Part shown: positions 1 to 64,000 of the stretch, one piece after another
How positions within the stretch are numbered: the first letter of the stretch is position 1
Layout of the letters: each line of letters opens with the position of its first letter
Position numbers and translations under genes: made by a program
Assembly: GCA_028284905.1 (NCBI GenBank)
Contig: JANQQU010000043.1
Span: forward strand, 124,001 to 188,000
DNA: 64,000 nucleotides
DNA from: Calditrichia bacterium
GTDB lineage: Bacteria; Calditrichota; Calditrichia; RBG-13-44-9; J075
Direction: 5' to 3'
The notes under the pieces: model-generated
What the model was told of the DNA's origin: nothing
Databases searched by the model: none
What the model saw: only the letters and a program-made list of their open reading frames with translations

Positions 1-80
1 TTATTCGCTTTTCGTGTAATTGGCGTGTTTCGTGGGCCTCTTTTATTAATTGTTAATGTAATAGAAAAGAAAGTGTCTGT

Positions 81-425
81 ATGAAAGCAGCTAAAGTGCA
101 AGAAATCTGCCGGAAATTACCCGGAGCTACTGAGGAAGTTCTTTGGGAAGATAACCTGGTTTTCAAAGTTGGCGGTAAGATGTTTACCGTTACCGGCCTC
201 CAGGAAGATAGCCGGTATTCTTTCAAATGCCCGGATGATATGTTTGATGTCATCAGTCAATTACCCGGTATTATCCCGGCACCTTATCTCGCCCGGGCGA
301 AATGGGTGCAGATAGATCCTGCCAGTTGTGAATTGGGGGATGAACAGATTGAAACATTAGTCCGCCAGTCTTATGATGTCGTATTTGCCCGCCTGCCAAA
401 AAAGATGCAAAAAACGATTAAGTAA
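81..425 (+). CDS. YjbR/MmcQ-family protein
   Basis: A 114-residue protein of the MmcQ/YjbR (CyaY-like fold) family. The recognisable pattern is an N-terminal helix with LPGATEE, then a strand stretch with KVGGKMF, a KCPDD motif near residue 53, and APYLARAKWVQID near residues 70-85, which is the family signature. Members are small cytoplasmic proteins sometimes called DNA-binding; their role is not firmly known. It stands alone: about 300 bases separate it from the next gene. The ATG is preceded by an AG-rich stretch (aaaagaaag), a weak ribosome site. Family assignment is by pattern recognition and is fairly secure; function is open. Confidence 0.8.
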   Translation: MKAAKVQEICRKLPGATEEVLWEDNLVFKVGGKMFTVTGLQEDSRYSFKCPDDMFDVISQLPGIIPAPYLARAKWVQIDPASCELGDEQIETLVRQSYDVVFARLPKKMQKTIK

Positions 426-725
426 GCCTGTGAATATGCTAATTAATGTTCCCAACAAAATAGGCCATTTGATTTCTGCAAGTTGGCATATTATCTTTTC
501 CGGCCACTCACAGATGAATAATCCTGAAATCGTTGTGTAATGAATGTTTTTCAGAGAATGTTTCTGAGAATTTTAAGGGGTGGCGGGTTGATTTTCTAGG
601 AAAGTATTGGTAATTTTAAAAATGTTACAAACACAATATTTATTATTTCTTAAAACAGGTTCAGAATACGATTGGAACACTATCTTAAAAGTTCTAATGC
701 AAATCCGAAATGACAGGTCGTATCT
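426..725. other. Intergenic region upstream of the tubulin/actin-like cluster
   Basis: About 300 bases without a credible coding frame. The part nearest the next gene (about 600-720) is AT-rich, as expected for a promoter region of the six-gene cluster downstream, but I see no clear -33/-7 or -35/-10 pair that I would defend, and no hairpin or riboswitch-like structure. Confidence 0.4.
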
Positions 726-2039
726 ATGATGAAATGCACCCGCCTATTAAAACATCTACCGAAATTTAGTTGGCTGCTTATACTGCTGTTAGTTGCTTGT
801 ACCGAAAAGACGCCTGAGATAAGCTGGGCGTATAATAACAATGAAATCTTCCGGAAAGATTCAGCTTTGCCAGATTCGATTCGAGTCGATATCTATTTGG
901 ACGCCACCACCTCCATGCTGGGATTTAGTAGAAACAGCAATAGCACTTATAACCGTTTCCTGGAAGAGTTGGAGACGACTGCCGGTGTTGGTTGGAAATC
1001 TGCCGATGTTCGTTTGTTCAAGTTTGGTACAAGAATCAAGGAAATCAGCGAGCGGCAGTATAAGAATGCTAATCAAAGGGCGTTCTATTCCGAACCGGGG
1101 ATTTTCGAAAAAACCAATATTGACCTGGTGATTAATCAAACCGATAGCTCCCGGGTGAGCGTGGTAATTACCGATTTGTTTCAGGATGACAATGATGTGA
1201 TCTCAATTGTTCGCCAGATTAAAGATCGTTGCTTCAAACAAAATGTCCGTGTCGCTTTTCTCGGTATCCCCAGCGAATTTGACGGACGCATCTTCGACTT
1301 ACGTCCCGGCGTCGCCCCTTATAACTATAAATCCCGTGATGGAGACAGCGATTCCTACCGGCCATTCTATGTGTTGATGTTCGGCGATCCGAAAAATATT
1401 GAACATCTCTTCGAGAATTTAAAATCGCAGGATTTTGTGAAAGAAGAGAATTTCTTGTTGATTTCTCCCTACCTGATGCGTGATTTAAATATCTCTCTAA
1501 AGAAAACCCGCGATTCCAAAGGCCTCAACAATATTGCCCGGAAAAAATCCGACCCGGAGAATCTTTTCCGTTTTTCACTGCGGGATGGCTATGAGGAAGG
1601 CGTTATTGAAACCTCCATTGAGTATCAGCGCAATCACCGCACACCGGATTTTAACGCTGCCAAACTGGACCTGCTGGCATTTAAAAAGCAATCCCGGCCT
1701 GGCGAAAAAAGCGTTGCAAATGATAGTTCGAAAACCTCGGACATTGAAATGCTGGAAATGGGTCGCAATGAAGATGGTAAGCTTTTCGGTAAACTTAAGC
1801 TGAAACTTTCCGGCGACAAAGGCTATCATTCCTATTTGGTTAAGATGAATAGTGATAAAATTAATGGGTTATTGGTGCCGCAATGGGTGAAGGATTTTTC
1901 ATCGACCAATCCTACCCGCACCCGGGATGCCAATAAAACCCTTAACCTGGAAAAGTTTGTCAATGATTTGCTGCGGGCAAATTTGGCACTTTCCCAGCCG
2001 ACGGTAGCAAAGATGTATATCACCGTAAAAAAATTATAA
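726..2039 (+). CDS. Lipoprotein with vWA-like domain (first gene of the cluster)
   Basis: A 437-residue exported lipoprotein: basic start, hydrophobic stretch at about 15-24 and lipobox LVAC with Cys25. The mature part begins with a vWA-like fold. A strand leads into D59-A-T61-T-S63 (variant DxSxS), T130 lies in FEKTN, and D150 follows a hydrophobic strand (VSVVITD). Together these give a complete MIDAS metal-site set. The C-terminal ~200 residues have no domain I recognise. vWA domains bind protein partners through Mg2+, so a periplasmic or outer-membrane adhesion/scaffold subunit is inferred. Two ATG codons are adjacent (726, 729), so the start is ambiguous by one codon. It is followed after 38 bases by the next gene on the same strand. 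Confidence 0.75.
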   Translation: MMKCTRLLKHLPKFSWLLILLLVACTEKTPEISWAYNNNEIFRKDSALPDSIRVDIYLDATTSMLGFSRNSNSTYNRFLEELETTAGVGWKSADVRLFKFGTRIKEISERQYKNANQRAFYSEPGIFEKTNIDLVINQTDSSRVSVVITDLFQDDNDVISIVRQIKDRCFKQNVRVAFLGIPSEFDGRIFDLRPGVAPYNYKSRDGDSDSYRPFYVLMFGDPKNIEHLFENLKSQDFVKEENFLLISPYLMRDLNISLKKTRDSKGLNNIARKKSDPENLFRFSLRDGYEEGVIETSIEYQRNHRTPDFNAAKLDLLAFKKQSRPGEKSVANDSSKTSDIEMLEMGRNEDGKLFGKLKLKLSGDKGYHSYLVKMNSDKINGLLVPQWVKDFSSTNPTRTRDANKTLNLEKFVNDLLRANLALSQPTVAKMYITVKKL

Positions 2040-2077
2040 CGACTATTCGCTGAGTAAAGCGGAAGAGGAGCATCTCT

Positions 2078-2524
2078 ATGAATTATTTGATTACATTTGC
2101 TGTGGGCGCAGTTGTCTGGATCATAACCGGACTGGTGATGGCGGATTATCTCAGTGAGACAATCTCACTGGCGACAATGACAATCGAAGACTTCTTGCTG
2201 TGGTATCGAATTGCAATTACTGCTGTCGGTGTAATCGCATTGCTAAGCACTTATTACTGGTTCAATTATGGTAGCAAAGATGAAACAGCCCGAAATCTTG
2301 ATTCGGCGAAACGCACCTGGACCGTACTCTTCGTTGTGCAGATAATCGTCGCGGTTGTTGCTTTGTTGGTATTAGTAGTGGCTTTTCTCGATGAAGGCTT
2401 GTTAATTGGTGATTACCTCTTAATCTTTCTTGCTTTGTCTTTGCACAGTTACATTTTTTTCTGGCTTTGCACTTTCTTGATGTCTCCAACGGCAGTGAAG
2501 TATTTGGTGCCGCTAAAGTCCTGA
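2078..2524 (+). CDS. Four-helix integral membrane protein of the cluster
   Basis: A 148-residue protein that is nearly all membrane: hydrophobic segments at about 3-23, 42-63, 80-102 and 110-138, with a short charged loop (KDETARNLDSAKR) between helices 2 and 3. I do not recognise a family. A good ribosome site (AGGAG about 8 bases before the ATG) supports the start. Its position between the vWA lipoprotein and the tubulin-like gene suggests an inner-membrane partner of that system; this is context only. Confidence 0.7.
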   Translation: MNYLITFAVGAVVWIITGLVMADYLSETISLATMTIEDFLLWYRIAITAVGVIALLSTYYWFNYGSKDETARNLDSAKRTWTVLFVVQIIVAVVALLVLVVAFLDEGLLIGDYLLIFLALSLHSYIFFWLCTFLMSPTAVKYLVPLKS

Positions 2525-2586
2525 TTCTGGGAGATGTAAGAAACACATATTTTGATAATAAATAAATCTTAAAGATGGAGGCAGTT

Positions 2587-4140
2587 ATGCCCCGTAACGT
2601 TATGATTGGCATCGGTGGAACCGGCGCGAGAGTGCTGGAAGCGGTTGTGCAGCTTTGTGCAGTCGGCTACGGACCGGATAATCTGACTATGTTCCTGATT
2701 GACCCTGACGAAGCCAATGGAAATTTGAATCGCACCAAAGAATTGATCGATATGTATGTCCAGTGTCAACAGCAGCTGGCGCATACGCCTGCTACCGAGG
2801 ACAAGATGTTTCGCACAAAAATTACCGTTCCCGGTACCCATGTCTGGAAGATTTTTAAGGATCATCACAACTCCCTGGCATATCACATCAATTACGAAAC
2901 GATGGATACCAATCTGGCGGACTTTGCCTCAATCCTTTTTTCTGAATTGGAATTGAAAACTTCCTTGAATGAAGGCTTTCGCGGTCATCCATCAATCGGC
3001 GCCGTTGTAATGGCCGATCCGCCTCAGGATGAAGAACCCTGGACGGTGCTTTGGGACGACATTACCAGCCAAAAACAAAACGATGTGCGGGTATTTCTGG
3101 TCGGTTCGGTGTTTGGTGGTACCGGTGCTGCCGGAGTGCCGACAATCGGTTCCAAGAACCTGATTAAATACAATCAAAATGCCGTTTTGGGGCAGGGGAA
3201 AAGCAGGGTATTGCTTGGCGGCACCCTGGTCTTGCCTTATTTTAGCTTCGAGAAAGAAGATGAAAGCGATGAAAAGATGTTCGTGACAACTCACGATTTT
3301 CCCATTGCTACCAAAGCTGCACTTCATTACTACAATGAAAAAGAATTAGGATTCGATCAAATTTACCTGGTCGGAGATTCGCATAATCAGAAAGTCGGTA
3401 AATTTAGTGTTGGTAGCCGCTCTCAGGAAAACCAACCGCACTTTATTGAATTGGTTACCGGCCTTTCGGCGATGGACTTTTTCCTTCAATCACCAATCGA
3501 AGGGGATCCCGAGAAGCTTTATTTCCTTGCCGGCCGCGACGATGAAACGCTTACCTGGGAGGCTTTGCCGGTTACCCGAAATTCCGCGGAAATCCGTAAT
3601 AAGCAAATGCTGCTGAAGAGCCGCCTCATCAATATGGCGACTTTTGCTTATACCCTTTGTACTTATGGGAAGACGATTCTCGATACCCGCCATGATGACG
3701 TCAATGATGCCTGGTATCGGGATAATTTCAAATTTAATGAAAAGAAAGAAAAGGAACGGGTGCTCAATCCCCGTTTCGGCGATAGTCATGCTCAGTTGGA
3801 AATGATGCAGCGATACCTGAAACGCTTTTTCCTGCCCTGGATTTGCGCGCTGGACGATAACAGCGGCAAAGTGAAGCTGTTTGACCGCACAAAAATTGCC
3901 AATACCCAGGTGCAGGTAGGCAAAGAAGTTTCACTCTATCCTTATGATAAATATCCCAATAATATCGGTGATTTTCTTAAGGAAGCATCAGAGAGTAAAG
4001 ATTTTGGTTTTTTCATCAACCGTGTATTGAATACTGTCAATCTTTCCGGTGAAAAAACGCTCTCTGCTGCTAATCGCTACATCAATATTTTTTATGAAGC
4101 AGCGGAAAAATTTGTCTCCCAAAACTACAATATTCGCTAA
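2587..4140 (+). CDS. Tubulin/FtsZ-like GTPase (Tubulin_2-like family)
   Basis: A 517-residue predicted GTPase of the tubulin-like superfamily (resembling Pfam Tubulin_2). The N-terminal glycine loop GIGGTGARV (residues 8-16) starts a Rossmann-type strand-loop-helix. The phosphate-binding T4-type loop GSVFGGTGAAG lies at residues 173-183, comparable with GGGTGSG of tubulins and FtsZ. The start at 2587 is preferred because GGAGG at 2577-2581 sits 5 bases before it; an in-frame ATG at 2575 overlaps that site and is unlikely. There is no membrane segment, so it is cytoplasmic. Length exceeds FtsZ (~380), with an unassigned C-terminal ~200 residues. It lies 21 bases before the next gene, pointing to co-transcription with two actin-fold ATPases. 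Polymerisation is not shown. Confidence 0.82.
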   Translation: MPRNVMIGIGGTGARVLEAVVQLCAVGYGPDNLTMFLIDPDEANGNLNRTKELIDMYVQCQQQLAHTPATEDKMFRTKITVPGTHVWKIFKDHHNSLAYHINYETMDTNLADFASILFSELELKTSLNEGFRGHPSIGAVVMADPPQDEEPWTVLWDDITSQKQNDVRVFLVGSVFGGTGAAGVPTIGSKNLIKYNQNAVLGQGKSRVLLGGTLVLPYFSFEKEDESDEKMFVTTHDFPIATKAALHYYNEKELGFDQIYLVGDSHNQKVGKFSVGSRSQENQPHFIELVTGLSAMDFFLQSPIEGDPEKLYFLAGRDDETLTWEALPVTRNSAEIRNKQMLLKSRLINMATFAYTLCTYGKTILDTRHDDVNDAWYRDNFKFNEKKEKERVLNPRFGDSHAQLEMMQRYLKRFFLPWICALDDNSGKVKLFDRTKIANTQVQVGKEVSLYPYDKYPNNIGDFLKEASESKDFGFFINRVLNTVNLSGEKTLSAANRYINIFYEAAEKFVSQNYNIR

Positions 4141-4161
4141 AAAGACTGAGAAGAGGATAAA

Positions 4162-7100
4162 ATGGCAAAGCATTTATACCTGCCGCAATTAGACGACAAT
4201 GCAAACCTGGGAGTACCGCCCCGTTCCGGGCACTGGGAGAAAAGGGACCATAGCGTCCTGCTGGCGATCAGTGATGGCATTACTATCGCCGAGGGTGAAA
4301 AAGCCCGTGGGATTAGTTCCGTTCCGGATGTCTGGGCACGCCCTTTGATGTTCCAGACAGCCATTAAGCCGGTACCGAAAAATCCCCATCCCTTGCGGAA
4401 GCGCGCAATTCAGGAATGGCGGGGATTGATGAGTTTGCTGGCGCTTTCCAAAATCAAGCAGTATCCCCTGGAAGTTGTGCCGGTAGAACTAAACAATGAT
4501 GTTTTCTCCAAGGCCCTGCGCAAGCTGGCGCCGGAAGCTGTGCAACTGGAAGCCAACAATAAATATCAATGGACAGACATTCTGCTGATTCGCTATGACG
4601 GCATTCCGATCGGCGCATTTTCGCCCACAACATTGGTTTATACAGCGACAGATTATCGCGACCGCCTGCGGAACAAAGATCTGGTCTTGAAAGACGAATA
4701 CGGCTATTTGAAGGAACCCTCCGATCTTGAGGAGCTGGAAGCAGTAGGGGAGTGGGTTTCCAGTCTGCAGAAAAACCTGCGCGATATTATGGATGGCAGT
4801 GATGAGAATCCCGATCAAAAAGTTGTCGAAGTTATCCACAATCTCCTGAACGAATGGCTAAAGGAAATGCGCGAGAAGTTTTCCATGGATGATAATGAGT
4901 CTATCGAAGCGCAAGGCTATAAAGTCGATACAGAACCGATGGAGCATCTCTCCGAGAAAACCCGCAATGTCCTGGAGCGTGGTCGGGTATATCGCTATCT
5001 GCTTTGTCCCTTAAGCAAAACCGGCGAAAGTAAGGAATTTCATTCGGATATGTCCATGGCGTTAACGCTGGGGCGTAACCGTAGTAAATATGATGAAGTG
5101 GTCGTTGTTACCGAAAATCTGCTTCGGAAGAATTTGCGCATTTGGGAAAACCTGCGCCTGAAAGATTTGGGCGGTGATGTCCAGAAATCGCTGGATCGTT
5201 ATTTTGATCAGCCATCCGGGGACGCTATTGACAAGGTCGATCTCCTTAAGAAAAACGCGATCTGGATTCGTCCGGAGAAGTATTTTCTCACCAATACCTT
5301 ATTACGGGCACGCAATGAGGGCAACTTCCTGATGGATAGCGAAGAACAATCAAATTTCAGTAACGAATTTGTTCTGCCTTTCCGCAAAGAAATCCTCCTT
5401 TATTTTTCCCCGGAGCAGATTCGCGAACACCTAAAACCGCAATTCCGGAAAGAGCCGGAAGGCGTTCGCTTTACTTTTTATTTACCAATCGCTTCCGGCA
5501 GATCGGAAGGGCTTGGAGAAAAAGTTGAAAAATTTTATCGACTGAAGAAAGACGTTGAAGGCACTACCGATTTACTGCTGGATGTCGATGTGCCAGTTCT
5601 GGAAATCTTCCCAAACTATCTTGATAAAAACTGGCGACGCTATTACCTCTTCCACAGCGGTGTAGAGCAATTTCGGGTAGCGCCGGTGGTCGATCCGACC
5701 GTTGATCCCATTCTGAAAAGCCGGGTGCAGGAAGTGGAAGTTAAGCAGGAACGCTCGAAGGTGCATATCACCGAAATTACCAGCGATAATGCTTTCCCGG
5801 AAGGCATCCAGATTGGCGATGTGCGCGATGAGAAAAATGATTATGGACTAATTCTCATTCCGCGTCCGCTCGAACCGAGGATCGCGGAAAAATCCTGGAA
5901 AATTGGTGTCGACTTCGGAACATCAAACACCAATGTATTTCTCCAAAACCTGGAAGCGGATACTGCCGAGCAATGGTATTTCGATTTCAGCAAGCATCTC
6001 CGCCGGGTAACAGCCAGCAGGAATGATCATCGCAGTAGTTTATTGACCTCCGCCTTTGTGCCAAATGATATGGTTGAATTCCCCAGCCCGACTATGCTGC
6101 GAATATTTAGCCTGGCGCAGAGAGAACAGCTGTTGCTGGATTACTTCATGTTTTTCCCTACCGGTTATGATTCTCCATTTAATGTATATTCCGATATTAA
6201 GTGGGATACAGATGGCGACCGTAAAACCGGCCTCTTTTTGGAAAGCCTGCTTTTTCTGCTTTTGATTGATGTGATTCATAATCGGGTGCGGGAGATTGAG
6301 ATTGCCTGTTCCTATCCGAAAGCCTTTACCGAAGATAATGTCACTGTTTTTAAAGGCGAGTGGAAAGGCGTGATTGAAAAACTGCTCAACAGCCAAAATT
6401 GTGTATTGCGCTGGTATGAAAGCAGCAGCGAAAGTGGTATTGATCGTTTGCGTGTAAACGAACGGAATAAGCCGGAAAGAACGCCTTTCTTCGAAATTGA
6501 AGGGATTGCTTCCGGTGAATACTTTGCCAACAACAAAACCATTGCGGATGTCCATGCCCGTGCACGTAAGGAGCAGGCGGCGCTCTGTCTTGATGTCGGC
6601 GGAGGGACGACGGATATTAGTATCTGGTACGAAAATGGGATTGTCGGTGATGCCTCGATTTTATTAGCCGGCCGGCAAATATCCTATTTACTCCAAAAGA
6701 ATGATCGCATTCGGGAAATCCTCTTCTCTCACGGGGCGGCCATCGCTTTGGATGAAAAGAAAAATGAACCGACCTATTTTGCCGCGCGCCTGAATATCAT
6801 CTTGAAGCGGGAAGAAGCCCGTATTCAGGAAATGCTGTTGAAGCATGCCAATAAGTCGGAATTGCAGTGGTTACGGAAAATGCTTATGGTCGAGTTCTGC
6901 GCGATCTCTTTTTACAGCGCTTTACTAATTGCAGCATCCGACAAACATGTGCCGGCTGCGAAGGGATTGCTGGATCGCATCGCTGAAGCGAAAATCAGTC
7001 TCCACTGGGGCGGGAATGCTGCCAAGTTCATCAATTGGGTGACCTTTGGAAAACATGACCCGGACGGCATTGCTTCAAAGATGTTGAATGCTGTATTCTT

Positions 7101-7647
7101 TCAGTGCTTGAAAGATGTCGGTATTAAGGCAAAACACTTGTCTCAATTGCAATCCCCGGGGCACAAGAGCGAAGTGTCTGGTGGGTTGGTCGTAATGCCC
7201 CTGGGACGCAAAAAAAATGCTGTCGATGAAGCTATCGGTTATGCGGATGAATATGACATTATGGACATGGATGGCAATAACCAGGGCGGTCTTGGTGTGG
7301 TTTGTGGCGAGACGATAGAGGTAGCGGATAAGACTCTTCATTTCCTCGATTCTATCGCTAACAGCGACCTGTTTGACGCGAATTCAAAAACGAAATTCCG
7401 TTCAACCAGTTTGGAGCGGCTGAACCGTTTTGTCGATATTGTCAATTTCTTTGGCGTTCGATTTGGATTGTTTAAAGATGATGGCAAAATTAAATTATCC
7501 GGGCAACAGCAGCAGTTAATTAAGGACGAAGTGCAATCGAATTTTATCAAGGCCCAATCCCTCGATGAAGGACAGCGGACCATTGAACCGATTTTTGTGA
7601 TGGAAATGAGAGTGCTTTTAGAAATACTTAGGAACCAGCCGAGGTAA
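4162..7647 (+). CDS. Large protein with C-terminal actin/Hsp70-fold ATPase
   Basis: An 1161-residue cytoplasmic protein. The first ~570 residues have no family I can name. The actin-like ATPase superfamily signature begins at D584-F-G-T-S-N-T-N (phosphate-1 loop) and continues with D811-V-G-G-G-T-T-D (phosphate-2 loop), separated by ~225 residues as in Hsp70-type folds with insertions. No lid or DnaK substrate domain is evident. No signal peptide or membrane helix is seen. The ribosome site AGAGGA lies just upstream of the ATG. Only 5 bases separate its stop from a second Hsp70-like gene, so the two ATPases are probably made together. An alternative is kinship with SrfB-like virulence proteins, which are also large, but I cannot establish this. 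ATPase fold is well supported; function unknown. Confidence 0.78.
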
Positions 7648-7652
7648 GTTTT

Positions 7653-9233
7653 ATGCATGTGGGCATTGATTTGGGCACGACCTTCTCGGCGCTTGCCTTT
7701 ATCGACACTGATAATCAGGCAAAAATAATCCCCAGTTCCGAAGGGCAGGAAACCACGCCATCGGTGATCTGGTTTGACGGCAATAATGCAATGGTTGGCG
7801 AAAAGGTAAACGCCATGAAGCAATTGCCGGGATTGAATCTGCAGATATATGAATTTATTAAGCGTGATATGGGCAAACCGCTGGAAAACATAGCACCGGT
7901 GGATGGCGAAGAACATTTCAGTGCAGAACCAGCACCTTATGAAATTGCTGGATTTAAATACGGCGCTGCCGGTATGTCGGCGATCATTCTGAAAAAACTG
8001 CGTATCGAAGCAATCCGTTATTTACAAAATCGTGGCTTGCTGGCATCGGATATCGACTCTAAAAATTTTTTACTGGACGCTGTTATCACTGTGCCGGCAT
8101 ACTACGGAGATAAGGAACGGCAGGATACCCGGATGGCTGGTTTGGCTGCCGGATTAAACGTGATCGGTATTATTAACGAGCCAACAGCAGCAGCGCTTGC
8201 ATATGGTTTTGGCCGGCAGACGCATCAGAAACTACTGGTGTTTGATCTGGGCGGTGGCACATTTGATGTGACGGTGCTGGAAATCAATCGTGGTGAGGCA
8301 AAAGTGTTGGCTTCGGACGGAGCAAATACACTTGGTGGTAAAAACTGGGATGAGGCGATTCAGAATTACCTCTACAACGCATTTTATGAGAAGAATGGGA
8401 AAGATATTCCCGATGATAAAGGATTTTACATTCAGCAGAAAGCACTGGAAGCAAAGTTCGCCCTGACCGACCACGAAGAAACGACCGTTACCATTATTTT
8501 GGAAAACGGCGACCTGGAAGTAACTTTGTATCGCAGTAAGCCAGAAGGCATTAATCCGGCAGACGAATTCTCGATGGAAGATGATGTATTTTATTTCGAT
8601 GAACGTTCTACCGACTTGGTCGGTTTCTGCCGGCGGGTGTGTGACCGGGTAATGGGCAAGGCTGGCCTAAAATGGGAAGATCTCGATGAAGTAATTCTTG
8701 CCGGTGGTGCCTGCCGGATGCCGATGATACACGAGATGCTGGAAGACTTAACCCGGCGAAAAATCAAGGATCAAATTAAAGGCTTTGACCTGGATACCGC
8801 AGTTGCGCTTGGTGCGGCCATTTACGGAAGAGATAAAGCCCGGGTAACAGATGTCGTTTCTCATAGCGTTGGTGTAAAGGTGATGGAAAATCAACGTTAT
8901 ATCGTCGATTATTTTCTGCGCAAAAATACGCAGCTGCCAGCCGATGCGGAGAAAGTATATCCTGCGGATGCGGAAGCAGTGCTGGCGGTCTATGAGGGCG
9001 AATCGATTCGACCCGATGAATGCTCGTTGCGCGGGAGAATAGAGCTGGACAATCCGGAGGGCGATGTAAAAATTGGCATGAATGCTGATGTCAATGGTAT
9101 GCTAAAGGTTGTAGCGGATTATCCGCCGGATGGCCAAAAGGTTATCGAGATTAAGAATGAAAATTTTATTTTTAACGATGATCGATTGAAGCCATTGCGG
9201 GATAAAATTAAGGCAATAAACATTCAACTTTAA
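7653..9233 (+). CDS. DnaK-like Hsp70 ATPase lacking the lid
   Basis: A 526-residue Hsp70. The nucleotide-binding domain is complete: GIDLGTT at residues 4-10, a KRDMG loop near 71, [13 protein letters not shown] near 174, DLGGGTFDV near 198 and LAGGACRMP near 349. After the NBD come only ~125 residues, which can hold a degenerate beta-sandwich but no helical lid. DnaK is usually about 600-640 residues. No DnaJ or GrpE gene is nearby, so this is a dedicated paralogue rather than the housekeeping chaperone. The ribosome site GAGGTAAG overlaps the end of the preceding gene. It probably works on cluster partners such as the tubulin-like protein; that is inference. Confidence 0.9.
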
Positions 9234-9245
9234 TAGTAGTTCATT

Positions 9246-12200
9246 ATGTCTCAAAAAAAACGTCTTACCTCAGATCCCGATGGAAAGTCTGCCGGGAACA
9301 GTGGAAAGCGCCTGACCGGTGACGATATTCCGGGAAGTGGCGCTGCCGCAGAAGACGGTAGGCGGCTAACCGGTGAAGGTAGCGGTGGTGCCGTTGCGGC
9401 TGCCAGTAGTTCAGAACCTCAGGGAGTAACTCGCCGGGAACGGATACGGCATTCCACCCTAAACGGTGGTCTCACTGCAATTCCCGCAAATTTTGATGAC
9501 CTTGAGGGAGACTGGCAAACCATTCGTTCCCGAAATGTTTTCGAGAGATTATACTTCGATTATCGCGAATATCGTCGTATTAACACGGTAATGATTCAGC
9601 GTAATTTTCAGCTGCTTCTCGATTTCTGGACTGGCAAGGTCGATGCGATGCAAACTGGTGCCAATCGCATCAAGATTGTTCGTAAATATGCCGGCGTTGA
9701 TGGCAGCGATCGTACTGTTAAGAATTACATTACCCTTCTGAAAAAAGCATTCCAGCAACTTTCCCAGCCCAATGGTATTCACAATAGCTACCTGGAGATC
9801 GAAGAGCGCCGGCAAAATATGATCCGGGAAAAAATCGAACCAATACTAATGGTTGCATTGCGGGATAAAACGCTGGAACCGCAGGAAGAAGGGACGATCA
9901 AGAATTTCTGCCGTAGCCAGACCGACCTGTCGGAAGACGAAATTGATGAACTTATCGAAGAATATTTAAAGAAGACCGGTAGCAAACGTGGGGAAGGGGA
10001 AGGTGGCCTGATTGAATCGGAACGCCTTTTTGTTCATCAGATAAAACGGCAGGTGAGTAATAATGTGCTCAGCCTGGGCGCTGAGAAAGAGCTTGCCGCA
10101 GATATGGAGGTTTATAAGGTAACACCAAAACGCTATGAGGACCTGGTGCTCATTGCCTTAAAAGCCATAGAAGGGTGCGAACGGGAAAAAACCTTTGAGA
10201 AAGACAAGAAAAGATTTAATGATTTTTACTATAGCCTGCTGAGAGAATTTGGTTTAACTACCGAGGATAAACTGAATGAAGCCGCCAGCAAGAAGCTGTT
10301 TGCGCAGGATAGCTCCGAAACATTGTTCTTCCCGCTTTCCAAGGAAACCCGCGAATCTTTACAACTTGCGACTATTCAGCGTTACAAGAATGATTTGAGT
10401 AAAGAAAAGAAAATTTTCTTTGATGCCGCAATCAAATTGCTGGATAAATACGATGGACATGTTGAGTCCCGAAAAACTTTAATGAAGGATGTTTCCTTTA
10501 CGCTCTTGTTACCAGCAATGCGGGAAGTGCTCTGTAACGAGGCAATGGCCGAAATTACTGATAATCAATCGACCGGTTTTATTGAGGCCGCACGAGATTT
10601 GTACCGGATTCATCATTGGCAGCTGCCGCAGAAAATTATCGAGCAATTTGTTGCCGGCCCGGCGCAATTCAAGCATTGCCTGAATTTACGCTATGACTGG
10701 CTGGATCATGTTACCCGGCAAACTTTATTTCAGGATGTTGTTGGCTGGGCAAAGCTGGAATACATGCAGGATAAACTGCTTTTTCAGGGAGAAGTGAAAA
10801 CTGCCCTGGAAAAACACATTTATGGCATACCGGTAGCAGAGCAGAAACGGATTGAGGGGGCAACCCGCTATCACTTAGCCCCGCAAGAGCGGCGAGATAT
10901 TGTCGTTGAAATGGAGACGCCGAATCGCCAGAATGCGGAAAAACGATTTAATGAAATGGTGACAAGCGCGCTCGTTTTTGACACGCTGATTGCAGAAGTT
11001 GAATTTGATCTGTTTAAAAAGGGCAAGAATGAGTTGCTGCTAAATGCGGAAAAGAATGAGATTTCCTGCCAAACAAAAACAGCCCAGGCAATTCTAAATA
11101 TCCATCGTAAACCATTTGAACAAGTCATTGTCGAATTGGTTAAAAAAGAAGCTGATGGCCGAAAAATACCGGAGCATTTAGTCAAGAAGTTCAATCTGTC
11201 GTATACCGCCTGCATCTCCGAAACAGACATAGACCGGTTTATCGATTTGTTTAAACCGGCAAATAGTGTGCAACGGAAAACGATTAAAAATGCATTTACT
11301 CCCGCAGCACAAGCAGCGCAGTTAAAAGTTATTCCACCGGGAAATATCGCCCATTTTAGCAAAACTGTTATCCGTCCGATAATGGTGGAAGAATCGAAAA
11401 ATTACAAACTCTCGCTCAATCGCTGGATGGATACAGCGCTACAGAGTGACCTGCTGAATTTGGGAGCCGCGTTTGGATTGGGCAAAGGTGAGGTTGAAAA
11501 AGAACTCAATCATATACGTCAATCCTATGCCAGTTGGACGAAGCCACGCTGGAAAGAATTTGCCACATATCTTTTCGGGGGAATCGCGTTATTATTGTTA
11601 TTGCGTCTTTTAGCTTTTCCTGCCGGCGCAAACGATTGGGCATTTGTTGAACCACTGAAATGGGAATATCTCGATTTTTGGGGCGGAGAAACCTATCGAG
11701 CCCTGGTTTCTCTGGAGCTTTGGATGCCTTTCCCGGATTTTGATTTTAGCGGCAGCCACAATCGCTGGTGGGCACTGTTCCAGATCATCGCCAATGCTTT
11801 CCTTTTGATCATCTATGTCATCTGGCTTTTTATTGCCATTGTCGTAAATCTGGTGCCGATAGTACTCTTCCTTGCCAGCAATGCGTTGATCCTGTTGTAT
11901 AACCTCTATGTGATTGTATCTTATGCTGTTGTAAACGTGCTAATGGTAGTGGGGAATGCTATCTTTTTCCTGGTATATTGCATCTCATATGTTATCATCC
12001 GTGGAGATTACATCCTGTTCTTTAGCAGAGGCTTAAACCTACTCTGGCCATGGGCGGCATTAGCAGCACTGCTGGGAGGCGTTTTTGCACTATGGAAAGC
12101 AACAAGCGGATTAAGACGCTCCTATTGGATTAGCCGCTTAACTTTAACTGTGTTGGCAGTGCTGGCAATCGGAACCATGGCATATTTTTCTCTGGGGAAA

Positions 12201-12716
12201 GTAGAAGGGGCTGTTAATGAGCTTAAGGGGAGCTATGAATATTTTCCGGAAGTATCTCAAGAAATTGCCGCTGTAGAGGTTGCCAAAACTGGTACCGTCT
12301 CGGCAGCCAGAGGGGCTGTTGTTCGCTCCGGACCATCCCGCAGCTATTCCAGAATTACCGCTTTGCCCCGCGGTACCCGGGTAAATGTTCAATCGATGAG
12401 CAACGCCTGGTATCGAATTAGATATAATCAAGGCGGGCGGTCTGTCGATGGATATATTCATAATTCCGCGTTGCTGGTTGGCGGCAGTACGATGGAAAAT
12501 CAGGTCGTTGAAGAAGGCCGAAAGGCGTATGCCGTTGTTTCCTCGATGCAAATCCTGGTTCGAAAAGGCCCGGGAATTGCCGAGCCAATCATTGCCAGCG
12601 TTGGCAAAGATACACGTTTGGAAATCATTTCTGAGAACGATAGCTGGATGGAAGTAAAATATGGGGAAGCTAGTAATCCCGGCCATGGCTACGTTTACCG
12701 GAATCACCAGTATTAA
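9246..12716 (+). CDS. Multi-TM scaffold with RLT repeats and two C-terminal SH3b domains
   Basis: An 1156-residue protein, last of the cluster. Residues 1-60 are low-complexity and Gly/Ser/Ala-rich, with three copies of a short motif: KRLTSD (5-10), KRLTGD (21-26) and RRLTGE (39-44). Residues ~85-770 are mostly helical and charged; segment ~193-245 (ALRDKTLEPQEEG, then LSEDEIDELI) faintly recalls TerB-type helical domains. Membrane helices lie at about 772-792, a long hydrophobic block at 845-922 (probably three or more helices), 932-950 and 962-983. Two SH3b-like domains follow (~1017-1078 and ~1095-1155; each has V-R-x-GP near its start). SH3b domains often bind cell wall, so the C-terminus is predicted periplasmic and the N-terminus cytoplasmic. 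No Shine-Dalgarno is obvious. Confidence 0.75.
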   Translation: MSQKKRLTSDPDGKSAGNSGKRLTGDDIPGSGAAAEDGRRLTGEGSGGAVAAASSSEPQGVTRRERIRHSTLNGGLTAIPANFDDLEGDWQTIRSRNVFERLYFDYREYRRINTVMIQRNFQLLLDFWTGKVDAMQTGANRIKIVRKYAGVDGSDRTVKNYITLLKKAFQQLSQPNGIHNSYLEIEERRQNMIREKIEPILMVALRDKTLEPQEEGTIKNFCRSQTDLSEDEIDELIEEYLKKTGSKRGEGEGGLIESERLFVHQIKRQVSNNVLSLGAEKELAADMEVYKVTPKRYEDLVLIALKAIEGCEREKTFEKDKKRFNDFYYSLLREFGLTTEDKLNEAASKKLFAQDSSETLFFPLSKETRESLQLATIQRYKNDLSKEKKIFFDAAIKLLDKYDGHVESRKTLMKDVSFTLLLPAMREVLCNEAMAEITDNQSTGFIEAARDLYRIHHWQLPQKIIEQFVAGPAQFKHCLNLRYDWLDHVTRQTLFQDVVGWAKLEYMQDKLLFQGEVKTALEKHIYGIPVAEQKRIEGATRYHLAPQERRDIVVEMETPNRQNAEKRFNEMVTSALVFDTLIAEVEFDLFKKGKNELLLNAEKNEISCQTKTAQAILNIHRKPFEQVIVELVKKEADGRKIPEHLVKKFNLSYTACISETDIDRFIDLFKPANSVQRKTIKNAFTPAAQAAQLKVIPPGNIAHFSKTVIRPIMVEESKNYKLSLNRWMDTALQSDLLNLGAAFGLGKGEVEKELNHIRQSYASWTKPRWKEFATYLFGGIALLLLLRLLAFPAGANDWAFVEPLKWEYLDFWGGETYRALVSLELWMPFPDFDFSGSHNRWWALFQIIANAFLLIIYVIWLFIAIVVNLVPIVLFLASNALILLYNLYVIVSYAVVNVLMVVGNAIFFLVYCISYVIIRGDYILFFSRGLNLLWPWAALAALLGGVFALWKATSGLRRSYWISRLTLTVLAVLAIGTMAYFSLGKVEGAVNELKGSYEYFPEVSQEIAAVEVAKTGTVSAARGAVVRSGPSRSYSRITALPRGTRVNVQSMSNAWYRIRYNQGGRSVDGYIHNSALLVGGSTMENQVVEEGRKAYAVVSSMQILVRKGPGIAEPIIASVGKDTRLEIISENDSWMEVKYGEASNPGHGYVYRNHQY

Positions 12717-13004
12717 TTACTGCAACATCGCTCTCACAATTTCTTCCCACTCTTCATCCAGGCTAACATTTGAAGCAGGCTTATTGGCACGGCGATACCA
12801 ATATCCGGCATTAAAATTGTCACCTTCTTTCCGGTGAAGATAGGCATGCACCCAACTGCCATCCGCTGTATCAATGTCCTGGGCAATGCTATGGGCAGCG
12901 TCCCAGTCGCCTTTGCCATCATACCACATTGCTTGTAATAGTGCCGGCAATTCCAGCGGCGGCGACTCGTTTTGCAAAGATGCTTGAAATGATTCGAAGG
13001 TCAT
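12717..13004 (-). CDS. Small hypothetical protein
   Basis: A 95-residue acidic, Trp-rich protein (begins MTFESFQASL; contains WDAAHSIAQD, WVHAYLHRKEGD and YWYRRA). It looks like a conserved uncharacterised small family; helix pairs with A/W/Y spacing are reminiscent of a single TPR-like hairpin. The ATG at 13004 has GGTGAG just upstream and is preferred over an in-frame GTG at 13043. Its stop codon abuts the stop codon of the convergent scaffold gene (12714-12716 and 12717-12719). No function can be given. Confidence 0.6.
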   Translation of the reverse strand: MTFESFQASLQNESPPLELPALLQAMWYDGKGDWDAAHSIAQDIDTADGSWVHAYLHRKEGDNFNAGYWYRRANKPASNVSLDEEWEEIVRAMLQ

Positions 13005-13056
13005 ATTCTCACCCGGAAATTTACGGCCGCGGATGAATCCCACGGCCGTGGTAGAT

Positions 13057-16000
13057 TTATTTGATAAACATCATTTTCCGTTGCTGAACGAAGCCCTCAG
13101 CTTCCATGCGGTAGAGATAGATGCCGGTGGCAGCTGTAATGCCATTGTTCGTTTTACCATCCCATGAGATGGTGTGCTGTCCAGGCAGTTGCTGACTATT
13201 TACCAGGGTGCGGACCTCTTGCCCGAGCACGTTATAAACGCGAATGGTTACTTTCGAGGCTTTCGGTAGCTGGTAACTAATGTTCGTCACCGGGTTGAAT
13301 GGGTTCGGATAATTTTGTGATAACGCGAAAGATTTTGGTGTGCCATCATTATCCTCAATGCCAACAATACCAATTCTTTCCTGAATTTCGATGTTATCAA
13401 TCGCCCAACCCCAGCCGGTAACAAATGCATCTGCAAAAAGGCGGAAGCGGACAAAAATGACGTCTCCCGGGTTAAATGTATCAAGCAAATTCAATTCGTG
13501 GTGACGATACATAGATTCATTGCCCGGTGTAAATGAGTTATAAGCAGTCAGCCAGTCGCTATCCCAGCGCGCATCATATCCATCTGCCAGCGGCACCCAG
13601 TTGCTGCCATCCAGTGATCCTTCCACAATAACATAATCCCAGAAATCGAAATCACCAAATACAGAGCCGGCATCACCCGGTTCAATAATTGCAACATCAT
13701 CATACGCCAAATATGCATCCGTATCCTTCACAATAATCGGAACGGTTAAAGTGTAAATTGCAGTATTGGCATCCGGGTAAGGATGGCTGGAATGAATTGC
13801 ATTGTCCGAAAAACCAGTCGGGGAGAGAATGCTGAATCCATCACCGGTAAAATCATTGTTCGGTGCGTTCAGGTCAGAGCTGTAAGATGGACGTGGTTCA
13901 ACAATGACAATAACGTCGATATTTTTAACAACAGAAGCATATGCCGCTCCGTCCTTAAACGAGGTTATTTGCACTTCGATGCTACCTGCTTCGGATATCG
14001 GATGCTGGATCACCGTGTCGGTAATCGCTGTTGCTCCTAATTGAAGAACACTTTCTCCATCAATGGTGACTTTCGTGGAATCGTAGGCGGAACGTAGATT
14101 CATGCCGATCGTTAAATCACCGTCAGTGCCCTGAAAAAGCTCGGTAATCAGCGGATTGAATGTTTGCCCGCCGGAAAGGCCGGGTATTTCCACACTCCAG
14201 ATACCGCGACCATGGGTGGCCAGCACTACTTCTTCTTCAACGTGCGTCATCGCCCAAATCGACACATTGGGTAAACCATTATCGGCCATGTGCCAGCTGG
14301 CGCCATTGTCTGTCGATTCAAACAGCCCGATTTCAGTACCAGCCCATAGCGTGTCCGGCGTATGGGGCATTACCAGAAGATCGTAGACGGCAACATCCGG
14401 AAAGCCATTGGTGCTGACAGTATCTGTGGCAAATCCGCTAAGATCCTCCCAAGTTTGTCCGAGATCCGTCGTGCGTAATACTTTCGGTTCCTGGGCAAAA
14501 GAGAAAAGTACGTAGGCGGTAGAATCTTGCCAGGGATGGGTCGACATACCGGATATTGTGCCGCCGGCAGCACCGGGGAAGTTGTCTACAGCGGTGAAGC
14601 TCAATCCCTGATCTGTAGAAACGTGAATCCTTCTCGATGAACTCATTCCGGAACCGGCCCAAACGATATTCGGATTTGCCCGGGAAATTTTAACATCCAT
14701 AAATGAACTGACACCGCCCCAGGTGGAGGAAGGAATTGATGTCAGCGACCAAAATCCACCAAAATTAGTAGAACGCCAAACGCCCTGACTACCGGTAATA
14801 AATAACAGGTCCGGCATCATATTGGTTTTTGCGATTTTCGTGATGAATGGCCCACTGTCGCTATACCCACTGGTGGCATTAGAGTAACTGAGGCCGCCAT
14901 CCAGCGAGCGGGCGATGCCGTTAAATTGTGATCCGCCGATAATTTTGAGCGGATCATTAAAATGCCAGGAGGTCTCATAGCCATCGCCACCAATTTGGAA
15001 AAACCAGTCGGTGTCGGCAGTAGTATTGTCCGGGGAGCGCCAGGTGCCGTTATCCTGCATACCGCCAACATAGGCACTGGCGCCAGGCTTTTTATCCACA
15101 CCATAGAATTGCGAAGTGTTCATGCCCCGGGTGGGCTTACTCCAGTTGCTGCTGCCATTAGCGGAAACTCCGATGCCGCCATCGTTGGCGTTTAGAATGC
15201 GCCAGCTGCCATTAGGATTGTTGATAATAACCAGATTATGGTGGTCAACATGTACAGGTCCAGTGCTGAGCTGTGTTGTGGAGCGACTCTGGCCGTTTGC
15301 ATTAATCGTGATACGCCATAAGCGGATACCACCGACATAAACGATGTTATCGTTTTCCGGATCTACCACGATCGTGTTGTCGTACCATCCCTGACCACCT
15401 AACCAGCTGGGGCCGCCATTTTCGATGGTGCGCGTCCAATTGGCGCCGGCATCGGTAGAAACGTAGAGATTAGATGTGCCGCCGCCACCCTCAGCAGAAG
15501 CGAAGATTTTATCGGTATTAATCGTTGAAATCGCTAATTCAAAACGCCCGGCAGTGTTGGTAATTCCACTATTGACGGGGAACCAGGTATCGCCGGCATC
15601 AGTCGATTTTATAACGCCCTTTTCATCGATACCTGCATATTGCACGTCAAAATTGTCCGGCGTTGCAATTACTTGCAATACCTTTTTTACGCGCCCAAAA
15701 CTACTGGTCTCTGTCTCGGTATAAACCTCGGTCCAGCTATTGCCACCATCGGTCGATTTGAAGATATTTGAAGAATTAGTCGTGTTTTGGCGATAGCGCC
15801 CGGAAGTAGTTGAAGCAATTACTACATCCGGATTGCCCGGATCTACAATGATGCGGGAGGTGTTGTTAAAGCGCGGATCAGTGGTTGTGCTGGTAAGTTG
15901 CTCCCAGGTGTTCCCATGATCGGTGGATTTTAACAAACCAACACCATTGATCACATCCACGCTGAACATGCTTTCGCCGGTGCCGGCATACATAATGTCC

Positions 16001-16584
16001 GGGAAGGAATCGCAGATCGCAATGGCAGATACTGCCAGGCTGGGAAAATCCGGCGTTAAATCAATCCAGTCAGTTCCTGCATTCGTGGTTTTCCAGATAC
16101 CACCACCAACGCTACCAACAAACCAGGTATCGCCGCTCGGATCTAACGGGTCGACAATTAACCCCCGCGCCCGGCCACTGACGTTTGCAGGGCCACGTTC
16201 TACCCAGGGAAGGTTTTCTGTGAAACCGCCTGGTTGATCAACTTGTGACTTCTTCAGCGCTTTCATCCGGTAATCCAGCGGGTATTGAGGGGAATCCTTG
16301 CCTTCCGGGGTTTTCATTTCGTTCAGGATACGAACAAATTCATCGGGGTTGTCCGGCTTTACATAGCCTGCCTGGCGGCGTTCGATTTTATGAATCTTTT
16401 CTGCCAGCAGCCTCCCTTTGGGAGAATCCGGATGAACATGGTTTTGATATCTTTTCAAGCGGGCAAGCTCACTGGCCTGCGGCGCATTTTCGTCTATGGT
16501 TTCAGTGGTGAAGAAATTTTGCTGAAATATCAGTATTCCAGCGAGAATGACAATTGTGAGAATCTTCGGAAACAGTTTTCTCAT
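13057..16584 (-). CDS. Secreted BNR/sortilin-type repeat protein with T9SS sorting domain
   Basis: An 1175-residue exported protein. A signal segment covers residues ~5-22 (LTIVILAGILIF). Residues ~140-830 contain many repeats of the sortilin/BNR beta-propeller kind: STDGGNSWTEV, STDAGDTWFPV, STDHGNTWEQL, TTDLGQTWEDL and similar. A beta-rich module at ~970-1080 ends in GWGWAIDNIEI, a MAM/jelly-roll-like pattern. The last ~85 residues form a type A T9SS sorting domain: QNYPNPFNP, then VYNVLGQEVRTLV, WDGKTNNG and GIYLYRM. It should be secreted by T9SS and anchored at the surface or released. GGAGG upstream of the ATG supports the start. No catalytic residues are assigned; many such proteins are annotated only as glycosyl hydrolase-like. 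Confidence 0.88.
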   Translation of the reverse strand: MRKLFPKILTIVILAGILIFQQNFFTTETIDENAPQASELARLKRYQNHVHPDSPKGRLLAEKIHKIERRQAGYVKPDNPDEFVRILNEMKTPEGKDSPQYPLDYRMKALKKSQVDQPGGFTENLPWVERGPANVSGRARGLIVDPLDPSGDTWFVGSVGGGIWKTTNAGTDWIDLTPDFPSLAVSAIAICDSFPDIMYAGTGESMFSVDVINGVGLLKSTDHGNTWEQLTSTTTDPRFNNTSRIIVDPGNPDVVIASTTSGRYRQNTTNSSNIFKSTDGGNSWTEVYTETETSSFGRVKKVLQVIATPDNFDVQYAGIDEKGVIKSTDAGDTWFPVNSGITNTAGRFELAISTINTDKIFASAEGGGGTSNLYVSTDAGANWTRTIENGGPSWLGGQGWYDNTIVVDPENDNIVYVGGIRLWRITINANGQSRSTTQLSTGPVHVDHHNLVIINNPNGSWRILNANDGGIGVSANGSSNWSKPTRGMNTSQFYGVDKKPGASAYVGGMQDNGTWRSPDNTTADTDWFFQIGGDGYETSWHFNDPLKIIGGSQFNGIARSLDGGLSYSNATSGYSDSGPFITKIAKTNMMPDLLFITGSQGVWRSTNFGGFWSLTSIPSSTWGGVSSFMDVKISRANPNIVWAGSGMSSSRRIHVSTDQGLSFTAVDNFPGAAGGTISGMSTHPWQDSTAYVLFSFAQEPKVLRTTDLGQTWEDLSGFATDTVSTNGFPDVAVYDLLVMPHTPDTLWAGTEIGLFESTDNGASWHMADNGLPNVSIWAMTHVEEEVVLATHGRGIWSVEIPGLSGGQTFNPLITELFQGTDGDLTIGMNLRSAYDSTKVTIDGESVLQLGATAITDTVIQHPISEAGSIEVQITSFKDGAAYASVVKNIDVIVIVEPRPSYSSDLNAPNNDFTGDGFSILSPTGFSDNAIHSSHPYPDANTAIYTLTVPIIVKDTDAYLAYDDVAIIEPGDAGSVFGDFDFWDYVIVEGSLDGSNWVPLADGYDARWDSDWLTAYNSFTPGNESMYRHHELNLLDTFNPGDVIFVRFRLFADAFVTGWGWAIDNIEIQERIGIVGIEDNDGTPKSFALSQNYPNPFNPVTNISYQLPKASKVTIRVYNVLGQEVRTLVNSQQLPGQHTISWDGKTNNGITAATGIYLYRMEAEGFVQQRKMMFIK

Positions 16585-16789
16585 TGGTCCTCCGTAAGCG
16601 CATATTTTTGCCGGGTTAATAAATTGTATTTATAGGTCATAATTGTTATACCATCTTCTTCAATAATACCCGGTATTGTTTTAATAATTAGTTCACTATC
16701 GTTGAACCAGGCGACGCTGCCATTCTCCATGAAGAAACAAATTACATTAAATAGCTGGATAAGAAGGGCGGATTCACTATATTCACCCC

Positions 16790-17398
16790 ATGATCTTAAA
16801 CAGGTTTAAATGGGCATTGTCAGGCGGTGTTTTAATCGCTGGTAGTTTTTGGAGTTTGCTCTTACTCCAGCGTTGGCCGGCAGCAAATGACTGGATCGTA
16901 TCGGTTAAAGGACTTTGGTATAACATCCCGATTTCCATTGTCTTTATGATACTTTTTCTGGAATTATCTTTCTCTCTCTTTCCCGGTCTCGTTGAAAAGT
17001 TAAAGTTGCATTGGCCATTTCTATTGATATGGGGCCTTGGCTTCGTCCAGCTTTATTTTCGCTTAATACTTGGAAATGTTAATATTAGTGGCCATTTAAC
17101 CTGGTTGACATTCCTGATCATACATTGTTCGTTACGAGAGATACCACGCTGGTTTATGGGGATAACGATCGTCGTTTGGTGGCAATGTCTTTACTTCTAT
17201 TTATTCATTTTTCCATCACCGGCAGACGGCATTCGCGGCATCCTGCTCGGTGGTGTATTGGCTGCTTTGTTGATTTGGTTAAATCGGGAGAATCAACGAA
17301 AATTCCCGGAAAATATATTTGCCGCACTGGCAGGGTTGAAAGTCTTGATTGCGCAACGTAAGGGTAAATATGAAACAGAAGAGGTGCCTTATGAATAA
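16790..17398 (+). CDS. Integral membrane protein, unknown
   Basis: A 202-residue hydrophobic protein with roughly six membrane segments (about 8-27, 44-63, 75-93, 101-113, 118-139 and 147-165) and a charged C-terminal tail. It contains GHLTWLTFLIIH with H-R-W spacing that loosely recalls membrane phosphatases, not enough to name it. Its stop codon overlaps the start of the next gene (17391-17398, ATGAATAA), so the two are translationally coupled. Confidence 0.65.
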   Translation: MILNRFKWALSGGVLIAGSFWSLLLLQRWPAANDWIVSVKGLWYNIPISIVFMILFLELSFSLFPGLVEKLKLHWPFLLIWGLGFVQLYFRLILGNVNISGHLTWLTFLIIHCSLREIPRWFMGITIVVWWQCLYFYLFIFPSPADGIRGILLGGVLAALLIWLNRENQRKFPENIFAALAGLKVLIAQRKGKYETEEVPYE

Positions 17399-18437
17399 AG
17401 GATGGATGAAACTGGGAGAATTTATCGTGTTAATTTTATTTACCGTTGGTTGTGCCGCAAACCGTCCGGCAAAGATTGATAAAGTTTTTGAAACTTTTAA
17501 CCAACCGTCAGCGCCCGGTGCGGCAATTATGGTGATAAAAGATGGGCAGATTGATTTACAGAAAACTTATGGACTGGCGAACATTGATTCAGGTGAAGCG
17601 ATTACCGCGGGAACCAACTTTCGGTTGGCATCTGTGACGAAACAATTTACTGCGATGGCTATCCTGATGTTAATCGAAGAGGGTGCTATATCCTATGAGA
17701 CGACGTTACAATCGGTGTTCCCGGAATTCCCCGCTTACGGGGCAAATATTACCATCCAGCAGGTTTTACAACATACCTCCGGGTTAGTCTCCTATGAAAG
17801 CCTGATACCCGACACGGCAACAGTTCAAGTAAAAGATCGAGATGTGCTGGCAATGATGCTCACTCAGGATTCTACTTATCATCAACCAGGCAGTAAGTAT
17901 CGCTACAGTAATTCCGGATATGCCGTTTTGGCAATGATTGTGGAAAAGATTAGTGGGGAAACATTCCCGAACTTTCTGAAACAGCGAATTTTTGATCCTT
18001 TGGAAATGGATGCTACTGTTGCTTATGAGGCCGGCATTTCCGAAGTCGCGAATCGGGCATACGGGCATACGGTTGCGCCGGACTCAATAAAGGTCGATGA
18101 CCAGAGTATTACCAGCGCAGTGCTCGGAGATGGCGGTATTTATTCCTCTCTAAATGACCTGTTTAAATGGGATCAGGCGCTCTACAGTGAAAAGTTAGTT
18201 AGTGCTGAAACGTTACAGAAATCCTTCACACCGCATTTGGAAAATTATGGATTTGGCTGGAGAATCGATGAATATAAGGCGCAGCGCCGGATGCATCACA
18301 CCGGTAGCACCCGCGGCTTCCGGAATGTTTTTATGCGCTTTCCCGATAAGCAGCTGAGCATTGTTGTTTTAACCAACAGGAATGGTGGAAGCGTTTTACC
18401 GCTGGCGGAGGAGATTGCTGATATCTATCTGGATTGA
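17391..18437 (+). CDS. Serine beta-lactamase-like (class C/PBP4*-type) lipoprotein
   Basis: A 348-residue lipoprotein: membrane segment, then lipobox TVGC with Cys21. The serine penicillin-recognising fold is shown by S81-V-T-K84 (nucleophile and general base), Y172-S-N174 and H303-T-G305 (third motif, KTG variant). This family includes esterases, D-aminopeptidases and PBP4*-like proteins; true beta-lactamase activity is not implied. The start at 17391 has GAGGTG 7 bases upstream and lies within the end of the preceding membrane protein gene; a longer in-frame start at 17349 would put a charged stretch before the lipoprotein signal and is unlikely. It converges on fadE with a hairpin between them. 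Confidence 0.88.
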   Translation: MNKGWMKLGEFIVLILFTVGCAANRPAKIDKVFETFNQPSAPGAAIMVIKDGQIDLQKTYGLANIDSGEAITAGTNFRLASVTKQFTAMAILMLIEEGAISYETTLQSVFPEFPAYGANITIQQVLQHTSGLVSYESLIPDTATVQVKDRDVLAMMLTQDSTYHQPGSKYRYSNSGYAVLAMIVEKISGETFPNFLKQRIFDPLEMDATVAYEAGISEVANRAYGHTVAPDSIKVDDQSITSAVLGDGGIYSSLNDLFKWDQALYSEKLVSAETLQKSFTPHLENYGFGWRIDEYKAQRRMHHTGSTRGFRNVFMRFPDKQLSIVVLTNRNGGSVLPLAEEIADIYLD

Positions 18438-18442
18438 TAGGG

Positions 18443-18480
18443 AATTCCCGGCAGGCTTAATCTCAAACCTGCCAGGAATT
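18443..18480. terminator. Probable terminator hairpin between convergent genes
   Basis: A 13-bp stem with one mismatch: AATTCCCGGCAGG (18443-18455) pairs with CCTGCCAGGAATT (18468-18480) around a 12-base loop. It sits in the 54 bases between the stop of the serine hydrolase gene (+) and the stop of fadE (-). A short T run follows on the + strand (TTTTGG), none on the minus strand, so it is better for the + transcript. Confidence 0.55.
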
Positions 18481-18491
18481 TTGGAGAGAAT

Positions 18492-20975
18492 TTAATTTTG
18501 AGAGACAACTGCTTCAGATGATTTCTTGCGGGGCTTCTTTACCGGCTTAGCAGCAGTTTGCATATACTCTTCCTGTGTAAAAGAATCGACTTGAATTGCA
18601 TCAGTGCGTGCTGCTTCTGCCTGGATCAATAATTCAGCCTCTTCCTGAGTGATGATCTTCGCATCTACCGCCTGCGGTACCAAGCGATCAATCCGATCTT
18701 TCGGCAGAATCTTCTTACGAACTGCCCGGCTGATTTTCTTCACAATAGCTTCCGCCTGGAAAGTCAGCAGGAAAGCATTTTCCAGTCTGCCAGCTGCCTC
18801 GTTAACATCTTTGGAAACGAATACACCACGCGTTAAAAGATCCCGCTGTTCGCCGGGGATTTGCAGCGCTTTTGCTACCAGATGACTGGTGTCGTCTGAG
18901 GGAGGTGCACTGAGTGAATTAAAACGGGACCACCAGGCGACAGGACCGCTGAAGGGAAATCCCATATTCTGAAAAAGCCCGTCAAAAGCAATTTGCATCT
19001 GGGAAAGGGCATGCTGCATTCCCCAATGGAGAAAGGGGAGATCTTCTTTGCGTCTGCCTTCTGCTTCAAAGCGACGCAGTACTGCCGTTCCCAAATAGAG
19101 CCACATAAAAATGTCTGCAAATCGTCCGGTTAATTTTTCTTTCCGTTTGAGATTGCCACCATATTTACCCATGGCAACATCTGCCAGAAAAGCGAAAGAC
19201 GCAGACGCCCAGGATATCTTCTTGTAATATTTTGCTGCCGGGCCGCTAACCGGTGCGGAAGCAAGCATACCGCGGGTTAAACTCAATACAATACTGCGGG
19301 AGAGATTGCGGATAACATGCCCGATATGGGGCCAGAAAGCGCGGTCAAAAGCTTTCACGTCGTTGTTCATTAACGCCATGATCTCTTTATAGGAATACGG
19401 ATGGCAGCGAATCGCGCCTTGTCCGAATATCATTAAGGTACGGGTTAGAATGTTCGCACCTTCAACTGTAATGTTAATCGGTACTGCAAAGTATCCATGG
19501 GCGAGCATATTACGCGGACCGCGGGAGATGCCGGCACCACCGGAAATGTCCATGGCATCATTAATCGCTTTACGAAGGTGTTCGGTAAAGGAATACTTCG
19601 CCATTGCGGTTACCACTGCCGGTTTTTCGCCTTTATCGAGACCGCCGCAGGTAAAACGACGGGCTGCTTCGAAAATGTAAGCATAACCACCAATACGGGA
19701 CAATGGCTCTTCGATGCCTTCAAATTTTCCAATAGAAATGCCGAATTGTTTCCGCACAGTGCTATAGGCACCAATCATTCTTGCGGCCATTTTAATGCCG
19801 CCTGTAGAGGAAGCCGGTAAGGAAATACCGCGGCCAACCGCCAGTGACTCTACCAACATCCGCCAACCATTGCCAGCCTGTTCCGGCCCCCCAATGATTG
19901 TATCTATCGGCACAACAACATCGTGCCCTTCGGTGGGGCAGTTGTAGAAAGGAATGCCCAGCGGGTCATGCCGCTTCCCGAGAACAACACCGGCAGTATC
20001 GGAAGGAATCAAGGCACATGTGATTCCGGGAAATTCGCCTTTACCAAGCAAGTTTTCCGGGTCACGTAATTTGAATGCTAAACCCAGAACTGTAGAAACT
20101 GCGGCTAAGGTGATGTAGCGTTTCTTCCAATTGAGACGTAAGTAAAGCTTGTCGTCTTCTCCGCGAAAAACAACGCCGCTGGAAGTCATCGAGCCGGCAT
20201 CGGAACCGGCACTCGGCTCAGTTAATGCGAAGCAGGGGATTTCCTGCCCATTGGCGAGGCGGGGCAAATAATAATCTTTCTGGGCATCTGTACCATAATG
20301 CATTAACAACTCCGCCGGCCCCAGGGAGTTCGGCACCATAACGGTCGTAGACAGTGGTCCACATCGAGAAGTGACTTTTTCAACAATTGCACTGTTGGCC
20401 AATGCGGAAAACCCATGACCACCATATTTTTTCGGAATGATTAATCCGAAGAATCTTTCCTGCTTCAAATAATCCCAGATTTCCTTAGGTAAATCCCGCT
20501 GTTGATGAACTTCCCAATCATCGGTCATTTGACAGACGGTTTCTACCGGTCCATCGAGAAATGCCTGTTCTTCTGATGATAATTCCGGGTAAGACTCATC
20601 CAGGATTCGCTTGAAATCCGGCTTGCCGGAAAATAATTCCCCGTCGACCCAGATGTTCCCCGCTTCGATCGCGGTTTTTTCCGTGTCAGAAATAGCGGGC
20701 AGAAATTTCATCGCTTTTAGCAATGATACAATCGGTCCGGTTAACAATATTTGCCGAATTGGAGGAATGCCAAATAAAACAGCAATTGTCCCCAGCACTA
20801 CCCATCCCCAAATAGGTGCACCAAGTCCGAATAATGTGAGCGCTCCGGCGGCAATCCATAGCCAGAAAGATGCGCCGGTAAAACCTAATAAAGCCGTTAA
20901 CAGCACAATCCCTGCGACAACCAGTGCAGGTGATATGCTGGTCAGGCTGCCATACAATGCGGTGAATGTTGACAT
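18492..20975 (-). CDS. fadE: Membrane-type acyl-CoA dehydrogenase FadE
   Basis: An 827-residue acyl-CoA dehydrogenase of the long FadE type (E. coli FadE is about 814). It performs the first, FAD-dependent step of fatty-acid beta-oxidation. Two or three hydrophobic segments lie at residues ~15-78, followed by the dehydrogenase core: FGLIIPKKYGGHGFS, ALTEPSAGSDAGSM, GGPEQAGNGWRMLVESLAVGR and DISGGAGISRGPRN. A C-terminal ~250-residue helical region matches the FadE-specific extension (DUF1974-like). The tail is Lys-rich (KPVKKPRKK). AGGAG 6 bases before the ATG supports the start. It is the last gene of tetR-fadN-fadA-fadE; electrons presumably go to an ETF or quinone acceptor not encoded here. 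Confidence 0.93.
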   Translation of the reverse strand: MSTFTALYGSLTSISPALVVAGIVLLTALLGFTGASFWLWIAAGALTLFGLGAPIWGWVVLGTIAVLFGIPPIRQILLTGPIVSLLKAMKFLPAISDTEKTAIEAGNIWVDGELFSGKPDFKRILDESYPELSSEEQAFLDGPVETVCQMTDDWEVHQQRDLPKEIWDYLKQERFFGLIIPKKYGGHGFSALANSAIVEKVTSRCGPLSTTVMVPNSLGPAELLMHYGTDAQKDYYLPRLANGQEIPCFALTEPSAGSDAGSMTSSGVVFRGEDDKLYLRLNWKKRYITLAAVSTVLGLAFKLRDPENLLGKGEFPGITCALIPSDTAGVVLGKRHDPLGIPFYNCPTEGHDVVVPIDTIIGGPEQAGNGWRMLVESLAVGRGISLPASSTGGIKMAARMIGAYSTVRKQFGISIGKFEGIEEPLSRIGGYAYIFEAARRFTCGGLDKGEKPAVVTAMAKYSFTEHLRKAINDAMDISGGAGISRGPRNMLAHGYFAVPINITVEGANILTRTLMIFGQGAIRCHPYSYKEIMALMNNDVKAFDRAFWPHIGHVIRNLSRSIVLSLTRGMLASAPVSGPAAKYYKKISWASASFAFLADVAMGKYGGNLKRKEKLTGRFADIFMWLYLGTAVLRRFEAEGRRKEDLPFLHWGMQHALSQMQIAFDGLFQNMGFPFSGPVAWWSRFNSLSAPPSDDTSHLVAKALQIPGEQRDLLTRGVFVSKDVNEAAGRLENAFLLTFQAEAIVKKISRAVRKKILPKDRIDRLVPQAVDAKIITQEEAELLIQAEAARTDAIQVDSFTQEEYMQTAAKPVKKPRKKSSEAVVSQN

Positions 20976-21055
20976 AATGACTCCTGAGTAAAAAGGTTCG
21001 GTGATTAATGTTATTAAGAGAGATCATTTGCGATAATGATCTCCCGGAAAATGAT

Positions 21056-22237
21056 TTAGTTCAAATTTTCAAAGATACCCGCCGCACCCATGCCGCCTCC
21101 AATGCACATAGTGCAGATACCATAGCGAACATTTTGCTTTTGCATTTCATGTAGCAGTGTCGCAGTCAGTTTTGCGCCAGTGCATCCAAGCGGGTGACCA
21201 AGTGCTATCGCGCCACCGTTGACGTTTACGATGGATTCATCGATATCTAGGGAGCGAATCACTGCCAGCGCCTGGGCGGCAAAGGCTTCGTTCAATTCGA
21301 TTAATCCAATGTCTTTTAAAGAGAGGCCAGCCTGCTTCAGCGCTTTCGGAATTGCTTCGATCGGTCCAATGCCCATAATCTCCGGGGCGACACCTGCTAC
21401 AGCGTAACCAACGAGGCGGGCCAACGGCTTGGCACCGGTTTCTTTTACCATGCGTTCGCTCATCACTACCGATGCAGCCGCACCATCGGACATTTGTGAG
21501 GCATTACCGGCAGTCACTGTGCCGCCCAGTTTGAAAACCGGGCGCAGTTTTGCAAGTGCTTCGTAAGAGGTATCCAGGCGAGGACCCTCATCCGTATCGA
21601 AAACGCCATCGATCGTTTTGGTATTTCCATTCTTATAAACGGTGCGGGAAACGTTTAATGGTACGATCTCATTCTTGAAGCGCCCGGCCTCAATTGCTTT
21701 ACCTGCTTTCGTGTGGGAGCCGAGAGAGAACTTGTCCTGATCTTCCCGGGAAATTTGATATTTCTCCGCGACATTTTCCGCGGTAATGCCCATCCCGACG
21801 TAAACATCGGGGTCTGCGCTAACCAAGTCGGGATTTGGTGCAAAGAAAAAACCGCTCATTGGTACAAGGCTCATAGACTCAGCACCACCGGCAACAACCG
21901 TGTCGGCGTGTCCCGCCATAATTGCTTGTGAGGCCATAGCAATCGTTTGCAGTCCGGAAGAGCAAAAACGATTTATTGTTGCCGCCGGCACGCTATCCGG
22001 TAACCCGGCAATTTGCGCGATAATCCGACCCATATTCAGACCTTGCTCACCTTCCGGCATCGCGCATCCAATGAGAACATCGTCAATCTGCTCCGGTGCT
22101 AGTCCGGAAATTTTATCAATCGCCCCGTTTACTGCGGCTGCCCCGAGATCTTCCGGCCGGTAATGGCTGAGGGTTCCCCGTTTTGCCTTGCCTACGGCTG
22201 TCCGCACACTGCTGACGATATATGCATCATTTTTCAT
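21056..22237 (-). CDS. fadA: Acetyl-CoA acyltransferase (beta-ketothiolase)
   Basis: A 393-residue thiolase, the usual length. It cleaves 3-ketoacyl-CoA with CoA in the last step of beta-oxidation. Catalytic residues are visible: C92 in NRFCSSG (acyl acceptor), H348 in ALGHPLGCTGA and C378 in CIGGGMGAAG. AGGAG lies about 9 bases before the ATG. It is placed between fadN and fadE, in the order known from Bacillus subtilis fadNAE. A biosynthetic acetoacetyl-CoA thiolase is excluded mainly by context and by the FadA-like N-terminal half (VRTAVGKAKRG). Confidence 0.93.
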   Translation of the reverse strand: MKNDAYIVSSVRTAVGKAKRGTLSHYRPEDLGAAAVNGAIDKISGLAPEQIDDVLIGCAMPEGEQGLNMGRIIAQIAGLPDSVPAATINRFCSSGLQTIAMASQAIMAGHADTVVAGGAESMSLVPMSGFFFAPNPDLVSADPDVYVGMGITAENVAEKYQISREDQDKFSLGSHTKAGKAIEAGRFKNEIVPLNVSRTVYKNGNTKTIDGVFDTDEGPRLDTSYEALAKLRPVFKLGGTVTAGNASQMSDGAAASVVMSERMVKETGAKPLARLVGYAVAGVAPEIMGIGPIEAIPKALKQAGLSLKDIGLIELNEAFAAQALAVIRSLDIDESIVNVNGGAIALGHPLGCTGAKLTATLLHEMQKQNVRYGICTMCIGGGMGAAGIFENLN

Positions 22238-22291
22238 GTTAAAAACTCCTGTTCATTCGCTTTTCTATTTTCAAATTTTCTTTGCAAAAAA

Positions 22292-22357
22292 AGGGATTAG
22301 GAGTTTAGGGGCTTAGGTTTGTCTTTTCCTAAAACCCTAATCACCTAAAACCCTAAT
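22292..22357. repeat. TTAGG-type dyad repeat
   Basis: Between fadN and fadA there are three spaced TTAGG words on the + strand (GGATTAGGAGTTTAGGGGCTTAGG, 22294-22317), then two 14-base copies of CCTAAAACCCTAAT (22328-22341 and 22344-22357). The two halves form an imperfect inverted repeat. The stop codon of fadN (22353-22355) is supplied by the second copy. Confidence 0.7.
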
Positions 22358-24722
22358 TGCGTAAAGGCTTGTTAGTGGTCAGGATGCTCTTAATTCGCGC
22401 CTGCGTTTTTTCCTGCTTCAGTAAATCCACAAAAGCTTCACGTTCCAGCTTTAACAGATAGTCTTCATCAACCAGGGTAGGAGAAGAGATGTCTCCCCCA
22501 CACATCACATGGGCAAGTTTTTTGGCGATAAAGAAGTCGTATTCCGTTGCAAAGTTGCCCTGCTGCATTTGATAGACGAATGCTTCGATAACGGCCTGCC
22601 CGGTTTTTCCGATGACCATAACTGCGTTTCGACGGGGAGGAGGTGAGTAGCCGCTGTTTGCCATTCGCAACACTTCTTCTTTGGCAATGTGGATGCGCCG
22701 ATCACCATTCATCGCAATGCGAGTGTTTGGAGGCAGCAGTCCTAATTCTACCGCTTCCTTACCACTCGTCGAAACGCGGGCGGTACCGATAACCTGAAAG
22801 ACTTTCATCAGGTAGGCCTGAATTTCATTAACGAAGCCATTGGGTGCCTGTTCTGCCGCACGGATGGTCAATGCGGCGGTGCCGGTGCCGGCAGGGATTA
22901 ACCCTGCGCCGACTTCTACCAGGCCGACATAAGATTCCAGAGCCGCGACCACATTGGCACTGGCGAGAGCTATTTCGCAACCGCCGCCCAGCGTCATGCC
23001 ATGCAGCGCGGTAACCACCGGCTTGCGGGCATAGCGAATGCGCTGGACCATATTCTGGAATTTTTCCGTCGCCGGCAAAAGCAGATCAAATTTGCCCTCC
23101 TGAAGCACATGGGCAACTTCTCCTAAATTCGCACCAACTGAAAAATGTTTACCATCATTTCCGATGACCATTCCTTTTAAATTGTGCTGCTCTACATAAT
23201 CGATGGCGGCCAGAATGCCGTCAACAACGGCATTGCCGAGAGTATTGGACTTGGAACGAAATTCGAAGAGAGCTACACCATCGCCAAGATCAAGTAATGC
23301 AGACTCAGCGCCTTCCAATAACACGTTATCTGTATTCGCAGCAACCTTCGCCAGGTCGATCGCATCTGCATAAACAGGCGCGGCGACGTAGCCCTGACCG
23401 GGAATGTATGTATGCATCCGACCGTCAATCTCTTTATAGAAACTGGTGTTACCGTCAGCTTTCATTTGCCCGAGCCACTCTGGCAGGTCAATGTTTGCAG
23501 CTTGTAAATCGCTAAGGATCTGATCGAAACCGATAATGTCCCATCTTTCGAAAGGACCGGTATCCCAGGCAAACCCCCATTTCATCGCACGGTCAATATC
23601 TGCGGGATTGTCAGCAATTTCCGGGACTCTCCGGGCGGAGTATCCAATTAAATCAAGGGTTGCCTGCTTAAAGAATTTGCCGGCTCTACCACCGTCGTGA
23701 TAGACGGCCCGAATACGATCCGGCAATTTCCCAGCTTTGCGTAAAGCATCGGTGTCGCCAAGATTCATCGGTTTCGGAGGTTCATAATTCATCGTTTCCG
23801 GATTCAATGAGAGGATTTCTTTTTTGACCTTTTTGTAAAAGCCCTGGCGGGTTTTAGCACCGAGGACGCCTTTCTCTATCATTGTATCGAGAAGGGCAGG
23901 GGGGAGATGGCTTTCCCGGCTTTCATCTTCAGGAACGGCTTCATAAAGATTCTTCGCGACATATGTCAGCGTGTCCAATCCAACTACGTCAGCAGTGCGA
24001 AACGTTGCGGATTTCGGATGACCGGTGAGCGGGCCGGTAAGAAAATCAACTTCTTCGATGGTATAATCGCCATCTGTAAAAGCGCGTAGTGCAGACATCA
24101 TCGTATAATTGCCAATACGGTTTGCAATGAAGTTTGGTGTGTCTTTGGCAATGACGATGCTTTTGCCCAGATGCGTTCTGCCAAACCAGGAAATATGATC
24201 AAGAATGTTTTGATCCGTGTCCGGGGTTGGAATGATCTCAAGGAGTTTTAAATAACGGGGCGGATTAAAAAAATGGGTGCCCATAAAACGTTTCTTGAAA
24301 GATGCTGAACGTCCTTCGGAGATTAAACGAATCGGAAGGCCACTGGTGTTTGTAGTGATGATTGTATTTTCACCGATTGCTGCTTCTATACGTTCCATTA
24401 AAGATTGTTTGATAGCAAGATTTTCAATAATCGCCTCGACGACCCACTCAACGTCTTTAAGGAGATGTAAGTCATCGTCAAAATTCCCTTTGTAGATCCG
24501 GCGGGAAGCCGTGGCATCTGCGAAAGGTGCCGGTTTCATTTTAAGCGTCTTTTTGAAAGCACCATTAACAATGCTGTTCCTGGGACCCTCTTTTGCCGGA
24601 ATGTCCAGCAACAGCACTTCCAGTCCGGCATTGGCCAGATGAGCGGCAATTTGTGCACCCATAACGCCTGCACCGAGCACCGCTGCTTTCCGGAAGGGGA
24701 GAAACGTTCTTTCTTGCTGCAT
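22353..24722 (-). CDS. fadN: 3-hydroxyacyl-CoA dehydrogenase / enoyl-CoA hydratase FadN
   Basis: A 789-residue bifunctional beta-oxidation enzyme. The order is dehydrogenase first: G17-A-G-V-M-G Rossmann loop, THFFNPPRY motif and a second C-terminal HCDH half. An enoyl-CoA hydratase/crotonase domain follows (HGMTLGGGCEIALASA). This order is that of B. subtilis FadN, not E. coli FadB, where the hydratase comes first. The start at 24722 has a perfect AGGAGG (24730-24735); an in-frame TTG at 24791 lies inside the operator palindrome and is not credible. Two TTGAACA-type palindromes lie directly upstream, predicting repression by the adjacent TetR protein. Confidence 0.92.
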   Translation of the reverse strand: MQQERTFLPFRKAAVLGAGVMGAQIAAHLANAGLEVLLLDIPAKEGPRNSIVNGAFKKTLKMKPAPFADATASRRIYKGNFDDDLHLLKDVEWVVEAIIENLAIKQSLMERIEAAIGENTIITTNTSGLPIRLISEGRSASFKKRFMGTHFFNPPRYLKLLEIIPTPDTDQNILDHISWFGRTHLGKSIVIAKDTPNFIANRIGNYTMMSALRAFTDGDYTIEEVDFLTGPLTGHPKSATFRTADVVGLDTLTYVAKNLYEAVPEDESRESHLPPALLDTMIEKGVLGAKTRQGFYKKVKKEILSLNPETMNYEPPKPMNLGDTDALRKAGKLPDRIRAVYHDGGRAGKFFKQATLDLIGYSARRVPEIADNPADIDRAMKWGFAWDTGPFERWDIIGFDQILSDLQAANIDLPEWLGQMKADGNTSFYKEIDGRMHTYIPGQGYVAAPVYADAIDLAKVAANTDNVLLEGAESALLDLGDGVALFEFRSKSNTLGNAVVDGILAAIDYVEQHNLKGMVIGNDGKHFSVGANLGEVAHVLQEGKFDLLLPATEKFQNMVQRIRYARKPVVTALHGMTLGGGCEIALASANVVAALESYVGLVEVGAGLIPAGTGTAALTIRAAEQAPNGFVNEIQAYLMKVFQVIGTARVSTSGKEAVELGLLPPNTRIAMNGDRRIHIAKEEVLRMANSGYSPPPRRNAVMVIGKTGQAVIEAFVYQMQQGNFATEYDFFIAKKLAHVMCGGDISSPTLVDEDYLLKLEREAFVDLLKQEKTQARIKSILTTNKPLRN

Positions 24723-24743
24723 TCGTAAACCTCCTGAAATATT

Positions 24744-24756
24744 TGAACACCGTTCA
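24744..24756. promoter_or_regulatory. Predicted TetR/FadR-type operator, site 1
   Basis: TGAACACCGTTCA, a 13-bp palindrome with one central imperfection, between the fadN start and the tetR gene. It matches the two stronger sites at 24777-24791 and 25523-25537. Confidence 0.65.
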
Positions 24757-24776
24757 GTAAATTTATACGATTTTTC

Positions 24777-24791
24777 TTGAACAGTGTTCAA
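24777..24791. promoter_or_regulatory. Predicted TetR/FadR-type operator, site 2
   Basis: TTGAACAGTGTTCAA, a palindrome symmetric about its central base, 55 bases upstream of the fadN start codon. It is nearly identical to the site in front of tetR. Confidence 0.72.
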
Positions 24792-24856
24792 TTACGATAA
24801 AAAAGTTACCACTGTGTTATAAATTTTTGATCAATTAGGTCAAATTCTAATTTCGT

Positions 24857-25471
24857 TTATATGGGATTATCAGCTGCCGGATGAAGATGCATACGGATAA
24901 TTTGTTCGATAGCTGCTTCAATCATTGTATCGTTTGCAATCCGCTTGTCAATCCTTTGGGCTTGAATCAGGGTAATCACGCCATGCATAAAAGACCAGGA
25001 AATATGGGCATTGAGATAGGGGTCCTCAACAACCATCAGGTTTTCTTTCGCACAATCTTTCAAAGTGCGGGCAACAACCTCCACACTACGCCGGGCTTTG
25101 CGATATTTCTCAGCAGGATATCTTGCCATGCGTTCTGGCTTGAGCATGAACATGATTTCATAGTATTCCGGATTTTCCAGGGCGAAGTTCAAATATGCCC
25201 GGGATAGCGCTGCCAGTCGCTCTACCGGATTTTCATGTGCTTTCTCTGCGGACTCCTGCCGTTCGACGAGCATGTCAAATCCCTCTTCTATCAGGGTATG
25301 AGTTAGCTCGTCCTTGCTTTTGAAATGAAAATATATTAAACCAACACTACAACCGACCTGGCGGGCAATCATACGAGTCGAGATATTGTTAATGCCTTTT
25401 TCCACCAGTAATTTACGGGTGACATCAAGAATACTTCGGCGAATAATTTCAGTCTTGGATTCCGTGGCCAT
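24857..25471 (-). CDS. TetR/AcrR-family regulator, FadR-like
   Basis: A 204-residue TetR-family repressor. The helix-turn-helix lies in residues ~10-55 (TRMIARQVGCSVGLIYFHFKSKDEL, with the family YxHFxSK pattern). The C-terminal helical ligand domain probably senses an acyl-CoA. It is divergently separated from nothing: it is the first gene of the minus-strand fad unit, and a matching palindrome lies 52 bases upstream of its start (25523-25537) with two more between it and fadN. Autoregulation and control of fadN-fadA-fadE are therefore predicted. Similar organisation is known for B. subtilis FadR, although that operator has a different sequence. Confidence 0.88.
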   Translation of the reverse strand: MATESKTEIIRRSILDVTRKLLVEKGINNISTRMIARQVGCSVGLIYFHFKSKDELTHTLIEEGFDMLVERQESAEKAHENPVERLAALSRAYLNFALENPEYYEIMFMLKPERMARYPAEKYRKARRSVEVVARTLKDCAKENLMVVEDPYLNAHISWSFMHGVITLIQAQRIDKRIANDTMIEAAIEQIIRMHLHPAADNPI

Positions 25472-25522
25472 AAGCTAATCGATTTAGTACTGGTTAACAG
25501 GTTAGTTTAGTATAGCAAAAAA

Positions 25523-25537
25523 TTGAACACTGTTCAA
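25523..25537. promoter_or_regulatory. Predicted TetR/FadR-type operator, site 3
   Basis: TTGAACACTGTTCAA, a palindrome (extended by A/T at each side to 25522-25538) about 52 bases upstream of the tetR start. It implies autoregulation. Confidence 0.72.
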
Positions 25538-25603
25538 TGGTTTTTTTGAAAAAAATTTCACGAAGTGTATTTTCACTAAAAATTCGACTGAAAGGGCAGG
25601 GGA

Positions 25604-27598
25604 TTAAAGATTGTCATTGATGAACTGTAGAAGCGCTTTAGCCCGGGGATAGTCGGACTGCCGCTGAAGTAATTGCTCGACTGCACCTTTTGCCTGAGGA
25701 AATTTCTGTGCAGATGCATAGGCCTGGGATAAACTGAATAGTGATTGGAGATCAGTCGGATCTGCCTGAACCGCTTGTTCCAGATAAGGAACGGCCTTGG
25801 CAGCATTCCCTTGCTGCAAATAAATACTACCCACCATTTTATAGACATAAGCGCCCGGCTCTATTGACAATGCCTGGTTAAAGGACGATAAAGCTTCGTC
25901 AAATCTATTGAGACGCATGAGGCATTGGCCTAAGAAAATATAGGGTGCGGAATTAATGGGGGTTGCCCGAATAAGTGCTTTGTATTCCCGGGCAGCATTT
26001 TCCCAATCTTGTTGTTGGGTATAGAGTTCGGCGGCTTCAACATGGAGCTGTTCCCAATTGATTTCATCCATCCAGAATTTTAGAGCGAGTGCCTGTAACG
26101 GGGTTGCATTAGGAATTTTATATTCACGTTTTGGGGGAGGGGAGTTCTTTTGAAATGGCCAGCCGGACATTAAATAGTCGATACGAATCCGGGCGACTTC
26201 CTGATCGATATACGTAACACCAATCTCACTAAGCCATTCCTGATCCGGCACAACGGTAACTTCTGGCGGGCCGCAAAGTTCGGCATTCAGAATTGTTGTC
26301 GCATATGCTTTTGCCATTAGGGCATAACCGGTAATGGTTGGATGAAGATGCTCCAACATTAATGTTTTGCCGATAAGCCGGCCGGGGGAATATTTCTCAA
26401 ATGCTTCTTTCACCAGTGCAAGTAACACTTTCTCATCGTCTCTGAATTGATAAAGCGCTTCATTCAATGCTTCGCTGGCCCGAAATCGCAACCCATCATA
26501 CTCTTTGGCAAGATAGAATGCATCATAAGCACCGGCAGTATCGCCGCTGGTTTCCATGATTTCTCCTAACAAATAATATTGACTGGCCGGCAGAGAATCT
26601 TGCTGGATGCACAGGTTGATTGCTTTCAGGCTGCCAGCAAAATCACCCGCTTTATAGTATTTGATCGCTTTTTGGTAGTTGCTTTGCCAACTGGCGCGAT
26701 TTGTTTCAGCTGAAAAGACATCCGTAAAAGGTGCCTGATCGCGAATATTGCTGACCAGGCTGCCAACCACAACCGGAATTTCCCTTTCATTGAAATAGGT
26801 GATTATGTCTCCCATATTCCCCTGAAACGTCTCCGTCGCCAGATGAAATAACTCACTGTCGTAAGGCACTTCCTTTTCCCGGACCATACGCTCCATTAAA
26901 GTGCCGCGATCTTTTTGGGCACCGCTACCACTGCGTAACCAGGCCATAAAATCCCGGACAAGATTCAGCGTTTTGTAATTCCGTAAACTCAGAAAAAGAT
27001 TCACCAGCCAGCGTTGGCGACCGAGCGATTCTGCAGAAGCGACCGCTAATCCCCCGTAGAACTCATTATGGCCGGCATAAATTAGCACTAGGTCTGGCTT
27101 ATGCGGACCAAGCTCCAGGGCAATATCCCGCAGAGTATAGCTGGCAACCGCCGGCATTGCGAAGTTTACCATTTCGAAACGTTTGTTCGGGTAATGCTTT
27201 TTCAGTAAAACTTCCAGCATGGAAGAAAAACGGCCATTGAACATGTATGGGTATCCGGCAGCGCTGGAACCTCCGAGAACAAATATACGATACATGTCAT
27301 CCGGCTTTTCTTTCAGGAAAATATCTGTTGGGGAAACAGCCGGTTGCACGCCGGTAGCTGGAAAATAGCGGGCACCAAGCTCCGGGTTGATGCTGTAATT
27401 AGCCGGTGCAGGTGTGAAAGTTTGCAGGAGGGGAATGTCTTTTCCATAACCAATTACCCGTAAAGTCAGCTCTAGCAGTACGAAGAAAAGGATCGGAATG
27501 AAAACCAGAATGATTTTAAACATCCGTTCCCGGCTGGCATTTGTTGTCGGTGCTGCCGGTGCCGGTTTTTGGGAAGATCCTTTACGCTTTTTGGCCAT
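25604..27598 (-). CDS. SGNH/GDSL-type hydrolase with C-terminal TPR repeats
   Basis: A 664-residue protein anchored by one N-terminal helix (~27-48) after a basic tail. An SGNH hydrolase-like domain follows: block I as GGSSAAG (probable nucleophile S111), block III as YAGHNEFYGG, and a final His in EHLHPTITGY, where the usual D-x-x-H is E-x-x-H. TPR repeats occupy ~315-390 and again ~520-660 (NAAREYKALIRATPIN, FLGQCLMRLNRFDEALSSFNQAL and two more). This fused architecture recurs in diverse bacteria; the substrate is unknown, perhaps an envelope polysaccharide ester. It is not obviously co-transcribed with uvrA, which ends 26 bases upstream on the same strand, though that is possible. Confidence 0.82.
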   Translation of the reverse strand: MAKKRKGSSQKPAPAAPTTNASRERMFKIILVFIPILFFVLLELTLRVIGYGKDIPLLQTFTPAPANYSINPELGARYFPATGVQPAVSPTDIFLKEKPDDMYRIFVLGGSSAAGYPYMFNGRFSSMLEVLLKKHYPNKRFEMVNFAMPAVASYTLRDIALELGPHKPDLVLIYAGHNEFYGGLAVASAESLGRQRWLVNLFLSLRNYKTLNLVRDFMAWLRSGSGAQKDRGTLMERMVREKEVPYDSELFHLATETFQGNMGDIITYFNEREIPVVVGSLVSNIRDQAPFTDVFSAETNRASWQSNYQKAIKYYKAGDFAGSLKAINLCIQQDSLPASQYYLLGEIMETSGDTAGAYDAFYLAKEYDGLRFRASEALNEALYQFRDDEKVLLALVKEAFEKYSPGRLIGKTLMLEHLHPTITGYALMAKAYATTILNAELCGPPEVTVVPDQEWLSEIGVTYIDQEVARIRIDYLMSGWPFQKNSPPPKREYKIPNATPLQALALKFWMDEINWEQLHVEAAELYTQQQDWENAAREYKALIRATPINSAPYIFLGQCLMRLNRFDEALSSFNQALSIEPGAYVYKMVGSIYLQQGNAAKAVPYLEQAVQADPTDLQSLFSLSQAYASAQKFPQAKGAVEQLLQRQSDYPRAKALLQFINDNL

Positions 27599-27624
27599 AG
27601 AAAATTTCCGTTAGTGCAGTGGGG

Positions 27625-30492
27625 CTAGGACGCCGGCGTTAGCGTCAGCTGTTTTTGGTGCGCATTCCATTGCACTAATTCTTTCTTGAGAAATTCGCCG
27701 GTGTAGGATGTCTCATGCTTGGCAACTTGTTCTGGCTTGCCCGAAACGACAATCGTACCACCTTCATCGCCTCCCTCCGGACCAATATCGATAATCCAGT
27801 CTGCCGTTTTAATAACATCCATATTGTGCTCGATAACGATAACCGTATTTCCTTTGTCCACCAGGCGATTCAACACCTGCAGTAACATGGTGATATCTTC
27901 AAAATGCAGGCCGGTGGTCGGCTCGTCGAGGATGTAGAGGGTGCGTCCGGTGCCGACCCGGGATAATTCCGTTGCCAGTTTCACTCGTTGTGCCTCACCG
28001 CCGCTGAGTGTTGTCGCTCGCTGACCGAGGTGAATATAATCCAGACCGACATCGTGCAGCGTTTGTAGCTTCCGGCGAATCGAAGGAATTTTGTCAAAGA
28101 ATTCCAGACCTTCTTCGACAGTCATTTCCAATACTTCCGAAATGTTTTTGCCGCGATAGCGAATCTCCAGTGTTTCCCGGTTGTACCGTTTGCCTTTACA
28201 GGTTTCGCAGGTGACGTAAACATCGGGGAGAAAGTGCATTTCAATTTTTTTCACGCCATCACCTTCGCAGGTATTACAGCGCCCGCCCTTGACGTTGAAA
28301 CTGAAACGCCCTGGCTTGTAACCGCGGATTTTCGATTCAGGAAGCTGTGCGAAAAGATCGCGAATATGGGTAAATAATCCGGTATAAGTCGCCGGGTTTG
28401 AACGGGGAGTACGGCCGATCGGCGATTGATCGATATCGATGACCTTGTCGATATGTTCCAGACCATCAATGCTGTTGTAGGCCAGCGGTACTTTCTTGCT
28501 GCGGTGAAAATGGGATGCGAGAATCGGGTATAGCGTTTCGTTGATCATGGTGCTTTTCCCTGATCCGGAAACACCGGTGACGCAGATAAATTTCCCGAGG
28601 GGAAAACTCGCCGTTACGGATTTCAGGTTGTTGCCGGTCGCCCCATTTAATACCAGTTGGTTGCCATTTCCTTTTCGGCGTTCCTCCGGTACTGCAATAT
28701 ATTTATCGAATGAGAGATATTGGCCGGTAATCGAATTGGGATTAGCCGCTACTTCTACCGGGGTGCCCTCTGCGACGATCGCGCCGCCATGTTTGCCAGC
28801 ACGCGGGCCGAGGTCGATGATGTAGTCGGATTGCTCAATCGTTTCTTTATCATGTTCTACGACGAGCACCGTGTTGCCAAGATCGCGGAGTTTCAGAAGG
28901 GTTTCGATCAAACGGGTATTGTCCCGCTGATGCAAGCCGATAGAAGGCTCATCCAGAACGTAAAGCACACCAACCAACTGACTGCCGATTTGCGTAGCGA
29001 GACGAATCCGCTGCGCTTCTCCGCCGGATAGTGTACCGGCAGTTCTGTCCAACGTCAAATAATTCAAACCGACGTTAAGGAGAAACTCCAGGCGGGAGCG
29101 GATCTCTTTCAGAATTTGATAGGCGATTTTCTTCTCACGCTCATTCAAATTAAGGCTGGAGAAAAAATCATAAGCCTGTTTGATATTGTAGTTGGTTGCC
29201 TGGGCGATGCTGACATCATTCACCTTCACGCCCAATGATTCCTTACGCAACCGAGATCCCTTGCAAGCCGAACAGGGAATGCGGTTCATGAAGCCTTCAA
29301 TCCAGTTGCGGATGTGATTGGAGCCGGTCTGGCGGTAGCGGCGATAAAGGTTGTTGATAACGCCTTCATAATGAGAGGAAAACTCGAATTTGGAATTTTC
29401 CCGTTGTAGTTTGAAATCTACTTTCTGGCTGCCCGTGCCATATAAAACCATTTGTTTGGCAGTTTCCGGGAGGTCTTTCCAGGGCGTGTTCAAGTCGAAC
29501 TCAAAAGCCTTTGCCAATGCCGCAATCATTTCATAATACCAGCTGTTGCGCTCTTCGCCGATTGCTTGAATAGCGCCTTTGGCAATACTGAGATTATGAT
29601 TCGGGACAATCAGGCGGGGATCCAGTTCCAACGTATTGCCCAGGCCATCACATTCCGGACAGGCGCCATACGGACTGTTGAAGGAGAACATCCGCGGTTC
29701 AATTTCTTCGTAGCTGATGCTGCATTTCTTACAGGAAAAGTTTTCGCTAAAGAGACGTTCCTCCGCGGCATCTATATGATCGAGAATCATCAGCCCGCTG
29801 GCCATTTTCAACGCGATTTCTACCGATTCAGTCAGGCGCTGTCGTGCTTTATCATTGACCTTAATACGATCAACAACTACTTCAATATTGTGTTTAACTT
29901 TTTTGTTCAGGGTGATTTCATCGTCGAGGCTGTAAAGTTTGTCATCTACCCGAACACGCAGAAAACCTTCCTTTTTGATCTCCTCGAATAATTCCCGGTA
30001 TTCTCCTTTGCGGCCGCGAACGACCGGGGCAAGGATTTGAATCCGACTCCCTTCCGGTAATCCTAAAATAGTATCAACAATTTCCTGAGGGGTTTGCCGG
30101 GCAATCGGGTCTCCGCAATTATAACAATGCGGGGTGCCGACACGGGCATAGAGCAAACGGAGGTAATCATAAATTTCTGTGACAGTTGCGACAGTAGAGC
30201 GGGGATTCTTGTGAGTCGTTTTTTGTTCGATTGAGATTGCCGGTGAGAGGCCATCGATATAATCCACATCCGGCTTTTCCATCAAACCGAGGAATTGCCG
30301 GGCATAGGCGCTAAGCGATTCCACATACCGCCGTTGCCCTTCGGCATAAATCGTATCAAATGCCAGGCTGGATTTTCCTGAACCGGAGAGTCCGGTGATG
30401 ACCACCAGTTTTTCCCGGGGAATATGCACATCGATATTTTTTAGATTGTGTTCTCTTGCCCCTTTGACAATCAAATATTCTTTTTTCGACAT
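27625..30492 (-). CDS. uvrA: Excinuclease ABC subunit A
   Basis: A 955-residue UvrA (E. coli 940), the damage-recognising ATPase of nucleotide excision repair. It carries two ABC modules: Walker [10 protein letters not shown] (34-42) and GVSGSGKST, with signatures [12 protein letters not shown] and [12 protein letters not shown]. Zinc-binding Cys sets are present: CYNC, CKKC...CPEC, and CNTC...CETC in the C-terminal finger. The frame is intact. Start ATG at 30492 begins [20 protein letters not shown], typical of the family. Confidence 0.98.
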
Positions 30493-30661
30493 AATTCGCT
30501 TCTTCGCTTAGCATTGAAAATTCAGTGAACATAAATACACGCGAAAATATAGGGGATAAAGCGGACGAGTTCAAGGTTAAAAATTTATGATGGCAGATTT
30601 TTTTGTTTAGCAGTTTTCTTTTGGGGGAGAATTGAATATCTTTTTACCCGCAAGAAGCAAA

Positions 30662-32116
30662 ATGAGTAATAATCGGGATTATATGAAAGAAATTGTTAAG
30701 GCCCTAGAAAAGAAAATCAGGAAAGAGAGCACCCGCCTTACTGCCCCGGAAGCCGCAGCTGCCCTTGGATATTCCATCGATGAGATTAAAAGTGCTTTGC
30801 AAAGTATCATGGAAACTTACCAGTGCCGCCTGCAAGTGACGGAAAACGGCGATTTGATTTACGACTTTGGAAGCCGCCTCACCCGCCGTAATGCTAAATC
30901 CGTGAAAGATCATGCCAAATCCGTTGCCAACGGTTTCTGGAAAGTGTTTACAATTATTTACAAAGGTTGGATTGCCGTTACCCTGGTGGTCTATTTTGTC
31001 ATTTTCCTGGTTATTACAATTCTGATTGTTATTGCACTGAGTTCCCAGAAAGGAAATAATCGCCGCGGCGGCAGTTCCATCAACCTGGGGAGTTTGTTTA
31101 ACTGGCTGGGCGCTATTTTTCGCTGGCGGACAAATACCGGCGGGTATCGGCGACGGATGGATCCCAACGGCTACGATTACCGGCAGTTCGAACCACGACC
31201 GGCGGAAGTTGATAAAAAGAAGAAGAGTTTTTTCGCGGCGGTATACGATTTCGTCTTTGGCCCCGAGCCGGTCAAAAAAGATCCCTTGATCAATCATAAA
31301 GAAGTTGCTGCCTTTCTCCGCAAAGAAAAGGGGCTTATTGTCACTTCCGAGCTAAAAGCATTGGGGGGATGGACTGCCGCGAAGGCCGACAGCTTTTTTA
31401 CGGACTGTCTGGCCAGATTTAATGGTGATGTAAAGGTGAGTGATGAAGGCGCTGTCTACGGCGAATTCGATGATATCCTTCGTGGCATCGGTGGTATGGA
31501 GGGAGGAGAAATTGAATATTACTGGGAAGAATATGAAGAAGAATATGAGCTGAATGGCAATAGCGGCCGCCAAAACCTGATGATCTCGGTAATGAGCCTT
31601 TTTAACCTGGTTTTCTCATTTATGATTGTTAACGGAGGTATGGCGGAATTAATTGCGGTAACTTTATTCGGCCATGTCGGCGGTGGTAGCTACACGATGA
31701 TCCGCTTTTTCCTCGGTTGGCTCCCATTAATATTTTCCATTCTCTTTTTTGTCATTCCTTTTTTCCGCTGGTTTCGGGTTAAGCGCTTAAACCAGGCGCG
31801 TATCGACAATAATATCCGAAAACGGTTCTTTAAAGTGCTATTCCAGAACCGGGGAGAAAATTTTAATGTGGATAGCATTGCCACAGAGATTAACCGGGCA
31901 AATCCGGAAAAACCGCTGAACAAGGCGGAAGTAGGGGAATGGGTAGAAAAAATGACCATCGAACTCGATGGGAAAATGGATGTGCTTGATAGCGGAGAAT
32001 TAAAATATAGCTTTCCCCGCCTCAGTCTGGAAATGCAGGAGGTGGAACGCTTACGGGCCGTTAAACGAACAGATCGTGATCTCGGCAATATAGAATTTGA
32101 CAGTGGTTATTCATAA
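30662..32116 (+). CDS. Membrane protein with three winged-helix-like modules
   Basis: A ~484-residue protein I cannot assign to a named family. It has three related ~65-80-residue modules, each a helix-rich segment ending in a beta-turn pattern: ENGDLIYDFGS (near residue 72), DEGAVYGEFDD (near 280) and DSGELKYSFPR (near 450). These look like winged-helix units. Membrane segments lie at about 105-132, 305-345 and 355-380. A Tyr/Arg-rich linker separates TM1 from module 2, and an acidic EEYEEEYE stretch precedes TM2. The ATG at 30662 is chosen; an in-frame TTG at 30632 has GGGGGAG too close to it. It lies 30 bases before an mscS-type gene. Confidence 0.65.
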   Translation: MSNNRDYMKEIVKALEKKIRKESTRLTAPEAAAALGYSIDEIKSALQSIMETYQCRLQVTENGDLIYDFGSRLTRRNAKSVKDHAKSVANGFWKVFTIIYKGWIAVTLVVYFVIFLVITILIVIALSSQKGNNRRGGSSINLGSLFNWLGAIFRWRTNTGGYRRRMDPNGYDYRQFEPRPAEVDKKKKSFFAAVYDFVFGPEPVKKDPLINHKEVAAFLRKEKGLIVTSELKALGGWTAAKADSFFTDCLARFNGDVKVSDEGAVYGEFDDILRGIGGMEGGEIEYYWEEYEEEYELNGNSGRQNLMISVMSLFNLVFSFMIVNGGMAELIAVTLFGHVGGGSYTMIRFFLGWLPLIFSILFFVIPFFRWFRVKRLNQARIDNNIRKRFFKVLFQNRGENFNVDSIATEINRANPEKPLNKAEVGEWVEKMTIELDGKMDVLDSGELKYSFPRLSLEMQEVERLRAVKRTDRDLGNIEFDSGYS

Positions 32117-32146
32117 AATCGAACATAGCAGAGGAGAAATGCTTTG

Positions 32147-33220
32147 ATGGACACAATCAATACCATGCTGATGGATTATACCGGCAATACCCTGATGCAA
32201 ATCACCTGGTTTCTGGTGAGCATTGCCGGCGGTGTTATTATGGGAAAAATATTTTATTATATTTCCCGCTTCCGCCTGAAAAAAATGGCACAAAAATCTA
32301 AAACTAAATTTGATGATTATCTGATCGATATCATTGAAGAACCCGTCGTCTTGTTACTTTTTACGGTGGGTATGTGGGTTGGAGCCAAGTTCCTGACGCT
32401 TAACGAAACTGGCGTTGCCTTCTTCGGTAAAATCATGTTTGTGCTTATCGCGATTACGATTACCTGGTTTATTCTGCGCTTTATCGATATGCTGATAACA
32501 GAATACCTTGATCCGCTGGTTTCCCAATCTGAGAGCAAACTGGATGATCAGATTCTGCCAATCGTGCGTAAATCTGCGAAGGGAATTATTCTCATCCTGG
32601 CGATTGTTGTGATCTTGTCTAACCTGGGATATGACATCCTTTCCGTATTGGCAGGACTCGGTGTCGGTGGTCTCGCTTTGGCTTTAGCGGCTCAGGATGC
32701 AGTGAAGAACGTTATCGGTGGTTTTTCCATCTTTTGGGACAAACCGTTTCAGATTGACGATTTTGTCGAAATTAGCGGAGAATCCGGTACCGTCGCTGAA
32801 GTCGGGGTAAGAAGCACCCGCCTGCGCACTGCCGGAGGCACTACGGTGGTTATCCCAAACAGTAAAGTTGCTGATCAGGTGATCGAAAACTTCTCTACCC
32901 GCCAGCGTCGGAGAGTCACCGTAAATATCGGTTTAACTTACGATACGAGCGCCAAGCGCATGGATGACGGAATGCAAATTATTCATGACACGATTAAAGC
33001 GGTAGAAGGCACCGATGGGGATGATACAATGGTGCGCTTTACGAATTTCGGCGCTTATTCGCTGGATCTGGAAGTGGTTTATTGGATTGTGGATATGAGT
33101 AACTGGAAGATGATCATCCATGAAGTCAATATGGGCATCAAGCGGAACCTCGATGAAGCAAAGATCGATATGGCCTTTCCGACCGAGACCCATTATGTTG
33201 TTCAGCAGCAGGATGCCTAA
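32147..33220 (+). CDS. MscS-family mechanosensitive channel
   Basis: A 357-residue small-conductance mechanosensitive channel. N-terminal membrane helices (~16-38, 60-80, 87-105, 135-155) lead into the pore helix and MscS core: LAGLGVGGLALALAAQDAVKNVIGG, then the beta domain with FWDKPFQIDDFV, and VVIPNSKVADQVIENFS. Start ATG at 32147 has GAGGAG about 10 bases upstream; a TTG directly before it in frame is not needed. It likely follows the preceding membrane gene in one transcript and converges with lspA, the two stops being only 12 bases apart. Confidence 0.93.
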   Translation: MDTINTMLMDYTGNTLMQITWFLVSIAGGVIMGKIFYYISRFRLKKMAQKSKTKFDDYLIDIIEEPVVLLLFTVGMWVGAKFLTLNETGVAFFGKIMFVLIAITITWFILRFIDMLITEYLDPLVSQSESKLDDQILPIVRKSAKGIILILAIVVILSNLGYDILSVLAGLGVGGLALALAAQDAVKNVIGGFSIFWDKPFQIDDFVEISGESGTVAEVGVRSTRLRTAGGTTVVIPNSKVADQVIENFSTRQRRRVTVNIGLTYDTSAKRMDDGMQIIHDTIKAVEGTDGDDTMVRFTNFGAYSLDLEVVYWIVDMSNWKMIIHEVNMGIKRNLDEAKIDMAFPTETHYVVQQQDA

Positions 33221-33232
33221 GCGGTATTCTGT

Positions 33233-33784
33233 TTATTTTAACGGATCAACATCGACATCTTTTGAAGCCGGGGGAGACGCAGATTCTTCCTCGGTTTCTT
33301 TCGGAGTTGTCCACTCTCCATAAATTAGCATTAGCCCTAAACCACACATAATTAAGACATCTGCTACGTTAAAGATACCGGTGCGCAGGTCGCCAATCCC
33401 CATGTTCATGAAATCAACAACCCGGCCATCATTGACGACACGGTCGATAAAGTTGCTTAATCCACCTCCGGCGATCAATGCCAGGGCAATCACCTGACCA
33501 TTGGTTAAATTTTTGCTGAAGTAGATATAACCGAGCAAGATCGTCAACAACACACCTACTGCTACTGTGAGTAGCCAGAAACGAATATTATCGGGAAGAT
33601 CGGAGCCAAAGCCAAGCATTGCACCGATGTTCTCTGCATATTGAAATACGAAGAAGCGATCCCAATAGCTAATCGGAAGTGCACCTTTCAGGTGTTTAAT
33701 CGCAATTTGTTTGGTAACCTGGTCGGAAAGAATTGCAAATCCGATAATCGATGAAATAACAATAGCTCTGGTTCTAAGGCTCAT
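33233..33784 (-). CDS. lspA: Lipoprotein signal peptidase (signal peptidase II)
   Basis: A 183-residue LspA, which cleaves lipoprotein signal peptides after diacylglyceryl transfer in the inner membrane. Four membrane helices are visible (~8-24, 68-90, 97-115, 139-156). Catalytic aspartates are D124 (VVDFMN) and D142 (FNVADV), with conserved N111 and R115 (NFIDR). A charged tail (EEESASPP) is extra. It serves the many lipoproteins of this window. Confidence 0.96.
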   Translation of the reverse strand: MSLRTRAIVISSIIGFAILSDQVTKQIAIKHLKGALPISYWDRFFVFQYAENIGAMLGFGSDLPDNIRFWLLTVAVGVLLTILLGYIYFSKNLTNGQVIALALIAGGGLSNFIDRVVNDGRVVDFMNMGIGDLRTGIFNVADVLIMCGLGLMLIYGEWTTPKETEEESASPPASKDVDVDPLK

Positions 33785-33919
33785 TTTATGCTTTCTATAT
33801 CTTCTCTTGGGTCCGTATCAGCGGCCGTATTATTGCCCGAATTAATCACGAAAAATCATAATAGTATAATTTTCTCAACCAGACAAGATGAAGATCATTT
33901 TTGTTAGATGGTGTTTTAG

Positions 33920-34003
33920 GTTGATTGGTGATTGTTCTTCGTTGATCGTTCTTCGTTGATCGCTGATTGGTGATCGTTCTTTGTTGTTCGTTTTTGGCTG
34001 ATA
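33920..34003. repeat. Array of 12 heptamers
   Basis: Twelve consecutive 7-base units, nearly all of the form G(T/G/C)T-N4: GTTGATT, GGTGATT, GTTCTTC, GTTGATC, GTTCTTC, GTTGATC, GCTGATT, GGTGATC, GTTCTTT, GTTGTTC, GTTTTTG, GCTGATA. The array lies in the gap between two minus-strand genes (mscS-type and lspA). Coding frames across it are artefacts of the repeats. Confidence 0.85.
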
Positions 34004-34021
34004 CTATTTCTTGGGTGCTAG

Positions 34022-35173
34022 CTAGGATTTTGTGTTGTCCTCTGCAACAGGTATGGGCGAGCGAAAATGCACATCCTGCTGGGGGAAGGGGATTTCGATA
34101 TTGTTTTTTCGGAATTCTGCCACAATTGCGCAATTGAGGTTGGAACGGACAACCGGGGCTCGCTTCGGATCGCGAATCCAGGCGCGCAGATTCATATCCC
34201 AGGCGGAATCACCGAAACTTTCCAGCAGCACTTCCGGTGCAGGCTGCTCCAGCACTTCATTGTTTGCTTCTGCGACGGTTTTTAGGGCGCGAATCACGGT
34301 ATCCAAATCGGATTCATACGAAACGCCAAGGCGGATGTTCAGGCGAATCTTCGGATCGCCATGGGACCAATTGATCACGTTGGAAGAGATAAATTCCGAA
34401 TTCGGGACAATGATAGAAATATTGTCTACGGAGCGAATCGTTGTGGAACGAATATTAATTTCCTGAACATCCCCTTCAATATCCCCGACCAGCACACGAT
34501 CGCCTACTTGAATTGGACGCTCAAACAGGAGGATTAAACCGGAGATGAAGTTTGAGGTAACATTTTGTAAACCAAAACCGATACCCACGGATAGAAAGCC
34601 GAAGATTACTGCCAGTCCGCTGAAATCAATACCAATGAACTGGAAGGCGACAATTGCCCCGATAACCATCAAGAGGTAGTGGATGATCCGGCTAATGGTA
34701 TAGCTGGCGCCGCTGTCCAGCTTCAAATAAGTGGCGAGATTTTTTACCAGGCTGCGCCGGAAAAACTGCGAGATCATGATAAAAAGAATCAGAATGATAA
34801 TGAAGGCCAGAATCGCCAGCAGGGAAACGTTGGTATTATTTACCGTGTAGATGTTGTATGTGAGGAGGTCACGCGAAGATTGAATGACTGCGGAATCGGG
34901 GCTGATCATCTGAAAGGCGCTGACGACACCACCGATCATAATCAGATAGTGCATAATTACATTCAATACCCGGGCAGCCCGGCCATCAATTTCAAAACGC
35001 TGCAGAATTCGTTTGCGAATGGTGGAGCGAAGTAGGCGGGAAATGAAATAGAAAACAACCAGCGTCACCGCAATAATCAGTATAGATAATGGCGAGATAA
35101 TAATCCCGGCGATTTCGAAGAGGTTATATTGTAAGATTGCCAGAATGTCTGCGAGTCCCTGGGGGATATTCAT
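34022..35173 (-). CDS. MscS-family mechanosensitive channel, second copy
   Basis: A 383-residue MscS-type channel different from the one at 32147-33220: five N-terminal helices (~22-45, 68-85, 107-133, 157-175, 180-200), pore-region pattern LSVGIGFGLQNVTSNFISG, and beta domain FERPIQVGDRVLV, with IIVPNSEFISSNVINWS. The C-terminus ends FPQQDVHFR, typical of the YbdG/KefA-related group. No strong ribosome site. It is followed by repeat-rich DNA on both sides, suggesting a separate transcript. Confidence 0.93.
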   Translation of the reverse strand: MNIPQGLADILAILQYNLFEIAGIIISPLSILIIAVTLVVFYFISRLLRSTIRKRILQRFEIDGRAARVLNVIMHYLIMIGGVVSAFQMISPDSAVIQSSRDLLTYNIYTVNNTNVSLLAILAFIIILILFIMISQFFRRSLVKNLATYLKLDSGASYTISRIIHYLLMVIGAIVAFQFIGIDFSGLAVIFGFLSVGIGFGLQNVTSNFISGLILLFERPIQVGDRVLVGDIEGDVQEINIRSTTIRSVDNISIIVPNSEFISSNVINWSHGDPKIRLNIRLGVSYESDLDTVIRALKTVAEANNEVLEQPAPEVLLESFGDSAWDMNLRAWIRDPKRAPVVRSNLNCAIVAEFRKNNIEIPFPQQDVHFRSPIPVAEDNTKS

Positions 35174-35315
35174 ATTTTCAATATTCGCGCTTTAATGATG
35201 ATGGTTAATTTTAAACGAAAAATTGTACGAATAAAACCCAGATATTCAAAACAGAGATTTTAGAATAAAATTGTTCCCAATTCCGGCAGTCTGATTGGAA
35301 CGCGTGCAGATAAAA

Positions 35316-35492
35316 TATGCCGCCCCTACAGGGCTTGGGTTAGATAAATATTTTTGACTATAAATATATCGCCCTTACCGGGCTTTAGAGATACATAAAA
35401 ATCATTCTGAAATAATAAGTCCCAGCGGGAGGACATATTTATAGCAAAAAAGCACCAATCCTCATTAGCCCCGTGGGGGCGACATTTACAAG
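35316..35492. repeat. Four related GC-cored palindromic units in a 370-bp gap
   Basis: The 371-base gap before the second mscS holds no gene but four ~25-base units with a palindromic core: 35316-35339 (CGCCCCTACAGGGCTT), 35365-35390 (CGCCCTTACCGGGCTT), 35417-35444 (AGTCCCAGCGGGAGGACAT) and 35465-35492 (AGCCCCGTGGGGGCGACAT). The first two are direct, the last two inverted relative to them. Such units are common between genes in Bacteroidota-like genomes; their role is unknown. Confidence 0.75.
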
Positions 35493-35544
35493 AAATAAAG
35501 CTATAAGGCAGTCATTAGAAACAAATGGTCAATTAAAGCAATTG

Positions 35545-37158
35545 TCAATCCTGCAGTTTTGATATTAAACGAAACACTTGAGCTTCGCCAGGCGGAAGTG
35601 AGCGTGTAAAAGTGGTTCCGGCAGCGATGTCTATGGTTGCATTACTCCTGGGATAAAGCAACTCTGCCGAGAGTGCATTTCCCTCGCTGAGCGCTTCTGA
35701 AGAAACAGAAATCCCCCTGTCCTCATTGGATAAATTGATTGCTACCAGCAGCCGCTCACCTTCCCATTCCCGCACCATTGTGAGGACATCGTTTGTCCCA
35801 TTCTCAAGCGCTGCTGCAGAGCCCCGGGCCAGGGTTGGATGTTGCTTGCGAAACTCAATCAACGAGCGGTAATAGTGCCAGAGCGAACTGCTGTCCGACT
35901 TTTGCTCTTCCAGGGAAATGCCGTCATTCTCCTTCAGGTTGCTATCGTCCCACCAGGGGCCGGAGTCTTTATACCACAGCGCCATCCCTTCGCCATTTAC
36001 CGATTTATACCACTCAAACGCTTCCCGGCGGGGAATGTCATTGGCATCGGTAATGCCCCAGTCATATTTCTCACCGGTCATCCCCAGCTCCTGTCCGTAG
36101 TAGATTGATGGAATGCCTTTTTGCAGCAAGGTTAAAGCAGCGCCGGCGCGCAAACTGGCGGGATTATTTTCTACCAAACTGGCAAATCGATCGGTATCAT
36201 GATTCTCGATGAAAACCAGCTGATGCTTTCCGGTCGGGGTGAGCTGCCAGGTGGAGTCGGTACGATTAGCGATTTGCGTCGCGTTGAGATGACGAGCGGC
36301 ATCGTGTAGGGGAAAAGCGAAAACGGCGTCGAGATCGCCTTTCACCAGGTAATTCCGGCCATAACCCCACTCCGCCTGTTCACCAATCACTTTCACCTTT
36401 GGATTCACCTTGCGTAGATCCTGGAGAATCGGGCGCCAGAAGTCTGTGAGCAGATTGGTGCGAATCCCTTTCCAATCGAGGTCGTCCATAATGTGGTCCA
36501 TGCGGTAGCCATCGACGCCATCACTGAAGTCGCCATCCTGATTTGGGTCGATCCAATATTTGAGCAGATTGAGATGATAGGCCTTCACATCAGGATCGTA
36601 GAGATCGATGGAAGTAAAGCCGATTTCTGTGCCATCATAAGACTTCAGAGATTTTAGTCCAAAGATTATCGACTCCGGATCGGTATTGTCCGGGCCGTTA
36701 TAAATGATGTAGTTGCTGAATTCCGATGCCGGGTTCTGATGAGAATCCTTATACCAGTGATGATTGTAAGTGACGTAATGCAATTCGATATCCATGTACA
36801 ACTTCATGCCACGTTGATGGAGCGCTTCAACCAGCCGAAAATAATCGTCCTTCGTGCCATACTCCGGGTCAATCGTTTCGAAGTTGTCGGCAAAATAATT
36901 GTGATAAAAATCGGACTCATACAGCGGTGTCAGTAAAATGGAAGTGACGCCCAATTCCTGCAGATAATCCAGTTTCGCAGTTATCCCGTTTAAATCGCCA
37001 TGGCTATCTCCATTGCTATCATAAAAACTGCGCTGATGGACATGATAGAAAATTTCCTCTGCAAATTCGGGCGGCGTCGGTTGCTCGGTTTGTGTGCTTG
37101 TGCAGCCGAAGAGAAAAAAGACGAATGATATCAAAAAATAGCGAAAAATGGCTTTCAT
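35545..37158 (-). CDS. GH13 alpha-amylase-family lipoprotein
   Basis: A 537-residue exported glycoside hydrolase of family 13: signal peptide and lipobox LFGC (Cys19), then the (beta/alpha)8 barrel. Catalytic residues: nucleophile D221 in GYRMDH, acid/base E260 in VIGEQAEW, and transition-state Asp D321 in IENHDTDR. The N-terminal barrel motif IFYHVHQRSFYDSNGD and the region-I-like LDYLQELGVTSILLTPLY are present, with a C-terminal beta domain at ~445-537. It likely acts on alpha-glucans at the periplasmic or outer-membrane face. GAGGA upstream of the ATG supports the start. Specific activity (alpha-amylase, neopullulanase, cyclomaltodextrinase) cannot be told. Confidence 0.93.
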   Translation of the reverse strand: MKAIFRYFLISFVFFLFGCTSTQTEQPTPPEFAEEIFYHVHQRSFYDSNGDSHGDLNGITAKLDYLQELGVTSILLTPLYESDFYHNYFADNFETIDPEYGTKDDYFRLVEALHQRGMKLYMDIELHYVTYNHHWYKDSHQNPASEFSNYIIYNGPDNTDPESIIFGLKSLKSYDGTEIGFTSIDLYDPDVKAYHLNLLKYWIDPNQDGDFSDGVDGYRMDHIMDDLDWKGIRTNLLTDFWRPILQDLRKVNPKVKVIGEQAEWGYGRNYLVKGDLDAVFAFPLHDAARHLNATQIANRTDSTWQLTPTGKHQLVFIENHDTDRFASLVENNPASLRAGAALTLLQKGIPSIYYGQELGMTGEKYDWGITDANDIPRREAFEWYKSVNGEGMALWYKDSGPWWDDSNLKENDGISLEEQKSDSSSLWHYYRSLIEFRKQHPTLARGSAAALENGTNDVLTMVREWEGERLLVAINLSNEDRGISVSSEALSEGNALSAELLYPRSNATIDIAAGTTFTRSLPPGEAQVFRLISKLQD

Positions 37159-37231
37159 AGAATCCTCAAATTTTGATTGATCTTAGAATGCAAAGTGTAA
37201 TATCGCCTAACAAACAACTTTAACTAATCTT

Positions 37232-37311
37232 TCATCGCGAGGCGCTTTTCCGAAGCGATCTCATCGTTGCTTGCACCTTTGGGATCGCTTCGGAAAAGCG
37301 CCTCGCGATGA
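37232..37311. repeat. Perfect 29-bp inverted repeat (REP-like)
   Basis: Left arm 37232-37260 begins TCATCGCGAGGCGCTTTTCC, right arm 37283-37311 is its exact reverse complement, spacer 22 bases. It lies in the gap between the amylase gene and apbE. It resembles widespread REP/BIME-like repeats with TCATTGCGAGG ends, and shares TCATCGCGA with the hairpin at 57179-57218. As transcript it could form a very stable stem. Confidence 0.85.
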
Positions 37312-37415
37312 CAGTTAAGACAACTCGTTAATCGAGTGCTTCAAAATATTCCCAGACAAAATAATGTTTTTAGGCAATCAACAGCCAGCACAATCTTTGC
37401 CGCTAGTGATACAAT

Positions 37416-38378
37416 TTATGCAATTGAGCGGAAACGGCCGATTCTTTTTAAATCATCAGCTGAGGATTCATTCTTGTTGTTAGTGGTGATCAGCATACCA
37501 CCGGTTTCCGGATGAATCTCGCAAAAAATGGCCACTTCTTCCGGGGACATGATCATGAAGGCGGTCGAGAGCGCATCAGATAGCGCTGCAGTTGGCGCCA
37601 GTGACCAGGAGGCTGTGATCATACCCTCGACCGGATAGCCGTTGCGAGGATCGATAATGTGCTGTCCTTTCACCAGGCCGGAGCCACTAATGGAAATATT
37701 GGACAGGCGGGTTTCGAATAGGATATCATCGGGACGATGGGGATGACTGAGGGAAATCGGCCAGCCTTCTTTCCCATCCGGTAGACTGCCATGGGCAAGC
37801 ACCGTGCTGCTGCCGCCATGAATAAGATAGTTCTCTATTTCCCATTCGGCAAAAAGGTCCACAATGCAATCAAGTGCATATCCTTTCCCATAGCCGCCGA
37901 GATCGATAGTTAAGGGGGCACTTTTTAAAATGACCGTAAAGGAATCTTCGGCGAGAATTAGATGTTGCAAACCAGTGTGAGAAAGTGCGGTTTCTATTTC
38001 CGTTTCGTTCGGTTGACGCGGAGATTTGTCCGGGTTCCTCCAGCAATTGAGTAATGTGCCGGCAGTAATGTCAAAAACCCCGGCAGTGGCCGCATAAATT
38101 TCCGCACAATGCTTTAGGCAGGCGAAGGCTTCCGGCCCGATCGAAATGACATCCCCGGCAGCTGCATTGTTGATCCGGGCTATATCGCTATTTTCGATAT
38201 AGCGACTGAGCAATAGCTCCAGGCGATCCAGCTCGTCAAAAGCTGCTTGCGCCGCCTGATGGGCATAGAGCTGGTCTGCTTCCGCGATGACCACTTCAAA
38301 GACGGTAGCCATTGCCTTGTGGAGGAATCGATGACAATCTTGCGGCAGGGGATAGCTATGGGGGGATCGGGTATCCAT
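37416..38378 (-). CDS. apbE: FAD:protein FMN transferase
   Basis: A 320-residue ApbE-family flavin transferase, which attaches FMN to Thr/Ser of target proteins such as RNF/NQR subunits and other flavoproteins. Typical patterns: MATVFEVVI near the start, LLSRYIENSDIARINNAAAGD, AGVFDITAGTLLNCW, LGGYGKGYALD (Mg/FAD-binding loop) and HIIDPRNGYPVEG. There is no lipobox or signal peptide, unlike many ApbE proteins, so it may be cytoplasmic. No flavinylation target is evident nearby. Confidence 0.92.
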   Translation of the reverse strand: MDTRSPHSYPLPQDCHRFLHKAMATVFEVVIAEADQLYAHQAAQAAFDELDRLELLLSRYIENSDIARINNAAAGDVISIGPEAFACLKHCAEIYAATAGVFDITAGTLLNCWRNPDKSPRQPNETEIETALSHTGLQHLILAEDSFTVILKSAPLTIDLGGYGKGYALDCIVDLFAEWEIENYLIHGGSSTVLAHGSLPDGKEGWPISLSHPHRPDDILFETRLSNISISGSGLVKGQHIIDPRNGYPVEGMITASWSLAPTAALSDALSTAFMIMSPEEVAIFCEIHPETGGMLITTNNKNESSADDLKRIGRFRSIA

Positions 38379-38435
38379 ATGTTCGCAAATTCCGGGTGTT
38401 AGCAGGGAAATCCTAGTGATAATTAATTTTGCTTT

Positions 38436-38470
38436 GTCAGTTATCAGTGAACAGTGAACAGTTATCAGCC
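38436..38470. repeat. CAGTNNN heptamer array
   Basis: Direct heptamers CAGTTAT-CAGTGAA-CAGTGAA-CAGTTAT-CAG upstream of apbE. Same 7-base period and CAGT start as the arrays at 49922-49992 and 51309-51425. Confidence 0.8.
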
Positions 38471-38490
38471 TAAAGCCTTTGGCCTAAGGT

Positions 38491-40140
38491 CTACTCGCCT
38501 TTGTTTCGATATTTCTCCCAGAGGTCCTGGCGAATGTAGCCGCGCATTTCTACTCCGGGACGTAGATACATCGCTTCATCAAAAAGTGGTAGATAAAGAT
38601 GGCGCTGTCCCGGTGGCGGTTTGAAGTAAAGCAAATTCAGTAATTCTTTTTCCATTTCAGGGGCGGCTAAAATTAACGGCGCAGTTGGGGCATTTTCCGG
38701 AATTGTCGACCACCAGCCGATGTTTGGGAGCAGTCGGAAATACCAGGGAAAGGGCCAGTAATCATTCCCGGGAAAAATAAATTGAATATGAGTTGCTCCT
38801 GCAGAAGTATCTGTTTGGGCAATGTTATTAATTAATGCAGCGGCTTTCGGCACATCGCTGGTAGGATGGCCATAAACATGGGGATTGGTATTCGTTGCAT
38901 AATCCTGAAAATTTGCCCGGTATGATTGATAACCGAGATGGGTAAATCCAAGTGCGAAAGCGCCCATCAACAGTATCCGTAACCATTGTGGCTGGCAATG
39001 GTGGTAAATCGCCGTTGCACCGATACCGGCAACAATAATTATTGCATGAAAAAAGCAGAGCATGTTCCAGGGCGTTTTGTAGGGTATGAAAGAATAGAAA
39101 AGTGTTAAGAGCAAGGCATACAAAGTGAGAAAACGGGCAATTGTTTGAATACGTTTCGGTAAGCCGTTTTTACGAAAAGCGGCTATTGTGCCAGCTGCTG
39201 CAAGTAGTAGAATTAATGCCTCGCTCCAGATAAACCCATCACCTTTCTGAAAGAAGAAGAGCATGCCGAGGTAATAATACCAGGGATGCACATGCCACTG
39301 ATGTTCAATTCCTTTTTCCAGGTAGGTGCTGAAATAGGTGGTGATCGCATCGGAAATCCCTTGCGGGTTATCCCCAAAGCTGCTGAAGAAAATCCCACTT
39401 ATAAAAAAGAATACTGCAAGAAATGTAACGGAAAATTTAAAAGATAAAGCCGGTTTAACAGAATAGTTGTTTCGTTCCTCTGGAGGAAGTTGCCACCAGA
39501 GCAATCCCCCAGCGGTGATGATGGCAGATAAGGGTAAAACAAAGGTTTCTTTGCTGGTATACATCAAGGCCAGGGCACAGGCAGCAAGGACAGCACTTTG
39601 TAAGCGCGGGCGGGAAAAGTGCGCGATGATTATCAATAAAAATGCACCGCTGAAACAGGCAAAGAGCATCTCCTGAATGTAGTAACGGCTGTAAAAAGTC
39701 ATCGCCGGAGAAAGGGCAATAAGCAAAAGGATTGTTAGCACCGCAAAATTGCCCAGGCGTTTCCGGAGATAAAATGCTTGCAATAATAATAACAAGCCAA
39801 ACAGTGCCGGAATAAATCGCAGAAAACTTTCCGTTACCGCCGATGATTGGGGAATTCCCAACAGTTTTGCAGCGACTAATGTGGCATAGACAAGTGTTGG
39901 TCCATGATATTCATGGGGATCATACCGATATTCTCCGTTCTCCAGCAGATCGACAAATTTAATACCCTGCACGGCTTCGTCTCCGTGGAAGGGACGAATG
40001 TCGTTGGCAGTAAAACGAAAAAGTGCTGCAATGATTAGAATGAAGAGTGAAATGAGAAAAAAGGTGCGGGAGGAAGGATCGGAAAACCGCCCGAAAAGTG
40101 TTCTGTCTCCACGAATATCCGGGCGATTCTCCAAATTCAT
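38491..40140 (-). CDS. Agl23-like / GT39-type membrane glycosyltransferase
   Basis: A 549-residue polytopic membrane protein with about ten hydrophobic segments. After the first helix it has DIRPFHGDEAVQGIKFVDLLENG and EYHGPTLVYATL, the signature I associate with the TIGR03663 family (flippase activity-associated Agl23 proteins, GT39/PMT-like). The acidic HGDEA loop corresponds to the catalytic DE-type region of GT39/GT-C enzymes. It probably transfers a sugar from a lipid-linked donor at the outer face of the inner membrane. Same strand as, but 25 bases after, the discoidin-like gene. Confidence 0.82.
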   Translation of the reverse strand: MNLENRPDIRGDRTLFGRFSDPSSRTFFLISLFILIIAALFRFTANDIRPFHGDEAVQGIKFVDLLENGEYRYDPHEYHGPTLVYATLVAAKLLGIPQSSAVTESFLRFIPALFGLLLLLQAFYLRKRLGNFAVLTILLLIALSPAMTFYSRYYIQEMLFACFSGAFLLIIIAHFSRPRLQSAVLAACALALMYTSKETFVLPLSAIITAGGLLWWQLPPEERNNYSVKPALSFKFSVTFLAVFFFISGIFFSSFGDNPQGISDAITTYFSTYLEKGIEHQWHVHPWYYYLGMLFFFQKGDGFIWSEALILLLAAAGTIAAFRKNGLPKRIQTIARFLTLYALLLTLFYSFIPYKTPWNMLCFFHAIIIVAGIGATAIYHHCQPQWLRILLMGAFALGFTHLGYQSYRANFQDYATNTNPHVYGHPTSDVPKAAALINNIAQTDTSAGATHIQFIFPGNDYWPFPWYFRLLPNIGWWSTIPENAPTAPLILAAPEMEKELLNLLYFKPPPGQRHLYLPLFDEAMYLRPGVEMRGYIRQDLWEKYRNKGE

Positions 40141-40165
40141 AATATCAAAAGGGGCTCAAATTTCT

Positions 40166-40843
40166 TTACTTAACCGGCTTGCCATAAACAGCAGCTTCGA
40201 TGTAGTGATTAAGATCGTCACTGGTATTGCCAGCACTGTAGAAACGCACATAACGACCCTGAACACCTTTTGCATCGATAAGCTTGCCTTCGGAGGTCTC
40301 GACATAATGTTTATCTACACCAACACCAAAACCAGCAGAATTATCGATGTCATTGTTGAAAATGGTGGTGACGTTTTTAACAAAATCCGGATCGTCTGCA
40401 ACTTGCACTACAACGTCAAAATAAACCCGGGCCTGCTTGTGATAATGCCAAACGACGACGGCATAAATGTTTGCCTGTGTCTCCAAATCAATGGTCACAT
40501 GCTGCAGAAAGGGGCCAAGTTCTACATAACTGCCGTCGGAAGCTTCCTTGTCATCGTCATTGATGAGGTCAATTTCCCCAATAACCGGTTCTTCATCGGA
40601 ACTGGAGATGGATTTGCCAAGGGCAAGATTCACTGTGCCGGCCGGCGCCAGAAAGGGAGGACGGGGTTTACCTAAAGGTTTTTCCAGATTTTTTACGTCC
40701 ATGTTACCCGGAGTACCGATAAATAATGCTTCCGGCAGTTCCAGGGGAATTGGTGCTAGCTCGTCCTGGGCCATCATGGTTGTGCTTAACAGGGCAATCA
40801 AGAGTCCGGTAAGTAATAAACGGACAGGGCGAATATGGGTCAT
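40166..40843 (-). CDS. Secreted discoidin (F5/8 type C)-like protein
   Basis: A 225-residue exported protein: signal peptide ~8-26 (LLLTGLLIALLSTTMMA). The C-terminal ~150 residues look like a discoidin/galactose-binding fold: NLALGKSISSSD, VTIDLETQANIYAVVVWH, VQVADDPDFVKNVTTIFNND and QGRYVRFYSAG. It is immediately followed upstream (minus-strand order) by a b-type membrane protein and a heptahaem cytochrome, suggesting an accessory, perhaps substrate-binding, partner. Function is inferred from fold only. Confidence 0.7.
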   Translation of the reverse strand: MTHIRPVRLLLTGLLIALLSTTMMAQDELAPIPLELPEALFIGTPGNMDVKNLEKPLGKPRPPFLAPAGTVNLALGKSISSSDEEPVIGEIDLINDDDKEASDGSYVELGPFLQHVTIDLETQANIYAVVVWHYHKQARVYFDVVVQVADDPDFVKNVTTIFNNDIDNSAGFGVGVDKHYVETSEGKLIDAKGVQGRYVRFYSAGNTSDDLNHYIEAAVYGKPVK

Positions 40844-41015
40844 TGGTAACCTCTCACTTCGTTGATGTATATGTGTTATTTGTATTTATTCAGACCGTTA
40901 CTTAAAGCAATCGTCACAGCTTATTTCAGATTCCCGAAATTCGCATCAATAATAAAGGATTCTTCGGGAAATGCCAACGTAAAATTTGCAAAGTTCGTAC
41001 AGTCAGATGCCCGCT

Positions 41016-41636
41016 TTATTTGGCTTTACGCAATAAAGAAACCACCAACAGATGCCCGAAGGCCAGCAAAGTGATAATTAGTGAGCTATATCGATGCACA
41101 TCAAGCATTGCCGCCTGTCCATTTGTGCCCAACAAAGGATACATACTGATCAGAATAGAAAAGATCAGGGGAATACTGCAAAGCAACATGGCCCAGAAAT
41201 ACAGGCGTTGCCAAAATTGCAGGCGCGTATTCTCACTGCGCTGCTTCTTTCCTTTGGGAAACAGTTCATCCGCAGATAGTTGCTGGCGCTGGGCCCATAG
41301 TAACGCGAGAAATGCCGCAGATAATCCGAATATCGGAGCGGCAACAAGATGTACTAACAGCAAAAAGCCGGAAAGATGATGACCGAGAAAAACCACCGGG
41401 GCAAAGCCGCTGATAATCAATAACAGCATGGAGAAAAATCCAAGACGGTAAAGCCAGAGACGCATCAATGAACGATCACTAAAACTGCGTTGGGAAAATA
41501 CCGCGCGGGTTTGCCCGAGAAAGAGGCGCCACTGCTCAACTAACCAACTGCCAAAGTTGTCATAACGGGGATCCCTGCTAAAAAATACCCAGAGGAGAAT
41601 TCCCAGAAAAACGATAATGGATAAAAATCTGAACAT
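41016..41636 (-). CDS. Membrane b-type cytochrome-like protein
   Basis: A 206-residue protein with an N-terminal helix (4-20) and four more membrane segments (~62-82, 90-113, 145-165, 183-201). Histidines sit inside helices in a haem-b-like arrangement: H86/H87 and H96 near one helix pair, H181 and H195 (14 apart) in the last helix. I do not recognise an exact family; it recalls small quinol-interacting b subunits such as those of formate dehydrogenase or thiosulfate reductase. The neighbour immediately upstream encodes a heptahaem cytochrome c, so a quinone-linked electron transfer pair is a reasonable inference. Confidence 0.65.
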   Translation of the reverse strand: MFRFLSIIVFLGILLWVFFSRDPRYDNFGSWLVEQWRLFLGQTRAVFSQRSFSDRSLMRLWLYRLGFFSMLLLIISGFAPVVFLGHHLSGFLLLVHLVAAPIFGLSAAFLALLWAQRQQLSADELFPKGKKQRSENTRLQFWQRLYFWAMLLCSIPLIFSILISMYPLLGTNGQAAMLDVHRYSSLIITLLAFGHLLVVSLLRKAK

Positions 41637-41684
41637 GATTTCTCAATTTGTTTTTAATCTAAAATTTCACTTTGTCGCCGCTGC

Positions 41685-43718
41685 TTAATCCTTCTCCATA
41701 CGATCTATTAATTGGGAGAGCATTCGTCCAACGAATATTAGAATCACCCCGGAAAGGATAATGGTAATTGCAATCATCAGCCACTTGAAGATCGGACGAA
41801 CATAGAAGGACATCGCAAAAATCCGGGAATATAAAGCGCCGGTATCATTGAATGCAGTCATGGATTTATTCGTAGCGTTGTTGGCAAATGTCGGGCTGAC
41901 CGGCACATCGCCAAAATAGATCGGTGCATCCGGTGAGTGGCAGTCGTTGCAACCCCGCACGCCTAAAGATTGCGCAGCCGGGCGCACATCATGGCCAATT
42001 GCCCAGGAATATGCTTTTGCTGCCGGATGAGCATCGGTGAGAAGCTGATTCCGCAGGCTGACCCGGTAAAGCTTGCCGGCGTTAATGAAAACCGGAATTG
42101 TAGTGCTGTCCAGTTTGGTCAACTCGCCGAGGACTTCCTGGATCATCGCTTCATCCAGCTGCGACCAAACCGGTTTGTTGATCGGCACTGTTTCCGATTC
42201 ATCAGGCGTGACTGCTAATTCTTCTACTTCGGTAGTATCAATTGCAGTTGCCAGTGAATCGAGCGCTGCCAGGCTATCTGCAATGGCAGTGGCGATCGAA
42301 TCTGCCCGGGCGATTGAATCTGCCAGCGCTGTTGCTACGGCCGCACGATCGGCGAGAATACGATCGATAACCGGACGAACTGTTTCAGTAGGCATTGGGC
42401 TCACTTTACCATCGCCCCCGAGAACGACGGTGCCCCAAAAGGAAGGCCAAAAAAGTTTGTGAGGGGCGATTTTACCATCGCTGCCTCGGACGAAAACCGG
42501 GGCGTAAATATCCGGCATAGCTTCATCGGATTTGTCGACACCATGAGTGCCAAGGGCATGCGCACGGGATGTTTTCACCCGTGGGGCATTATCCTCCGGC
42601 CAGGACCCGGTATGGCAGGAGGTGCAGCTCATTTTCTCAAAGTGGATGGTGGGAATACCGTCATGCGCCGGAATCGGCGCTCCCAAGCGACCGACAAGCG
42701 GGGCCGAGCCATCTTCGTTGGGAATATGACATCCCTCGCAGGTAAAAGCAGCCCGGGCCGGTTCGTTGGTTAATTCTGCTTCTCCTTCAAAACCGCGAAT
42801 CATTTGATGATCCAGGCCATTGCGATGGCAATCCACGCACATCATGCCGGCGGCAAGGTGGACATCATCTTCGGCTTCCCAGCGTTCTTGTTCTGGCTGA
42901 ACGGTTTTAGTGGAGTGGCAATAATAACAGCGTTCGTTGGATACTTTCCGAACGACATCAAAAAACACTTCATTCTTCTCGTTAAAACGGGTTTCGTCGT
43001 AGGTGACGGATGGTGGGATTGCTTTAGCATTATCCGGGTCAGTGCCGTAATAGATGTCGTAATTGTCAGGCATGGATCTCGCGGAACCTTCCACTTTTGC
43101 AAAACCACTGGTTGCCGCAACGGCCCAACGGAAATTTTGCTTCACGGTTTGTTTGGCATATTCTGCCTGGTCGTGCGCGGCTTCTGCATCGTGGCAACTC
43201 ATGCAATTCGCTTCCAGCGCTCCGGAAACCATCCAGCGCATCGCATTTTCTACATCATGATGCGTTTCGTTCTCCCCAACACTGCCACCGGGCATATGCC
43301 GCCCGAAATGGCTAACAAAATCCAGAGCGCTCATGCCAACATCAGCGGGCTTAAAAGTGCCCGGCCAGTCGCGCATGGTGAGCGGGATTTGAGTGGCTGT
43401 TGTCCAATCCACGTAAATCCAGGGTTGTCCGCGCCGGCCTTCTGCAATGCTGTCCAGTCCGGCATTAAAATGCCAGCCCTCGGTTATCTTGTCATAATTA
43501 TGACATTCCCCGCAGGTATAACGGGTAGAGTAGGGGAGCAGCGGTTGATCGTCGGGGCGAATGACGCCTTCATGCTCATCATACAGCTTGAGCACATGGA
43601 CCGGAATCGCCCGGCTACCATCACTCTCATCACCCAGCATTGGTTCCTCCTGAGCGAATATTGACAGCGCGAGAAACAGGCTCAGTAAAAGTATTTTAAA
43701 GATCTGAAAAACATTCAT
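41685..43718 (-). CDS. Heptahaem cytochrome c with C-terminal membrane anchor
   Basis: A 677-residue exported cytochrome with signal peptide ~4-22. Seven CXXCH haem c sites are visible in order: CGECH (69-73), CMSCH, CYYCH, CVDCH, CEGCH, CTSCH and, after a long gap, CNDCH. A single helix near the C-terminus (FKWLMIAITIILSGVILIFV) anchors it. Between sites 6 and 7 is an Ala/Asp/Ser-rich helical stretch (~450-500) with repeats such as ADSIARADSIATAIADSLAALDS. GAGGAAAC before the ATG. Part of a predicted respiratory unit with the b-type protein; the substrate is unknown. Confidence 0.88.
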   Translation of the reverse strand: MNVFQIFKILLLSLFLALSIFAQEEPMLGDESDGSRAIPVHVLKLYDEHEGVIRPDDQPLLPYSTRYTCGECHNYDKITEGWHFNAGLDSIAEGRRGQPWIYVDWTTATQIPLTMRDWPGTFKPADVGMSALDFVSHFGRHMPGGSVGENETHHDVENAMRWMVSGALEANCMSCHDAEAAHDQAEYAKQTVKQNFRWAVAATSGFAKVEGSARSMPDNYDIYYGTDPDNAKAIPPSVTYDETRFNEKNEVFFDVVRKVSNERCYYCHSTKTVQPEQERWEAEDDVHLAAGMMCVDCHRNGLDHQMIRGFEGEAELTNEPARAAFTCEGCHIPNEDGSAPLVGRLGAPIPAHDGIPTIHFEKMSCTSCHTGSWPEDNAPRVKTSRAHALGTHGVDKSDEAMPDIYAPVFVRGSDGKIAPHKLFWPSFWGTVVLGGDGKVSPMPTETVRPVIDRILADRAAVATALADSIARADSIATAIADSLAALDSLATAIDTTEVEELAVTPDESETVPINKPVWSQLDEAMIQEVLGELTKLDSTTIPVFINAGKLYRVSLRNQLLTDAHPAAKAYSWAIGHDVRPAAQSLGVRGCNDCHSPDAPIYFGDVPVSPTFANNATNKSMTAFNDTGALYSRIFAMSFYVRPIFKWLMIAITIILSGVILIFVGRMLSQLIDRMEKD

Positions 43719-43752
43719 TTCCGTTTCCTCATTTCACAGCAATTCGAGCCCG

Positions 43753-45108
43753 TTAGGCATGAAACTCATCCGGGTCGTAGGTCAGTTTCCGGCCAGCAGC
43801 AACCGCTTCATTCACTTTCAATACCGTAACAGCTGTTTCGTAGCCATCTTCTACCGGGCAGTTCAGGGTCGCTTTGCCACGGATCGAATCGAAGAAATTT
43901 TCGAGGTGCGGTTTATGATACGGATCGTTGAAATTGATGGGGAAAGCGTACTTTGGTGGCGGAACGGTTTCCCGGACATCTAATACTGCGGTGGTGTTCT
44001 GTTGTGCCGGTGCAACTGGGGCAGTAAGAATGCCTTTTTCGACGTATTCATCCCACAGCGGCGCCTTCTGTTCGCGATAGATTCCCGCTTTACCAGCAGA
44101 TTCAGAGATTACCAGGGCGCCCTGATCTCCCATAAATGTCTCATAATATCCCTGATTGCTGTTGGTCGTAATCGTTTGATAGAACGCGCGCACGGTGCCC
44201 TGTTCGGTTTCATACTCGAAAGTGGCAAGAACGCCATCAAACCATTCATGAGTCGCCGGATCGTAATAGTCATTGCCGCCACTGGCCATCACTGCACTGG
44301 GCTTGGTGTTCAGAAACCAGTTGTAAATATCGATCTGATGGGAGCCGAGATCGACGACCGGTCCGCCACCGAGGCCCTTATACCAGCGCCAGTTGCGGTG
44401 CTGCTGCATTGAATTAAAACCATATTTGCGCAGGCGTGCGGCAGGTATCGCATATTTTTTCGGCCAGCCGAGATCCGGCTGCACGGCGCGGTTCCACTGC
44501 CCGTTGATCGTGGTGATGCGACCGAGCATTTTGTGTTCCATAATCACATTTTGATAACTGTGTTTGTAGTAGGGATTACTCCGGCGCTGATGCCCGATTT
44601 GCACAAGCTTACCGCTGCGTTTTGCGGCCCGCATTATGCGCTTGGCACCTTCGATGGTATTGGACATCTCTTTTTCCAGATAAACATTCAGGCCGGCCTC
44701 CAGCGCACCTTCGGCATGTTCGGCATGCCAGAAGTCTGGCGTGGCAATAATCACCGCATCCAGCTCATCTTTTTCCTGGGCGATCATATCCCGGTAATCA
44801 ACATAATCGGTAGGATTATGCTTGTATTTTTTCAAGAGGCGATATACTCTCTTCAGATTGTATTCTTTCCAGATATCGCAAACGGCCCGAAAGCGAATAT
44901 TCGGGATTTTCAAACTTGCATTCAGTAACACCTGTCCCTGTGCGCCACAACCGAGTAAGCCGATTTGAAGCACGTCACTGGGAGGCGTATTGCCTGGGCC
45001 GCCAAGCACATGACGGGGAACAATCGTAATGGCTGCTGCGGCTGCAGCGCTGCGAGCGATAAATTCCCGGCGGGAAATAGGTTTGTCGGCAGATTTTTTT
45101 TCAGACAT
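43753..45108 (-). CDS. Tat-exported Gfo/Idh/MocA oxidoreductase 1
   Basis: A 451-residue NAD(P)-dependent oxidoreductase. Leader: ISRREFIARSAAAAAAITIVP, a Tat signal. The nucleotide-binding loop is LGCGAQG, and the usual EKP reads E-K-E here (YLEKEMSNT). Conserved DLGSHQIDI and GGGPVVDLG indicate the active-site region with its His. Family members oxidise or rearrange sugar hydroxyls, often to 3-keto sugars, with tightly bound cofactor when exported. AGGAGA before the ATG. First of six paralogues in this cluster. Confidence 0.9.
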   Translation of the reverse strand: MSEKKSADKPISRREFIARSAAAAAAITIVPRHVLGGPGNTPPSDVLQIGLLGCGAQGQVLLNASLKIPNIRFRAVCDIWKEYNLKRVYRLLKKYKHNPTDYVDYRDMIAQEKDELDAVIIATPDFWHAEHAEGALEAGLNVYLEKEMSNTIEGAKRIMRAAKRSGKLVQIGHQRRSNPYYKHSYQNVIMEHKMLGRITTINGQWNRAVQPDLGWPKKYAIPAARLRKYGFNSMQQHRNWRWYKGLGGGPVVDLGSHQIDIYNWFLNTKPSAVMASGGNDYYDPATHEWFDGVLATFEYETEQGTVRAFYQTITTNSNQGYYETFMGDQGALVISESAGKAGIYREQKAPLWDEYVEKGILTAPVAPAQQNTTAVLDVRETVPPPKYAFPINFNDPYHKPHLENFFDSIRGKATLNCPVEDGYETAVTVLKVNEAVAAGRKLTYDPDEFHA

Positions 45109-45172
45109 CTATCTTCTCCTGTAAATGATTAATTTCCAAGTGCTCCGGGAATTTACACATCCGCTAATTAAT

Positions 45173-48100
45173 TTACAATTTTATGATCGTCAGATTTCTG
45201 TAAGACACTTTTGAGCCATGGTTTTGCAACCCGATAAATCCACTCCGTCGTAGCATGCCGGGGCTTTTGCGCACTTTATGTTGATGTTTTGTTAAGTCGG
45301 TATCAACAATCTTTTCGCCGTTCAGGATTACCCGAATTTGGCTCTCCAGTGCAATAATTTCCATTTTTTGCCATTGTCCGGCGGGTTTACTGACCCGCTT
45401 TGCCGGCGCCTGAATGGCATAGATGCTCCCGGTGTATTGCCAGTTATAAAGTGCTGCATATTTTGCAGCATAATCGTCCAATACCTGAATTTCCATACCG
45501 GTATATGCGGGATCTCCCTGGTGCGGTGCGCGAATAAAAACGCCACTGTTACCTCCGGGAGGTAGTTTGAATTCCAGCTTAAGATGAAAATTGTCGTACA
45601 TTTCAGTTGTGGAAATCCAGCCAGCCCCTTCACCGCTGGTAATCAAGTGACCATCTTCAACGCCCCAACTGCCCTCTGCTGCGTTGATTATTTGCCAGCC
45701 GTTAAGATCTGCGCCATTAAACAACTTTTGCGGAATCGCATCCTGATCGGAGCGCGGTTTGTTGCCGGCATCATCATTTGGAGGTGAATTATCCGAAGTC
45801 GCGATTATTTCATCGCTTTCGGGCTGCAGGGTTATGTCACCACCGGCGATTCCGTAAAGACCGGGAATCTTTTTCCCATTCGGCGTGCGGATCCGGGCGC
45901 AGGCACCCCAATTGCCTCCAATATTTACTACTTTCAAGGTGAGATAGTTGATCCCTTGCCGTAATACAATCGGCACCAGATCGTCACCGGGCGTTACTCC
46001 TCTGCTGACGTTGTTGGCCAGAACAATCTTGCCATTAAACCAGGCTTTTAAGCCATCATCGCTGCCCATTTCCAGGCGTGCGGGCATGGCTAATGGTGAA
46101 TAAACTTTGCAGCGGAGGTAGGCCACCCGGGTGTCTCCGCCGATGGCATCATCCAGATCCATCCTCCAGGCATAGCGTGGATTTGAATGAACCGGCATCT
46201 CCTGCCATTTTGCATTTTTCCCATCGGAGATTTCCGGGGCGAATTGATGGTTGAAAAGTGAGCCATCCTCCAGTGTGTAAGGACCGGAAAGCTCCCAGGC
46301 CATCAAGAAATTATCATAACGTTCGAACTCTTCGAGAAGCGCTTCACCTTCCGCTTTCAAAACCGGAGCGATATTGTCACTTGTAGAAACGAGATAAGCA
46401 GCGGAAATAGCAGCACCTTTGTCAATGTCAATCATAGCATTGGCAAGTTTTAACAGAGCGCTGGCAGCTTCATCCGGTAAGGGGGAGTCCGGGGTAAGAA
46501 AGGTGCGTGCTATCATCGCAGATTTTATCATGGGCAGGGTGGATAGTCCGGAGAGCAACTGGCGTTTTTCCTGGTTGCCAATACATAGGGGTAATGCCTG
46601 CTGATAAATTGCCAGCCGGCTTTCATTGGAAAGGTTGAATTCCGGGTTTGCGAGGCGAATAAAACCGCGTAATGCCAGTATGCGATGAATTTCAGATGAT
46701 GCGTTTTGCGCGATGTCTCGTAAGGCTGGTATCGCAAGCGTATCCGGCCAGGCCGCTAATGCACGAACAGCTGCATCCTGCAATGGCGCGCTGCCATTTT
46801 TTTGAGACTGAATAATCAAACCAAGTGATTGGCCGCCGCCGATTCTGCCCAATGCTTGCAGCAATACTACTTGTTCTGCTTCCGAGCTTTGAGAAAAGCG
46901 GTCGAGGAGGATTGCGTCTGCTGCCATATCCCCCTGAAATTTTTGAGAGACAACCACCAGGGTTTTTTGAGCAGCATTACGAATACTATTATTCTCTGCG
47001 GTAAGCATCAGGTCCAGCAAGCGAGGTTGATCGGCAGGTGTTGCCAATGTTTCCAGGGCTCTGAGTGCAGCCACTCGTGCCGGCCGTTCCCCTGCAGCAG
47101 CAAATTCAAATACTTTTTCCCGATGCTGAACAGCGTTGCGATCCGCCAAAATAGCCAGGAGCATTGCTTGTGCACCGGCCGGCGCTGCCGATAGATTTTC
47201 CACAACTGTTGGCAGGAGGGATTCGCTGGAAACTGTCGAAAGCAATTCCTGTAATATGCGAATGTCTTCGGTGTTCTTCCGTTCAGGGATTGCCCGTAAC
47301 ATCGCCGGAAATTGATCCATCCCAGCCAATTGAAAAACACTGAGCATGGCACTTTGGCGGACTTTCGATTCCTCATCCTCCAACGCCTCCAGCAAGGAGG
47401 GTAAAGCGCGTTGATCGCCACGGTCGGCAAGCATTTGTAAAACTGCCGCTTTTCCATCCGCTGAAAACGTTTCTAATTCTGAAATCCAGGAGTCGATGCT
47501 TTCCTGCGCTGGCAATGTTTCCGACAAAGTTAACGCCCGGGTGCGTAGGGCGGGTATATCACTTCGTACAGCATCAAGAAGATGTGGAAAAGCATTCATT
47601 TCTTCAATCGGAACCAGTTGACTCAATGCTGCAGATTGTAAGTGTGCCTGTGCGGGCAAAGTTGTCGCAGTGAGGATTTCTCTACAAATATCCGCGGCGG
47701 TTGTATGATCATCGGCAGCCGAACGTTTTGCGGCGAAACGGAGATACAATTGCGCGGCATTATCAGATTTCTCGTTCTGAAAATGCGATTGGAGCAATGG
47801 ATATGATCTCGGATCACCGATTTCGGCCAATGCAAGGATTGCAGCCTGGCGGATGCTGCTCCGCTGTTTCTTATCAGTGCGTTCGAGAAGTAATGGCACA
47901 GATTTTTTGCTTTCTATTTCTCCCAGAGCCTGGATCAGGCTCAAACTGGCCGGCCATAAAGTGTTCGGTAAAGCAGAAACAAAAGCAAGCTCTGCCGCGG
48001 CGGGATCTATGCTAATCATTGCCCGGGCAGCGGGATCCACCAGTGCCGGATTGTCCAATTGTTCGGCCAATTCCTGCATTGCTGCTGCATCTCCTACCCA

Positions 48101-48520
48101 TTGCAGTTGGGCAATGATAAATTGCTTGACCTCATTGGGATAATTACCGGAAAGTGCCTGCAAAAGCACTGCCTGGTAAGTTGCCCGATGCGATTCCTGG
48201 CCGGTTTGGCTGAGATAACCGCTTAATCCACCAAGTGCAAATCGCGCTTTGTGGTCATCTTCCGGGCCCGGCGGGCGAAGCATGTCGATAACTTCGAGAA
48301 AACCATCCGCATCGGTGGCAATTAATTCGGCGAATAGACTGTCGGCCTGAATTTCGTTCTCGACTGGAAATGCATCTACGATTTCCGGCACGAAAACCGG
48401 GGGATTTGGCAGGACGCTGCGGGAACTGCAGGAGAAGATACCAAAAATGAACAGCAGGCTACCGAAGAGGAAAAATCCGTATAGCTTTTTAAGAATGATC
48501 GCTGAAGCTGAATGATTCAT
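45173..48520 (-). CDS. HEAT-repeat lipoprotein with PA14-like and DUF1080 domains
   Basis: A ~1115-residue lipoprotein (lipobox IFSC at residues ~30-33). HEAT-type helical repeats fill ~45-700 (AILALAEIGDPRSYPLL, AVRALAAWPDTLAIPAL). A beta module at ~740-900 contains MGSDDGLKAWFNG and GVTPGDD, as in carbohydrate-binding PA14/sugar modules. The last ~180 residues are a DUF1080 (3-keto-disaccharide hydrolase) domain: LFNGADLNGWQ, GNSGVFIRAP, MEIQVLDD, and GLQNHGSKVSYRNLTI. DUF1080 enzymes hydrolyse 3-keto-glycosides, so it fits with the neighbouring oxidoreductases. ATG at 48520 is preferred over an in-frame TTG at 48529. Its beta module is shared with the ThuA protein at 58255. Confidence 0.87.
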   Translation of the reverse strand: MNHSASAIILKKLYGFFLFGSLLFIFGIFSCSSRSVLPNPPVFVPEIVDAFPVENEIQADSLFAELIATDADGFLEVIDMLRPPGPEDDHKARFALGGLSGYLSQTGQESHRATYQAVLLQALSGNYPNEVKQFIIAQLQWVGDAAAMQELAEQLDNPALVDPAARAMISIDPAAAELAFVSALPNTLWPASLSLIQALGEIESKKSVPLLLERTDKKQRSSIRQAAILALAEIGDPRSYPLLQSHFQNEKSDNAAQLYLRFAAKRSAADDHTTAADICREILTATTLPAQAHLQSAALSQLVPIEEMNAFPHLLDAVRSDIPALRTRALTLSETLPAQESIDSWISELETFSADGKAAVLQMLADRGDQRALPSLLEALEDEESKVRQSAMLSVFQLAGMDQFPAMLRAIPERKNTEDIRILQELLSTVSSESLLPTVVENLSAAPAGAQAMLLAILADRNAVQHREKVFEFAAAGERPARVAALRALETLATPADQPRLLDLMLTAENNSIRNAAQKTLVVVSQKFQGDMAADAILLDRFSQSSEAEQVVLLQALGRIGGGQSLGLIIQSQKNGSAPLQDAAVRALAAWPDTLAIPALRDIAQNASSEIHRILALRGFIRLANPEFNLSNESRLAIYQQALPLCIGNQEKRQLLSGLSTLPMIKSAMIARTFLTPDSPLPDEAASALLKLANAMIDIDKGAAISAAYLVSTSDNIAPVLKAEGEALLEEFERYDNFLMAWELSGPYTLEDGSLFNHQFAPEISDGKNAKWQEMPVHSNPRYAWRMDLDDAIGGDTRVAYLRCKVYSPLAMPARLEMGSDDGLKAWFNGKIVLANNVSRGVTPGDDLVPIVLRQGINYLTLKVVNIGGNWGACARIRTPNGKKIPGLYGIAGGDITLQPESDEIIATSDNSPPNDDAGNKPRSDQDAIPQKLFNGADLNGWQIINAAEGSWGVEDGHLITSGEGAGWISTTEMYDNFHLKLEFKLPPGGNSGVFIRAPHQGDPAYTGMEIQVLDDYAAKYAALYNWQYTGSIYAIQAPAKRVSKPAGQWQKMEIIALESQIRVILNGEKIVDTDLTKHQHKVRKSPGMLRRSGFIGLQNHGSKVSYRNLTIIKL

Positions 48521-48629
48521 AAGTTTCAAAAGGTTTTTACTACTTTGGGTTACAGGCTATTGTCAATTATTAAACACTGCAAAATGATTAACTTTGCTAA
48601 ACATGAATTACCCGGCAAACGGTTACACT

Positions 48630-49892
48630 TTAAATATACCAGGGCGCACGCATCGGTTGATCAACCAGTCTATTTGCAGCTTCATCATCGATAAACCGTT
48701 GCTTGAGCGGGTCAAAACGGAGATTGCGGCCGAGTCGCAAAGCGATTTTGCCTAAATTGATCAGGGTCGTCGAACGATGTCCATTCATTTCATTCAATGC
48801 AAATTTCTGGCGGGTTTTCACCGCAGTAATAAAATCTGTCACCTGCGGTGCGGGATCCGGAAAGGCTTTTAGTTTCTCCGCAAAATTAGGAATATCGGAT
48901 TTTAACCCGGGATAAAGACTGCCTTTCGGACCACGAATGTAGGCGGTTTCATCGGCATCACCAGCGCCATCGAGAACGATTTTGCAGCCGTCCTTATAAG
49001 TCATGCGAATTTGCCGCCAGGTGCCGGCTGCATCATAATGTTGTTGAGGCGCATCAACCTCTACATGGGTCGGGCTGGTGTCGTCTTTGCCGAGGATGTA
49101 TTGCACCGGATCAAGATAATGCTGGCCCATATCACCGAGGCCGCCACCATCATAATCCCAGTAACCACGGAAAGTACCATGCACGCGATGATTATTGTAG
49201 GCTTTGAACGGTGCCGGTCCCAGCCACATGTCATAATCGAGATTTTCCGGAATCCATTCCGGCGGCAAATGGGTTTTACCACGCCAGTAAAATTTCCAGT
49301 TAAACCCGGTAGTTGCGCCAACGGTGACGGTGAGTGGCCAACCCAGTAAACCGCTTTCTACTACTTTCTTGATTTGCTTGACCGGCGTGCCAAATCCATA
49401 AAAATTACTGCGGAAGCGAAACCAGGTGTTGATGCGGAAAATACGGCTGTAGCGCTCCACGGCGGCAACGACCTTTTGCCCTTCGGCGATAGTGCGGGTC
49501 ATTGGCTTTTCGCACCAAATATCCTTACCTGCCGCTGCTGCGGCAACACTCATCAAGCCATGCCAGTGCGGCGGCGTCGCAATATGAACAATATCGATAT
49601 CCGGCCGATCCAACACTGCCCGAAAATCGCGATAAGTATCGACGCCTTCGCCGACCATCTCCAATGCTTTCTGGAGATGCAGCGTATCGACATCGCAAAT
49701 GGCCAGTAAACGGGCGCCCGGATTAATGTTGCGCAAATGCTCTCGGCCCATCCCGCCAACACCGATAACTGCCTTAGTAATTTGATCGCTGGGAGGGGTG
49801 TAACCGTTTCCACCGAGAACATGCCGGGGAACAATCGTAAAAGCGCCAGCCGCTGCGAAAAATGTTTTCAGGAAAGATCGTCTGGAAACCAT
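48630..49892 (-). CDS. Tat-exported Gfo/Idh/MocA oxidoreductase 2
   Basis: A 420-residue oxidoreductase; leader MVSRRSFLKTFFAAAGAFTIVP with a twin-arginine pair. Nucleotide loop IGVGGMG, EKP motif as CEKPMTRT, and GGLGDMGQHYLDPVQ in the active-site region. An upstream in-frame start at 49970 would add residues encoded by the CAGT repeat and is rejected. Same family as the other five; substrate unknown. Confidence 0.88.
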   Translation of the reverse strand: MVSRRSFLKTFFAAAGAFTIVPRHVLGGNGYTPPSDQITKAVIGVGGMGREHLRNINPGARLLAICDVDTLHLQKALEMVGEGVDTYRDFRAVLDRPDIDIVHIATPPHWHGLMSVAAAAAGKDIWCEKPMTRTIAEGQKVVAAVERYSRIFRINTWFRFRSNFYGFGTPVKQIKKVVESGLLGWPLTVTVGATTGFNWKFYWRGKTHLPPEWIPENLDYDMWLGPAPFKAYNNHRVHGTFRGYWDYDGGGLGDMGQHYLDPVQYILGKDDTSPTHVEVDAPQQHYDAAGTWRQIRMTYKDGCKIVLDGAGDADETAYIRGPKGSLYPGLKSDIPNFAEKLKAFPDPAPQVTDFITAVKTRQKFALNEMNGHRSTTLINLGKIALRLGRNLRFDPLKQRFIDDEAANRLVDQPMRAPWYI

Positions 49893-49921
49893 AGTTGTTT
49901 TATTGCTATAGGTTAATGTTG

Positions 49922-49992
49922 AATAGTGGCAGTTGGCAGCGGCAGTAAACAGTAAAAATTTTTCCTGCAACTGCTACTGCTTACTGCCACTA
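49922..49992. repeat. CAGT-type dyad repeat
   Basis: GGCAGTTGGCAGCGGCAGTAAACAGT on the left and its approximate inverse (ACTGCTACTGCTTACTGCCACT) on the right flank a central AAAAATTTTT. Spaced CAGT words at 6-7-base intervals match other arrays in the window. Confidence 0.75.
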
Positions 49993-50027
49993 TTTTATTG
50001 CTGCGATTTTATAACAAAAGGGCACTA

Positions 50028-51269
50028 TTACGACTCAGAACTCTCCGTCACTGCTGCTTCAGCGGCTTCACCATCGGTGCTTTTGTCGTTAAAAGTCATA
50101 ATGAATAAGAGCATGACGGCGCCGGCAAATAGTGCCGGGATGGCCCAGTATTGCTGCCAATGATTCATGAGGTCCTGACCTTCGCCGGTTACCATTGCGT
50201 TGAACAGCCAGCCGGTAACCTGGGCGCCGATCAACATACCAACGCCATAGGTGACAAATACCAAAAATCCCTGGGCCTGGCCACGGATTTTAGAGGTGGA
50301 CTTTTTATCCACATAAATTTGCCCGGCCACGAAGAAGAAATCATAACAGATACCATGGAGAATAATACCGCCCATGATCATCCAGAAAATACCTGCTGGT
50401 GCGGCAATGGAAAACAATGCATAGCGCAATACCCAGGCGAGCATACCGACGAACAACATCCACTTTACGCCCAGTCGGGCGAAAAAGAACGGCACCAGTA
50501 ACATGAAGACAACTTCCGACATCTGTCCGAAAGACATACTAAAGGCGGGATTCTCCAGACCGGCAGCGCTAATAAAAACCGGTGCATAGGAATAATATGC
50601 TGCCAGTGGAATACAGATCAGGAATGAGGAAATGATAAAAATATTAAATGGTTTACTCTTCAACTGACGATAAGCATCAATGCCAAGAATTTCCCGCACA
50701 GATACTTTCTGACCAGCTGCCGGAGGCGGGGTGTGGGGAAGGGTAAAGCTGAAAAAGCCTAAAGCGACACCTGCAACACCGGCAATTTGCAGCGGTAAAG
50801 CAGTTTTGTCTGCTTGCAGAAAATAGCTGACGAGAACGCCGGCAACAATCCAGCCAATGGTGCCAAAAACCCGAATCGCCGGGAATTCTTTTTCCTGATT
50901 GGTCAGGTTGTGAAAAGCCAATGTGTTCGCTAAACCAACGGTCGGCATGTAGCAAAGCATGTGCAAAAAAAGCAAGAGAATAAATGTCGAGGGAGAACCG
51001 GCAGCCATCGGCGCGGCAAAGATGACAATACCACCGATGATGTGCAATACGCCTAATACCTTCTCTGTTGGGAAAAAGCGGTCGGCAATCATTCCCAGGA
51101 AGAAGGGGGAGATCATCGCGCCGATCGGTCCCACTGTATAGGCCCAGTAAATGGCATCAGACATACCAATCTCGGCCATATAATTTCCGACGGTCACATA
51201 CCAGGCGCCCCAGACAAAAAACTCCAGGAACATCATGGCACTCAGACTGCTAAAAACTCTTGTGTTCAT
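50028..51269 (-). CDS. MFS transporter, nucleoside:H+ symporter (NupG-like) family
   Basis: A 413-residue membrane protein with about 12 helices, family of nucleoside H+ symporters (NupG/XapB-like): MMFLEFFVWGAWYVTVGNYM at the start, GPIGAMISPFFLGMIADRFF in the first loop and a GYFxF-like second half. In Bacteroidota/Planctomycetes-type sugar clusters members are often paired with Gfo/Idh/MocA genes and probably move sugars or sugar derivatives across the inner membrane. AGGAGA lies just before the ATG. Confidence 0.9.
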   Translation of the reverse strand: MNTRVFSSLSAMMFLEFFVWGAWYVTVGNYMAEIGMSDAIYWAYTVGPIGAMISPFFLGMIADRFFPTEKVLGVLHIIGGIVIFAAPMAAGSPSTFILLLFLHMLCYMPTVGLANTLAFHNLTNQEKEFPAIRVFGTIGWIVAGVLVSYFLQADKTALPLQIAGVAGVALGFFSFTLPHTPPPAAGQKVSVREILGIDAYRQLKSKPFNIFIISSFLICIPLAAYYSYAPVFISAAGLENPAFSMSFGQMSEVVFMLLVPFFFARLGVKWMLFVGMLAWVLRYALFSIAAPAGIFWMIMGGIILHGICYDFFFVAGQIYVDKKSTSKIRGQAQGFLVFVTYGVGMLIGAQVTGWLFNAMVTGEGQDLMNHWQQYWAIPALFAGAVMLLFIMTFNDKSTDGEAAEAAVTESSES

Positions 51270-51308
51270 TGTGTCTCCTTATAATTATAAGTGGTGGCTG
51301 AACTTGCG

Positions 51309-51425
51309 TTGTCAGTTGTCAGTTGTCAGTGATCAGTTAACAGTTGTCAACTAACAATTCGTGATGAATGTTTTGCCAACCTGGCAGCACGAACTGATAA
51401 CTGATAACTGATCACTGATAACTGT
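51309..51425. repeat. CAGTNNN heptamer dyad
   Basis: Left arm 51309-51357: CAGTTGT-CAGTTGT-CAGTGAT-CAGTTAA-CAGTTGT-CAACTAA. Right arm ~51389-51425 is the inverse type: ACTGATA-ACTGATA-ACTGATC-ACTGATA-ACTGTT. The arms form an imperfect inverted repeat around a ~30-base spacer between the transporter gene and an oxidoreductase gene. Confidence 0.85.
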
Positions 51426-51429
51426 TGCC

Positions 51430-52503
51430 CTATAAATTTATAACCTTGCCAGTACGGAATGACTCATCCGCTGCGAGAACAATCCTTAAACTATTAACGG
51501 CATCCTCAAGATGATCGCTCAGGTCGATGTCCTCGCGGATCGCTTTCAGGAAAAAGGCTTGTTCGCGATCGCAAAGCCCCTGATGATCCGGCTCGTCGTG
51601 TGTATCGATCAATTGGTCTTTCTTGCTAAAGTTTCCTGCACTGTCCCGATCAGCATAATGGAGCAGCAGACTGTTGGTTTTCGTGTGGGAATCAATGTCG
51701 GCAGAATCCGCGTCAGTTGCTTGACCGGGATCGACAATGCTAACGCACCCTTTTGGCCCGATAACATCCTTCACGAAAAAGGCCGTTTCGCTCATCATTG
51801 GTCCCCAGCCGGCTTCATACCAACCGACTGAACCATCCTCGAAGACCACTTGCAATTGGCCATAATTATACATATCCGGAGCGATTTCATCACTGAGCCT
51901 GGCGCCGATCGCCTGCACCCTTACCGGTTTGCTGCGGGTCATTAAACACATGATGTCTACATAGTGCACGCCGCAATCAACAATCGGGGACATCGATACC
52001 ATCAGCTGCTTATGGGTTGCCCACTCGGCCCCTTTACTTTGCTGATTGAGGTTCATGCGCATCACCAGTGGCTTGCCGAGTGTTCTGGCGATATCAACAA
52101 ACTTTTCCCAGGCCGGATGATGGCGAAGAATATAGCCGACGACAACCTTACGGCTTTTAGTTTTCGCCATGTCCGCAATTGCCTGCGCATCGGCAACGGT
52201 TTCTGCCAGCGGTTTTTCGATAAAGAGATGAAGGCCGGCGTTTAGGGCTTGCAAGGCATAATCGCGGTGGCTATCCGGATAACTGTTAATGGAAACAGCA
52301 TCCGGCTGCGTTTCGGCGATGGCTGTTTCCAGGCTGTCAAATTCGGCTATTCCGCCCAGCTCTTTTGCCAGTTTACCGCGGCGCTCCGGGCCACGGGCGA
52401 CCAGTCCTACCAGTGAGAAGCCATCCATTTTGTGGTAAGCGCGGGCGTGGGAAGCACCCATGTTCCCGCAGCCGACCACAACGATTTTAATTGGTGATGC
52501 CAT
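51430..52503 (-). CDS. Cytoplasmic Gfo/Idh/MocA oxidoreductase 3
   Basis: A 357-residue oxidoreductase with no leader peptide, unlike its neighbours, so cytoplasmic. Nucleotide loop VVGCGNMGASH, EKP motif IEKPLAETV, and DCGVHYVDI in the catalytic region. The ribosome site GGAAAG is about 5 bases before the ATG. It may handle the intracellular side of the same sugar pathway after uptake by the adjacent transporter. Confidence 0.9.
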   Translation of the reverse strand: MASPIKIVVVGCGNMGASHARAYHKMDGFSLVGLVARGPERRGKLAKELGGIAEFDSLETAIAETQPDAVSINSYPDSHRDYALQALNAGLHLFIEKPLAETVADAQAIADMAKTKSRKVVVGYILRHHPAWEKFVDIARTLGKPLVMRMNLNQQSKGAEWATHKQLMVSMSPIVDCGVHYVDIMCLMTRSKPVRVQAIGARLSDEIAPDMYNYGQLQVVFEDGSVGWYEAGWGPMMSETAFFVKDVIGPKGCVSIVDPGQATDADSADIDSHTKTNSLLLHYADRDSAGNFSKKDQLIDTHDEPDHQGLCDREQAFFLKAIREDIDLSDHLEDAVNSLRIVLAADESFRTGKVINL

Positions 52504-52521
52504 ATATCTTTCCGCTAATAA

Positions 52522-53880
52522 TTACATCAATTTGAAGCCACCATAATACTTCTTGTCCAGAAAGGCATTGGCTTCATCATGATTGGTGAACTTCATATTT
52601 TCGTGATCCCATTCGAGAACGGTGTTGTCCTTCTGAATCTGCATGGCGATGTTGCCGAGCAGCATCATTTCTGTTAACAGGCCGGCATATTCGAAATTGG
52701 ACTCAGCCTGAGTGTTGGTTTTAATTGCTTCAATCCACTCCTTGTAAACGCCCGGTGAGCGTTTGAGGGTTTTCTCGGGACGCTTAAATTCTTTCATTTT
52801 CGTTTCCGGGATAATCCGGGGATTGGAGCCATAAGTGCCGCACATAAGTTTGCCTTTATCGCCAACAAACAATACGCCTCCATCGCCGTCTCCCATGCGA
52901 CGTCCCGGCTCCAGCTCTTCCGGCCGCTGCGGCGCCAGGCCACCATCATACCAGTGGAATTTAACTGCCGGCATGCCTTCCCGGGCGGGGAAGTCCAGGT
53001 GGACAGTCGATGCCATTGGATAACTGTCTTTGGAGAAGGGGGTAGAGCTTGCGGAAACCCGATTAGGTGCACGCAGCTTTAAAGCCCAGAATGGCTGATC
53101 AAGGATATGAGCGCCCATGTCGCCTAATGCGCCGGTGCCGAAATCCAGCCAGCCACGCCAGCTAAACGGAGCGTATTTTGGATGATAAGGACGAAACTTT
53201 GCCGGCCCCAGCCATAGATTCCAGTCTAAAGTACGTGGTACGGAAGGAACTTCTCTCGGGGCATCAATGCCCTGCGCCCAGATGGGGCGATTGGTCCAGG
53301 CATGCACTTCCCGCACATCACCAATTGCGCCGGCCCAAATCCATTCGTTAATCAGGCGGGCGCCCTCGCTAGCGTGCCCCTGGTTGCCCATTTGCGTAAT
53401 AACTTTCATCTCTCTGGCAAGCATGCGCAGGTGCCGGGCTTCCCGGACAGTGTGGGTTAATGGCTTTTGAACAAATGCATGTTTCCCCATACGCATTGCC
53501 ATGGAAGCTGCAACAGCATGGGTATGATCCGGCGTACTAATTACAACTGCATCGATACTCTTGTGGTTCTCATTGAGCATTTTCCGAAAGTCTATATACT
53601 TCTTAGCTTTTTTATATTTGTCCGCAGTTTTATTCAATTCATTCTCATCAACATCGCATAAGGCATAAATGTTTTCCGAACTGACGCCTTTTGTGTCGGA
53701 ACGCCCTTTGCCGCCAACCCCGATACAGGCGATATTTAACTTGTCGCTGGGTGGACTGTAACCCGGGCCGCCAATTACGTGACGGGGAACAATCATAATA
53801 CCGGTGGCAGCAAGTGCTGTTTTGCCGAGAAATTCCCGGCGCGAGATTCCTGGTGATTTCGATTTTTTCTGATTTTTCAT
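52522..53880 (-). CDS. Tat-exported Gfo/Idh/MocA oxidoreductase 4
   Basis: A 452-residue oxidoreductase, leader [21 protein letters not shown] (Tat). Nucleotide loop [10 protein letters not shown]. The EKP motif reads Q-K-P here (VQKPLTHTV). The [15 protein letters not shown] and [16 protein letters not shown] segments are typical of the exported subgroup. It lies 18 bases before the cytoplasmic paralogue on the same strand. Confidence 0.9.
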
Positions 53881-53943
53881 TTGTGCTAAATCCCCTTTTA
53901 AATAATTCTCAACTATATCATCAAACTAGATATCAAATACATT

Positions 53944-55263
53944 TTAGGTGAGGCTGCCCGGTACCGGTACGTTCTTTTCCACAGCGACGGCGCCCATATG
54001 GTAATCTTCCGGTCCTAAGCGCATTTCGTTGCTCATCGCCGCTTCCCAGGTGATTTCTTGTCCGGTATAAGCCGACATACGCCCGATAATTGCGCTCAAT
54101 GTGGAAATCGCTGTCGCTTCCGCTTCTACGACCTGTTTTCCGGTGCGAATCGCAGTAACCAGATCGATGTGCTCCTGCACGTATGGCGAAATCGCGACAA
54201 CATCGGTAGATTCACCTTGCTCATTTTTCGGGTATTCATATTGCCAGACAATATTGCCTTCCATATCGTAAATTGTGTTTTGGCAGTTTGTATATCCTTT
54301 GGTGCCGCGTATCAATTCCGATACATTATTGACGCAACCATTAATCTGACGGCACATACTGTGTACATGAACATCGTTCTCGTAGGTGAAGTCGATATCA
54401 AAAAAGTCGAATTGATCTCCGGTGACGCGGCGATGACGGGCGCCAAAGCCAACAGCAGCGACGGGATGCTTGCCGGTAAACCAATTGACGACATCAATGT
54501 TATGAATGTGTTGCTCTACGATATGATCCCCGGATAGCCAACACCAGTTCACCCAGTCGCGAATCATGTATTCCATCTCGGACCATTCCGGCTGTTGGGT
54601 TTTATACCAAAGCTGGCTTTGATTCCAGTAACAATTGGCCGCGACGATGTCGCCAATCGCTCCCTGACGAACACGGCGATATGTTTCGACATAATCCCGC
54701 TGATGGCGACGTTGGGTACCGGTGCCGACACACAACCCTAAAGATTCTGCCCGACGGGAAGATGCGATGATCGAGCGAGCACCGGCGGGATCTACCGCTA
54801 CCGGTTTCTCCATGAATACATGCTTTTTCGCAGCGACGGCGGCCGCAAAATGCTCCGGACGAAAATGAGGAGGGGTAGCGAGAATGACTAATTCTATATT
54901 GGCATCCAGGGCGTGCTTAAATCCATCGAACCCGGCAAATTGCATGCTTGCCGGAATTTCCACACCTTTTTCTTCTTTCAACTTTTTCAGGCAGTCATCA
55001 ATGCGATCCTGAAAGACATCTGCGACAGCGACTATTTGTAAGTCTGGCCCGGCATCAAGAAAATTCAGTGCTGCACCAGTGCCGCGTCCCCCGCATCCAA
55101 CAAGCGCTGCCCGAATGGGTGCACCGGCGGGGGCAATGTCCAATAACGGTGGCAGATTAAGATCTACAGCTTCTTCGCCACTACCACCACAACCTGTCAA
55201 CAAGATGCCAGCTGTCGCAGCAGCACCAATGCCAAGGAATTCTCTTCTTGAAAAATCTTTCAT
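53944..55263 (-). CDS. Gfo/Idh/MocA oxidoreductase 5, Tat lipoprotein
   Basis: A 439-residue oxidoreductase. Leader FSRREFLGIGAAATAGILLTGC is a Tat signal ending in a lipobox (LLTGC), so the enzyme is probably membrane-attached. Nucleotide loop VGCGGRGTGAA, EKP motif MEKPVAVDP, and DHIVEQHIHNIDVVNW in the active-site region. Other paralogues in this cluster lack the lipobox. Cofactor and substrate are not identified. Confidence 0.9.
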   Translation of the reverse strand: MKDFSRREFLGIGAAATAGILLTGCGGSGEEAVDLNLPPLLDIAPAGAPIRAALVGCGGRGTGAALNFLDAGPDLQIVAVADVFQDRIDDCLKKLKEEKGVEIPASMQFAGFDGFKHALDANIELVILATPPHFRPEHFAAAVAAKKHVFMEKPVAVDPAGARSIIASSRRAESLGLCVGTGTQRRHQRDYVETYRRVRQGAIGDIVAANCYWNQSQLWYKTQQPEWSEMEYMIRDWVNWCWLSGDHIVEQHIHNIDVVNWFTGKHPVAAVGFGARHRRVTGDQFDFFDIDFTYENDVHVHSMCRQINGCVNNVSELIRGTKGYTNCQNTIYDMEGNIVWQYEYPKNEQGESTDVVAISPYVQEHIDLVTAIRTGKQVVEAEATAISTLSAIIGRMSAYTGQEITWEAAMSNEMRLGPEDYHMGAVAVEKNVPVPGSLT

Positions 55264-55527
55264 TATTAACCCCTTTGCCTTAATGATTAACTAAAAGTCA
55301 TCCGACTTATTATTCATGGGCTGCGAAATCGATTTCGAAAAAGTAGGTTAGTTCCGTCTAAAAATATTTATCCGACACTAAATGTTTATGTGGAAAAACG
55401 CCCTTAAAATCAAAACTGAAGTTCCGAGAAGGCAATTTTACTTATCAGAGAAGATGAAAAAGTAAAATAGGGAGAGTTTACCGTACCTGCCTATTTTTGT
55501 CAAGTTTTTAATTGCCCGGCACTCATT

Positions 55528-57078
55528 TTATTTTTCAGTAACTGAATATTCGCAAACCACCCGAAAACCGACATCAGTGCAGTCGGAATACCACCAGAGG
55601 CTTTTCGGCATTTGCGGATCGGTTTTTTGCCAGTCAGCCTCCCGGGTAAAATCTCTCCGGCTAATCCGTAAATCAATCGGAGTGCTTTTGTAGGAACCGC
55701 CACGGATGACGTAATTGTTGCCACTGACCGGGCCGGTAGGGTTGTAAATGGTCATTCCGCCGGGATAATCCTGGTAAGTTGTCGGGTGATACCAATCGCT
55801 GCAAAATTCCCGCACGTTGCCGAGCATGTGCAGCAGGCCAAACCCATTTGCCTGAACGTCTTCCGGAAGGGCTGTTTGGTTACCGCTGTTTCCGCGAAAG
55901 TTGGTGTACTTGCCAATTTCATTCGACGGTTCGGAAAACAGTCCAACCCAGAATCCCGCCGGCTGAAAATCTGCAGGGGTTCCCGGGAAAAAGTAATCTC
56001 CCGTGCTATTTGCACGGCAAGCGTATTCCCATTCTGCCTCAGTTGGTAAACGATACTGTTTACCAGTCACCTCTGAAAGCCACTCACAATAGCGTTGGGC
56101 GGCGTAGTGAGTCATTGTAATTGCCGGACGTTTGCCCCGTCCCCATCCCTGGTCAGGATTTCCATAGGGTGGGGTAGGGCCGGTAGATACGGCAACACCA
56201 TTCCCGGAACGGGCATTAACCTGGTCGCCACTACGGCCTTCGGTAACCGTTTGGTTGTAAAATGCCATGTACTCATCCCAACTCACTTCAATTTTGCTCA
56301 TCCAAAAGCGGCTTAATTCAATGGCCCGTTGTGGACCCTCATCCTTTTGGAAACCGGAAGCATTGGGAGCGCTACCAATCTGAAAGGCGCCTTCGGGTAT
56401 CGCGATCATTTCAAAACTGACGTTGGTGCCGGGTATTTTTTCTGTGAAATTCTCAAAGGACTCGACTTTGGTCGCTTCGGTAAAAAGCGCACCAGTCGAA
56501 TTCCCGGAAGCCGTTGTTGAGGTACTGTTACTGCGCTCCGGGCGAAAATGGCCGACATCAATATGACAGTTGAGGCAATGTAACTCCGCAGCTTTTGCTT
56601 CATAATGGAGGTGGGCATCGAGCCCTTTCTGGGAGATGTCTCTTGGAAATAGGTTCTGATGACAGTTTAAACAGGCGCTTTCAAATACATGAGAGATCGC
56701 ATAATCCCGGCCTCGTTTCTCCGCCCAATTGATTTCATCCGTATTGGTAAATAAAGTCCCATAAACATCCCGCGCACCGGTGCGGACTTTCTCCGTATAA
56801 TGGACAAATTCTCCTTTCGGCGGTAGATGACAGTCTACGCAGCCGACGACAACACCACTACGGGTGTCAAAGTGCGGCCCTTGTTTCCAGCTTAAAGTTG
56901 CATGGGGATGCACGTGGCAGGATTGGCAAAATTCATTACTGGAAGTTGCTTCCGAAGCGGTTTGTAAACTGCCGAAAAGTATGCCGCCTAGCAAGATAAA
57001 CAAATACGGTATTAACCAGCGGGGTCTTTTGCGCTTTGTTTTTACCTGTGTTTTTTTCGATACGACATCAGTTGCCAT
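55528..57078 (-). CDS. Tetrahaem NapC/NrfH-type cytochrome fused to SUMF1-like domain
   Basis: A 516-residue protein with a single N-terminal anchor helix (21-38) followed by four haem c sites: C51-C54-H, C80-C83-H, C136-C139-H and C168-C171-H, laid out as in NapC/NrfH/NirT quinol dehydrogenases (CQSCHVHPH; DCHLPPKGEF...Y.EK.R.GARDV). After a Ser/Thr-rich linker (182-198) comes a formylglycine-generating-enzyme-like (SUMF1) domain, ~217-514: AIPEGAFQIGS, EVSWDEYMAFYN, YRLPTEAEWEYACR, MLGNVREFCSDWYHP, VIRGGSYKS and DVGFRVVCEY. The canonical FGE Cys pair is not evident, so a non-FGE activity or binding role is likely. This fusion may link quinol oxidation to a periplasmic partner. Confidence 0.85.
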   Translation of the reverse strand: MATDVVSKKTQVKTKRKRPRWLIPYLFILLGGILFGSLQTASEATSSNEFCQSCHVHPHATLSWKQGPHFDTRSGVVVGCVDCHLPPKGEFVHYTEKVRTGARDVYGTLFTNTDEINWAEKRGRDYAISHVFESACLNCHQNLFPRDISQKGLDAHLHYEAKAAELHCLNCHIDVGHFRPERSNSTSTTASGNSTGALFTEATKVESFENFTEKIPGTNVSFEMIAIPEGAFQIGSAPNASGFQKDEGPQRAIELSRFWMSKIEVSWDEYMAFYNQTVTEGRSGDQVNARSGNGVAVSTGPTPPYGNPDQGWGRGKRPAITMTHYAAQRYCEWLSEVTGKQYRLPTEAEWEYACRANSTGDYFFPGTPADFQPAGFWVGLFSEPSNEIGKYTNFRGNSGNQTALPEDVQANGFGLLHMLGNVREFCSDWYHPTTYQDYPGGMTIYNPTGPVSGNNYVIRGGSYKSTPIDLRISRRDFTREADWQKTDPQMPKSLWWYSDCTDVGFRVVCEYSVTEK

Positions 57079-57178
57079 AATTGTACTTTGATAATTTCTT
57101 ACTTGATAAGATTATAATTCTTTGCTAAAAGGTGGCTATTTAAGTTTAGGTAGAGTTGAACATGTAATGCTGCCAGAT

Positions 57179-57218
57179 CTGTCATCGCGATCCCGGCAAT
57201 CCGGGATCGCGATGACAG
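57179..57218. repeat. Perfect 18-bp hairpin (REP-like)
   Basis: CTGTCATCGCGATCCCGG (57179-57196), loop CAAT, then the exact reverse complement (57201-57218). It lies in the gap between the TIM-barrel gene's stop and the cytochrome gene's start on the minus strand, and shares TCATCGCGA with the large inverted repeat at 37232-37311. No T run follows, so terminator use is uncertain. Confidence 0.8.
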
Positions 57219-57261
57219 CAAGAACAATTTCCAGCATTACTCCTCTAATACTACCTGAACC

Positions 57262-58209
57262 CTAAAATGCATCGCTTTTGCGATAGGCTTCGATAACCGC
57301 CATTTCGCCGTCTTTGCCGGGCATGCTATTTCCGTGTTCCATGCCGACGATGCCCTGGAATCCTTTCGCATGAATGTGCTTAAAGACATTGTAGTAATTG
57401 ATTTCCCCGGTGGTCGGTTCTTTCCGGCCAGGATTATCACCCACCTGGAAATAAGCAATCTCATCCCAGGCAGTATCGATGTTAGGAATAAGATTCCCTT
57501 CTGTGATTTGCTGATGATAGAGGTCATTGAGGATTTTACAAGAAGGGCTGTCGACCGCCTTGCAAATCAGGTAAGCCTGGGGAATTTTGGTAAGAAAAAG
57601 TCCGGGGTGGTCCCGCCAGGCATTCAGCGGTTCCAGGACCATAATCAGGCCGGCTTTTTCGCAGACATCGGCGCACCATTTCAGGTTTTCGATAACATTG
57701 CTGGTTTGATAATCCCACTCCAAATGAGTGCTGAATTTTCCGGGGACAATCGTTGTCCAGGTGGCATTTACCCGCTTTGCCGTTTCTACCGCTTTCTGCA
57801 TCCGCTGGACGAGCATTTCGCGAATATTGGTTTCATTTAACACAAAAGTTGTCGCGCCGAATTCCGCATAGGCAACAAATACCCCCATTTCCATTTTCAG
57901 GCGGGACATTTCTTTGGCGATCTGTTCCTGCACGGCGACATCCCGTCCCATCATGCCATTATCCTCCAGGGCGCGAAAACCCTGGTCGGCCATGAACTTT
58001 AGCTGATCGACCAGGTCGTCCCCCGCAGATTTTTTGAACATGCCAAAATGAGGGGCATATTTTAGATTGAAGGACTTATTGCCGGATGAAGTCGACTGCG
58101 CGCTCGCACTTAAACTGCCACCGAAAGACGCTGCCGCTACCGCTGCAGTGGATTTCCCCAGAAATTGCCGTCGACTCATTTGTTCTCCCGATTTTCCGTG
58201 CTTTGCCAT
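57262..58209 (-). CDS. Tat-exported xylose-isomerase-like TIM barrel (hydroxypyruvate isomerase-like)
   Basis: A 315-residue protein with Tat leader MSRRQFLGKSTAAVAAASFGG, followed by a TIM barrel of the AP endonuclease 2/xylose isomerase type: FKKSAGDDLVDQLKFMADQGFRALEDNG, MVLEPLNAW, CKILNDLYHQQ, NIDTAWDEIAYFQVGDNPGR and GIVGMEHGNSMPGKDGE. The last motif places it near hydroxypyruvate isomerases. Acid residues E/D/H in the barrel may bind a divalent metal. ATG at 58209 has AGGAT nearby. In this cluster it probably isomerises or epimerises keto sugars; export by Tat is less usual for this family. Confidence 0.85.
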   Translation of the reverse strand: MAKHGKSGEQMSRRQFLGKSTAAVAAASFGGSLSASAQSTSSGNKSFNLKYAPHFGMFKKSAGDDLVDQLKFMADQGFRALEDNGMMGRDVAVQEQIAKEMSRLKMEMGVFVAYAEFGATTFVLNETNIREMLVQRMQKAVETAKRVNATWTTIVPGKFSTHLEWDYQTSNVIENLKWCADVCEKAGLIMVLEPLNAWRDHPGLFLTKIPQAYLICKAVDSPSCKILNDLYHQQITEGNLIPNIDTAWDEIAYFQVGDNPGRKEPTTGEINYYNVFKHIHAKGFQGIVGMEHGNSMPGKDGEMAVIEAYRKSDAF

Positions 58210-58254
58210 AGCTATCCTATCTTGCAAGTTATATGATTGCATTTTTTTACAGCA

Positions 58255-61200
58255 CTAGTCACTTGACTGATCGCTGCTATAAGCATACTTGATTCCCGGT
58301 AGATGATTGCCTTCAGTATCGCGAACCCGTAAACAGGCACCCCAGCCACCACCTTTGTTGACAACTTTGAAAAGCAGTTGATTCCAGCCCTCCTGAAGCT
58401 CAACGGTAACGATGTCATCGCCAGGCGTTACGCCACGGCCAACATCGTTTTCATGTACTAGTGCGTCGTTTAACCAGATTTTCACGCCATCGTCGCTGCC
58501 AATTTCCAGGCGGGCATTTGCCGCTGCTTTAGCATAGATGCTTGTACGCAAATAAGCGACTTTCCGGCTGCTGCCAAACCGTTCGTTTAGTATTACCAGC
58601 CAGGAGTTCTCCGCGTTTTCCGGCCGCAATTTTTCCCACTGAACGGTGTCTCGGTCGGTTGTCTCCGGTGCAAAGGCGTCAACAAATAAATCGCCGCTAT
58701 CCCTGGTGTATGGCCCGGCCATCTCCCACTGGGTAACAAAATCTTCATACTTTTCAAGAATTCTGATCACTGCTTTGGCCCGCTCAATATCCGAAGCGCG
58801 AGCATCTTTGGCAATGATGCCATCCATCAGGGCGCGGGTTTTTGCCGGTATTTCGTTGGCAATTGTTTCGCAGATGGTCAGGGCGGTCGCCGTGGCTGAT
58901 GCATTTGTTGCCGGATCATCCATGTAAGATGTGGCCAGATCCAATCCTACCGGCGTTTTCAGGTGCTGCAGTTCCGACAAGGCCCGCTGGCGGTCCGCAG
59001 TGGTTTTCGCGATGGAAAATGCATCGGTGAACAATACTTCCGTCTCGCTCAATTCCCGCAGGTCAACCATGGCGGCCAGACGAACAAATCCGCGGAATGC
59101 CAGGGCACGGGCTACTGCTGCCGTATCAGTCTCGGCAATGCCCTTTAACAGCATCATTGGCTGATCATTCGGCCAGCCGGCCAGTCCCCGGATCGCGGCA
59201 ACACGGGCTTGCGGAGATTCTGCTAACGCTGCTTCCAGCACTTCAAGAGACGCCGGATCGCCAATTCTTCCAAGAACATCAAGAAAATCCGCGCGGGTTT
59301 CCGAGTCGGTTACCTGGGGAAGCGCTGCCAGCAACATGTGATTGCCAACTGAGGGATTCTCCAGACGATTTACAGTACCGACAATTGCCTGGATCAAAGC
59401 GGCGCGTTCCCGTTTACCGTCGCTTGCTTTTTGTAAATTATTAATGAGTCCAGCCAGGTCATCCTTGCCGGCTGAGTTCTTCAGGACCTTATAAGCTTCT
59501 GTACGTACTTTGCTATCCGGTCCACTCGTCTCCGTTAATAATGCCTGGGAAATATCTGGTGCCTGACGTTCACCAAGTGCTTGTATAATAACTACTTTCT
59601 CCGCTGTTTCAGCATTTGGCAGACGGGTTTTTAATACATCGTTTACTTGCGGCGATTGAAGGCGATGCAAACTGCTTTCGGCCAGCTTTTTCACCGCACC
59701 ACGGTTATTCAAAATAAACGTGGTCAATAAAGGAACCGTTTTTTCATTACCCGTGATAGCAAGCGTATTCAGCGCCGCCCGGCGAATTTCTGTAGATTCA
59801 CTTTGCAAAGCTGCAGCGGTCGTTTCGTATGCGGCAGTGTCATTTGGGCGGTTTTGTAAGGCGCTTAGCAGCTGGATTTGCGCGGATTCCGGTAAAGAGG
59901 AAAACTGGGCGAGCAGATTGTCGATAGATTGTGATTCCGGTAAATCGCGGATCGTGGCAATTACCGCGCGCTTTTCAAGATCATCACCTTCGTTGAATAA
60001 TTCCACAATTACGTCAGATACGTTTTCCCCGGCAGTGGCGATTAGTCCCCGCGTTGCAGCATATTTTGCCTGTCCACCAATCCCGGCATCTTTTAATTGA
60101 CGATAATAGCCATGGGCTTTTTTGAGATCGCCGGCGGCGGCAACAGCATCCACGCAGTTAATATACGCGTCCACAAAAGCTGCCTGTTGCAATCCTACGC
60201 TGGCTATTAATGATTTAAACAATGGCTTGATGGATTTCTTATGGGCAATATTGCCGAGCGCTGTTGCTGCGGACATTTGCAGAAGGGAATCAGAACTGTT
60301 CAATAGCTTGTTCAGTGGCTTAACTGCCTTTGAATCTTTCCGCCAGCCAAGAGAGTTGGCGAGTGCAATTTGTTCTGCCCCAGTTGCTTTTTTCAGCGCT
60401 TTGCGAAGGGCCTTGTCCGCTGCTGGTGAAGCCATGCGTTCCAGGGCGAAACTAGCCATCGAAAATGTATCAGAAGATTTTAGTAAATCAGCCAGAACAG
60501 AAACACTTTTTTTGCTACCCCGATAGCTCAGTTCTTCACAAATAAACTGTTTACCGGCCAGTGTTGCGTCCGAGCGAAGGAAGTCAATAAAGCGGTTCTC
60601 AATCTCTTTCTGTAAATCGGCATTCTTACCGGCATAACGGACAAACTCTTTCACTAGTAACTGTGTGGCCAGAGAATTACCATAATCGAAGGTTTTTAGC
60701 TCGTGTAAAGCGGAATCCAATTGTACGATATGCAGTTTCTTTGCAGGTTGCAAGGGGAGGGGAGTGGTTGCAGCCGGGAGGTCGCCTAGCGCAAATTGAA
60801 TGCCGGCAAGATAGTGCCGCAAAATAACCGGATGCCAATAGATATGATCATTATGGCCGAGAGAGCTGTAAAAAACTCGCCCTTTACCAAAATCCCGCAC
60901 CCAGCTAATCGGAATGTCTTTGTCGGTAAAGCGGAGTCCGCTGACATCCAAATTCACCGCCTCGGTCATATCCAATGCTACCAAAACGCGGCAATTGTCG
61001 CGGATATTTGCCGGCTTAATGCGATATATTTCGTCATTAATATCGAAGGTTTTCTTCGGGAACATTTGTGTTAGCGGATGACCATAATCTTCAACAATGC
61101 CTGCCCAGGTGCCGTCCGCAGTCCAGGGATGTTGATCAAACTGTCCGCCAATCATTTGCGAGGCTTCCAGCCAGTTGTAAAAATTATCCGTAGCGGCATG

Positions 61201-61617
61201 AATTCCCACAACGCCTTTGCCGCTCTTCACGAAGGCCATCAGGTTTGCCCGGTGGGTTGGCTCCTGAAACGACAACTTGGTTGTGTTGAGAAAACAAACG
61301 GCATCGAAGCGGGAGAGTTGTGCTTCATTAAACATGGCCATATCGTCACTAACCGTCGCCTGATAAGCGCCGGTTTTTTCTCCCAGGCGCTGTAAGGCAG
61401 CAATACCTGTGGGGATAGAGCTATGATTAAATCCTTCGACCCGATGGAAAACGAGTAATTGTCTTGGCGCTTCGGGAGTTGCGTAAGCACTGTCCGGCAA
61501 AGCGGCTTCGATTTTATTCAAATTCTCTTCAGACACCTGCGAGATGCCCTGGGATTGAATAAAAAATAACAACAATACTATAAGGACGCTGGCATTTACA
61601 AATAAAGATTTCTGCAT
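58255..61617 (-). CDS. ThuA-domain protein with HEAT repeats and PA14-like module
   Basis: An 1120-residue exported protein (signal ~8-22). A ThuA-like (trehalose utilisation/glutamine amidotransferase-fold) domain covers ~50-280: LVFHRVEGFNHSSI, AVCFLNTT, GVVGIHAATDNFYNW, MIGGQFDQHPW, PISWVRDFGKGRVFYSSLGHND. HEAT repeats occupy ~330-930 (LANSLGWRKDSKAVKPL, AATALGNIAHKKSIKPL). The C-terminal module (~960-1115) has EIGSDDGVKIWLND, GVTPGDD and NKGGGWGACLRV, close to the central module of the DUF1080 lipoprotein at 45173. ThuA proteins are associated with glycoside catabolism. No catalytic residue is assigned. Confidence 0.86.
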   Translation of the reverse strand: MQKSLFVNASVLIVLLLFFIQSQGISQVSEENLNKIEAALPDSAYATPEAPRQLLVFHRVEGFNHSSIPTGIAALQRLGEKTGAYQATVSDDMAMFNEAQLSRFDAVCFLNTTKLSFQEPTHRANLMAFVKSGKGVVGIHAATDNFYNWLEASQMIGGQFDQHPWTADGTWAGIVEDYGHPLTQMFPKKTFDINDEIYRIKPANIRDNCRVLVALDMTEAVNLDVSGLRFTDKDIPISWVRDFGKGRVFYSSLGHNDHIYWHPVILRHYLAGIQFALGDLPAATTPLPLQPAKKLHIVQLDSALHELKTFDYGNSLATQLLVKEFVRYAGKNADLQKEIENRFIDFLRSDATLAGKQFICEELSYRGSKKSVSVLADLLKSSDTFSMASFALERMASPAADKALRKALKKATGAEQIALANSLGWRKDSKAVKPLNKLLNSSDSLLQMSAATALGNIAHKKSIKPLFKSLIASVGLQQAAFVDAYINCVDAVAAAGDLKKAHGYYRQLKDAGIGGQAKYAATRGLIATAGENVSDVIVELFNEGDDLEKRAVIATIRDLPESQSIDNLLAQFSSLPESAQIQLLSALQNRPNDTAAYETTAAALQSESTEIRRAALNTLAITGNEKTVPLLTTFILNNRGAVKKLAESSLHRLQSPQVNDVLKTRLPNAETAEKVVIIQALGERQAPDISQALLTETSGPDSKVRTEAYKVLKNSAGKDDLAGLINNLQKASDGKRERAALIQAIVGTVNRLENPSVGNHMLLAALPQVTDSETRADFLDVLGRIGDPASLEVLEAALAESPQARVAAIRGLAGWPNDQPMMLLKGIAETDTAAVARALAFRGFVRLAAMVDLRELSETEVLFTDAFSIAKTTADRQRALSELQHLKTPVGLDLATSYMDDPATNASATATALTICETIANEIPAKTRALMDGIIAKDARASDIERAKAVIRILEKYEDFVTQWEMAGPYTRDSGDLFVDAFAPETTDRDTVQWEKLRPENAENSWLVILNERFGSSRKVAYLRTSIYAKAAANARLEIGSDDGVKIWLNDALVHENDVGRGVTPGDDIVTVELQEGWNQLLFKVVNKGGGWGACLRVRDTEGNHLPGIKYAYSSDQSSD

Positions 61618-61673
61618 GTTGTTTTCTCAAAATGTTAGTTGTTAACGTTTTCTCAATGATCAGCTAAAAAATA

Positions 61674-62996
61674 TTACACGGAAATTCGCCAGGGGCCGCG
61701 CATGGGACGACTTAGCAGGCGATTTGCTTCCGGATCGTTGATAAATCTTTCTGTGTTCCCATCCCAATGAAGCTTTCTGCCCAATTTCATTGCAATGGTG
61801 CCAAGGTGGCCGATCATAATCGCCTGATGGGCAGCTCTTGCCGGGGTAATCGTCTCTTGTCTGCTTTTCACACAGTCAAGGAAATTACCGACATGATCAT
61901 TGCTGTTATAGAGGTGGATTTCATTCGGTGAGAATTTTGCTTCCAGGAGATTCTTCGGATAAGCATCTATGCCACCGCGCTGCACGTGCACCCAGCCTTC
62001 CGAACCCTGAAAATGTGCGCCCATGCCTTTCGGCTGCTGTTCGCTGTCAGCAACGATCATGGTAAAGCCAGCGTCATATTCACATTCGAAATAATAGCTT
62101 TCCGGTGTGTCAAAAATGCCTTCTCTGGCGGGAGGAAAGATACCCTGTCCCTTAATAGTTTTCGGGGACGTCGTTTCGGTGTCCATGCCCCAGTTAGCGA
62201 TATCGACATGATGGCCAGCCCAGTCGGTTAATTGGCCGCCGGAATAATCGCTGATCCAGCGAAAGTTCCAATGGCAACGGCCGGGAGAATATGGCCGCCA
62301 GGGTGCTGGTCCCAACCACATATCATAATTGAATCCATCCGGCACCGGCGCCAGTTCTGTGCTGAGTTTTCGAATGTTATTGCCTTGCGGCAAACCAACC
62401 CGCACTGTGTGCACTTTGCCGATATACCCATTTCTTACCAACTCTGCGGCAAAACGGAAATTGCGCTGCGAGCGCTGCCAGCTGCCAGTTTGCCAAATGG
62501 TACCATAACGTTCCACGGCATCACAGATCGCCCGGCCTTCAGGAATCGAATATGCCAGTGGCTTCTCGGCATAAATGTCTTTCCCGGCGCGAGCGGCTTC
62601 CGTTGCTAAAATGCCATGCCAGTGATCCGGCGTTGCAATCATCACCGCATCAATATCTTTCCGGGCAAGCAGGGCGCGGTAATCGCCGTATGTCGCACAG
62701 TCCGAATTGCCGTATTTTTCATCGGTTAATTTCTTCGCGCGTTCGTAGTGTCGCCGGTCGACATCGCATACTGCCAGCACATGGGCGGTATCGTTTGCGA
62801 GAAAACTTCGCAGGTTCGATGTGCCCATGCTGCCGACGCCGATACATCCAATGGTGATTCTTTCCGACGGGGCAACGCCGCCATCTTTGCCTAAAACAGT
62901 AGACGGAATAATCGCCGGCAAGGCTGCTGCACCGAGGGCGAAACGGGAGGAACGTTTAAGAAATTCCCGCCGGTTGATTTTCTTTTTATCAGACAA
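61674..62996 (-). CDS. Tat-exported Gfo/Idh/MocA oxidoreductase 6
   Basis: A 440-residue oxidoreductase with leader INRREFLKRSSRFALGAAALPAII (Tat). The start is a TTG at 62996 supported by GGAGAG five bases upstream (MSDKKKINRREF); a further in-frame TTG at 63014 lies before that site. Nucleotide loop IGVGSMGTSNL, EKP as AEKPLAYSI, and QLTDWAGHHVDIANW in the active-site region. It lies 27 bases downstream of the last TIM-barrel gene on the same strand. Confidence 0.88.
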   Translation of the reverse strand: MSDKKKINRREFLKRSSRFALGAAALPAIIPSTVLGKDGGVAPSERITIGCIGVGSMGTSNLRSFLANDTAHVLAVCDVDRRHYERAKKLTDEKYGNSDCATYGDYRALLARKDIDAVMIATPDHWHGILATEAARAGKDIYAEKPLAYSIPEGRAICDAVERYGTIWQTGSWQRSQRNFRFAAELVRNGYIGKVHTVRVGLPQGNNIRKLSTELAPVPDGFNYDMWLGPAPWRPYSPGRCHWNFRWISDYSGGQLTDWAGHHVDIANWGMDTETTSPKTIKGQGIFPPAREGIFDTPESYYFECEYDAGFTMIVADSEQQPKGMGAHFQGSEGWVHVQRGGIDAYPKNLLEAKFSPNEIHLYNSNDHVGNFLDCVKSRQETITPARAAHQAIMIGHLGTIAMKLGRKLHWDGNTERFINDPEANRLLSRPMRGPWRISV

Positions 62997-63023
62997 TGGT
63001 TCTCTCCGTGTCAAAGAATAGGT

Positions 63024-64000
63024 TTAGTCATTTTCAAAAGCAGCGTCAAAGGCGATGTTCGATGATGGAAAATCGACGCTACGCACATATGCACAGGCTT
63101 CTTTCGCACCATGCTCGCGATCCATCCCGCTGTCTTCCCATTCCACTGAAAGCGGGCCCTGATAGCCTAAATGATTTAGCGCGCGGATGATTTCTTCAAA
63201 ATCTACACCACCATGGCCAAGCGAACGGAAATCCCAACCGCGTTCCCGTTGCCCAAAATTGAGGTGAGAACCAAGAATGCCGGTCCGGCCGTCCAGCTGC
63301 AGCGCGGCATCTTTCATATGCACATGATAAATACGATCGGGGAAATCATAGAGAAAAGTGACCGGATCAACCATTTGCCAGTGCAAGTGACTGGGGTCGA
63401 AATTGAAGCCAAATGTTTTCCGGTTGTCCAGTGCATCGAGTGCACGACGGGCAGTGACAATGTCGAAAGCAATTTCGGTTGGATGCACTTCCAGGGCAAA
63501 GCGGACGCCGCATTCGTCGAAAACATCGAGGATCGGATGCCACATCTCCGCGAAATATTCAAAGCCTTCGTCAATCATTTTATCCGATACTGGCGGGAAG
63601 CTGTAAATGTAGTGCCAGATGGAGGAGCCGGTAAATCCGTTTACGACATCGAGGCCGAGATTCTTGGCAGTGCGGGCGGTGTTCTTCATCGCTTCTACAG
63701 CCCAGGCGCGCTTCTTTTCGGCATCACCGGCGCAATCGTCCGGGGCAAATCCGTCTGTGCGGCTATCGTTGTTGGGGTCGCATACCAACTGCCCGGCCAG
63801 GTGATTGCTGATCGAATATAAACTTAGGCCATTATCCGAGAGAATCTTTTTTTGCTGGTCACAATATGCGGGATCTTCAGCGCCTTTAAATACATCGAGA
63901 TGATCTCCCCAGCAAGCCAGTTCTAATCCATCATAATCCCAGCTGGCGGCTTTTGCGGCAAGGTCTTTTAAACTCAGGTCGGCCCATTGGCCGGTAAATA
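63024..64000 (-). CDS. Sugar phosphate isomerase/epimerase-type TIM barrel, partial
   Basis: The minus-strand frame is open from the window edge to the stop at 63024, so the N-terminus lies beyond the window. Visible are ~325 residues: SWDYDGLELACWGDH, DQQKKILSDNGLSLYSISNHL, ALEVHPTEIAFD, GFNFDPSHLHWQ, YHVHMKDAA and LSVEWEDSGMDREHGAKEA. This is the xylose isomerase-like TIM barrel family (sugar phosphate isomerase/epimerase). E/H/D residues at the strand ends (EVHPTE, DPSHLHW, HVHMKD, VEWED) form a likely metal site. No signal peptide is visible in the portion present. It heads the same transcript as oxidoreductase 6. Confidence 0.87.
   Translation of the reverse strand, partial: FTGQWADLSLKDLAAKAASWDYDGLELACWGDHLDVFKGAEDPAYCDQQKKILSDNGLSLYSISNHLAGQLVCDPNNDSRTDGFAPDDCAGDAEKKRAWAVEAMKNTARTAKNLGLDVVNGFTGSSIWHYIYSFPPVSDKMIDEGFEYFAEMWHPILDVFDECGVRFALEVHPTEIAFDIVTARRALDALDNRKTFGFNFDPSHLHWQMVDPVTFLYDFPDRIYHVHMKDAALQLDGRTGILGSHLNFGQRERGWDFRSLGHGGVDFEEIIRALNHLGYQGPLSVEWEDSGMDREHGAKEACAYVRSVDFPSSNIAFDAAFEND

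Follow-up and report, generated by a model that had tools for sequence, protein, structure and literature searches.

A tetrahaem cytochrome-SUMF1 fusion as a candidate flavocytochrome partner of exported Gfo/Idh/MocA oxidoreductases

The gene at positions 55528-57078 (minus strand) of the window, the 64,000-nucleotide stretch of a Calditrichia bacterium genome analysed here, encodes a protein of 516 amino acids in which a NapC/NrfH tetrahaem cytochrome is joined to a SUMF1 domain. We propose, with a probability of roughly six in ten, that this protein is a membrane-anchored flavocytochrome linking Tat-exported, NAD(P)-containing sugar dehydrogenases of the Gfo/Idh/MocA family to the quinone pool. 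In the proposed mechanism, the SUMF1 domain would act as the scaffold of an FMN that the flavin transferase ApbE links to Thr302 by a phosphoester bond. A sugar or glycoside would be oxidised, probably at its C3, by the exported dehydrogenase encoded at 53944-55263, and the hydride would be stored on the tightly held nicotinamide of this Gfo/Idh enzyme before passing to the SUMF1-bound FMN. The FMN would split the electron pair and send single electrons through the four NapC/NrfH haems to (mena)quinone. A flavin is the usual device between a two-electron nicotinamide and a one-electron haem. In other lineages, the pair of SUMF1 protein and Gfo/Idh would work either with a separate acceptor or, as in Verrucomicrobiota and one Pirellulales MAG, with a fused PSCyt1 cytochrome. 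That all of these belong to a widespread and undescribed extracytosolic module, in which an ApbE-flavinylated SUMF1 protein takes hydride from the nicotinamide of an exported Gfo/Idh/MocA enzyme and feeds interchangeable cytochromes, seems to us slightly better than an even bet.

The open reading frame starts with ATG and contains no internal stops, and a single copy of the fusion is present in the 93 contigs (8.55 Mb) of the window genome. Both Pfam domains score above their curated cut-offs, Cytochrom_NNT at residues 26-181 (56536-57003, E 7e-28) and FGE-sulfatase at residues 223-477 (55648-56412, E 8.6e-39), and the two-domain polypeptide first noticed in a sequence-only reading is thereby borne out. 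An N-terminal transmembrane helix, the presumed membrane anchor, is predicted at residues 22-45 (56944-57015) in an AlphaFold2 model and is hydrophobic across the aligned members; confidence in this model is low for the haem domain and for the motif loop discussed below. Near the C-terminus, residues 483-506 (55561-55632) carry W-x(3)-DPQ-x-PKS-x-WW followed by GFR, the hallmark of the SUMF1 subfamily. All of these features lie on the minus strand.

The partner oxidoreductase and its neighbourhood

Directly downstream of the fusion is the gene for a Tat-exported Gfo/Idh/MocA oxidoreductase with a lipobox-like LLTGC sequence (53944-55263, minus strand). Of the 17 genomes that carry the fusion, 16 have a homologue of it immediately after the fusion gene and in the same orientation, and in the seventeenth (locus L016) the contig ends 378 bp past the fusion gene. 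Among 66 aligned partners the twin arginine is present in every sequence, and the nucleotide-binding Gly, the EKP motif and the H..D pair are conserved. The same oxidoreductase was found with an HMM at 61 of 80 loci of the SUMF1 subfamily and at 0 of 37 other SUMF1 loci (p 1e-16, a value that is indicative only, since the controls were drawn from the window's class and the test loci from several phyla). Standalone and PSCyt1-fused relatives are mostly encoded upstream of this oxidoreductase in several other phyla, and Tat-exported Gfo/Idh/MocA proteins are found across Bacteroidota, Planctomycetota and Verrucomicrobiota. The association with exported Gfo/Idh/MocA clusters that was first suspected from the window is thus strongly supported.

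Several further genes of the cluster are likewise on the minus strand. A second Tat-exported Gfo/Idh/MocA protein (52522-53880) has as its closest NCBIfam model the BT_2158 glycoside 3-dehydrogenase, with 569 bits against a cut-off of 750. Additionally, the cluster encodes a Tat-exported, isomerase/lyase-like TIM barrel of the AP_endonuc_2 family (57262-58242), whose link to the SUMF1 module recurs in other genomes, a HEAT-repeat protein with a C-terminal 3-keto-disaccharide hydrolase domain (PF06439, 45173-48529), and a protein in which Pfam finds ThuA together with HEAT repeats (58255-61617). Overall, more than one Tat-exported Gfo/Idh protein is encoded in the cluster, along with a pair of AP_endonuc_2 TIM barrels, ThuA, the 3-keto-disaccharide hydrolase domain and a transporter of nucleoside type, and the window thus brings together the trio of 3-keto-glycoside pathway clusters (exported Gfo/Idh, PF06439 and TIM barrel). 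The TIM barrel, PF06439, fusion and Gfo/Idh genes follow one another in a single run at loci L090/L143 (genome G038), and in genome G003 the gene directly upstream of the fusion encodes an alcohol/glucose dehydrogenase of the PQQ type that also has a cytochrome c domain (L141 11459-13672). This gene setting fits oxidative glycoside catabolism. Elsewhere in the window, 41685-43718 (minus strand) encodes a 677-aa protein with seven CxxCH motifs and a weak MtrC-like match, adjoining a cytochrome b561-like gene (41016-41636); the two may form another system for extracytosolic electron transfer within the cluster.

The flavinylation-like motif and ApbE

Members of the SUMF1 subfamily share a loop, directly ahead of a conserved PY or PW, with the consensus D-[AG]-[VI]-[ST]-[RG]-[PA]-[TS], which is comparable to the ApbE target motif D-x-x-[ST]-G-A-[ST] (PMC12052999, PMC10722498). 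Over 83 sequences, the columns hold D in 78, [AG] in 71, [VI] in 73 and [ST] in 70, then R or G, then P in 67 or A in 15, and finally [TS] in all 83. A loose form of the motif is present at this site in 68 of the 83 subfamily members; among 23 SUMF1 proteins outside the subfamily, taken from the genome and class of the window, none has it. Between 12 and 14 of the 83 relatives match Dxx[ST][GS]A[TS] exactly or nearly so, and the exact forms fall in separate clades: DAVSGAT in L014, L026, L029, L037 and L075, DAISGAT in L015, L017, L034 and L067, DGVSGAT in L025 and L036, and DAVTGAT in L091 and its phylum. Pro replaces the Ala of the known motif in most members, among them the window copy, and Arg often replaces its Gly; the flavinylation literature consulted reports nothing on the tolerance of ApbE for these Pro and Arg variants. 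In an AlphaFold model of the L026 protein (pLDDT 92.5) the motif sits in a well-predicted loop.

The window copy reads A-V-S-T-G-P-T at residues 296-302 (56173-56193, minus strand) and, by comparison with the published motif (PMC12052999), is a putative flavinylation site with Thr302 as the candidate FMN-bearing residue. Its first position is Ala in place of the motif Asp, and Val in the nearest relative. In one study the Asp-to-Ala change had only a minor effect (PMC12052999), whereas the Asp is described as essential in another (PMC10722498). The Gfo/Idh partner was also considered as the ApbE target and rejected, the motif being found in 0 of 66 members.

Genes of the ApbE family (PF02424, confirmed on exemplars) are present at 30 of 80 subfamily loci vs 0 of 37 control SUMF1 loci (p 1.7e-6, again indicative only for the reason given above). 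They lie no more than 200 bp from the SUMF1 gene in 20 of the 26 loci examined. A different ApbE target within the same loci was considered and rejected, as no other ORF carries the canonical motif at 25 of these 26; L086 is the exception. A SUMF1-Gfo/Idh-ApbE run is found in Pedobacter (L051, L074), and in three genomes of the phylum of G045, a distant carrier of the fusion, ApbE lies upstream of a DAVTGAT fusion that is followed by Gfo/Idh. Not every fusion has an ApbE gene as its immediate neighbour; only some do. The window's own ApbE-family flavin transferase, which has no clear signal peptide, is encoded about 17 kb downstream of the fusion (37416-38378, minus strand), its homologue in G003 is 3.5 kb from the fusion of that genome, and two further ApbE proteins with lipoprotein-like signals are encoded in the window genome. 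ApbE is encoded in all 14 fusion genomes checked, which adds little weight since ApbE serves other proteins too.

Two side observations were made on the ApbE genes. The window ApbE adjoins a 549-aa membrane protein with no Pfam match (38491-40140, minus strand), and a similar pair is present in G003 (L141 14852-17442). Moreover, ApbE-adjacent SUMF1 proteins have non-canonical forms of the motif, mostly R-P, and Flavobacteria with the canonical S-G-A-T (among L024-L037) have no adjacent ApbE. The pattern looks as though an ApbE of its own were required for the altered motif, with the phylum of G045 as the exception.

The alternative that survives best, which we consider unlikely, is that the SUMF1 domain is solely a docking or adaptor module that holds Gfo/Idh against the cytochrome, carries no flavin and uses the motif-like loop as a docking surface. 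Non-enzymatic structural proteins of the SUMF1 fold are known, and one such, GldK/PorK, is among the matches of the domain; linkage to Gfo/Idh (61/80) exceeds that to ApbE (30/80), and most members depart from the exact ApbE motif. Docking alone would nonetheless leave unexplained both the ApbE linkage and the exact DAVSGAT and DAVTGAT sequences in several separate clades, and it gives no account of how electrons would pass from a two-electron nicotinamide to a one-electron haem. The SUMF1 domain may also dock to the oxidoreductase, as suggested in the sequence-only reading, which would be compatible with a flavin on the same domain.

The cytochrome and SUMF1 domains among their relatives

The four CxxCH motifs of the window protein (C51, C80, C136 and C168) are invariant in 14 of 14 aligned fusion members, as are exactly four additional histidines (57, 69, 156 and 177), and all four haems could therefore be bis-His. 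Alignment with NrfH places His57 at the position of NrfH M49 in all 14 members, and K97 (kept in 13 of 14) and D104 (14 of 14) at K82 and D89; in NrfH, M49 is the haem-1 ligand, and K82 and D89 are quinol-site residues. An NrfH serving nitrite reductase was considered and rejected, as the NrfH equivalog model TIGR03153 scores 76.5 bits, below its cut-off of 134.2, there is no NrfA-type neighbour, and in 16 of 17 genomes a Gfo/Idh gene follows the fusion directly.

The retention of these quinol-site residues, and the fact that NapC/NrfH proteins usually oxidise quinol, would also suit the opposite direction of flow, with electrons from menaquinol passing through the haems and the flavin to Gfo/Idh and reducing a keto-sugar or other periplasmic acceptor. 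Menaquinol (about -70 mV) is, however, a poor donor for NAD (about -320 mV), and the usual interpretation of 3-keto-sugar clusters is a catabolic one; we judge flow in this direction to be improbable.

At the position of the FGE Cys pair, the window protein reads GGSYKSTPIDLRISR; the corresponding segment of human FGE is GGSYMCHRSYC. The copper-binding pair is absent in the alignment from 83 of 83 subfamily relatives and, because it is replaced in all of them, the SUMF1 domain is, on sequence grounds, no longer a formylglycine-generating enzyme, and FGE-type modification of sulfatases was rejected. The fold itself is that of FGE: the SUMF1 part matches the PDB profile 6s07 at 2.4e-32, and a PDB fold search with the window model gave PvdO (5HHA) as the best match and FGE as another. 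This resemblance speaks for an enzyme that truly generates formylglycine, or modifies proteins oxidatively in some other way, with the cytochrome as its electron sink, a reading made very improbable by the missing Cys pair and by a constant neighbour that is a sugar oxidoreductase. Of the earlier idea that the SUMF1 domain receives electrons for an oxidative modification, a redox role is supported, and an FGE-like enzyme with a Cys/metal site is not.

The fusion is uncommon, as first supposed, yet not unique, and a search for the same architecture found it in 17 genomes, that of the window included. A pattern scan of genome contigs yielded 10 relatives over the full length, from MAGs of KSB1 and Bacteroidales/Bacteroidia, and whole-genome searches found the fusion in G003 of the window's family, G038 of its class and G045, which is kin only at the level of domain. 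All four examined genomes of G045's phylum carry the fusion, as do 3 of the 40 genomes examined in the window's phylum. Fourteen fusion members align end to end, the window protein and others with 44-56% identity to it; the whole-genome search gave 58% for the G003 protein. In a tree of 83 SUMF1 domains, which included 14 of the 17 known tetrahaem fusions, these 14 form a single clade with support 100/99. That the fusion is a functionless chance joining or an assembly artefact of this one genome is hardly credible, given an intact reading frame and recurrence in 17 genomes as one clade with conserved haem and His residues and a conserved neighbour.

The remaining loci from the pattern scan match the SUMF1 part only, at 33-39% identity. 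Standalone SUMF1 relatives of about 310-420 aa are found in groups that include Planctomycetota, Bacteroidota and Acidobacteriota; Verrucomicrobiota and one Pirellulales MAG have relatives of 560-680 aa with PSCyt1-like cytochrome domains (an assignment confirmed with Pfam for one member, L070). Since the PSCyt1 fusions fall apart from the tetrahaem clade in the tree, cytochromes have joined this SUMF1 line at least twice. The cultured Akkermansia muciniphila CSUN-56 has a haem-free relative with a DSVTQPT motif (L028 7725-8927) and no Gfo/Idh partner within the stretch examined. Aside from the fusion, the window's genome (G000) has four consecutive long SUMF1 ORFs of 700-1000 aa on contig C62 (8941-17668), which are outside the fusion subfamily.

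Significance and comparison with known systems

If the flavocytochrome reading is correct, a covalent flavin on a SUMF1 domain wired to cytochromes would offer an answer to how the trapped nicotinamide of exported Gfo/Idh/MocA enzymes is reoxidised where there is no free NAD. It would extend the ApbE substrates by a further fold and couple extracytoplasmic NAD-dependent chemistry to the quinone pool in a new manner. It would also give a function to SUMF1 proteins that family annotation would label as formylglycine-generating or sulfatase-modifying, and provide a genomic signature by which glycoside oxidation linked to respiration could be recognised, both in bacteria without cultures and in cultured Pedobacter (L051, L074) and the like. 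SUMF1 is unmentioned in the flavinylation papers examined, whose substrate classes are others, and the words "sulfatase", "formylglycine" and "Idh" are absent from the main texts of PMC8238504 and PMC11334425. No paper was found that links flavinylation to SUMF1, ApbE to FGE-sulfatase or NapC/NrfH to formylglycine-generating enzyme, and wider searches gave no title or abstract on a SUMF1-cytochrome-Gfo/Idh system; these searches lay largely outside subscription journals and preprints, and the novelty is therefore provisional.

The SUMF1 domain shares its fold and family (Pfam PF03781) with FGE and differs from it in belonging to a subfamily that lacks the copper Cys pair and has the DPQ-x-PKS-x-WW signature and the ApbE-like motif loop. 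PvdO, a dihydropyoverdine dehydrogenase for which we know of no flavin, also has the SUMF1 fold, but the window protein is fused to a cytochrome and has other partners. Like the NapC/NirT quinol dehydrogenases and NrfH (structure 2J7A), the fusion has a single N-terminal anchor, four CxxCH motifs and the quinol-site Lys and Asp; unlike them, it has His57 for the Met ligand of haem 1, a fused SUMF1 domain and no NrfA or NapA as immediate neighbour. The LacABC lactose/glycoside 3-dehydrogenase of Caulobacter and Pedobacter (PMC9007349) likewise represents periplasmic glycoside 3-oxidation with DUF1080 3-keto hydrolases nearby, although with a different dehydrogenase system from the Gfo/Idh/MocA enzymes and SUMF1-cytochrome partners described here. 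The ApbE-flavinylated carriers described to date belong to the classes FMN_bind, DUF2271, DUF3570, Flavodoxin_4 and FMN_red (PMC8238504, PMC11334425). The exported SUMF1 proteins resemble them in their Dxx[ST]GA[ST]-like motif, in the ApbE of their clusters and in the redox enzymes and cytochromes that adjoin them, and differ in that SUMF1 is outside the described classes and that R/G-P replaces G-A in the majority of members.
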